Positions 1 to 33,781 of a stretch of DNA of 33,781 nucleotides are shown here, piece by piece. Every line of letters begins with the position of its first letter. The stretch's first letter is position 1. Source of the DNA: an uncultured Desulfobacterales bacterium (GTDB lineage Bacteria > Desulfobacterota > Desulfobacteria > Desulfobacterales > JAHEIW01); the NCBI GenBank assembly GCA_947259495.1, contig CAMYLV010000026.1, forward strand, positions 51,173 to 84,953, in the 5' to 3' direction. The position numbers were made by a program, and so were the translations under genes. The notes under the pieces were generated by a model, which saw only the letters and a program-made list of their open reading frames with translations, made no database searches and was not told the origin of the DNA.

Positions 1-192
1 GACCAGCCCGCCACCTTCAAAAAAGCCATGCAGATCATCAATGACAATGGCGGCGATATTATCAGCGTCAGTATGACGCCTCAGCAGAAAAGTAAACGGG
101 TTTATTATTTTCGACTGTCCGCCTGCAAAACGGAATTAATTGAAAAAGCTTTAGTCATAGAGGGGTTCGATGTATTAGCGGCAATGGATTAG
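1..192 (+). CDS. C-terminal end of an ACT-domain protein (partial)
   Basis: An open frame runs from the first base to a TAG stop at 190-192 and encodes 63 residues; the start lies outside the window. The residues look like the last part of an ACT domain: a helix (TFKKAMQIINDNGGDIISV), a strand (RVYYFRL), then a short helix and strand before the end. ACT domains are small ligand-binding or regulatory modules. In Desulfobacterota a similar C-terminal ACT domain often follows two CBS domains, so a CBS-ACT sensor is the most likely identity, but that is inference because the upstream part is missing. It converges on the next gene. Confidence 0.65.
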   Translation, partial: DQPATFKKAMQIINDNGGDIISVSMTPQQKSKRVYYFRLSACKTELIEKALVIEGFDVLAAMD

Positions 193-266
193 TCGGCTGC
201 TTCGAATCCGAAAAATCACCCCGCAGAAAAGAAAAACCGCTCGGTTAAGCGCTCACCTGTTTTTTC

Positions 267-1013
267 TCAAGTCATATATTTTTCAGCCTCGCGCCATTTG
301 CGCTCAATTTCTCTGGCAACTGCCGCTTTAAGATCGATGCATTCGACAACGCTGATCGGGTTGCGGGCAAGGGTATCCATCGAGGCGCTGGCTATCCAGC
401 AGCGCCCATTAAAGAAAATGTAGCGATCATGCAGCATGACATGACGCCGAATTTCAACATCCGGGCAACTGGAACAATAGCTTCTTAATATTGCATCAAA
501 CCCGTCGGCTAACGCTTTGGACTCTCGACTGGTCAGTAAGCGCAGGGGATGCTGAACATTTTCGAGACATGCGAATGTAGTGCTGCCAAACTGGGTATCC
601 ACTAAAGTAACAGCCGTTTGAGCAGAACTGAAAAATTTTTTGGCTTCTGATATGGCTTTGAGATAATAGTTTTTCGCCTCTGCAATTTGAATCGGCTTTT
701 TATTTCTGACCAGCAGAAGTTGCAGCTTTTTTAACTGCGGCTTCATCTGCTCGTCAAAAACATTGCTTTCCCAGGTTGAATTTAATATCCGCTGATCACA
801 GCGCTGCACCAGATCCTGCAGTAACCTTGACAGCAGCTCTTGATGACTGTGCCTGTCATGACGAACCAGGTCATTGGCCAGCTTAACATGATTTAGATTG
901 ACCCCCAGATAGTCCACATCGACATTGAACTGGTCGCAGAGTTCCTCGAGTTCATAATTGCCGTAATATTCTTTTATAGCATCTGTAAGAATTTCAATAG
1001 CTTTTGTACCCAT
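267..1013 (-). CDS. EAD-like plus PLD-like nuclease domain protein, possible defence effector
   Basis: The 248-residue product starts at the ATG at 1013, because a GGAGG lies nine bases upstream; a longer in-frame start at 1046 lacks such a site. Residues 5-75 are helical and resemble effector-associated (EAD-like) adaptor domains: the pattern is L-x2-AI-x2-YY, then ELEELC, then VDVDYL, then KLANDLV. Residues 112-247 match a compact PLD-like domain: strand VTLVDT, strand RLLTS, strand DVEIR, then HDR at 195-197, a WIASASM segment where relatives have GASLKD, and a final helix. This HDR variant replaces the classical HKD motif. EAD-like domains recruit effectors in bacterial conflict systems, so a nuclease effector role is inferred. 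No partner gene is adjacent. The PLD-like assignment is firmer than the EAD assignment. Confidence 0.6.
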   Translation of the reverse strand: MGTKAIEILTDAIKEYYGNYELEELCDQFNVDVDYLGVNLNHVKLANDLVRHDRHSHQELLSRLLQDLVQRCDQRILNSTWESNVFDEQMKPQLKKLQLLLVRNKKPIQIAEAKNYYLKAISEAKKFFSSAQTAVTLVDTQFGSTTFACLENVQHPLRLLTSRESKALADGFDAILRSYCSSCPDVEIRRHVMLHDRYIFFNGRCWIASASMDTLARNPISVVECIDLKAAVAREIERKWREAEKYMT

Positions 1014-1167
1014 GACACAAATTCCTCCATATGAGTCCCCGACCAACGGGACGGTCAGACCGACTCTGTAGACGGCCTGATATCTATATCGGCAAATAGA
1101 CGCAAAGCTTTATATTTATTTTTATATCCAAACACTTAGAACAAGGCAAAGGGATTGAGGAGACGCC

Positions 1168-3801
1168 TTAAGGCGGATCATGCGATGAAAGGAAGGGTTT
1201 TACCGCCAGACGATTTCCATCTGTTTGCATCATAATGGCGCCGTTGCGATCCGTGCGAAGGATACGGCACCCCTTTGTTTGATAAGCTTCCAGTACGGTG
1301 GCATGCGGAAATCGAAACCGGTTCTTCCAACCCGCAGAGATCACGGCGATCTCCGGTTGGACGGTCGCTAAAAAGAATGGACTGCTTGAAAATCGGCTAC
1401 CGTGATGGGGAACCAGCAGGACATCGCAGGCCAATTTGGGACCGGCCAATTCGACCAGCTCTTTTTCAGCTGCAGCCATAATATCCCCTGGAAACAGGAA
1501 CGATACATTGCCAAAGGATACTTTCAAAACCAGGGAATTATTATTAGCGTTGCGCCATTTGTCAGAAGCTTTTCGGGCTATAAAATCGACCGGGGGATAC
1601 AAAAAACAAAATTCGACCCCATTGATCTGCTGTCGGCGGGACAGATGCTTAAACTCCGGCAGGTCTAAATGTTTGCGGTCAATAACGTTACGAAAGTGCT
1701 GGTAACCTGAAGTGGTTCTGGTTTCTCTGTTGGTCCAGATTGTTTTCACATTGAAATGCTCGGCAATGTAAATCAGACCATTGAGGTGGTCGCTGTTGGG
1801 GTGTGAAAGGACGAGCGTATCGACGGTGCGAATTTTTTTTTGCAACAAAAAAGGCGCAATCACCCGGGCACCGGTATCAAAGGCATTGTTATCTGAAAAA
1901 CCACCGCCATCGATCAAGGCCGTATGACCGCCGGGCAGTTCCAATAGTGCCGCGTTGCCCTGCCCGACATCCAGATAGGTAACGCGGAGGTCGTCGCTCC
2001 AGTAACGCTGGCTGACCCAATAACCCGCATCCGCAAAGAGCACCAGAATTGTCCCCAGGCTGACAATAGCGCTCAGCCTCCCCGCCAGTTTTGCCGACAG
2101 CCATTTGCCGGATGCCGCCAGCCCGGAAAAAAACCGGTTCAAACCGAACCTGCTGAACCCTCGCCAGTAAGGGGCCAGGGGCGGGTCAGCATCCGATTGC
2201 CTGCTTAGATGAGGGTACCCGTCGGGCGCTGAGGGTTGGCGATTTAAACGGCTCAACAGTGCCCAGCCCAAGACATAATAGCACACGATTTCAAGCAGGC
2301 TGGGCGTGAAAGTTTTGAGTGCCGCAAATGGCAGATCGGCCAGATAGGTGATTACCACCATGGCGATGTCCAGCACAAAGATGCAGATTTTCACCCCGAC
2401 AAATGCCAGCTGACTGCTGATTGGATATACGAACAGGACTAACAACCCGCAGGGGACAACCCCAAAGCCCACCAGTGGAACAATGATAAAATTGGCCAGC
2501 AGCCCGATGAACGAAACCTGGTTGAAATAAACCATAACCAGCGGCAGTGTGCCGCAGATAGCCAAAACAGATACCAGAAAAAAAGCACCCAATTTGCGGC
2601 GCACTTGAAGACCGAACCCGATAGCAGCACGTCGTTTGCCGCCCGACCGCGCCTGCTGGATGCGGGACATTCCGTAAAGAATCGACAGCACCGCCATAAA
2701 TGAAAGTTGAAAAGAGATCGAAAAAAGTGATGGCGGATAAACAATCAGGATGATAAAGGCGGCCAGAGCCAGGATATTGAGCGCATCGCGCTCGCGTTCG
2801 ACCACAAAGGTGAGCAAAAAGGCGCAAACCATGATGACCGCTCGCTGGGTTGAAGGCGACATCCCCGAAATCAGCCCATATATACAAACCGGAAAGAGGG
2901 AGAAGATGGCAGCGCCTTTGCGCGTCCATGCCCGCCAGAGCAACGGCCGTAAAAGACACAACAGCCTTTGAAACAAGAAAAATGCAACGGTTGCGACAAT
3001 GCCGATATGAAGCCCCGAAATTGCCAGAATATGCCCGACGCCTGCACGGTTAAATTTGTCGCGCAGCTTTAACGGTATGGCGGCGCGGTCACCGATGATC
3101 AGGGCTTTAAGGACTGCCGTCGCTGGCCCTTTGCCGGTCCTATCGATGAGTGTCGCCAGCGCCCGTCGCGCCTCGTTGAGCTGGTGGGAAATATCCGCGG
3201 CGGCGTTTTTTTGCACAACCCGTAACCGATCGCCCCGGGTGTAAGCGGTGCGCCAGATACCCTTAAAGGCCATGTAACGCTGGTAATTAAAACCGCCCGG
3301 GTTGTTGAAGTTACGGACCTGGCGCAGGCGGCTGCGAAACACCACCCGATCCCCTCTGGCAATCTCAGGCCCTCTGCCCCGCACGGTTACCCGAATCTTG
3401 CCATGCACCCGATACGATGCTTTTTTGTATTCGAGGGTCTCGGCAAACAAAACAAATTTTTTAAGGTATTTAAAATCGCGCGGATGGCTGCCCACCACAC
3501 CGCTAATCTGCCAGCGGGTTTCATCTGAAAAGGAATGAGCGTGGTCGTCGGATAAGTTGGGTGAAACCCAGGGCTGGATGGAAGCATAGCCCAGGGCGGC
3601 AAAAAGAATAATGGGGGCCCAGCGGGTCGCTTTTCGGCGCCAGATGTTGAATCCCGTCAGCCCGGCGCTCAAAAACAGGACAATCACAGTGCCAACGAGA
3701 TGGCCCGGCAAATGCGACCCCAAAACGATGCCACCCATCAGCGCAAACAGAAGTGCAGCGATGGGCCGTGAATAGAATTGGCTTGCCATTTGAAAGCGCA
3801 A
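1168..3801 (-). CDS. comEC: ComEC/Rec2 family DNA uptake channel protein
   Basis: The product is about 875 residues, slightly longer than typical ComEC. It has an N-terminal hydrophobic region and a DUF4131-like soluble segment (about 80-200). A multi-span competence domain follows, with the typical GVGHILAISGLHIGIV stretch, and then a C-terminal metallo-beta-lactamase-like domain. In the last domain TYLDVGQGNAALLE, LIDGGG, LSHPNSDHLNGL, FLFPGDI and VPHHGS are visible. ComEC forms the inner-membrane channel for single-stranded DNA in natural transformation, and the C-terminal domain is thought to degrade the other strand. The start is uncertain: a TTG at 3801 is too close to the AGGAG at 3804-3808, while the ATG at 3789 lies 14 bases from it. 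It follows murA by about 50 bases and may be cotranscribed. No other competence gene is in the window. Confidence 0.9.
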   Translation of the reverse strand: MRFQMASQFYSRPIAALLFALMGGIVLGSHLPGHLVGTVIVLFLSAGLTGFNIWRRKATRWAPIILFAALGYASIQPWVSPNLSDDHAHSFSDETRWQISGVVGSHPRDFKYLKKFVLFAETLEYKKASYRVHGKIRVTVRGRGPEIARGDRVVFRSRLRQVRNFNNPGGFNYQRYMAFKGIWRTAYTRGDRLRVVQKNAAADISHQLNEARRALATLIDRTGKGPATAVLKALIIGDRAAIPLKLRDKFNRAGVGHILAISGLHIGIVATVAFFLFQRLLCLLRPLLWRAWTRKGAAIFSLFPVCIYGLISGMSPSTQRAVIMVCAFLLTFVVERERDALNILALAAFIILIVYPPSLFSISFQLSFMAVLSILYGMSRIQQARSGGKRRAAIGFGLQVRRKLGAFFLVSVLAICGTLPLVMVYFNQVSFIGLLANFIIVPLVGFGVVPCGLLVLFVYPISSQLAFVGVKICIFVLDIAMVVITYLADLPFAALKTFTPSLLEIVCYYVLGWALLSRLNRQPSAPDGYPHLSRQSDADPPLAPYWRGFSRFGLNRFFSGLAASGKWLSAKLAGRLSAIVSLGTILVLFADAGYWVSQRYWSDDLRVTYLDVGQGNAALLELPGGHTALIDGGGFSDNNAFDTGARVIAPFLLQKKIRTVDTLVLSHPNSDHLNGLIYIAEHFNVKTIWTNRETRTTSGYQHFRNVIDRKHLDLPEFKHLSRRQQINGVEFCFLYPPVDFIARKASDKWRNANNNSLVLKVSFGNVSFLFPGDIMAAAEKELVELAGPKLACDVLLVPHHGSRFSSSPFFLATVQPEIAVISAGWKNRFRFPHATVLEAYQTKGCRILRTDRNGAIMMQTDGNRLAVKPFLSSHDPP

Positions 3802-3849
3802 TGCTCCTGGTGCACGACCTCAATCTTAAATGAAAATTAAAACGATGGC

Positions 3850-5100
3850 CTATTTGATGCGCTTGATCGCAGCGCCCAGTTGGCTGAATTTTTTTTCGAT
3901 GGTTTCATAGCCCCGGTCCAGATGGTAGACGCGATTGATTTCCGTCTGACCTTCAGCCACCAGACCGGCCAGAATCAGTGAGGCACTGGCTCTCAAATCG
4001 GTGGCCATTACGGGGGCAGCCGACAGACCGGGCACGCCTTTGACGATTGCCGTATGGCCTGAAATTTTAATATCAGCGCCCATGCGTTCCAATTCGCTAA
4101 CGTGAATAAATCGATTTTCAAATATGGTTTCAGAAATCATACTGGTTCCTTTAGCAACGCACATCAGCACCATGAATTGCGCCTGCATATCGGTTGGGAA
4201 GCCCGGATAGGGTTGCGTTTCAACATCCACACTGATAATTTCATCATTGCCGTGAACATGGATGGTATTTTCGCTCGTCGTGATCTTGACACCGGTGCGC
4301 CTCAGTTTGTGAATGCTGGCGCTCACATGCTCCGGATTGCAATCGACCAGCGTCACGTCACCGTGCGTCAACGCTGCGGCGATCATGAACGTACCCGTTT
4401 CGATTCGATCCGGAATGATCCGCACCGATACCGGTTTCAAAGACGATACACCGTTTATGGTCATCATGGCCGTGCCCGCCCCCTGAACATCAGCACCCAT
4501 TTTATTGAGCACTTCAGCCAGCGCAACGACCTCAGGCTCACGGGCTGCATTTCGCAAAACGGTGGTACCTTCGGCTAAAACTGCCGCCATCATTAGATTT
4601 TCAGTACCCGTGACGGTCACGGTATCGAAATAAATATCGGCGCCTTTTAATTTTTTAACTTCCGCCCGGACATAACCATGGTCCAGATTTATATCGGCGC
4701 CCAGCTGAGCCAGTCCTTTCAAATGAAGGTTAATCGGGCGGGCACCGATAGCACATCCACCGGGAAGGGAAACGATGGCCTTTTGCAGGCGGGCCAGCAT
4801 GGGGCCCAGAACCAGTATGGAAGCCCGCATTTTTCGAACCAGATCATAGGGTGCTTCACAGCTGAGGATGCGCCCCGTATCAACATGAACCGTGTCACCG
4901 TGCGCCTCGGCGCGGGCTCCGAGATTGGAAAGCAGCGCTTTAATACTTTCGATATCCTGTAAATGCGGCACGTTGGAATAGGTATTGGACCCTTCAGCCA
5001 GCAGCGAAGAAACCAGAATCGGCAATGCTGCATTTTTGGCACCGCTGATGCGCACCTGACCTTTCAACGAACGCCCGCCTTCAACTAAAATCTTATCCAT
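3850..5100 (-). CDS. murA: UDP-N-acetylglucosamine 1-carboxyvinyltransferase MurA
   Basis: MurA transfers enolpyruvate from phosphoenolpyruvate to UDP-N-acetylglucosamine, the first committed step of peptidoglycan synthesis in the cytoplasm. The 416-residue length is normal for the family. Family landmarks are visible: [11 protein letters not shown] with Lys22 near the N-terminus, the loop [18 protein letters not shown] with the catalytic Cys116 (the residue attacked by fosfomycin), and the C-terminal [17 protein letters not shown]. The Cys is retained, so fosfomycin sensitivity at the target is expected. The start has a good GAGG site (gaggaatttagATG). The 5' flank is filled by a long inverted CACAAAG repeat rather than by an obvious promoter. 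comEC follows on the same strand. Confidence 0.97.
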
Positions 5101-5138
5101 CTAAATTCCTCATCTGGTTACAACAATGATCTGATTTG

Positions 5139-5214
5139 TTAACCACAAAGACACAAGGGTCACAAAGGATTTTAAAAATTATCATTCTTTGTGTTCTTTG
5201 TGTCTTTGTGGTGA
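5139..5214. repeat. Long inverted CACAAAG repeat upstream of murA
   Basis: Two arms of about 30 bases face each other. The left arm reads ttaaccacaaagacacaagg, and the complement of the right arm reads ttcaccacaaagacacaaag. About 15 AT-rich bases separate them. Each arm is built from short CACAAAG/ACACAAG units. Transcribed from either strand it would fold into a long imperfect hairpin. Similar CACAAAG and CACGAAG units are known as dispersed intergenic repeats in environmental bacterial genomes. It occupies the murA leader. Confidence 0.8.
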
Positions 5215-5277
5215 AATTCTCATAGTCATAATAACTACCCATCATATAAAAAATAGCCAGTAACAAATCAAAACAAA

Positions 5278-5313
5278 AAAGCGCTCCCCCTGATATAATG
5301 GAGGCAGCGCTTT
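5278..5313 (-). terminator. Rho-independent terminator of the qrc transcript
   Basis: On the minus strand the sequence reads AAAGCGCT-G-CCTCC, a nine-base loop, then GGGGG-AGCGCTTTTTTG. The stem is about 13 pairs with one bulged base and ends in six T residues. It begins 24 bases after the stop codon of the 52-residue membrane protein, so that small gene looks like the last gene of the respiratory block. Confidence 0.85.
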
Positions 5314-5336
5314 GGGTAATTTATCGGTATTTGGAA

Positions 5337-5495
5337 TCAGTGGTGATGATCGCCTTTGCCTTTTCCGGCATCCAGGACTGCTTTGATGATACAATAGGTC
5401 ATACCAAGGCCAAGTACCGTCAGGGCATACCAAAGGCCCCCATGAAATACCAGGTGACCGGCATCCCAAATCCATTCAAAACTAAACGGAAACAT
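5337..5495 (-). CDS. Small single-span membrane protein with a terminal HHH, downstream of qrcD
   Basis: This 52-residue frame starts at an ATG preceded by GGAGGAATTAC, a strong ribosome binding site, and ends just before a strong terminator. The product begins MFPFSFEWIWDAGHL, has one hydrophobic span at about residues 15-40 (LVFHGGLWYALTVLGLGMTY and on), and ends in GKGKGDHHH. The aromatic N-terminus, single span and His-rich tail suggest a small accessory subunit of a membrane complex. It lies downstream of qrcABCD on the same strand, though a 282-base repeat-filled gap separates it from qrcD. The function is not recognised. A role as an extra Qrc subunit or assembly factor is inference from position and terminator placement. 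Confidence 0.7.
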   Translation of the reverse strand: MFPFSFEWIWDAGHLVFHGGLWYALTVLGLGMTYCIIKAVLDAGKGKGDHHH

Positions 5496-5576
5496 GTAAT
5501 TCCTCCATACAATTTCCTATAATAATGAGTATTATCAATCGCTACCTCGGATGCGTTAGGACCAAAGATGATTAAT

Positions 5577-5717
5577 TTACCACGAAAGCACGAAAGAAAG
5601 AAGACGCGAAAATATATAGAATGATATTATTTCGTGCCTTTTAAAATTTCGTGTTTTCGTGATTAGCTTTTTCATTTTTTTACAAAATCTTTGTGCCCTT
5701 CGTGTCCTTCGTGGTAG
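5577..5717. repeat. Inverted CACGAAG repeat cluster between qrcD and the small membrane gene
   Basis: The left edge reads ttaccacgaaagcacgaaag and the complement of the right edge reads ctaccacgaaggacacgaag, so the outer arms form an inverted repeat. Further units lie inside (ttcgtgcc, ttcgtgttttcgtgatt, ctttgtgcccttcgtg). Together with the flanking AT-rich sequence this fills most of the 282-base gap after qrcD. It resembles the CACAAAG element upstream of murA and a partial copy near 18843. No coding frame is supported here. Confidence 0.75.
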
Positions 5718-5777
5718 AAAAAAATCTAAAAGAATAACAACCGACCCTACGGCTTACCAAATTAGCGCTCACCCTCA

Positions 5778-7103
5778 TTATGACTCGGCCGGGCTTAATT
5801 CCGGCTCGGGTCCGGCAGCGGACGGCTCAGGGATAACTTCCCGGGCCGCGGCTGCAGGTTCATCAATTGGGTTCAATTCCCGTTCCTGGGGGAAAATCGG
5901 CAAATAACGATATGATACTGAAATCATAATGACGCCGTAAGCCACCGGTAACAGGGTGGTGGCAACCTCCTGCCAGCTCGGCAAATAGGTAAACCAGTCT
6001 TCAAAGGTCAAAACCGGAACGGCCAGCACCTGCAGCACCATTACCCAGCGGTTCAAACACACCCCGATCACGCCTAAAAATACGGCCAGCCACAGGAAGC
6101 CCTGGATCCGGCGAAGTTTAGGCGTAATCAAAATTAGGGCCGGCAGAACTCCGCACACACCGATTTCAGCAATTAAGATCCACAGCCCATAGGCCGAACC
6201 TGGATTGTTGGTATAAAATTCCAGAAAAGTAAACCCTTTCGAAGGTGCGGTGACCGTGGCCCAGTAGATGGTGTCGATGATTTTGGCAATTATATAGAAA
6301 AATATCATCCAGCCGGATATTTTAGCCAAAAGATCAATCACGTTGTCTTTAACCAATTTTTTGCGTGTCAGGGTTTCGGTAATTTTTGTAATAAAAATGG
6401 TAAAGCAGGGGCCAAAGGCAGCAGCCGACCAGGTAAACAGGAAAAAGGTCCAGGGCCATATCAAAACCCCTTCACGAAAGCCGAAGGGGCGGCCAAACAT
6501 GACACCGGGCACCCCGCCCAGGGACCCCTGGTGAAAAAAGGACAAAAACGCACCCGTGGCGGCAAACACGGCCATGATTTCATGCATGTTGTGACCCAGA
6601 TTGTGAAAAAACGGCACTTTGTCGAGTTTGCGGTTTTCCAGCACCATGGGAATATATTCAATGGTCAGCACACCGAAATAGCAGGTCAGACAGAAAGCCA
6701 CCTCGGTCAGCATGGAGTGAACGTTGGCATGCCAGAAGATAAACCACCCTCTGAGGGGTTGCCCAATATCAAAACCCAGGATCATCAGCGCTGAACTGTA
6801 ACAGATGAATCCAATGAGCACGGCATAGTTGATAATATATTTCAACTCTTCTTTACCGACCAGATACCGTAAAAAACCGGTAAAAAAGGCGCCGCCGCCC
6901 AAAGCGATTACGGCCAGGTCGGCCCAGATCCACAGCGCAAACCCGTAAGCGTTGTTCATATTGGTCTGGTTGAGCCCTTTAATGTAGACCAGTAGCATCG
7001 CAAAAACACCCCAGGCCAGAACCGCACCATTGGCGCTAATCCACAGGGCAAATTGCCAGATTGGACATCGTTTAACCCCTTTGGGAATTAATGCAGTATC
7101 CAT
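5778..7103 (-). CDS. qrcD: Menaquinone reductase membrane subunit QrcD (NrfD family)
   Basis: The 441-residue product is an integral membrane protein with about ten hydrophobic spans, typical of the NrfD/PsrC family. In Qrc this subunit holds the menaquinone site and anchors the periplasmic subunits. Identity rests on the family-like spans, on the position after qrcC, and on the complete qrcABCD order. The start has AGGAG about ten bases upstream of ATG. Two odd points are visible: the N-terminus starts with a soluble MDTALIPKGVKRCP segment, and the last 30 residues form a Pro/Ala/Glu-rich tail (EPAAAAREVIPEPSAAGPEP). Reduction of the menaquinone pool by electrons from periplasmic hydrogenases or formate dehydrogenases through cytochrome c3 is the established role in Desulfovibrio. 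Confidence 0.92.
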   Translation of the reverse strand: MDTALIPKGVKRCPIWQFALWISANGAVLAWGVFAMLLVYIKGLNQTNMNNAYGFALWIWADLAVIALGGGAFFTGFLRYLVGKEELKYIINYAVLIGFICYSSALMILGFDIGQPLRGWFIFWHANVHSMLTEVAFCLTCYFGVLTIEYIPMVLENRKLDKVPFFHNLGHNMHEIMAVFAATGAFLSFFHQGSLGGVPGVMFGRPFGFREGVLIWPWTFFLFTWSAAAFGPCFTIFITKITETLTRKKLVKDNVIDLLAKISGWMIFFYIIAKIIDTIYWATVTAPSKGFTFLEFYTNNPGSAYGLWILIAEIGVCGVLPALILITPKLRRIQGFLWLAVFLGVIGVCLNRWVMVLQVLAVPVLTFEDWFTYLPSWQEVATTLLPVAYGVIMISVSYRYLPIFPQERELNPIDEPAAAAREVIPEPSAAGPEPELSPAES

Positions 7104-7163
7104 AAGTTCCGTGCTCCTAGAAAAAAATGATGGCTAAGATTAAAATACTCGCCCGCAAGATAT

Positions 7164-7970
7164 TTAGCTGTGGGCCTTGTTTTGGAATTCACCTTTCAGA
7201 TAGTTGTCGCCGGCCCTACGAACCCATTCACGACGGGACAAATAATAAATCTTCGGGTTGGTGCCCAGGCGTTCCAGAAGACGGAAAGCCTTGGGATTTT
7301 TAGGCCGGCCTTCGTGGGCCGGATCCGGTTGTGCCAATTGATGGACCGCGTGTTCGGGGTTATTCAAATCACCGAAGGTGATGGCGCCGGCCGGACAGGT
7401 CTCAGTGCAGGCGGTCTGATAATCATCCTCTTCGATCTCCTGGCGGCCCTCCATATAGGCCTGGTCCATGGCCAGCTGATAGCGCTGGACACAGAAGCTG
7501 CATTTTTCGACAACCCCGCGCATGCGCACCGATACGTTCGGATTGAGCATTTTCTCCATCCCATCGGGCCAGATCGGATCCCACCAATTAAACTGGCGCA
7601 CATGGTAGGGGCAAGCGCCCATACAGTAGCGGCATCCAAAACAACGCGGATAAATCTGGCTGACAATGCCCGTGGCCATATTATAGTCTGTGGCGGTTGC
7701 GGGACAAACAGACACACACGGTGAGTGCCCATGATGCCCTTCGCAATGCTGGCAGGGCCGAGGCAGGAAACATTCTTCATAGTCCGGAAACGGTTTGCCG
7801 TTATTTAGCCTGTATACATGCATCCAGGAAACGCTGAGCATCTTATCGGTATCATCTTCTCGGAACGGAATGTTGTTTTCCGCATAACAGGCAACCATGC
7901 AAGCACCACAACCGGTGCACTTGTCCAGGTCGATAACCATTCCAAACTTCTTGAAATTTCCGTTTTTCAT
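7164..7970 (-). CDS. qrcC: Menaquinone reductase iron-sulfur subunit QrcC
   Basis: The 268-residue product carries four ferredoxin-type Cys groups: Cys18/21/24/28 (CTGCGACMVAC), Cys73/76/85/89 (CQHC then CVSVCP), Cys110/113/116/120 (CFGCRYCMGACP), and Cys157/160/188/192 (CSFC then CTETCP). That gives 16 ligands, enough for four clusters; the Desulfovibrio protein is reported to hold three [4Fe-4S] and one [3Fe-4S]. It passes electrons between the QrcB/QrcA side and QrcD. No signal peptide is visible, consistent with export as a partner of the Tat-dependent QrcB. I chose the ATG at 7970, with AAGGGG just upstream, over an in-frame GTG two codons earlier. The spacing to qrcD is about 60 bases. 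Confidence 0.93.
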   Translation of the reverse strand: MKNGNFKKFGMVIDLDKCTGCGACMVACYAENNIPFREDDTDKMLSVSWMHVYRLNNGKPFPDYEECFLPRPCQHCEGHHGHSPCVSVCPATATDYNMATGIVSQIYPRCFGCRYCMGACPYHVRQFNWWDPIWPDGMEKMLNPNVSVRMRGVVEKCSFCVQRYQLAMDQAYMEGRQEIEEDDYQTACTETCPAGAITFGDLNNPEHAVHQLAQPDPAHEGRPKNPKAFRLLERLGTNPKIYYLSRREWVRRAGDNYLKGEFQNKAHS

Positions 7971-8013
7971 CAGCACCCCTTGGTCTCGACAGAATTCTTT
8001 AACTTAAAATTAT

Positions 8014-8045
8014 TTGCTTTTTATAATTTGAAACGCTCAACTCAG
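8014..8045 (+). repeat. Dispersed repeat R1, copy A, overlapping the qrcB stop
   Basis: The plus-strand sequence gctttttataatttgaaac followed by gctcaactcag matches elements at 25071-25101 (same strand) and 28763-28794 (opposite strand). The shared core on the other strand is TGAGCGTTTCAA followed by an A/T run. Here the core contains the qrcB stop codon, so the element extends into the end of a gene. Confidence 0.6.
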
Positions 8046-10244
8046 TTTGGCCCTGATCCCCCATGCCGCATTATAGCCGGAGGCCGGGTCATCAACCGGA
8101 CTGCTGAGCCGGTTGTAATTGACGCCTTTACCATCCAAAAATTTATTGTCGCCTGAATAACCCAAACCCCGGGGAAGGGCGACAAGACCGGGCATAATCC
8201 CCTGCGTCAGACGGACCTTCACCCGTGCCGAGCCCCTGGGGGTTGCCAGGTTCGCAAGACGACCCTCTGACAGCCCGAGCTGCCTGGCGGTGTCCGGGTT
8301 AATTTCCACCAGCACATCATTGCCTTTCAGGATCGTGTCTTCAAGCGCTTTTATCATAAACGGCGGTGAGCCGACATAACCGCTGGCCAGCCGCATGCTA
8401 TCATAGGGCACCAGCAGCAGCGGGTAGGCGGCTTCATCCCCTTCGGGTTTTATCGGTTCATAGGCAGCCAGCGTGCGAATATCTTTGTTGGTAAATTCAA
8501 ATCTGGCTGAATCGGTCTCAAATGCATCCGCCCATTGCGTACCGCTGTAATCGGCATTCACCCAAAAGCCGTCTTCAATCAGACCATCCCAGCGATCGCC
8601 CAGGGTTTCTTCCAGACAGCTGTTGTAATCATCCCATGCAAAGGCGGCGCCAATCGTATGGCCCAGTTCTTTGGCCAGCTGAATGACGACATCGCCGACA
8701 TGGCGGGTATTATACTGCGGCTCGACGGCTGGCTGGGAAAGGCTGATGATGGGCTTCGGAAAGCCAGGGGCGGCCGGAACATCCTGGTAGCGTTCGAGGT
8801 ACATGTGGTTGGGCAGCAGCATATCAGCCTGAGCACTGGTTTCATCCAAATAGGAGGAAAAACTGACGACCAACGGAATCTTTTCAAAGGCTTTTTTGAC
8901 GGCGGCAGTGTCCTGTAGCGAATAGACCGGATTGGCATCGTTGACAAAAAGCACCTTCAGCGGTGATTCGGCACTGGCATTGATGACCTCAGGTAGTCGA
9001 TGCAATAGATATCTGGCATTCGGATACCGGTAGGTGCCGGCACCATCGATGCGGGGTTTTTGCAGGCCCTCGGCGGCAACCGCATCGATTTCCAGCTCCG
9101 GCCAATCAATGTAATCGGGCTCGGGCACCGCCCAAACGCCCCCGGGCCGGTTGATGTTGCCCACCAGGGCATTTAAGGTGTGCACCGCTAAAAACGCCTG
9201 CAGGCTTCCGGGTACATGACCCTGGCCCTGACCGCAAATCGCCAGAGGTTTGCGGGCAGCGGCAAAATCTCTGGCAAGGGTCAAAATCGTTCCGGCACTG
9301 ATGCCGGTTATCTTGGAAACAATCTCCGGCGGGAAACCGTCAATCACCTGTTGATAACGCTCGGGTAGTCCACTGCTGTAAGCATTGACAAAATCTTGAT
9401 TGTAAAGCCGTTCTTTGATGATCACATGCGCCAGACCATAGGCCAGCGCACCTTCGGTACCGGGATTGACCGAAATCCAGTGATCGGATTTGGCCGCCGT
9501 TTTAGACAGGCGCGGCTCGATTTGATCCATGCGACCCCCGGCCTTGCGAAACATGGATTTGGCCCGAAACATGTAGCCGGGCGAGCCCCAGCCTTCGATC
9601 AGGCCGCTGCCAAAACTGAGGACAAAGTCGGCATTTTCAAGATCAAATCCGGCTCTGGAGCGAGTGCCCTGGGTCAGGTACAGCGCCAGTTCATAGGAAT
9701 CCCAGATTGACGGTGTGCGCCAGAAGTTGGGCGAACCGTAAACGGTTAAAAAGCGATTGAAAAGCTCCGGGACCGTGCCCCGATCGGAACCGGCCAGCCA
9801 GCCCACCGCTTGCGCCGATCCGTTGGCGCGCAGCTGCCGCAGGTGGGCGGCTAATTCGGTAATAGCGTCCTGCCACGATATTTGCTGCCAGCGGCCGTTG
9901 ACCTTTTTTAAGGGAGTCCGGATTCGCTCCGGACCATACAGGAGTTGGGTTCCGCTATTTCCCAGGGGGCAAAGACCCCCATCGTTTACGGGGTGCCCCG
10001 CCAGCCCCTCTATCTTGATCACCCGTTCATCTACTTTTTTAACCGAAATACCGCAACCCCCGGGGCACAGCGTGCAGGCGGAGCTAACCTGGCTGATTTC
10101 ACCTTTTGGGGGAACCGGTATCCAGGGCCAATTTTGGCTCCAGATAGCAATATCATCGGTTATTTTCCAGGGCAACGGCGACAGCGCCGTGCCGGCGGCA
10201 CCGCCGAGAATGAATGCCAAAAAACTTCTTCGATCTACTTTCAT
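8037..10244 (-). CDS. qrcB: Menaquinone reductase QrcB, molybdopterin-oxidoreductase-like subunit
   Basis: The 735-residue product begins with a twin-arginine signal (DRRSFLAFILGGAAGTALS), so it should be exported folded to the periplasm. Cys57, Cys60, Cys64 and Cys92 (CTLCPGGC, then GGLCPLG) form the N-terminal [4Fe-4S] motif of the molybdopterin oxidoreductase superfamily. Superfamily blocks such as IWSQ-type leader, GWLAGSDRG, ADFVLSFGSGLIEGWGSP and the C-terminal ARVKVRLTQGIMPGLVALPRGLG follow. Around residues 180-190, where many relatives carry a Cys or Ser metal ligand, I see DSYEL and no Cys. In Desulfovibrio QrcB no molybdenum was found, and this sequence is compatible with that. It is the large subunit of the Qrc complex and follows qrcA by about 80 bases. 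Confidence 0.93.
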   Translation of the reverse strand: MKVDRRSFLAFILGGAAGTALSPLPWKITDDIAIWSQNWPWIPVPPKGEISQVSSACTLCPGGCGISVKKVDERVIKIEGLAGHPVNDGGLCPLGNSGTQLLYGPERIRTPLKKVNGRWQQISWQDAITELAAHLRQLRANGSAQAVGWLAGSDRGTVPELFNRFLTVYGSPNFWRTPSIWDSYELALYLTQGTRSRAGFDLENADFVLSFGSGLIEGWGSPGYMFRAKSMFRKAGGRMDQIEPRLSKTAAKSDHWISVNPGTEGALAYGLAHVIIKERLYNQDFVNAYSSGLPERYQQVIDGFPPEIVSKITGISAGTILTLARDFAAARKPLAICGQGQGHVPGSLQAFLAVHTLNALVGNINRPGGVWAVPEPDYIDWPELEIDAVAAEGLQKPRIDGAGTYRYPNARYLLHRLPEVINASAESPLKVLFVNDANPVYSLQDTAAVKKAFEKIPLVVSFSSYLDETSAQADMLLPNHMYLERYQDVPAAPGFPKPIISLSQPAVEPQYNTRHVGDVVIQLAKELGHTIGAAFAWDDYNSCLEETLGDRWDGLIEDGFWVNADYSGTQWADAFETDSARFEFTNKDIRTLAAYEPIKPEGDEAAYPLLLVPYDSMRLASGYVGSPPFMIKALEDTILKGNDVLVEINPDTARQLGLSEGRLANLATPRGSARVKVRLTQGIMPGLVALPRGLGYSGDNKFLDGKGVNYNRLSSPVDDPASGYNAAWGIRAKLS

Positions 10245-10327
10245 TTAATTTTCCCTGTCAAGATGAGCACATAGATAATTGAAAACACGACCAGCCATCG
10301 AGCGGTTTACCCATCAGCAAGCATCTA

Positions 10328-11038
10328 TTAATGGTGGCATACAAAACAGCCCCCTCGCAAGGTCTGAACGCTGTTTTGATTGACGCCTTCATTGCGGTGG
10401 CATTCGGCACAATCATCCATTTTCATGCGATCCCAGGAGTTGCGCTTAATACCGGCGATATTCCTGCCCCAGATATCCCGGCTGTAGCCGGAAATGCGGT
10501 TTTCTTCATAAACCTTTAAGCTTTCCGATTCCCCGATATGCCCGTGACAGGTCACACAATCCATCTCCGCCATCTTCACATGCGCGGCGTGGGAGAAAAA
10601 TACATTCTGTGGCTGCCGCGAATAGATCAACCAGGGAACTTCCCGATTATTCGCAACATACGCGTTTACGAATTTGGCTTCTTCAGGATCTTCGCCGTTG
10701 ACCTCCTCATGGCACTCGATGCATTGGGCCAGTTTAGGTACACCGGAATAAGAGCCGTCCTCTCTGAAAAAGTGGCAGCTCTCACAACTATCTTCGACCA
10801 GCTCGTTGTGCAAAGCGTGATTGAAGTCAACGGGTTGCTTTTTCTGGGAGTAAAGCAGCTGGGGGAAAATCACCCATCCGACAATAAGACTGGCAGCCAA
10901 CCCGAGTATAAAAAAAAGAATAATGGGTCCGCCGGACCCGTTATCATCGGTTGCGGTAGATGGGCTTATTTCGGGGGGGGGTGTTGTCGGTTGCTGATCT
11001 TTCGCACTGGCCTCATTGGCTAGTTCTTCTGTTGTCAT
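10328..11038 (-). CDS. qrcA: Menaquinone reductase multihaem cytochrome c subunit QrcA
   Basis: The 236-residue product has a Pro-rich cytoplasmic N-terminus (1-37), one membrane anchor (about 38-63), and a periplasmic part with five CXXCH haem sites at 85, 106, 161, 210 and 231. Only ten Cys are present, all within these motifs, so no sixth covalent c-haem is possible. Extra His pairs (FNHALH, FSHAAH) can serve as distal ligands. QrcA receives electrons from the periplasmic type I cytochrome c3 pool. The Desulfovibrio protein is described as hexahaem as I recall, so five sites would be a difference. The start has GGAG five bases before ATG. It is the first gene of the qrc block, and resB/ccsB, needed to mature its haems, lie directly upstream. 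Confidence 0.92.
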   Translation of the reverse strand: MTTEELANEASAKDQQPTTPPPEISPSTATDDNGSGGPIILFFILGLAASLIVGWVIFPQLLYSQKKQPVDFNHALHNELVEDSCESCHFFREDGSYSGVPKLAQCIECHEEVNGEDPEEAKFVNAYVANNREVPWLIYSRQPQNVFFSHAAHVKMAEMDCVTCHGHIGESESLKVYEENRISGYSRDIWGRNIAGIKRNSWDRMKMDDCAECHRNEGVNQNSVQTLRGGCFVCHH

Positions 11039-11125
11039 AAAAACTCCATAGATATCTGGGTTTAAGGATTACCGATGGAAAACAACGCTGTGTATTAATC
11101 GCACACACCTGCCGCTTTGCGCCAT

Positions 11126-11154
11126 TCGGAACATGAATATGAAAAGCGGTATAA
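11126..11154 (+). repeat. Dispersed repeat R2, copy 1, in the qrcA leader
   Basis: The 29-base unit begins tcggaacat and ends tatgaaaagcggtataa. It matches 24065-24093 at 27 of 29 positions. In the qrc transcript (minus strand) it would pair with a nearby CCGCTTT/AAAGCGG set to form a stem, so it may act as a leader structure. Confidence 0.65.
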
Positions 11155-11224
11155 TTTTTAAAATAGTTGCGATTACAGTTAGTTACAAGATATTCTGCGA
11201 ACATCACGTGCCGGCAAAGGTGAT

Positions 11225-11254
11225 TTTTTACCTTAATTGGCGCGATTTTGTCAA
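11225..11254 (-). promoter_or_regulatory. Candidate sigma-70 promoter of qrcABCD
   Basis: On the minus strand TTGACA (11254-11249) is followed after 18 bases by TAAAAA (11230-11225). The -35 box overlaps a small inverted repeat, GATTTTG-cttga-CAAAATC. It sits just after the ccsB stop codon, so qrc could be transcribed separately from ccsB with a leader of about 180 bases. The -10 match is only partial. Confidence 0.4.
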
Positions 11255-11260
11255 GCAAAA

Positions 11261-12277
11261 TCATTGGCCAAATGCCCCGTAACTGTGCAGGCCGGGCAGC
11301 AAATTGACACCAAAATAGGTAAATAAAACCGCAGCAAATCCCACCAGCGACAGATAGGCAATTCGCCGACCCCGCCAGCCGCGCATCAGTCGCGCGTGCA
11401 GCAATGTGGCGTAAATAAACCAGGTAATCAGAGACCATGTCTCTTTGGGGTCCCATCCCCAGTAGCGCCCCCAGGCGGAATTGGCCCAGACCGCACCACT
11501 GATAATCCCGATCGATAAAAACAGGAACCCAAACAGGGTGACCTGGTAACCGAGTTCATCCAATATGGCGGACTCGGGAAACACGCCCAGCAGCCGGTCT
11601 TTAATATCAACCGGCATCCGACGGGTGAGGAAAACACCGATATAAAATATCAGGCAAAGCGGCAATGCGATAATAATCGACATGGCCCAGTTTCCCGCCA
11701 GCAGGACCCGGCTAAAAAGCAATACAAAAATGAACAATGTCAATGGCTTGGCAATATCCAGCCAGGTCACCCCTTCCACATCCCGACCCTGTTTCAGCAG
11801 ATACATCGCGCCGATGCCAAAAGCCGTGGCAAAGGCAGCATAGCCAATAAAACAGGTAATCACGTGCGCGATCAGCCAGTTGCTTTTCAAGGCCGGAATA
11901 AGGGGTTGGATCTCACTGCTAATGCCGGGTTTAAGGGAAGCATAGGCCATCGCCAGAAAGGCGATCGGCATGGTAAATGCGCCGATAATGCGATTGCCGG
12001 CCTTGCGCTCAACCACCAGATAAATCACTCCAATCGTCCATGCAAAAAAGACCAGCGATTCGTAAAGGTTGGAAAAGGGCGCATGCCCGATTCCCATGCG
12101 ATAGGATTCCACCCAGCGCATGATAATACCGGCCGTATTGCCGAACAGCCCGATGACGGCCACCCATGATGCTAGCCTGCCGGCATCCGGTCGCTTAAAA
12201 ACCCATGCAAAGATATATAAAAAACCGGCCAGCCCGTATACAAATGTAATAATGGATAAGACAAGCGAACTATTCAT
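11261..12277 (-). CDS. ccsB: Cytochrome c biogenesis protein CcsB (CcsA/ResC type, System II)
   Basis: The 338-residue membrane protein carries the tryptophan-rich haem-handling motif WGRYWGWDPKETW (about 267-279) and conserved His residues in the spans, features of the CcsA/ResC haem exporter and synthetase half of System II. With ResB it delivers haem to apocytochromes c in the periplasm. The start has GAGG seven bases upstream. It follows resB by 63 bases and precedes qrcA, a multihaem cytochrome that depends on this machinery. About eight hydrophobic spans are visible, normal for the family. Naming varies between ccsA, ccsB and resC. Confidence 0.92.
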   Translation of the reverse strand: MNSSLVLSIITFVYGLAGFLYIFAWVFKRPDAGRLASWVAVIGLFGNTAGIIMRWVESYRMGIGHAPFSNLYESLVFFAWTIGVIYLVVERKAGNRIIGAFTMPIAFLAMAYASLKPGISSEIQPLIPALKSNWLIAHVITCFIGYAAFATAFGIGAMYLLKQGRDVEGVTWLDIAKPLTLFIFVLLFSRVLLAGNWAMSIIIALPLCLIFYIGVFLTRRMPVDIKDRLLGVFPESAILDELGYQVTLFGFLFLSIGIISGAVWANSAWGRYWGWDPKETWSLITWFIYATLLHARLMRGWRGRRIAYLSLVGFAAVLFTYFGVNLLPGLHSYGAFGQ

Positions 12278-12340
12278 AATTATCCTCTAGCGGTCAATTT
12301 AAGATTGCAAAATTTCATCAACTCGACCCATAGGGAATGT

Positions 12341-13726
12341 CTACTTACCGGAAGTCAGATTCGCCAGCCGGTGGGCGAGCTGCGCGACCTTCTTCTGCAT
12401 CCCCATCTTGTTTTTATTGGAAGTCCCGGCAACCATCACCTGACTTTTTTTGTCGAGCAATGTGACTTCAACACAGATTTGCTGATGGGACATAAAGAAT
12501 GTAATATAAATACCTATAATCATAAGAATAAATCCGATGTACACTACCCAGACACCCGGATCTTTGCTCACCTGAAGTCCGGTATAGTAACGCGGCACAA
12601 AATCGGCGATGGAGACAAACACCTGGCCTTTACGCATTTTATCAAAGCTTGGGAATTTCAAGGGCAAAGTTATGTCAATCGGATTGCTGTTCTGCGGTGT
12701 CAGCACCCCAATAAATGCTTCACCGATATTATGGCCTCTGAAATCGGCCTGGCGTGTATATTTTTTTAATGTAAAGGTCCCAAGATTTTCAGGAATATCG
12801 ACCGCCGTGCCAATTGCGGCCCTTTGACTGTATATCATTCCGGTAGCCTGACTGGTAAAGTTTAAGATGACCTCTGTCGGCGACAGGCTGCCGTAACTGG
12901 CCTGATAAAAACTGATGCCTTCATAGCGCAGGGGATCATTGACGATGATGTCTTTTTGTTCGATGACTTTTCCCTCTTTGAGGATCGATAGGCTGGAACG
13001 AAATTCTTTGGGGGCACCGGTATCATAAAATTCGACCTTAAAAGCGTCGCAGCGGATATCAAAACCCAGCGGCAATATCTGGTTGTTATGCCGCAACTGA
13101 ATGGAGCGCGCCGAATCACCGGGGGCGAGATTGACAAAACCCTCATACCCAAAAATGGACCCGATCAACCCGCCGATCAACAGGACCACGACACTCAAAT
13201 GCACAACGTACACACCCAATCTTGTCAAGCGCCCCTTTTCGGCGTATATGGCAAACCCTGCATCGGTCTCTTCCGTTCGACGGTATCGATAGCGGCGGGA
13301 GACAACCGGCAGAAAGCGGTCTTTTAATGACGCAGTGGCGCCAGCGGCGTTGAATTCGGCTTTGCTTTTGAGTTGCCGGTAGCGTGCAATGTTAAATCGC
13401 GGATTGCGGACAAAAATAATTTTCCAGGTGGCCTTTAGACGATCAAGAGAACAGATAATGATGTTGACCACCAGCAACAGAATCAAGGCTCGAAACCACC
13501 AGGAATGATACATGTCGAACAGCCCCAGCAGTGAGAATAGTCGGTATAAAAACTCACCAAAGGTCTGCAGATAGGCACCCGGCGCCTCATTTTGCGGAAT
13601 CAGCGTCCCAATGATCGAGGTCGCTGCCAGGCTCAGCAGCAAAGCAATTGTTAGTCTAACGGAAGCAAACGATTTCCATATTCGATCGATAGCAGAGAGA
13701 TCAGCTGAGCTCTGCTTAGAATTCAT
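12341..13726 (-). CDS. resB: ResB/Ccs1-like cytochrome c biogenesis protein
   Basis: The 461-residue protein has three N-terminal hydrophobic spans (near 20-45, 75-97 and 170-190), a large periplasmic domain, and a final span near 395-415 (WVVYIGFILMIIGIYITFF), the layout of ResB/Ccs1. The family motif region RLTIALLLSLAATSIIGTLIPQ and the GLIGSIFGYEGFVNLAPGD junction support it. ResB partners with CcsA-type proteins to hold and attach haem to CXXCH sites. The start has AAGGA about seven bases upstream. It appears to be the first gene of the resB-ccsB pair. The C-terminus continues about 45 residues past the last span as a basic cytoplasmic tail. Confidence 0.9.
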   Translation of the reverse strand: MNSKQSSADLSAIDRIWKSFASVRLTIALLLSLAATSIIGTLIPQNEAPGAYLQTFGEFLYRLFSLLGLFDMYHSWWFRALILLLVVNIIICSLDRLKATWKIIFVRNPRFNIARYRQLKSKAEFNAAGATASLKDRFLPVVSRRYRYRRTEETDAGFAIYAEKGRLTRLGVYVVHLSVVVLLIGGLIGSIFGYEGFVNLAPGDSARSIQLRHNNQILPLGFDIRCDAFKVEFYDTGAPKEFRSSLSILKEGKVIEQKDIIVNDPLRYEGISFYQASYGSLSPTEVILNFTSQATGMIYSQRAAIGTAVDIPENLGTFTLKKYTRQADFRGHNIGEAFIGVLTPQNSNPIDITLPLKFPSFDKMRKGQVFVSIADFVPRYYTGLQVSKDPGVWVVYIGFILMIIGIYITFFMSHQQICVEVTLLDKKSQVMVAGTSNKNKMGMQKKVAQLAHRLANLTSGK

Positions 13727-13850
13727 GGTTGATCCTTTCCAGACAAAATTGAAACTTCTTTCATATCAAATGATGTCAAATCAGGCAACTACCAAAACAG
13801 CGGATTTGATTCCAGCACCTTCAAGAAATTTATGATAAGCGCTAACTGTA

Positions 13851-13879
13851 TTGAAAAGACCATCATAACGTGCTAGATA
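13851..13879 (+). promoter_or_regulatory. Candidate sigma-70 promoter for a plus-strand transcript
   Basis: TTGAAA at 13851-13856 is followed after exactly 17 bases by TAGATA at 13874-13879. It faces a gene-free stretch with several hairpins that ends at a strong palindromic terminator. No plus-strand gene with family similarity lies in that stretch. Confidence 0.35.
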
Positions 13880-13885
13880 GGGTTG

Positions 13886-14120
13886 GGAAGTGTCGCCAAT
13901 CAATCACCGACGAAACGCTATGACAACTCGGCTGGGTTTGTGGGCTGGGCAAATATCCATCGTCCGCCGGGACTAAAGGCGGTCGCTCAAACCACCTCAG
14001 AAAGGTTACATGTTGGGGGTGGATGCAGCAACTATCCGTCACCCGAATGGCATGCTGTGTTTGTAAAAAAATAGTCTTCTGTTGCCCGATGTGAAGAGTG
14101 GGCATGCAGAAGACTATTTT
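13886..14120 (+). ncRNA. Candidate structured noncoding RNA
   Basis: The 442-base gap between resB and the H1-like gene has no convincing coding frame. In its GC-richer half I see local stems: CCGCC at 13964-13968 with GGCGG at 13978-13982, and GGGTGGAT at 14017-14024 with a matching ATC..CACCC ending at 14044. A promoter-like pair lies upstream and a terminator-like palindrome lies at the end. I could not match it to 6S RNA, RNase P, tmRNA, SRP RNA or a known riboswitch. It could equally be a degenerate repeat element. Confidence 0.25.
14068..14120. terminator. Bidirectional terminator-like palindrome downstream of the H1-like gene
   Basis: AAAATAGTCTTCTG plus TTGCCC pairs with GGGCATGCAGAAGACTATTTT around a 12-base loop; the arms match at nearly all of 20 positions. 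On the minus strand it is followed by seven T residues, so it should terminate the H1-like gene that ends at 14169. On the plus strand it ends with a shorter T run. Confidence 0.8.
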
Positions 14121-14168
14121 GTTTCAGATATTTCGCTCCGCCGTTTATCAATCTGGATCGGCGTTTGA

Positions 14169-14528
14169 TTACTTTTTTACATAGTGACCACGAGATTTGG
14201 CATGCACCATACGTTTTTTGGAAAGCTTATACAGTGCATTGCTGAGCTGCCGGGAATCAAGACCTGTTCTTTTTTTCAATGTAGCAATTGTAACCCCTTT
14301 GGGGCTGCGACGGATAACACCGTAAACCGCATCCAGTACTGTTTTACCCCGGGCGGGTGCTGCTTTTTTGCGCACAGCGGCTTTGCGAACTGTTTTCTTA
14401 CGTTTGGCCGGGGCTGCCTTTTTTGCCGGTTGAAATTTGTCAACCTGTTTGGTAATTTTCTCCACTTGTTTTGACAGGCTGGCAAGTGATTTGGAGATAG
14501 TTTTCAGTTGGGTTTTTATTCTCTTCAT
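14169..14528 (-). CDS. Histone-H1-like winged-helix protein
   Basis: The 119-residue protein has three parts: an N-terminal heptad-like helix (about 1-33, with repeated SLASLSKQVEKITKQVDKF), a Lys/Ala/Arg/Pro-rich linker (about 34-62, with KKAAPAKRKK-type units like histone H1 or AlgP tails), and a C-terminal winged-helix fold (about 63-119, LDAVYGVIRRSPKGVTIATLKKRTG and on). The composition predicts a DNA-binding, possibly nucleoid-associated, protein that can oligomerise through its coiled coil. A specific function is not recognised. GGAGGG lies about ten bases before the ATG, and a strong terminator follows. It is a single-gene unit divergent from the helicase gene. Confidence 0.75.
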   Translation of the reverse strand: MKRIKTQLKTISKSLASLSKQVEKITKQVDKFQPAKKAAPAKRKKTVRKAAVRKKAAPARGKTVLDAVYGVIRRSPKGVTIATLKKRTGLDSRQLSNALYKLSKKRMVHAKSRGHYVKK

Positions 14529-14623
14529 TCTATTTGTCCCTCCCTGTTAGAAGCGTTTTTTCTTTATGGTCAACTATTTGAAGAGTAAGACAGCATCAGT
14601 AAAAGTCAACATTGGGGAAGATA

Positions 14624-16564
14624 ATGGAGAAAAGTAATAGAGAATTTCAGAAACGCTATGCAAGGGCCTTGAATCCAGATCAACTTGCGGCTGTCACCCA
14701 TACTGAAGGACCTTTGCTGGTCATTGCCGGTGCCGGAAGCGGAAAAACAAGAACCCTCACTTACCGGGCGGCCTATCTGGTAGAAAAAGGCGTATCACCG
14801 TCCGCTATTCTTCTGTTGACTTTTACACGCAAGGCCTCCCAGGAAATGCTTCGCAGGGCCACACAACTGCTCGATGAACGCTGCGGAAAGATTGCGGGCG
14901 GTACGTTTCACTCCTTTGCCAATGCAACGCTGCGCCAATATGCTTCCCATATGGGCTTGGACCCCGCTTTTGGAATCCTGGACCGTAGCGATTCAGAAAA
15001 TCTGATTGGCATGTTGCGAAAAGAAATGCAGCCCGCAAACCGGCGCCGATCGTTTCCCAGGCGTAAAACCCTGGCAGACATTTTCAGCCGGGCCGTCAAC
15101 AAAGGCCTGTCACTGGAAGAGATAATAGATAACGACTACCCGCATTTTGAATCTCATCTTGAAACCATCGGCTGTCTTTATCAATTATTCGAAATCCGCA
15201 AGCAGGAACATCACTTCCTCGACTATGACGATTTGCTCGTCTATCTGTGTCGTCTATTGGCCGAGTATCCTGATGTGCAGGATCGCATTTCTGCCCGTTA
15301 CCGTTATATCATGGTGGACGAATACCAGGACACCAATACAATCCAGGCCGAAATATTGTATCTTTTGACCCGCACAAACCAAAATATTATGGTTGTTGGT
15401 GATGACGCGCAAAGCATTTATGCCTTTCGAGGAGCGAATTTCAGAAATATTATCGACTTTCCGAAACGATTCCCAGCCACCCGAACGGTTTCACTGGAAG
15501 AAAATTACCGCAGCAATCAACCGGTATTGACCTTAACCAATACCATTATCGAGCGGGCCCGGGAAAAATTTACCAAAAATTTATTCTCTCAAAAAAAAGA
15601 CGGGTCCACACCGGTTATGGTTAATGCCGAAGATGAATACAGCCAATCCCGATTTATCGTTGATCGGATTAAAGATCTTCAAAAACAGAACCTGCCCTTA
15701 AATGAAATTGCCGTTCTGTTTCGCGCCAGTTTTCATTCATTTGATCTTGAGATTGAACTGAATCGGGAGGGCATCGCGTTTGTGAAAATGGGTGGGTTTA
15801 AATTTGTTGAATCGGCGCACATCAAAGATGTTTTGGCCCACCTGCGCGTAATGGCCAATGTCCATGACCGTATCAGCTGGTACCGAATTTTACTGCTGAT
15901 TGAAAAGGTTGGGCCCAAGACCGCCCAAAAAATTTATGAGGCCACTCTGGCGGAAAAATCGGGTTATACCGGCTTGCTTTCGGCCAAGGTTGCCCGTAGC
16001 AAAGGACTCGAACGTCTTAAAAAGCTCATTGCAACCCTGGATACGCAGCCAAAGACCGTTTGCGAGATGGGAGAAACCATTATTGATTACTACATGCCGA
16101 TTTTAAAGAACCGCTATGATGACCACCCGCGTCGCGCAAAGGATCTGGAACATCTGGTTGAAATCATGGAGCGCTACAGGAGTCTTGACCCCTTTCTGAC
16201 CGACATGGCCCTCGAACCACCAACAACCAGTTTTGAAAATACACTTTATGCCAATACGCCGGGTTCGGACCGCTTGACGCTTTCAACGATCCATTCCGCC
16301 AAGGGGCTGGAGTGGAACACCGTTTTTGTCATCTGGACTTTGGACGGCAGATTTCCCTCGGTGCATTCCTTGCATAAAGAAGCAGAGCTTGAAGAAGAAC
16401 TTAGACTGATGTATGTCGCTGCAACCCGGGCCAGGGAGAACCTGTTTTTTACATATCCGAGCAATGTCTATGATCGCAGTACGGGGTTGATATTGAACCG
16501 GCCGTCCCGCTTTCTCGACGACATACCCGATGACATCCTCGAAAAGGAATATGAATACCGCTAA
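14624..16564 (+). CDS. UvrD/Rep-family ATP-dependent DNA helicase
   Basis: The product of 646 residues is a superfamily 1A 3'-5' DNA helicase. Motifs in order: Q-motif LNPDQLAAV, Walker A GAGSGKT (36-42), Ia LTFTRKA, II VDEYQDTN, III VGDDAQSIYAFRGA, IV LEENYRSN, V STIHSAKGLEWNTVFV, and VI MYVAATRARENLFF. All catalytic residues are present. It is shorter than E. coli UvrD (720 residues), lacking most of the C-terminal extension. Such enzymes unwind DNA in repair or replication restart. I chose the ATG at 14624, preceded by GGGGAAG, over the TTG at 14612. Its stop overlaps the stop codon of a convergent zinc-ribbon gene. UvrD, PcrA and Rep cannot be separated from sequence by eye. Confidence 0.93.
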   Translation: MEKSNREFQKRYARALNPDQLAAVTHTEGPLLVIAGAGSGKTRTLTYRAAYLVEKGVSPSAILLLTFTRKASQEMLRRATQLLDERCGKIAGGTFHSFANATLRQYASHMGLDPAFGILDRSDSENLIGMLRKEMQPANRRRSFPRRKTLADIFSRAVNKGLSLEEIIDNDYPHFESHLETIGCLYQLFEIRKQEHHFLDYDDLLVYLCRLLAEYPDVQDRISARYRYIMVDEYQDTNTIQAEILYLLTRTNQNIMVVGDDAQSIYAFRGANFRNIIDFPKRFPATRTVSLEENYRSNQPVLTLTNTIIERAREKFTKNLFSQKKDGSTPVMVNAEDEYSQSRFIVDRIKDLQKQNLPLNEIAVLFRASFHSFDLEIELNREGIAFVKMGGFKFVESAHIKDVLAHLRVMANVHDRISWYRILLLIEKVGPKTAQKIYEATLAEKSGYTGLLSAKVARSKGLERLKKLIATLDTQPKTVCEMGETIIDYYMPILKNRYDDHPRRAKDLEHLVEIMERYRSLDPFLTDMALEPPTTSFENTLYANTPGSDRLTLSTIHSAKGLEWNTVFVIWTLDGRFPSVHSLHKEAELEEELRLMYVAATRARENLFFTYPSNVYDRSTGLILNRPSRFLDDIPDDILEKEYEYR

Positions 16565-16803
16565 TCTCTAAAAAATCCCCACCACACAAATACGACAAAC
16601 CCTACGATAGACAAAATGGCGATGATATAACCCGCCCAGTCAAAAGGGCGCGTGGCAAAACCGAGCTTGTTCACATCACCGAGTTTGGTATTACACGATG
16701 GACATTTGTTGGTATGCAACGGCAGATACGTATAGCACTCGGGACATTTTTTGGTCGTAAAACCAGAACTGCCGGAGCGGCCGTAAGGTGCGTCATCGTG
16801 CAT
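16561..16803 (-). CDS. Small zinc-ribbon membrane protein
   Basis: The 80-residue product has a zinc-ribbon Cys quartet (Cys20, 23, 34, 37: CPEC and CPSC) followed by one hydrophobic span (about 56-76, AGYIIAILSIVGFVVFVWWGFF) and a short charged tail. Zinc binding at the membrane face is likely, while the function is unknown. AAGGAG lies seven bases before the ATG. Its stop codon overlaps the stop of the convergent helicase gene by two bases. It lies downstream of the ppiD-like gene on the same strand, with 60 bases between, and may share its transcript. Confidence 0.8.
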   Translation of the reverse strand: MHDDAPYGRSGSSGFTTKKCPECYTYLPLHTNKCPSCNTKLGDVNKLGFATRPFDWAGYIIAILSIVGFVVFVWWGFFRD

Positions 16804-16863
16804 CTTGATTCTCCTTCTGTTAACCGCTTGACCCGCGTAATTGCCGGCAAGCCGCTGATGGGT

Positions 16864-18759
16864 TCAGCTTTTCCAAAATCCGTCTTCGATGACTATCTCA
16901 CTTTCATCTTTTACGCGGGTCAGCCAAGATTCGACTGTTTTAAAGGTTTTTTGCTGCAGCAGGCGTGCCTTTATATCCGTCTTATCTTTTTCAAACCCTT
17001 CTAAAGAGGGTTCTTGCCGTTCTCGGAAGCCAATCACAAAATAGCCTTTTTGACCCTTGATGGCGTTTTCGTGGAACTTATTGCTTTCAGAAAGCTTAAA
17101 GGCCAAACGCGCAATATCAGGTTCATAACCGATGCCGGGTATCGAATCGTTACGTTTGAAAAAACCGGTTGTCTGCGGTGTCAGGTTGAATTTACCGGCA
17201 ACGGTCGCAAAAGACCCCGCGCCTTTAAGCTCCGTCAGAATGGACTGTGTTTGACGAAGGGCCTCGGCATCCTGCTTTTCTCGAATGAGATCCTTTTTAA
17301 CCACAGATTCTACCTTTTTTAGCTCCGGAATTTGTGCTGGTCGTTTTTCAACAGCTTCAATCAGATAATACCCATCGCCCAAATCCTGAATTTCACTGAC
17401 CTCGTTAAGCGGCAATTTATAGGCCGCCGCTGCGAACTGCGTGGCATTTTTGTTCCCCTGAGGTCCTTTTTTCCGGGTGAAAAATTCAGTGGTGCGGATC
17501 TTCAATTCGCGCTCTTTTGCAAGATCTGTCAGCTGTTGACCATCAAAAGCTGCATCGAAAACGGCTTCGGCTTCATCATAGGCCAGGTTTCTTGATCGGT
17601 CGGCTTTCAGTTTGCCTTCTATCTCAGTCCGGGCTTCATCCAATGTCCGGGTGATGGCCGGATTTACCTGTTCAACTTTAATAATATGCCAGCCGAACTG
17701 GGTGCGCACCGGTTCGCTGATTTGACCGGCTTGCATGGAAAAAGCCTTATCTGAAAAGGGCTTCACCATGTCTTGCCGGCGAAACGTTCCCAGCTCGCCA
17801 CCTTTTGTTTTGGTGGGGCCTTCTGAATGTTGCCTGGCCAGCTCGGCGAAATCCTGGCCTGCTTTTGCCAGCTTTAGAACATCTTCGATTCTTTGGCGTG
17901 CGTCTTCAACTTGCTCAGGTGTTGCGTTCTGATCGACTTTGATTAAAATGTGCCGTGCTTGCACCGTTTGCGGACTTTTAAATTGTTCCGGATTGCTTTC
18001 ATAATAGTCGCTAATATCTTCTTCTGAAGCCGTCACTTTGGCCACATAGTCTTCAGGGTTTAGGTAAAGGTAGCGAACTTTAATTTCAGGATCTGTTTTA
18101 TAAGTTTCTTTATGCGCTTCGAAGTAAGCCTGGATCTCATCCGCTGTGGGTTTTATTTTTTTAACCTGTTGCGGTTCCAAAAGAACATAATCGATATCGA
18201 CTTCGGCATTATTCCATTTATACCACTGCCGCGCTTCAATATCCGACACTTTGATATTACCGGAAATAAAGTCCTGCAGCTTATTGATGGTGATCGCTTC
18301 GCGTTGCTGGTTTTCGAAGGTTTCCGGGGAAAGTTGTGTGCGGCTTAGCATATTGAGATAGAGTTGGTTGTCAAACACACCAGCGGTCTGAAAAGCGCCG
18401 ATGTCACGGATGGCTTGGGCGAGCTCTTCATCCGATACCTGAATTTTGAGTTTTTCAGCCGCCTGAAGCATCAGCGCCCTGTCAACCAGCTGATCCAGCG
18501 CGCGCTTTGGTAGCTGCAGTGTTTGAATCAACTCGTCATTTACATTGTTACCAAATGACTGCCGCACCTGTTCAAGAAGGTTGGTGTAGGTGTTGCGATA
18601 ATCATCCAGTGTAATGATGCTATCATTTACCACGGCCACCCGGCTGGAGCGTCCGGAGGTATATCTTTGAACGCCCCATGGGATAAAAACAACGATGATG
18701 GCTGCGAGTAAAAATTTGATAATCCAGCTGCTGGCATGTTTGCGCATGATACTTAACAT
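16864..18759 (-). CDS. ppiD: PpiD-like periplasmic folding chaperone (SurA_N and parvulin domains)
   Basis: The 631-residue product has an N-terminal membrane anchor (about 12-29), a SurA-type chaperone region (about 40-180), one parvulin domain (about 266-364, from QARHILIK to GWHIIKVEQV with GGELGTF and FSDKAF inside), and a long C-terminal helical domain. That is the PpiD layout: a membrane-anchored periplasmic chaperone near the Sec translocon that helps exported proteins fold. Length and topology are as usual (E. coli PpiD is 623 residues). GAGGAG lies about ten bases before the first ATG; a second ATG four codons later is also possible. The 118 bases before it hold repeat-like sequence. 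Confidence 0.92.
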   Translation of the reverse strand: MLSIMRKHASSWIIKFLLAAIIVVFIPWGVQRYTSGRSSRVAVVNDSIITLDDYRNTYTNLLEQVRQSFGNNVNDELIQTLQLPKRALDQLVDRALMLQAAEKLKIQVSDEELAQAIRDIGAFQTAGVFDNQLYLNMLSRTQLSPETFENQQREAITINKLQDFISGNIKVSDIEARQWYKWNNAEVDIDYVLLEPQQVKKIKPTADEIQAYFEAHKETYKTDPEIKVRYLYLNPEDYVAKVTASEEDISDYYESNPEQFKSPQTVQARHILIKVDQNATPEQVEDARQRIEDVLKLAKAGQDFAELARQHSEGPTKTKGGELGTFRRQDMVKPFSDKAFSMQAGQISEPVRTQFGWHIIKVEQVNPAITRTLDEARTEIEGKLKADRSRNLAYDEAEAVFDAAFDGQQLTDLAKERELKIRTTEFFTRKKGPQGNKNATQFAAAAYKLPLNEVSEIQDLGDGYYLIEAVEKRPAQIPELKKVESVVKKDLIREKQDAEALRQTQSILTELKGAGSFATVAGKFNLTPQTTGFFKRNDSIPGIGYEPDIARLAFKLSESNKFHENAIKGQKGYFVIGFRERQEPSLEGFEKDKTDIKARLLQQKTFKTVESWLTRVKDESEIVIEDGFWKS

Positions 18760-18842
18760 TGAATTCTTCTCCTCGTAGGTTCAAAGTTCCGCGTTGAAGC
18801 TTCCAACTCAATTCAACCCTGAACCTTTATTGTTCACAAAAA

Positions 18843-18862
18843 ATACCACGAAAATACAAAAG
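18843..18862. repeat. Partial CACGAAA-type intergenic repeat
   Basis: The segment ataccacgaaaatacaaaag resembles the CACGAAG units at 5577-5717. Just before it (18778-18833) the ends ggttcaaagttc and tgaacc form a loose inverted repeat. Both lie in the leader of the ppiD-like gene. Confidence 0.4.
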
Positions 18863-18877
18863 AAGGGAAGCACAAAA

Positions 18878-19120
18878 TTAGGAAATTATGGTAAGCGGGT
18901 TCTCCTGCTTGTCAATTTTGGTCCCCACTGTCTCAGAACAATAAGCGCATAGATATTCATATTTATCGCCTTCAGGCAATATTAGCAGGAGCCGTTTGCG
19001 AACCGGTGCGGACTGTTTGCATTTCGGGCAGTAAAGCTCGGTGGCATCAAACTCTTTGTAGGCAGTTGGGCCGGTTGGTTCACCCGAAAACCCGTTTGAT
19101 GGAATTGCATTCCGTTTCAT
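18878..19120 (-). CDS. Small cytoplasmic zinc-ribbon protein
   Basis: The 80-residue product has four Cys in two knuckles, Cys31/34 (CPKC) and Cys58/61 (CAYC), which should bind one zinc. There is no signal peptide or membrane span. The region between the knuckles (RKRLLLILPEGDKYEYL) gives the short strands expected of a zinc ribbon. No function is recognised. The ribosome binding site is weak (a GGA about 10 bases upstream). A GTTCAC/GTGAAC inverted repeat lies about 50 bases upstream and could be an operator. The next gene downstream on this strand is ppiD. Confidence 0.7.
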   Translation of the reverse strand: MKRNAIPSNGFSGEPTGPTAYKEFDATELYCPKCKQSAPVRKRLLLILPEGDKYEYLCAYCSETVGTKIDKQENPLTIIS

Positions 19121-19168
19121 TCTTTTTTTCCAACAGGATTAAGCAGACGAGATATATGATCCCTTAAC

Positions 19169-19188
19169 GTTCACGAGACCAAGTGAAC
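19169..19188. promoter_or_regulatory. Inverted repeat, possible operator
   Basis: GTTCAC, an eight-base spacer (gagaccaa) and GTGAAC form a perfect 6-6 inverted repeat. The 20-base size and two-turn spacing fit a dimeric repressor site. It lies upstream of the minus-strand zinc-ribbon gene. The cognate regulator is not identified. Confidence 0.35.
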
Positions 19189-19321
19189 ATATAACACTCT
19201 AATAATATTTATTATTTAAAATTTTGTCAACCCATCCCGTCAGGCATGACACCGACGGCAAACCACTGCGTTGGCGGGTTGCAAATTGGCGCCTGAACGC
19301 TATGTTCACCAAATATAACTG

Positions 19322-19350
19322 TTGACACTCAAAAAACCAAATGCTAAATA
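19322..19350 (+). promoter_or_regulatory. Sigma-70 promoter of tRNA-Ala
   Basis: TTGACA at 19322-19327 is followed after exactly 17 bases by TAAATA at 19345-19350. The first base of the tRNA lies 14 bases after the -10 box, leaving a short 5' leader. Confidence 0.75.
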
Positions 19351-19363
19351 AATTCGCTCATGT

Positions 19364-19436
19364 GGGGCTGTAGCTCAGCTGGGAGAGCGCATGACTGGCA
19401 GTCATGAGGTCGTCGGTTCGATCCCGATCAGCTCCA
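19364..19436 (+). tRNA. tRNA-Ala, anticodon GGC
   Basis: The 73-base sequence folds as a cloverleaf. The acceptor GGGGCTG pairs with CAGCTCC (one G-T), the D stem is GCTC/GAGC, the anticodon stem CATGA/TCATG encloses loop CTGGCAG with anticodon GGC, and the T arm is GTCGG-TTCGATC-CCGAT. The discriminator is A. No CCA is encoded. It decodes GCC and GCU alanine codons. Confidence 0.97.
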
Positions 19437-19456
19437 CTTTCTTTCCCATACGATGC

Positions 19457-19481
19457 AGGTTAGCCATGGCTAACCTTTTTT
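19457..19481 (+). terminator. Rho-independent terminator of tRNA-Ala
   Basis: AGGTTAGC, a CATG loop, GCTAACC and a run of six T residues form a compact perfect hairpin with a T tract, about 20 bases after the tRNA end. Confidence 0.9.
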
Positions 19482-19610
19482 GTATTTAGGAAAGCGCTTC
19501 AGATACCATTCCTGCCCGAAGTGAGTCAAACTGAAAATTCAACATTGACAAAGATGACACCTCTTCATCCATAGGCAGCCTGCTTTTACCAGTCGCACAT
19601 TTTTACGCCT

Positions 19611-19640
19611 TTGACCCCGTACCAGTGCACATGCTAAAAT
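19611..19640 (+). promoter_or_regulatory. Candidate upstream promoter P1 of the GerMN-fusA unit
   Basis: TTGACC at 19611-19616 and TAAAAT at 19635-19640 are separated by 18 bases. It sits in the 305-base gap between tRNA-Ala and the GerMN gene, which otherwise holds only the tRNA terminator and a second promoter-like pair. Confidence 0.4.
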
Positions 19641-19658
19641 GGTAAATGGCTGTTAGGC

Positions 19659-19687
19659 TTGACATCATCCAGGGATTGGCATAAAAA
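19659..19687 (+). promoter_or_regulatory. Candidate downstream promoter P2 of the GerMN-fusA unit
   Basis: A perfect TTGACA at 19659-19664 is followed after 17 bases by TAAAAA at 19682-19687. Transcription would start about 45-50 bases before the GerMN start codon. Confidence 0.5.
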
Positions 19688-19741
19688 ACGGGTTCTATTT
19701 TATGCATAAAGGTTGCCCAAAACGTTCACACCGAAAGCATC

Positions 19742-20311
19742 ATGATGGCAAAACATTATATCGGATATCTGGCCTTAGCAACGATCATAGGGATCGTGTT
19801 GTTGCTGGTAATGGTAATGAGATCGGATGATGCAGGGGATGGGGTAAAGTTTCAACAAACCGTGCGGCCCACAGCCATGACACCATCGCAAACAATGCCG
19901 GTTCATTTATATTTTTCGGATCAGAATGATCAATTCCTGATGGCCGAAAATCGGCTTCTGAAAAGTCCCGAAGATCCTGAATTTTTTGCCAGAAACATCA
20001 TAGAAGCTCTGATTAAAGGCCCGCAGCAGGGGTTGGCACGCACCCTTCCGGCGACAACTGCCGTTCGGGCAATTTATATAACACAGGAAGGCATTTGTTT
20101 CGTGGATCTCACATCCGGTATCGCAGAAGGTCACCCGGGCGGCATACATTCGGAATTGCTGACGATTTACTCGATTGTAAATTCTTTGGTATTGAATGTG
20201 CCCACGATCAAAGCGGTTAAAATTCTTATCAACGGAAATGAATCCGTCACACTCGCAGGTCATATTAGTTTGCAGACCCCGATAAAAGCCAATATGTTGT
20301 TGATTAGATGA
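19742..20311 (+). CDS. Membrane-anchored GerMN domain protein
   Basis: The 189-residue product has one N-terminal hydrophobic span (about 7-27) and then a GerMN domain (about 53-180): [51 protein letters not shown], and the helix [13 protein letters not shown] with a final VKILING. GerMN is named from the Bacillus germination lipoprotein GerM but is widespread in non-sporulating bacteria, where its role in the envelope is poorly defined. Two ATG codons in tandem start the frame; neither has a strong ribosome binding site. Its TGA overlaps the fusA ATG (ATGA), so the two genes are translationally coupled. Confidence 0.85.
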
Positions 20312-22341
20312 AAACAAAAGAGAAAATCGGAAATATCCGCAATATCGGTATCATTGCCCACATTGATGCCGGTAAAACGACGGTTACCGAGCGGATTTTA
20401 TATTACACCGGTCGTTCCCACAAAATCGGTGAAGTTCATGATGGGGAGGCGGTGATGGATTGGATGCCCGATGAGCAGGAAAGAGGCATTACGATTACCT
20501 CTGCGGTCACCACCTGCCGGTGGCAAAATACGGAAATCCAAATTATCGATACCCCCGGGCATGTTGATTTTACCATCGAGGTTGAACGCTCATTGCGGGT
20601 GCTCGATGGTGCCATCGGTGTCTTCAGTGCGGTTGAAGGGGTGGAACCGCAGTCTGAAACCGTTTGGCGACAGGCAGACAAATACCACGTGCCCAAAATT
20701 GCATTTATCAACAAATTGGATCGCACCGGGGCCGATTTTTTCGGCTCTGTCAAGATGATCCGCGAACGCCTCAAGGCCTATCCGCTGATCCTGCAACTTC
20801 CTGTCGGATCAGAAGATAATTTCAATGCCATTATCGATCTGATCCGGATGAAGCAGATTGTGTGGGATGCAGACACGCTCGGTGCAGAATATGAAGAGCA
20901 GGAGATCCCGGCGGCGCTTGCAAGCGCTGCCGCAGAATACCGCGATAAACTGCTTGAAACCGTGGCGGAGTTTGATGACGACATCATGGAGGCCTATCTG
21001 GCGGAAACACCTGTTGATACCGCCGCATTACTGGCCGCCATACGCAAGGCCACCATTGACTTGAAACTTGTCCCGCTGTTGTGCGGCGCCGCATTAAAAA
21101 ATAAAGGTATTCAGCCACTGCTCGATGCCATTACCCAATTTTTACCCAGCCCGGCGGATATTCCGCCGATTGAAGGCATGCATCCCGAATCCGGCCAGGT
21201 CATTCAGTGCCGCCCCAAAGATTCCGAACCGCTGGCGGCCCTGATCTTCAAAGTTTCGATGATGGAAGGGCGTAAACTTTCCTATATCCGGATCTACAGC
21301 GGGCAAATAAAGTCCGGCGGGGAGGTTTTTAACCCGGCTCGCAATGAAAAGGAAAAAATCGCACGCATATTGAACATGCATGCCAACCGGCGGGAACGGG
21401 CGACCACTGCGGGTGCGGGGAGCATTGTCGGAATCGTAGGTTTAAAGAACTCATCCACCGGCGAAACCTTATGCGACCAAAATCATCCGATTTTGTTGGA
21501 AAAAATCGAGTTCTATGAGCCGGTCATATCCATTGCGGTGGAACCCAAAACCCATGCGGATCAAGAGAAAATGGACACGGTCCTCGCTAAATTTATGGCT
21601 GAAGATCCGACACTGGTCGTTCGCCAAGATGAAGACACCGGCCAGACGATTCTATCCGGGATGGGAGAATTACATCTTGAGGTCATTATCAGCCGCATGC
21701 AGCGTGAGTTTCACACCAATGTAAATGTAGGCAAGCCGCAGGTCGTTTACCGCGAAACTATTGAAAGGCCCGGGGCGGCCACGACCATCTTTGATAAAGA
21801 AATTGCCGGGCAGCGCCATTTCGCTGAAGTTTCGGTGAACATGGCGCCCTTGCCACGGGGTACTGGCAATAAATTTGTGGCCGAAGTCACAAATGATTTG
21901 TTGCCGGATATATTTAGCGCCGCGGCAGAAAAAGGTGTTTGGGAATCCCTGGAAAGCGGACCGCTGATGGGGTATCCGGTGGTGGACGTCGAGGTCAGAC
22001 TGACAAATGCCAACTTTAAGGAATCCGTTGGATCTGAACTGGCCTATACCGTTAGTGCGTCAATGGCTTGCAAAGATGCCATGAATGCAGGCAATCCGTT
22101 TTTATTGGAGCCGATTATGACCGCAGAAATTTTTGTGCCTGAAGCCTTCATTGGCGACGTCATTGGCGAGTTAAATTCGAGGGGCGGCAAAATAGAATCC
22201 ATTGAACACAAAGGCGGCGCTCAGGTGATCAATGCAATTGTGCCGTTGTCACAAATGTTCGGTTATTCGACCAACCTGCGATCAGCAACCCAGGGCCGGG
22301 GAACGTTTTCGATGCAGTTTTCCCATTTTGACCGCAATTAA
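20308..22341 (+). CDS. fusA: Elongation factor G (probable second copy)
   Basis: EF-G is the GTPase that drives ribosomal translocation and, with RRF, ribosome recycling. The 677-residue product has the P-loop AHIDAGKT (17-24), [11 protein letters not shown] switch I, DTPGH (81-85), NKLD (135-138) and all downstream domains II-V, including [10 protein letters not shown] and GGKIESIEH. It is slightly short of the usual 690 or so. It is not next to rpsL, rpsG or tuf, where the main fusA normally sits, but is coupled to a GerMN gene. That makes a second EF-G paralogue likely, as many Desulfobacterota carry more than one. I cannot tell by eye whether it is specialised for translocation or recycling. 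Confidence 0.9.
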
Positions 22342-22343
22342 CC

Positions 22344-23756
22344 CTATCCCTGCCGCTGCTTGGCCAGAGCCTTTTCAAGCTTTTGCAAGCGCTCCTCTAT
22401 TTTGGCCCGCCTTGCTGTATCTTGGGTATATTTCAACGCACGCCGATATTGAACGACGGCCGTCTTGAGGTCCCTTTTGCGGGTATGATAGATCCCCAGG
22501 TAATAATGGGCATCTGCCAAATTTCCCTGTTTACCGAGACTTTGTCCCAGAATGTAGTAAGCCTTTGTGTAACGGGGATGTTTTTCGATGACATCCAGTA
22601 AAACTGGCGAAGCCTCATCATATAACTCAAGTGCCATGTAGGTCTGGCCGAGGTAAAGACCGCAATCCGCATCATCGGGTGTCATATTGCGGGCCGTTTT
22701 TAGCATTTTTAGGGATTGCTCAAATTGGCCGTCTAAGTAATATACCCGGCCGACATCTCTTAAAATATAGGAATCAAAGGCGCGCTTTTCCAGCGCCGTT
22801 CTGAGCTGCTCGATGGCTTCGGCTCTGCGGCCGACCCGGGCCAAAATAAGTCCGTAACGGTAATGTGCCATTGGATCTTCAGGGTGTTGCTTCACCTGGG
22901 TTTCAAGAAATTTTAAAACCAGCTTCTCATCACCATACTGGGTAATCAGATAGGTGTGCGCCCTGACGAAATCGCCGGCAGGCGCCTGAAACCGCGGCTT
23001 GGGGCTTTTTGGCGCACCTGTCAGCTGGGAATCAAGATAACCAATGCGCTCATCAATGGCGGGGTGAGTTCGCATGTAGGTCGGAATCTGTTCGGTACCG
23101 AACCACTGTTTGCTGCGCATCTTTTTTAAAATCTTAAGCAGCCCCTCGCCACTGTAGCCGGCTTTGTCAAGGTAGATCAGTCCCAGCTGGTCGGCCTGTA
23201 TTTCGTTATCACGGCTATAGGACAATTCGGCGGCCACGCCGGCAGCCTGACTGCCTTGTGTCACAGCCTGGGCCGCGTCTCCTCCGCCGGCCGCGCCGAT
23301 TAAAACACCGGCTGCTATGCCCGCCATGGTCGCCCAGCCGATTTTTTTGGACCTTTCGATTTTCTGAGAAATATGGCGCGCATTAACATGGGCAATTTCA
23401 TGAGCCAGAATGCCGGCCAGCTGATCTTCATTGTCCATGGCTGCCATCAAACCGCTGTTAATAAAGATATAGCCGGCTGGAATGGCAAAAGCGTTGTAAG
23501 TATCGACATTGATGACATGAAATTTATAATCAAAGATGGGCTCTTCCAGAATCGAAACAATACGGTTGCCGACCTGGTTCACATAGTCCGCAATTACCGG
23601 ATCGTCGATAATCTCATAATGGCTATAAATGTACGCAAGGATGGAGCGGGATAACTTCTCTTCCTCCCTGACGGTCAGGCCGGAAGAAAGTTGCGCACCC
23701 AGTGGTGCGAACAATAATAAAGCAGCAAACCAAATGGATATGAGTTTTCGAATCAT
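22344..23756 (-). CDS. M48 family metalloprotease with TPR repeats (BepA-like)
   Basis: The 470-residue product starts with a signal peptide (1-21) and has an M48 peptidase domain with the zinc motif HEIAH at 119-123 and a third ligand at Glu185 in SRDNEIQAD. The C-terminal half (about 270-460) is made of tetratricopeptide repeats such as AHYRYGLILARVGRRAEAIEQL and AYYILGQSLGKQGNLADAHYYL. This layout matches E. coli BepA (YfgC), a periplasmic protease-chaperone for outer-membrane protein assembly. The stop is two bases from the fusA stop, so the genes converge tightly with no room for a terminator. There is no clear ribosome binding site. Together with the PpiD-like protein it points to envelope quality control. 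Confidence 0.9.
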   Translation of the reverse strand: MIRKLISIWFAALLLFAPLGAQLSSGLTVREEEKLSRSILAYIYSHYEIIDDPVIADYVNQVGNRIVSILEEPIFDYKFHVINVDTYNAFAIPAGYIFINSGLMAAMDNEDQLAGILAHEIAHVNARHISQKIERSKKIGWATMAGIAAGVLIGAAGGGDAAQAVTQGSQAAGVAAELSYSRDNEIQADQLGLIYLDKAGYSGEGLLKILKKMRSKQWFGTEQIPTYMRTHPAIDERIGYLDSQLTGAPKSPKPRFQAPAGDFVRAHTYLITQYGDEKLVLKFLETQVKQHPEDPMAHYRYGLILARVGRRAEAIEQLRTALEKRAFDSYILRDVGRVYYLDGQFEQSLKMLKTARNMTPDDADCGLYLGQTYMALELYDEASPVLLDVIEKHPRYTKAYYILGQSLGKQGNLADAHYYLGIYHTRKRDLKTAVVQYRRALKYTQDTARRAKIEERLQKLEKALAKQRQG

Positions 23757-23913
23757 TTAAATTCAACCAATTTAAATATTTAAGATTTCGATATCATAAC
23801 AATTAAGATGGTAAACACAAGGGTGCCCAATGTCCCTGCGTCCTGCGATCTTGGCGTACTGGAGTAATGACATCGCCTACTGCGCCGAAGTATCTGCGGC
23901 TAAATAGGCCCGA

Positions 23914-23982
23914 TTGGAGTATTGTCAAAAGATATCCCTTTTGCAACCATTACGCCAGACTTCCAATGCTCCAACACTCCAA
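23914..23982. repeat. Inverted repeat TTGGAGTATTG/CAACACTCCAA upstream of parA
   Basis: ttggagtattg at 23914-23924 pairs with caacactccaa at 23972-23982 (one mismatch), and an extra ccaatgctcc lies beside the right arm. It is part of the gene-free 459 bases between the M48 gene and parA. Confidence 0.55.
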
Positions 23983-23990
23983 ATTAATTT

Positions 23991-24048
23991 ATAGTGGTTG
24001 TCAAAAAAACATTCCGTTATGCCAACGTTTTTTTCTATAACCACTTAT
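23991..24048. repeat. Hairpin-forming inverted repeat upstream of parA
   Basis: atagtggttgtcaaaaaaac pairs with gtttttttctataaccacttat around a 16-base loop. The stem is long but AT-rich and imperfect. It adjoins the R2 element at 24065, and together they form a nested palindrome. Confidence 0.6.
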
Positions 24049-24064
24049 ACCCCAATTCCGTAAC

Positions 24065-24093
24065 TCGGAACATTATTATGAAAAGCGGTATAA
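24065..24093 (+). repeat. Dispersed repeat R2, copy 2
   Basis: This 29-base unit begins tcggaacat and ends tatgaaaagcggtataa. It is identical at 27 of 29 positions to 11126-11154. Here it lies 123 bases before the parA start. The two ends ttatacc (24045) and ggtataa pair around it, and ttccg-taact-cggaa forms a small inner stem. Confidence 0.65.
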
Positions 24094-24215
24094 AAAAAAC
24101 ACCTGCCTTTAACTGGTAATCCCTGACCTGTCATTTTCAATTAATGAATTATGTAAAGATGTCATATTTTAAAATTCTTTTCAAACCCCAAATTTTATGT
24201 TAGAGCATCCGGATT

Positions 24216-24974
24216 ATGGCAAAAATCATCTGTATCGCCAACCAGAAAGGGGGTGTCGGCAAGACGACCACCGCCGTAAACCTGTCGGCCGCCCTGGCCG
24301 TTTCAGAAAAAAAAACGCTGCTGATAGATTGTGACCCGCAGGCCAATGCGACTTCTGGACTGGGCATCGACCGATCCCGACTCGAAAAAACACTCTACCA
24401 TGGCATGCTGGGTCGGGCCGGTGCCGCGAACTTGATCGTGGACAGTGAAATTGCCACCCTGAAGGTGATTCCTTCCGATGTCGAATTGATCGGGTTTGAA
24501 GTCGAAATGATGTCCAATCCCGAACGCGAAACGGCCCTTAAAAATCTGATTTCAGGCCTCAACCAGGCCTTTGACTTTATTTTTCTCGACTGCCCGCCGT
24601 CTTTGAGCCTGTTGACCATCAATGCCCTCACCGCCGCTGATTCTTTATTAATTCCGCTTCAGGCCGAATACTATGCCCTGGAAGGCCTGGGGCAGCTTCT
24701 CAATACGGTCAAGCGGATTAAACGCAACCTCAATCCGAATTTAAGCATCGCCGGAATTTTATTAACCATGTTTGATAAACGCACCAATCTTGCCTACCAG
24801 GTCGCGGCAGAGGCAGAAAAATATTTTGAGGCACTGGTTTTTAAAACCATGGTGCCGCGAAACGTTCGACTTAGTGAAGCGCCAGGCTTCGGTAAGCCCA
24901 TTCTGCTCTATGATGCGACATCTGCTGGTGCCCGGAGCTATTTTGAACTGGCCAAGGAAATTCTAAAAAACTGA
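24216..24974 (+). CDS. parA: Chromosome partitioning ATPase ParA/Soj
   Basis: The 252-residue protein is a Walker-type ATPase with the deviant P-loop KGGVGKTTT (11-19), Asp40 in LIDCDPQAN, and the Walker B FLDCPP near 125. It has no N-terminal helix-turn-helix extension, so it is the chromosomal Soj type rather than a plasmid P1 type. ParA binds DNA nonspecifically and moves ParB-origin complexes. parB follows after about 155 bases. I found no consensus parS sequence near. The ribosome binding site is weak, and repeat elements fill the upstream 459 bases. Confidence 0.95.
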   Translation: MAKIICIANQKGGVGKTTTAVNLSAALAVSEKKTLLIDCDPQANATSGLGIDRSRLEKTLYHGMLGRAGAANLIVDSEIATLKVIPSDVELIGFEVEMMSNPERETALKNLISGLNQAFDFIFLDCPPSLSLLTINALTAADSLLIPLQAEYYALEGLGQLLNTVKRIKRNLNPNLSIAGILLTMFDKRTNLAYQVAAEAEKYFEALVFKTMVPRNVRLSEAPGFGKPILLYDATSAGARSYFELAKEILKN

Positions 24975-25070
24975 TTGCGGTTATGCAGAAAGCCAGGTTA
25001 GTCTCTTTCAACCACGAAACTTATTTTAAAAATCTAAAAGGCTATAATTCTTAAGATATAGGACAAATAA

Positions 25071-25101
25071 TTTTTTTAAAAACTTGAACCGCTCAACTTA
25101 G
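25071..25101 (+). repeat. Dispersed repeat R1, copy B, upstream of parB
   Basis: tttttttaaaaacttgaacc followed by gctcaacttag matches copy A at 8014-8045 and copy C at 28763-28794. It lies about 30 bases before the parB start, inside the parA-parB gap. Confidence 0.6.
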
Positions 25102-25129
25102 GAAGATATCAGGTTGGGTAGAGAATATC

Positions 25130-26038
25130 ATGCAGAAGAGAAATGACGCAAAAAAATCTGCCGGCGGTCCGACCACACGTAAAAAGCAGGCCCTTGGAAG
25201 AGGTCTGGGAGCGCTCATTCCGGATATTGAAAAAATAGAGGAACGCCCAAAGGATTTTTTCTATTGTGATATTGAACGGATCCGACCCAACCGGTTTCAA
25301 CCGCGTCAGCAGTTTCCTGAAGCTGAATTGGAAGAACTCTGCCAATCCATAAAACAACAGGGCATCCTGCAACCGCTTTTGGTCCGGGAAGAAAATGATG
25401 GATTCCAGTTGATTGCCGGTGAAAGACGGTTGCGCGCTGCCAAAAAAGCCGGTCTGACACAGGTGCCGGTCATCGTCAAGCGGATCAGCGATTCTAAATT
25501 ACTGGAATTGTCAATTGTTGAAAACATCCAGCGCGCCAATTTCAATCCCATCGAGGAATCCGAAGCCTACCATCGTCTGATCACCGAATTTCATCTCACT
25601 CAGGATGAAGCCGCTACCCGGGTGGGGAAAAGCCGCTCCGCGGTTGCCAATTTTTTGCGATTACGGCAGCTGCCTGAAGCCATCAGGACCAGCATCCAGG
25701 AGGGCTCAATCACAATGGGTCACGCCAGAGCGCTGCTGGGCACCACTAACTCCACCCAGCAGCTGGCAGCATGGCGCTCGGTTATCAAAAAAGGGTTGTC
25801 GGTCAGGGATACCGAAGATCTTGTCCGTGCTCTAAACGACGAGAAGAAGAAACCAAAAGTGGTCAGGAAAAGCGCTGAGGACCATTATCTGCTGACTCTG
25901 GCTGAAGATCTCTCGCGGCATTTTGGCACCAAAGTAACGATCAAGCGACGCGGCCTGAAAGGTAGGGTTGAAATTGAATTTTACAGTAATGATGATCTGG
26001 ATCGCCTGATCAAAAGCCTGCAGCAAACTCAGCGATAG
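25130..26038 (+). CDS. parB: Chromosome partitioning protein ParB
   Basis: The 302-residue protein has a Lys-rich N-terminus with the ParA-contacting LGRGLGALIP (22-31). It then has a ParB/Srx CTPase domain with GERRLRAA (97-104) and ENIQRANFNPIEE (131-143), a helix-turn-helix DNA-binding region (about 154-180), and a C-terminal dimerisation part. ParB loads at parS as a CTP-dependent clamp and partners with ParA for origin segregation. All key motifs are intact and the length is normal. The start has AGAG a few bases upstream. It is preceded by an R1 repeat and followed by a NYN gene. Confidence 0.96.
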   Translation: MQKRNDAKKSAGGPTTRKKQALGRGLGALIPDIEKIEERPKDFFYCDIERIRPNRFQPRQQFPEAELEELCQSIKQQGILQPLLVREENDGFQLIAGERRLRAAKKAGLTQVPVIVKRISDSKLLELSIVENIQRANFNPIEESEAYHRLITEFHLTQDEAATRVGKSRSAVANFLRLRQLPEAIRTSIQEGSITMGHARALLGTTNSTQQLAAWRSVIKKGLSVRDTEDLVRALNDEKKKPKVVRKSAEDHYLLTLAEDLSRHFGTKVTIKRRGLKGRVEIEFYSNDDLDRLIKSLQQTQR

Positions 26039-26074
26039 CCGCTTAGCATCCTTAAGCAAACATTGACGATCAAC

Positions 26075-26596
26075 ATGTCGCTTCATATCATCATCGATGG
26101 ATATAATCTAATCCGACAATCCGCAACTCTGAGCCGGCTGGATCAGCAGGATATCCTCCTGGGCCGTGAAGCGCTGGTGGGCATGCTGGCGGCGTACCGC
26201 AAGATAAAGCCCCACCCCATAACGGTCGTCTTCGACGGCCAGCACAGTTCGGCTTTCTCTGCGCAACGCCACCGACAAAAAGGGATCTCGGTTCGATTTT
26301 CACCAAAGGGGACATCGGCCGACGATGTGATCAAGCGCATGGCATGCAAGGAACGCGAAAAAGCATTGGTGGTCAGCTCGGATCGGGAAATCATCGATTA
26401 CGTGGCTTCCTGTGGCGCAGCCACAATCAGTGCACCGCAGTTTGAAGCTAAAATCGAAATGGCCGCCCACCTTGACAACCACAGCAACGAAGCCGATGAT
26501 TTCAGCGGCTGGACCGCCACCACGAAAAAAAAAGGGCCCGCCCGCAGATTATCGAAAAGACAGCGGCGCAACCGCGTGAAGATTAAAAAGCTTTGA
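26075..26596 (+). CDS. NYN-domain (YacP-like) putative ribonuclease
   Basis: The 173-residue product (from the ATG at 26075; a TTG at 26063 is in frame) is a NYN/PIN-fold protein: IIDGYN with Asp8, VVFDG, SADDVIKRMA and VVSSDREI give the acidic residues for metal binding. The C-terminus is strongly basic (KKKGPARRLSKRQRRNRVKIKKL), suitable for RNA binding. YacP/Rae1 relatives are ribonucleases, Rae1 acting at the ribosome in Bacillus, so an RNA endonuclease role is likely but not proven here. Its stop lies one base before the ispH-ubiA start, so the two are probably cotranscribed. Confidence 0.85.
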   Translation: MSLHIIIDGYNLIRQSATLSRLDQQDILLGREALVGMLAAYRKIKPHPITVVFDGQHSSAFSAQRHRQKGISVRFSPKGTSADDVIKRMACKEREKALVVSSDREIIDYVASCGAATISAPQFEAKIEMAAHLDNHSNEADDFSGWTATTKKKGPARRLSKRQRRNRVKIKKL

Positions 26597-26597
26597 A

Positions 26598-28337
26598 ATG
26601 AAAATCGTTATTGCCAAAACATCCGGATTTTGCATGGGCGTTCGCCGTGCGGTTGAAATGGTGCTGGATGCCCCCGAAGAGCACCTGCATCCGATTTCAA
26701 CCTATGGTTCCTTGATCCACAATCCACAGGTTTTGGAGATTTTGGAAGAAAAAGGCATATCCGCTTTTAATGAACTGCCGTCGCAGGGTTCGGGAACGGT
26801 GCTCATCCGGGCCCATGGCGTGCCGCAGGAAACAAAAGACCAACTTGAAGAAGTGGGCTTCAAGGTTATCGATGCGACCTGTCCCCGGGTCATACGGGTG
26901 CAGACGATTATAAAAAAACACGCCAAGAAAGGATATGCATCCATTATCGTTGGTGATCTGGACCATCCGGAAGTTATCGGATTGCGCGGTTACGGCGGTG
27001 ATGAAAGCTATGTCGTTAAAAATGTGGCTGAACTGGAAGCTCTTCCCGGGTTTGAACATGCGATCATTGTCGCTCAAACGACACTCAACACGCATCTATG
27101 GAAGGCTGTCAAAAATTGGGCGGCCGCCAGCCACCCGCATTATAAAGTATTTGAGACCATTTGCGACTCCACCGAGCGCCGCCAGGCAGAGGTCCAACGA
27201 TTGGCTGAATCAGTGGATGCGGTCATTGTGGTGGGCGGCCGCAGCAGCGGAAATACGAAAAGATTGGTTGATATCGCCCGCCAGACCGGCAAACCTGCTT
27301 TTCATATCGAAAGCGAGGCCGATCTGGTCAACCTTGATCTGCAAGCCCTGACAGCATCCAGCCAGATCGGCATCACCGCCGGCGCCTCCACCCCCAACTG
27401 GGTCATTAAAAAAGTCTATCGGGCGCTGGAAGCGCTGATTTTCGAACGCAAGCAGGGCTGGCGGCGGATGGCGTTTGAAATTCAGCGCGCATTATTGTTG
27501 ACCAATATCTATGTCGCCATCGGTGCCGGCGCATTATGCTATGCCTGTAATAAACTGCAGGGTATTCATCAGACGTTTCCCTATATTTTAATTTCCATGC
27601 TCTATGTTCAATCCATGCATATCCTCAATCACCTGACTGACACCCGTGCCGATCGATACAACGATCCGAACAGGGCCAAATTTTACGACCGTTTCAAAAC
27701 CCTGCTGGCGATATTGGCAGGCCTGGCAGGCGGCACCGGACTGGTTATCGCATACAGCATCGGGGTGTTTCCATTTATGGCTTTGTTGATCATGAGCTTA
27801 TTGGGGCTTTCTTACAATCTGAAGATTTTACCGTCGTGGCTTACGGGCACTAAATATCGCAAATTAAGAGATATCCCCGGTTCAAAGACACTCTTGATTG
27901 CGGTTGCCTGGGGGATTGTTACGGCAGTACTGCCGCCGTTGTCCAAATTCGGCGGTATTCATTGGGTCAATACGCTGGTGGCGATGTGGGCCATTGGCAT
28001 CGTTTTTGTCAGAACCGCATTTTTTGATATACTCGATATGCAGGGTGATCGGCTGGTGGGCAAAGAGACCATACCGATCCTTCTGGGGGAGAAACACTCA
28101 ATGCGGCTCCTCAAAGTAATTTTGATTATACTGACTGTGGCATTGGCCGTTTTAAGTGCTTTGCACCTGACTTCAAGCCTGGGATTCGCTCTGATGTTGT
28201 GCCCGATTTTTATTGGGCTGATTATATTGGCTTACGAGCGGGCCCAGATGTTTCCGGGTATTCGCCTGGAATTTTTACTTGAAAGCCAGTTTATCCTGGC
28301 CGGCACGGTTACCTTCGCATGGGTCATGTTCACTTAG
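26598..28337 (+). CDS. ispH: IspH-UbiA fusion: HMBPP reductase plus prenyltransferase
   Basis: The 579-residue protein has two complete domains in one frame. Residues 1-282 are IspH, which reduces HMBPP to isopentenyl and dimethylallyl diphosphate. They carry the [4Fe-4S] ligands Cys12, Cys95 and Cys189, the HMBPP-binding His41, His73 and His123, the catalytic Glu125 (HPEVIG), and SSGN at 217-219. Residues 290-579 are a UbiA-type membrane prenyltransferase with about eight spans, an NxxxDxxxD motif (Asn344, Asp348, Asp352), and a DxxDxxGD motif (Asp477, Asp480, Asp484). The second domain should join a polyprenyl chain to an aromatic or other acceptor; the acceptor is unknown. A menaquinone role is possible but not shown. 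It sits one base after the NYN gene. Confidence 0.92.
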   Translation: MKIVIAKTSGFCMGVRRAVEMVLDAPEEHLHPISTYGSLIHNPQVLEILEEKGISAFNELPSQGSGTVLIRAHGVPQETKDQLEEVGFKVIDATCPRVIRVQTIIKKHAKKGYASIIVGDLDHPEVIGLRGYGGDESYVVKNVAELEALPGFEHAIIVAQTTLNTHLWKAVKNWAAASHPHYKVFETICDSTERRQAEVQRLAESVDAVIVVGGRSSGNTKRLVDIARQTGKPAFHIESEADLVNLDLQALTASSQIGITAGASTPNWVIKKVYRALEALIFERKQGWRRMAFEIQRALLLTNIYVAIGAGALCYACNKLQGIHQTFPYILISMLYVQSMHILNHLTDTRADRYNDPNRAKFYDRFKTLLAILAGLAGGTGLVIAYSIGVFPFMALLIMSLLGLSYNLKILPSWLTGTKYRKLRDIPGSKTLLIAVAWGIVTAVLPPLSKFGGIHWVNTLVAMWAIGIVFVRTAFFDILDMQGDRLVGKETIPILLGEKHSMRLLKVILIILTVALAVLSALHLTSSLGFALMLCPIFIGLIILAYERAQMFPGIRLEFLLESQFILAGTVTFAWVMFT

Positions 28338-28430
28338 AAGCGGAGGAACATGGCCAGGCCTCGTGCTCGTCCTCGATAATCGTATTATTGAGATGGGCAA
28401 TAGTTTAAGGAATCGATCAGGCGCTTGCTT

Positions 28431-28715
28431 ATGGAACCCGTTCATATACCCATCGAAGATGTCCTGGACCTGCATACGTTTCGGCCACGGGACATACCTG
28501 CTCTTTTGCATGATTACTTTTCTGAATGTATCAAAGCCGGCATATTTTCCGTGCGTGTTATTCACGGCAAAGGCAAGGGCATTCAGAAAAGACAGGTGCA
28601 CCAGGTCTTAAACAAACACCCGTTGGTCCAGCGTTACAAAGATGCGCCACCACAAGCCGGGGGCTGGGGCGCGACACTGGTGGAATTAAAGCAGCTGACG
28701 GACAAAATCGTTTGA
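28431..28715 (+). CDS. Small Smr-domain protein
   Basis: The 94-residue product is a stand-alone Smr domain: DLHTF (13-17) near the N-terminus and HGKGKG (45-50), where MutS2-type Smr has HGKGTG. Smr domains are nucleases or nucleic-acid binders. Stand-alone forms are common and poorly understood. I start at the ATG at 28431; an in-frame TTG at 28425 is also possible. No strong ribosome binding site is visible. It lies about 90 bases after ispH-ubiA on the same strand. Confidence 0.8.
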   Translation: MEPVHIPIEDVLDLHTFRPRDIPALLHDYFSECIKAGIFSVRVIHGKGKGIQKRQVHQVLNKHPLVQRYKDAPPQAGGWGATLVELKQLTDKIV

Positions 28716-28762
28716 AAAAATTTGCTATTTTCAACACTCTCATCTTTGGGTTTTAATTCAAC

Positions 28763-28794
28763 CTGAAATGAGCGTTTCAAATTTTAAAAAAGCG
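28763..28794 (-). repeat. Dispersed repeat R1, copy C
   Basis: On the plus strand this reads ctgaaatgagcgtttcaaat then tttaaaaaagc, the reverse complement of copies A (8014-8045) and B (25071-25101). It is in the gap between the Smr and glycosyltransferase genes. Confidence 0.6.
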
Positions 28795-28873
28795 GGGCAT
28801 TCTTTAGTGGTAAGGTTCAAATTATTTCCCCAAAATAACAGGCTTGATTATAACGAGGAAAGTTATCTTTCAC

Positions 28874-30091
28874 ATGGATATTAACTTTCAGCGCAAAGTG
28901 GATCGCTATGTCGGAGCATTTATCTGCCGGATTTTCTCACTTTTTTGCTGCAAAAGCAAAGATGAGGATGATGGGTTTCAGGCCAAAAAGTTTCTGGTAA
29001 TACTGCTCTCTGAGATGGGGAGTATTGTTCTGGCCTACCCCATGTTCCAGCAGATTAAAAAACGGTACCCCGGGGCCGAGCTGTATGGGCTTTTGTTCGA
29101 AAAAAATACAGAAATCTTAACGCTGCTTGATGTCACCCAGCCAGAAAAAATTTTAACGATCCGCGACACATCTTTTGGCGTCTTTGCCATCGATTGCCTG
29201 CGGACCTTGAATCAAATCCGCAAACTTAAAGTTGATGTGGTGATCGACTGTGAGCTATTTGCCAGAATCAGCAGCATTTTTTCATTTATAAGCGGAGCGA
29301 AGATTCGTGTCGGCTTCCATCCGCACACGCAAGAAGGCCTTTATCGTGGCAGCTTTATCAATCGCCCGGTATTGTTCAACCCCTATCATCATATCTCGCG
29401 CCAATTTCTCAATCTGGTTGCAGCCATAGACTCGATCAGCACGCCAACTGTCAAGCGGTCGCTGGAGCACAACAATTTAAAACCACCGGCCATCAAATTT
29501 ACGCCTGCTGAAATTGAGGTCATGCAGGCCAAACTGCAAAACGATTTTAAGGCCATTGCCGGCAAAAAACTGATTCTGATTTATCCCGGCGGCGGAATAT
29601 TGCCCATCAGGGCCTGGCCGCGCAATTATTACAGCCAGGTTGCCGCAGAATTGATTAAAAAAGGATATGCCGTAGGTGTTGTCGGGCTGGCAGAGGATAA
29701 GGCACTGGCAGCGGCAATTCTGTCAGATTGCAACCATCCGGCCTGCATCGACCTGACCGGATATACCCGCACCATTCGGGAATTGATGCTCATCTTCCAG
29801 TTTGCCGTACTTTTAATAACCAACGACGGCGGCCCGGGACAATTTGCTGCCCTGACGCCCGTTCCGACAATCATATTTTACGGGCCCGAAACCCCGGACC
29901 TTTATGGCCCGGCTGACGACAGAGCTACACTGTTTTACAACCCCCTGCCCTGCTCACCCTGCCTCACCGCCTATAACCATCGCAACTCTCCCTGCGATGG
30001 CAACAATCTATGTTTAAAGCAAATCCCACCGCAGCAGGTGCTGAAAAAAGCTCTGGAAATATTGGAAGAAGGACAGACCGCCGGGGGTTAG
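28874..30091 (+). CDS. Glycosyltransferase family 9 (heptosyltransferase-like)
   Basis: The 405-residue product (ATG at 28874; a longer TTG start at 28844 is possible) has the GT9 two-domain layout. It includes EMGSIVLAYPMFQQIKKRYP early, YPGGG near the linker, and ITNDGGPGQFA late, where the usual family form has ND-S-GP-x-H. His is replaced by Gln here, which may change activity. The C-terminal CSPC plus further Cys (SPCDGNNLC) resembles the Cys-rich end of ADP-heptose transferases. Such enzymes extend the lipopolysaccharide core at the cytoplasmic face. No other LPS gene is nearby. The next gene starts 21 bases on. Confidence 0.82.
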   Translation: MDINFQRKVDRYVGAFICRIFSLFCCKSKDEDDGFQAKKFLVILLSEMGSIVLAYPMFQQIKKRYPGAELYGLLFEKNTEILTLLDVTQPEKILTIRDTSFGVFAIDCLRTLNQIRKLKVDVVIDCELFARISSIFSFISGAKIRVGFHPHTQEGLYRGSFINRPVLFNPYHHISRQFLNLVAAIDSISTPTVKRSLEHNNLKPPAIKFTPAEIEVMQAKLQNDFKAIAGKKLILIYPGGGILPIRAWPRNYYSQVAAELIKKGYAVGVVGLAEDKALAAAILSDCNHPACIDLTGYTRTIRELMLIFQFAVLLITNDGGPGQFAALTPVPTIIFYGPETPDLYGPADDRATLFYNPLPCSPCLTAYNHRNSPCDGNNLCLKQIPPQQVLKKALEILEEGQTAGG

Positions 30092-30112
30092 AAAAACCAG
30101 GAGACAACTGCC

Positions 30113-30418
30113 ATGTCAACATTTACATTTCTCGGAATCATTTTATTGGTCGCGTCAATACTTTTGTTCGCTTATCAGGCCATGACGGCATTCATGGAAA
30201 TGGGCACATCCAATGAATTTAAATTTGAAAATATCAATCTTGCTGATATTTTGGATGTTTCAGCCGCAGAATGGAGTGAAGAGATTTCGATAGTCTACCT
30301 TCAGGGTTTAGCAGAAACCCTGCTGACAATGCCTTTAGCGATATTGCTGCTCACCGGCGCAATATTCTTTTTTTTAATTCACGCTTTCACCAGCGAAAAG
30401 CAAATCCGCAAGAAATAA
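30113..30418 (+). CDS. Small two-span membrane protein
   Basis: The 101-residue product has two hydrophobic spans (about 4-25 and 69-91) around a soluble, acidic 40-residue loop (FKFENINLADILDVSAAEWSEE), and a basic tail. AGGAG lies nine bases before the ATG. It directly follows the GT9 gene and is probably cotranscribed. The family is not recognised. Its end converges on a cyclophilin gene 50 bases away. Confidence 0.7.
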   Translation: MSTFTFLGIILLVASILLFAYQAMTAFMEMGTSNEFKFENINLADILDVSAAEWSEEISIVYLQGLAETLLTMPLAILLLTGAIFFFLIHAFTSEKQIRKK

Positions 30419-30468
30419 AAGCCGCTGCTATCTGTTGACATGGGCCGTGATGTTTTGGGTCGAAGATC

Positions 30469-31035
30469 TCAGGGCATCCGGGCGGCGCGGGTAATGACGA
30501 CAGGCTCCGCCGGCACATCCCGAAAACGGCGACGCGTGACGGTCTTCGCTTTAGAGATGGTATCCACAACGCCCATGCCTTCCACCACATACCCGAATAC
30601 CGCATACCCCCAGCCCTGGGGAGATTTTTCCCGGTAATTCAGCGCCGCATTGTCCACGCTATTGATGAAAAACTGGGCTGTGGCGCTATGCGGATTCGGC
30701 GTGCGGGCCATAGCGATGGTGCCCCGTTGATTGCGCATACCATTGTCGGCTTCGTTGCGGATCGGGGCGCGGGTGCTTTTTTGCCGCATGTCGGCCGTAA
30801 AACCGCCCCCCTGAATCATGAAATTGGGGATCACGCGGTGAAAAATGGTGTTATTGTAAAATCCCGCGTCCACATATGTCATAAAATTCTTAACGGTTTC
30901 CGGCGCTTTGTCCGCATAGAGCTCGAGCACAATTTTTCCTTTGGAAGTTTCCAGGACAACTTTGGGGTTATCGCCGGCGGAGGCCGTAAAAGCGACGACC
31001 AGCACAGCTACCGTAAAAATCAATATGCGTTTCAT
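30469..31035 (-). CDS. Secreted cyclophilin-type peptidyl-prolyl isomerase
   Basis: The 188-residue product has a signal peptide (about 1-20) and a full cyclophilin domain: [34 protein letters not shown] and [13 protein letters not shown] are present. It isomerises proline bonds in exported proteins. The start is the ATG at 31035 with GGGAGGTG six bases upstream; a longer frame from 31080 has no such support and would bury the signal peptide. It is monocistronic here, and convergent with the small membrane gene. Confidence 0.93.
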
Positions 31036-31233
31036 GACACCTCCCTGCAGGTCTAAAATATCTTCTGGTTTGCCATACATAATTAGTGCCTTTCTCTGGA
31101 AAAATCAATTTTTATTCAAATAATTTCGCTCCCAAAAAATAAACAGATAAGCACTAGGCAAATTTTGCTCTACAGCACCCCCAAATTTTAGCGGTCAAAA
31201 TTTTAACCAATTGAAATTAATGTAAATTTTTTT

Positions 31234-31249
31234 TGGCATAGTATCTGCA
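31234..31249 (+). promoter_or_regulatory. Candidate sigma-54 promoter of motAB
   Basis: TGGCATAGTATCTGCA carries the GG-N10-GC spacing of sigma-54 promoters and matches TGGCAC-N5-TTGCA at all but two conserved positions. It lies about 50 bases before the motA start. Flagellar genes in many Desulfobacterota are sigma-54 dependent, which supports the call. Confidence 0.65.
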
Positions 31250-31296
31250 AATTGCATCAAAGATACGCGTATTGAAACCCATAGGAGAAAAATTCC

Positions 31297-32109
31297 GTGC
31301 TCAAGAAATTGTTGCTGCCAATTGGTCTGCTTTTTTTTATCATCATGTCGGAAAGCGTCATCGACGGCACATCTATCATTATGAATCTAAAAAGTGTCCT
31401 GCTGGTGACGGCCGGCACGCTTTTAAGCGCGTTTGTTGCCTTTCCTCTGAAAACCTTCGGAGACCTCTTTAAAAGCCTCATCGAGGTTTTCAAGCACCAA
31501 GAGACCAACAATAAGTCACTGATAAAAGAACTGGAAAGTCTGGCACTCATTTGGCGCCGACATGGGATTGTCGCCCTTGAAAAAGCCCGCAAAAGAGTCG
31601 ACAACGTTTTTCTGCAAAAAGGAATCGAACTTGTTGTTGACGGGTACGATCGTTATGACATCCGCAATATAATGGAAAAGGACTATGAGCTTTATTTTTC
31701 CCGCAAAGAGTCACAGGTCAATATTTTGAATACCCTCGCCAAGCTGGCTCCGGTTTTCGGCTTTGTGGGCACCATACTGGGTTTGATCAATGTGTTAAAC
31801 AGTATGGAAGACCCGGCCATGATCGGAAAAGGCATGGCGCTGGCGCTGCTGACCACGTTGTACGGCATTTTGCTCGCCAATTTTCTCTTCTTTCCGCTTT
31901 CAAAAAAGCTATCCGAATACACTAAGGCCGAAGCAACGGTTTTAAACATAATATTAGAGGGGATAATGGATATCGCCGAACAAAAAACGTCTAAATCCAT
32001 TTTCCATCGGCTCAATTCCTATCTTGACATCAGTCAACTCAGCCGCATGCATAAGGAAAAAGATGTCAGCCGGCGGGTGCAGCCGAAACCCCAGATGCAA
32101 GTGCAATGA
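31297..32109 (+). CDS. motA: Flagellar stator protein MotA
   Basis: The 270-residue product has four hydrophobic spans: about 4-20, 32-52, 148-172 (LAPVFGFVGTILGLINVL), and 183-205 (LALLTTLYGILLANFLFF), with a long cytoplasmic loop between spans 2 and 3. This is the MotA proton-channel layout. With MotB it forms the stator that drives flagellar rotation. The start is GTG at 31297, preceded by AGGAG nine bases away. motB follows 24 bases later. A sigma-54-like promoter lies upstream. MotA/TolQ/ExbB paralogues are related, but length and loop favour MotA. Confidence 0.9.
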   Translation: MLKKLLLPIGLLFFIIMSESVIDGTSIIMNLKSVLLVTAGTLLSAFVAFPLKTFGDLFKSLIEVFKHQETNNKSLIKELESLALIWRRHGIVALEKARKRVDNVFLQKGIELVVDGYDRYDIRNIMEKDYELYFSRKESQVNILNTLAKLAPVFGFVGTILGLINVLNSMEDPAMIGKGMALALLTTLYGILLANFLFFPLSKKLSEYTKAEATVLNIILEGIMDIAEQKTSKSIFHRLNSYLDISQLSRMHKEKDVSRRVQPKPQMQVQ

Positions 32110-32133
32110 CACCGCCAAAAACAAGGCAATCAA

Positions 32134-32874
32134 ATGGCAGGATCGAAAGGAAACACGCTTCAAAGGCGGCTTGAGTTCTCCGAACAAAAAAGGGCGCTTC
32201 TGCAGAAACGTCTTTCATTGACCAGTATCGAAGAAGATACGACCCTATGGAGCTTTGTTGATCTCATAACCCTGCTGTTGATTCTTTTTATCCTCTTCTA
32301 TTCGCATGCCATAACCCGTAAAGCTTCAGCAAAAAACGACTCCGGCGTGCCGTCGCAAGCATCTGAGACGCAAAAACAAGATGCGTCTTTGGAGCAGTTA
32401 CGCCAACAGGTCATGCAAGCCGTCTCCTCTAAAAACAAAAATGATTTTGGCATCCGGTGGGATCAAAAGCGGCTGGTGCTGGTGCTGGGTGAAAAAATCG
32501 CATTCAATGTAGGCGACGCAACCCTGCTGCCGGATTTTAAGCCCACATTAATGCGGATTGCCGGATTCATTTCATCTCAAAAGGGGTATAAAGTCGCCGT
32601 GGCCGGGCATACGGACGATGTACCCATTAAAACCGAACGGTTTCCCACTAACTGGGAGCTGTCAGCCATTCGGGCCGTCAATGTGGCTAAATTTCTAATC
32701 GGCCACGGCATCCATCCCCGGCGCGTCTCAATAGAGGGCTATTCCGCACACCGTCCCCTGCAACCCAATAGCAACGCTCAGAATCGACGCGCAAACCGCC
32801 GCGTCGAGATCACCTTGATCAAAGAGGAAAGTGAGAAAAGCGGACCGGACCACAATAGCTTGTTGATATTTTGA
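32134..32874 (+). CDS. motB: Flagellar stator protein MotB (OmpA-like)
   Basis: The 246-residue product has one N-terminal span (about 40-58) with SFVDLITLLLILFILF, where Asp43 would be the proton-carrying residue. It also has a C-terminal OmpA-type peptidoglycan-binding domain with GHTDDVPI, ELSAIRAVNVAKFLI, RVSIEGYSAHRP and NRRANRRVEI. That is the MotB layout. The N-terminal 35 residues are unusually basic and charged. No strong ribosome binding site is seen, and translation may be coupled to motA. An AT-rich inverted repeat (TTGAAAT/ATTTCAA, 32871-32897) overlaps its end. Confidence 0.9.
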   Translation: MAGSKGNTLQRRLEFSEQKRALLQKRLSLTSIEEDTTLWSFVDLITLLLILFILFYSHAITRKASAKNDSGVPSQASETQKQDASLEQLRQQVMQAVSSKNKNDFGIRWDQKRLVLVLGEKIAFNVGDATLLPDFKPTLMRIAGFISSQKGYKVAVAGHTDDVPIKTERFPTNWELSAIRAVNVAKFLIGHGIHPRRVSIEGYSAHRPLQPNSNAQNRRANRRVEITLIKEESEKSGPDHNSLLIF

Positions 32875-33004
32875 AATTGAAAATGATGTGATTTCAAGCA
32901 GTTGATTCTATTCTGTTTTTTTTGCTGATTTTTGGCTTCGTTTGGAACCATTTGGAAATATTTGACCTTGACGGGCACAATTTGGGCACAGTAAATCATA
33001 TTTA

Positions 33005-33307
33005 TTAACTTGCTTCTTTCCTGATGATTCTGTAGGTTTCTTCGTAGATAAATTTGCGAGGTCCGACAGCTACAATGTCGATGGTTCGTTTCGAGGATAT
33101 GCGATAAACTATCCTGAATCTGCTGATTCGGTAACTTTTTAACCCCTCCAACTCATCTTTGAGAGACCTGCCAGACTCAGGTTCAGTCATGATGTAGTGC
33201 AACCCTGCCCTGGTTTTCCTTTTTAGCTGCGGGTGACAACCTCTGATTAAAGCGACAACCGCATCAGGCACCCTAAGCTTTCTTCGAATAGGGTCTTGCG
33301 ATGTCAT
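33005..33307 (-). CDS. RelE/ParE family toxin
   Basis: The 100-residue product fits the RelE/ParE fold: KSYRISRFRIVYRI and IDIVAVGPRKFIYEETYRII cover the C-terminal strands, and it is basic as expected. It is either an mRNA interferase (RelE-like) or a gyrase poison (ParE-like); I cannot decide. The antitoxin gene ends three bases upstream, the usual order for Phd/YefM-RelE pairs. It lies beside tRNA-Phe, a common integration site. Confidence 0.85.
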   Translation of the reverse strand: MTSQDPIRRKLRVPDAVVALIRGCHPQLKRKTRAGLHYIMTEPESGRSLKDELEGLKSYRISRFRIVYRISSKRTIDIVAVGPRKFIYEETYRIIRKEAS

Positions 33308-33310
33308 TAT

Positions 33311-33568
33311 TTATTCGAAAAGCTCCTCTAAAGTATATACTTTAGGTTTTTTCTTTAGAGCCGAAATGCCTTTTTTTATCTCGCTCATCAAGTCTCCATC
33401 AGCTTTTATTGCAATTGTTTCCCGCCAACCTTCGAATTCATCAGGGCTTACTAAAACCGCCGCTGGGCGTCCATTTTTGGTAATGACCACCTCTGCGTCG
33501 GTGGACTGAACCTTCTCTATAAGTTCACTTAGTTTCATTTTTGCTTCGGATAAAGAAAGAGTTTCCAT
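33311..33568 (-). CDS. Phd/YefM-type antitoxin
   Basis: The 85-residue product has the Phd/YefM N-terminal fold: LSLSEAKMKLSELIEKVQSTDAEVVITKNGRPAAVLVSPDEFEGW. The C-terminal third (KKGISALKKKPKVYTLEELFE) would wrap the toxin. These antitoxins also repress their own operon, and an inverted repeat at 33571-33608 is a candidate operator. GAGG lies seven bases before the ATG. The toxin gene follows three bases after the stop. Confidence 0.9.
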   Translation of the reverse strand: METLSLSEAKMKLSELIEKVQSTDAEVVITKNGRPAAVLVSPDEFEGWRETIAIKADGDLMSEIKKGISALKKKPKVYTLEELFE

Positions 33569-33570
33569 AT

Positions 33571-33608
33571 TATGACCTCAATTATAGTCAACTAAAATTA
33601 TGGTCATA
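33571..33608 (-). promoter_or_regulatory. Candidate toxin-antitoxin operator
   Basis: TATGACC at 33571-33577 and GGTCATA at 33602-33608 form an inverted repeat around a 24-base AT-rich spacer just upstream of the antitoxin start. Its position fits autorepression by the Phd-like protein. Confidence 0.45.
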
Positions 33609-33646
33609 TTTTAATAAAATATTTTAAACATGTCAAACAAAAAAAG

Positions 33647-33677
33647 AAAGCCCGGGGAATACTTACCCGGGCTTTTT
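33647..33677. terminator. Terminator after tRNA-Phe, possibly bidirectional
   Basis: AAAGCCCGGG and CCCGGGCTTTTT form a 10-pair stem with a nine-base loop. On the minus strand it follows tRNA-Phe and is trailed by a T-rich run (ctttttttg); on the plus strand it ends in five T residues. Confidence 0.85.
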
Positions 33678-33682
33678 ATAGC

Positions 33683-33758
33683 TGGTGCCGAGGGACAGAA
33701 TCGAACTGCCGACACGGGGATTTTCAGTCCCCTGCTCTACCGACTGAGCTACCTCGGC
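33683..33758 (-). tRNA. tRNA-Phe, anticodon GAA
   Basis: On the minus strand the sequence starts GCCGAGGTAGCTCAGTCGG and folds as a cloverleaf: anticodon stem GGGGA/TCCCC with loop CTGAAAA (anticodon GAA), T arm with GTTCGATTC, acceptor CCTCGGC, discriminator A and an encoded CCA. A TAAGAT -10-like box lies just upstream at 33767-33772; the -35 region falls outside the window. Confidence 0.97.
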
Positions 33759-33781
33759 TCTCTGAATCTTACTGATTTTTA

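Follow-up and report, generated by a model that had tools for sequence, protein, structure and literature searches.

The gene described here, from an uncultured Desulfobacterales bacterium, joins IspH (LytB, the HMBPP reductase) in one reading frame to a UbiA-fold membrane domain whose catalytic aspartate set is incomplete in most of the relatives that we sampled. Intact IspH residues, the UbiA fold, descent within one clade and purifying selection on both halves were likewise observed. Our preferred explanation, to which we give a probability of roughly one half, is that the UbiA half is a repurposed module that would dock IspH at the membrane and may hold a ligand, with ordinary Mg-dependent transfer probably lost. 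IspH is usually described as a soluble enzyme, and 111 of 297 sampled genomes of this phylum attach a membrane domain to it. Should the UbiA half prove not to be a prenyltransferase, its annotation as 'UbiA family' would be misleading and the MEP pathway would have a module for attachment to the membrane; should it be one, its metal site would be a reduced one. With the counts reported below, a ten-year-old question about the role of this half becomes directly testable, and natural variants of each motif state are available for comparison.

The fusion gene and its two halves

Within the window, by which we mean the whole 33,781-nucleotide stretch that was analysed, the fusion occupies a single open frame (Table 1), and the earlier note's description of a genuine in-frame IspH-UbiA fusion is correct. 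The N-terminal half belongs to the IspH/LytB family, passing the cut-offs of both Pfam PF02401 (LYTB; E 4.2e-87, 292.3 bits vs. 24.5) and NCBIfam TIGR00216 (283.5 bits vs. 187.85). The same note had called its Fe-S and substrate residues intact, and indeed C12, H41, H73, C95, H123, E125, T161/T162, C189, S217, N219, and S264 are all present and are invariant in 65 aligned fusions; their roles in the cluster and active site are assigned as in E. coli IspH. A single LYTB match, the fusion itself, and four UbiA matches were found in the window's genome (4.4 Mb in 69 contigs), the fusion being the sole HMBPP reductase detected there.

Table 1. Features of the IspH-UbiA locus, in window coordinates.
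Feature	Position	Strand	Basis or remark
Upstream ORF, 177 aa	26063..26596	+	ends one base before the fusion start codon
IspH-UbiA fusion gene, 579 aa, ATG to stop	26598..28337	+	open frame; Pfam; AlphaFold2
IspH (LytB) half, residues 3-277	26604..27428	+	Pfam; catalytic residues
UbiA-fold membrane half, residues 285-579	27450..28334	+	PF01040 311-543; model
First Asp-rich motif, N344-H-L-T-D348-T-R-A-D352	27627..27653	+	intact in window, not in most sampled relatives
Second Asp-rich motif, D477-I-L-D480-M-Q-G-D484	28026..28049	+	D484 is Asp in 105/107 fusions

The C-terminal half is a member of the UbiA superfamily by both model score and fold. It matched Pfam PF01040 with 51.9 bits against a cut-off of 34.2, and an AlphaFold2 run that included 65 fusions gave a model of the whole protein (mean pLDDT 93.1, pTM 0.88) that Foldseek matched to solved IspH and UbiA structures; the UbiA half modelled alone reached a pLDDT of 92.1. 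When this model was compared with solved structures by VIA-align, the substrate-bound UbiA of A. pernix (4od5) gave Z 20.5 (255 residues, rmsd 2.9); soluble prenyl synthases scored lower, with a Z of 16.3 at most. The archaeal UbiAs of A. pernix (4od5/4od4) and A. fulgidus (4tq3/4tq4), with Z of 20.5 and 19.6 over 255 and 265 residues, thus resemble the half in fold, and the window's protein carries the same kind of Asp-rich motifs; unlike the fusion, they are stand-alone proteins, share only 13-14% identity with it and differ from most sampled fusions, which are without the full Asp set. A profile of the UbiA half searched against the sequences of solved structures found no match up to E 1.

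Distribution and descent of the fusion

IspH-UbiA has been described before. In the passages of Rao et al. (2015; PMC4746011) that treat it, it is named a Rosetta stone protein and represented by 47 sequences, mainly from Desulfobacterales; the UbiA half, of unknown function and with two DXXXD repeats, is filed as PT_UbiA_5, separate UbiA/MenA proteins are noted in the genomes, a local supply of IPP/DMAPP and prenyl transfer are inferred, and it is stated that active full-length protein could not be expressed. The window's protein is of this type, with UbiA on the C-terminus of IspH in a sulfate-reducer-type deltaproteobacterium, and agrees with the published account, as far as those passages go, in domain order, bacterial group (Desulfobacterales), a function not known, and expected membrane location. 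It differs in that the Asp set was found here to be incomplete in most sampled members, in the wider spread (107 fusions with 46 family labels vs. 47 sequences) and in the natural losses that we found. The same source describes IspH-RPS1 fusions, in which an N-terminal IspH is likewise joined to a full domain in anaerobes, the partner being ribosomal protein S1 repeats rather than a membrane domain. Both the architecture and the local-supply idea are therefore already in print (PMC4746011), and the supposition in the earlier note that similar fusions may exist in related bacteria turns out to have been published since 2015 and to apply widely in the phylum. Literature searches on IspH-UbiA, and on IspH with UbiA in sulfate reducers, returned only Rao et al. 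and one later paper citing it; these searches found no report of the residue erosion, of the counts across the phylum or of the natural losses, all of which are new here.

LYTB was found in 278 of the 297 sampled genomes of the phylum and the UbiA half, at E up to 1e-5, in 111. In 106 of these 111, it lies in one stop-free frame with IspH, which rules out a frameshift or assembly artefact joining two genes, the case that the note had said would undo its claim. The five genomes for which no fused frame was shown comprise G078, G113, and G191 (partial matches, not fetched), G278 (contig edge) and G022 (internal stops). These five were kept out of the set of 107 fused halves compared below, which consists of the other 106 plus that of G065, a member of family f38, and covers 46 family labels. 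Exactly one LYTB match occurs in 106 of the 111 genomes, two occur in G135, G236, and G271, and none in G113 and G278. A second LYTB match is present in addition to the fusion in G135 (contig C153) and in G271, so an extra IspH can coexist with it.

Among the best 80 of 310 relatives of the UbiA half, the closest are L137 (84% identical) and L136 (81%). Most of the 80 come from uncultured Desulfobacterales, and all of their titles are deltaproteobacterial, Desulfobacterales, Thermodesulfobacteriota or unspecific. In a quick tree of IspH, 66 fused proteins grouped with the IspH of G015 (support 95) and were separated from 20 unfused ones; the two f32 rows fell outside this group, weakly placed. 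The corresponding quick tree of UbiA placed the 44 tested fused halves on one branch (support 100), together with the long-branched stand-alone L049 of G030, and the other 70 stand-alone UbiAs on the opposite side. L049 (8091-8954) has a complete Asp set. The metagenome-assembled genome CSMAG_771 contains two different IspH-UbiA genes on two contigs, L136 and L181, one with Asp and one with Gly at position 348, which may represent either two copies or a mixed bin.

Aspartate motifs, selection, and natural losses

In solved UbiA structures, prenyl diphosphate and Mg are seen at the motifs NDXXDXXXD and DXXXD (PMC7839719), and a review of archaeal lipid synthesis (PMC9385802) lists alanine mutants of D66, D70, D180, D183, and D187 in the UbiA-superfamily enzyme MjDGGGPS as strongly reduced in activity. 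By motif order, these correspond to D348, D352, D477, D480, and D484 of the window's protein, the numbering in the source not being fully consistent; the register at both motifs is supported by profile alignment to stand-alone UbiAs. Asp occupies all five positions in only 1 of the 107 sampled fusions, that of the window, and positions 348, 352, 480, and 484 are all acidic in 12. Taken singly, N344 is kept in 94 of the 107, D348 in 84, D352 in 15 (with Glu in six more), and D480 in 66 (with Glu in 10 more), and at position 477 there are 75 with Asp and 30 with Glu. Of the two acids of the first motif, 72 fusions have only the first, eight only the second, 13 both, and 14 neither. The catalytic Asp set of the window is thus not a family feature.

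Stand-alone UbiAs served as controls, for the first motif only since their second motif aligned more poorly (Asp in 83/92 and 84/92 at two columns). The 92 proteins, nearly all from genomes that also have the fusion and not picked blind, comprise three from the window's genome, 29 of 30 returned loci (L223 was left out, its frame not having been recovered) and 60 picks among the matches listed. Asp stands at the first position of the motif in 90 of the 92 and four to six residues further on in 92 of 92. With the same spacing of +4 to +6 allowed, both acids are present in 91/92 controls vs. 19/107 fusions, a comparison for which the Fisher p ignores relatedness. The exceptions at the first Asp are L329, with Glu, and L003 (1438-2394, minus strand of G000:C8), another UbiA-type protein encoded in the genome of the window, which has Gly and reads NDVVGYRSD there. 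L003 adjoins a 256-aa ORF that looks cytochrome-b5-like by eye, and Asp is retained at the first position in the nine control proteins with which L003 groups.

Among the best 80 of 310 relatives, Gly stands at position 348 in 77 (Asp in two, Glu in one), Asp at position 352 in 77, and the set reads NGDDDD or AGDDDD in 74, four of the five Asp being fixed. Beyond this group, the usual pattern of the first motif is reversed, with the first acid kept and the second not. L136 and L137 have every canonical Asp, as does the window. The earlier note had seen a full membrane prenyltransferase with both Asp-rich motifs: the domain is full and the motifs are intact in these three proteins, but the description does not extend to the family. 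In a quick tree, the window is nested among Gly-348 rows with a branch support of only 80-81, and its full Asp set may be a reversion or a late survivor. It is possible, though somewhat less likely than not, that the clade as a whole switched from a prenyltransferase to a non-transferring, isoprenoid-related membrane partner of IspH, the window's set then being a reversion. Fold and conserved core would have stayed under selection as some of the metal-binding aspartates were given up, and the half would dock the last MEP-pathway step at the membrane or hold a ligand for it.

Both halves are under selection of about the same strength. Over 68 pairs that are 80-97% identical (69 were drawn), the median dN/dS was 0.136 for the UbiA half and 0.121 for IspH; these are simple Nei-Gojobori values from pairs that share ancestry, and they include some repeats, as the identical values for G072 and L162 show. 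The window compared with L137 gave 0.108 and 0.091, respectively. The purifying selection on the UbiA half is thus about as strong as that on IspH, and each of H341, Y406, W438, R472, D484, G488, T491, and G497 is retained in 103 to 106 of the 107 fusions. Low dN/dS and kept residues indicate that the UbiA half is not simply decaying, even though its conserved core falls short of the complete textbook metal site.

Natural losses of the half were nevertheless encountered. G015 has no match to it at E 1e-5, and its IspH nests in the fused clade; we read it as an IspH that probably lost its UbiA half. A different IspH fusion in G015 was considered and ruled out, since upstream its long frame shows a codon-position GC that belongs to a different frame. 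In G022, one TGA and one TAA interrupt the UbiA half while the IspH frame is intact, and sequencing error is possible. All seven genomes of family f38 keep a fused half, at 33-100% identity to that of G065, in which the first motif and DIPGSKT are gone and E-x-x-Y-x-Q-T/S-D-G-F-L-P and RPLGQ are kept; G065 itself went into the search HMM, so that L266 and L267, which are near-copies of each other, do not provide independent matches. Pfam gave no match for the G065 half. Between L266 and L268, dN/dS was 0.17 for the half and 0.07 for IspH, and two more f38 pairs gave 0.46 for the half, one with very low dS. The losses in G015 and G022, the decayed motifs of f38 and the faster change of its half relative to IspH would fit a pure passenger, an ancient accidental fusion that left a neutral membrane anchor now on its way out. 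Elsewhere, however, the half is nearly as constrained as IspH, and H341, Y406, W438, R472, D484, and T491 are each conserved in at least 103 of 107 fusions, making such an origin improbable as a general explanation.

The repurposed reading is favoured because the Asp residues essential in MjDGGGPS are incomplete in most sampled fusions and nearly all controls keep both acids of the first motif, because the half is constrained all the same, and because it was lost or eroded in G015, G022, and f38. Several observations argue against it. The window, L136, and L137 retain every canonical Asp, so the window's copy could be catalytic; four of five Asp fixed in the nearest relatives (best 80 of 310) suggest a conserved, altered metal site rather than decay; and at least one acid of the first motif is present in 93/107 fusions, D484 in 105/107, and Gly also occurs in the stand-alone L003. 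Judging from these residues, the window's own protein is more likely to be active than most of its relatives.

These same observations bear on the alternative of an active prenyltransferase, in which the UbiA half would work with a modified site, perhaps one with a single metal, and IspH would supply it locally with DMAPP or a short prenyl diphosphate. This corresponds to the Rosetta-stone idea as worded in the relevant passages of Rao et al. (PMC4746011), and the earlier note had proposed a similar IspH-fed transfer. It is consistent with the fold match to the substrate-bound A. pernix UbiA, with retention of N344 and D484 in most fusions and of all five Asp in the window, and with strong purifying selection on the half. 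The reading of the half as an ordinary transferase is nevertheless weakened, because most sampled relatives lack part of the metal-binding set, including residues on which MjDGGGPS depends, in a domain that purifying selection still maintains; the loss of the half in G015 and its motif-stripped state in f38 also count against it. We regard an active transferase as a real but less likely alternative.

Possible roles of the UbiA half and its genomic context

Under our preferred reading of a repurposed module, the UbiA half would, family-wide, no longer be an ordinary Mg-dependent polyprenyl transferase, and would instead dock IspH on the cytoplasmic face of the membrane. The conserved H341, Y406, P427/S429/K430, W438, R472, D484, E490, T491, and E558 perhaps form a pocket for a prenyl diphosphate or lipid-like ligand, and docking might keep newly made IPP/DMAPP near the enzymes that build polyprenyl chains.

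A more specific suggestion in the earlier note was a MenA-like role that would link the fusion to the menaquinone pathway of the Qrc respiratory complex. The half shares the UbiA superfamily with MenA, its D480-xxx-D484-R aligns with the second motif of L002 in a profile alignment, and genes for NrfD, Fe-S, molybdopterin, and cytochrome c3 proteins lie in the window at 5778-11038, a set that we take to fit a Qrc-type menaquinone complex. However, a separate MenA is encoded elsewhere in the window's genome: L002 scores 350.7 bits on the NCBIfam MenA model NF004751 against a cut-off of 264, where the fused half reaches 19.3, and L001 exceeds the cut-off of TIGR00751 (128.7 vs. 102.15), a model that did not list the fused half at E 0.001. 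The fused half falls below the cut-off of every NCBIfam prenyltransferase model and, in a quick tree, branches apart from L001 and L002. A MenA function of the half is accordingly highly improbable. The note had also asked for separate menA and ispH genes, and in the window's genome the former is present as L002 and the latter is not, LYTB being found only in the fusion. PF01040 matches were obtained in 59 of 59 genomes searched. Among the matches listed, G206 has a single weak one, presumably its own fusion, and each of the seven f38 genomes has a single strong match, the frames being 288-327 aa long.

The surroundings of the fusion vary between genomes. In the window, its neighbours are ParA- and ParB-type genes, a Smr-like ORF, and the 177-aa upstream ORF, which has no NCBIfam match and has relatives in 3 of 19 other loci compared. 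Antisense frames aside, the most widely shared neighbour family, of a general regulator type by eye, occurs in 8 of 20 loci, and since no family exceeds this count, the repurposed reading is again favoured. Two loci point the other way, as the fusion there adjoins isoprenoid genes as a working enzyme might. In G030 (L048 7121-15164), genes for an XseA-like protein (by eye), a polyprenyl synthetase, dxs, a TlyA-like protein, and PF04240 precede IspH-UbiA in the same direction. In G048 (L261 1795-9488), a cluster of carotenoid type, with genes for a squalene/phytoene synthase, an amine-oxidoreductase-type protein, an acyltransferase, a glycosyltransferase, and PF04240, is followed by IspH-UbiA.

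PF04240, a carotenoid-type family (CruF type) whose co-occurrence would point to C5 carotenoid elongases of the LyeJ/CrtEb type, is present in 16 fusion genomes, and in 12 of these no more than about 2 kb separate it from the fusion (the distance in G236 was estimated); this proximity, with the G030 and G048 clusters, might favour an active transferase. Against this, PF04240 is no commoner with the fusion (16/111 genomes) than without it (28/186), and is absent from the window's genome and from 95 of the 111 fusion genomes. Of 20 PF04240 neighbourhoods retrieved, about half contain neighbours that look by eye like hopanoid genes. Within four genes of PF04240 in these 20 neighbourhoods, the only UbiA match was the fusion itself, in L261. 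PF04240 was considered as a general clue to the acceptor and dropped, since its presence does not track the fusion; it serves as a local clue in G048 and G030, whose neighbourhoods are local hints of isoprenoid work and not of a shared acceptor. The PF04240 gene of G048 carries an in-frame TGA in the genome search.
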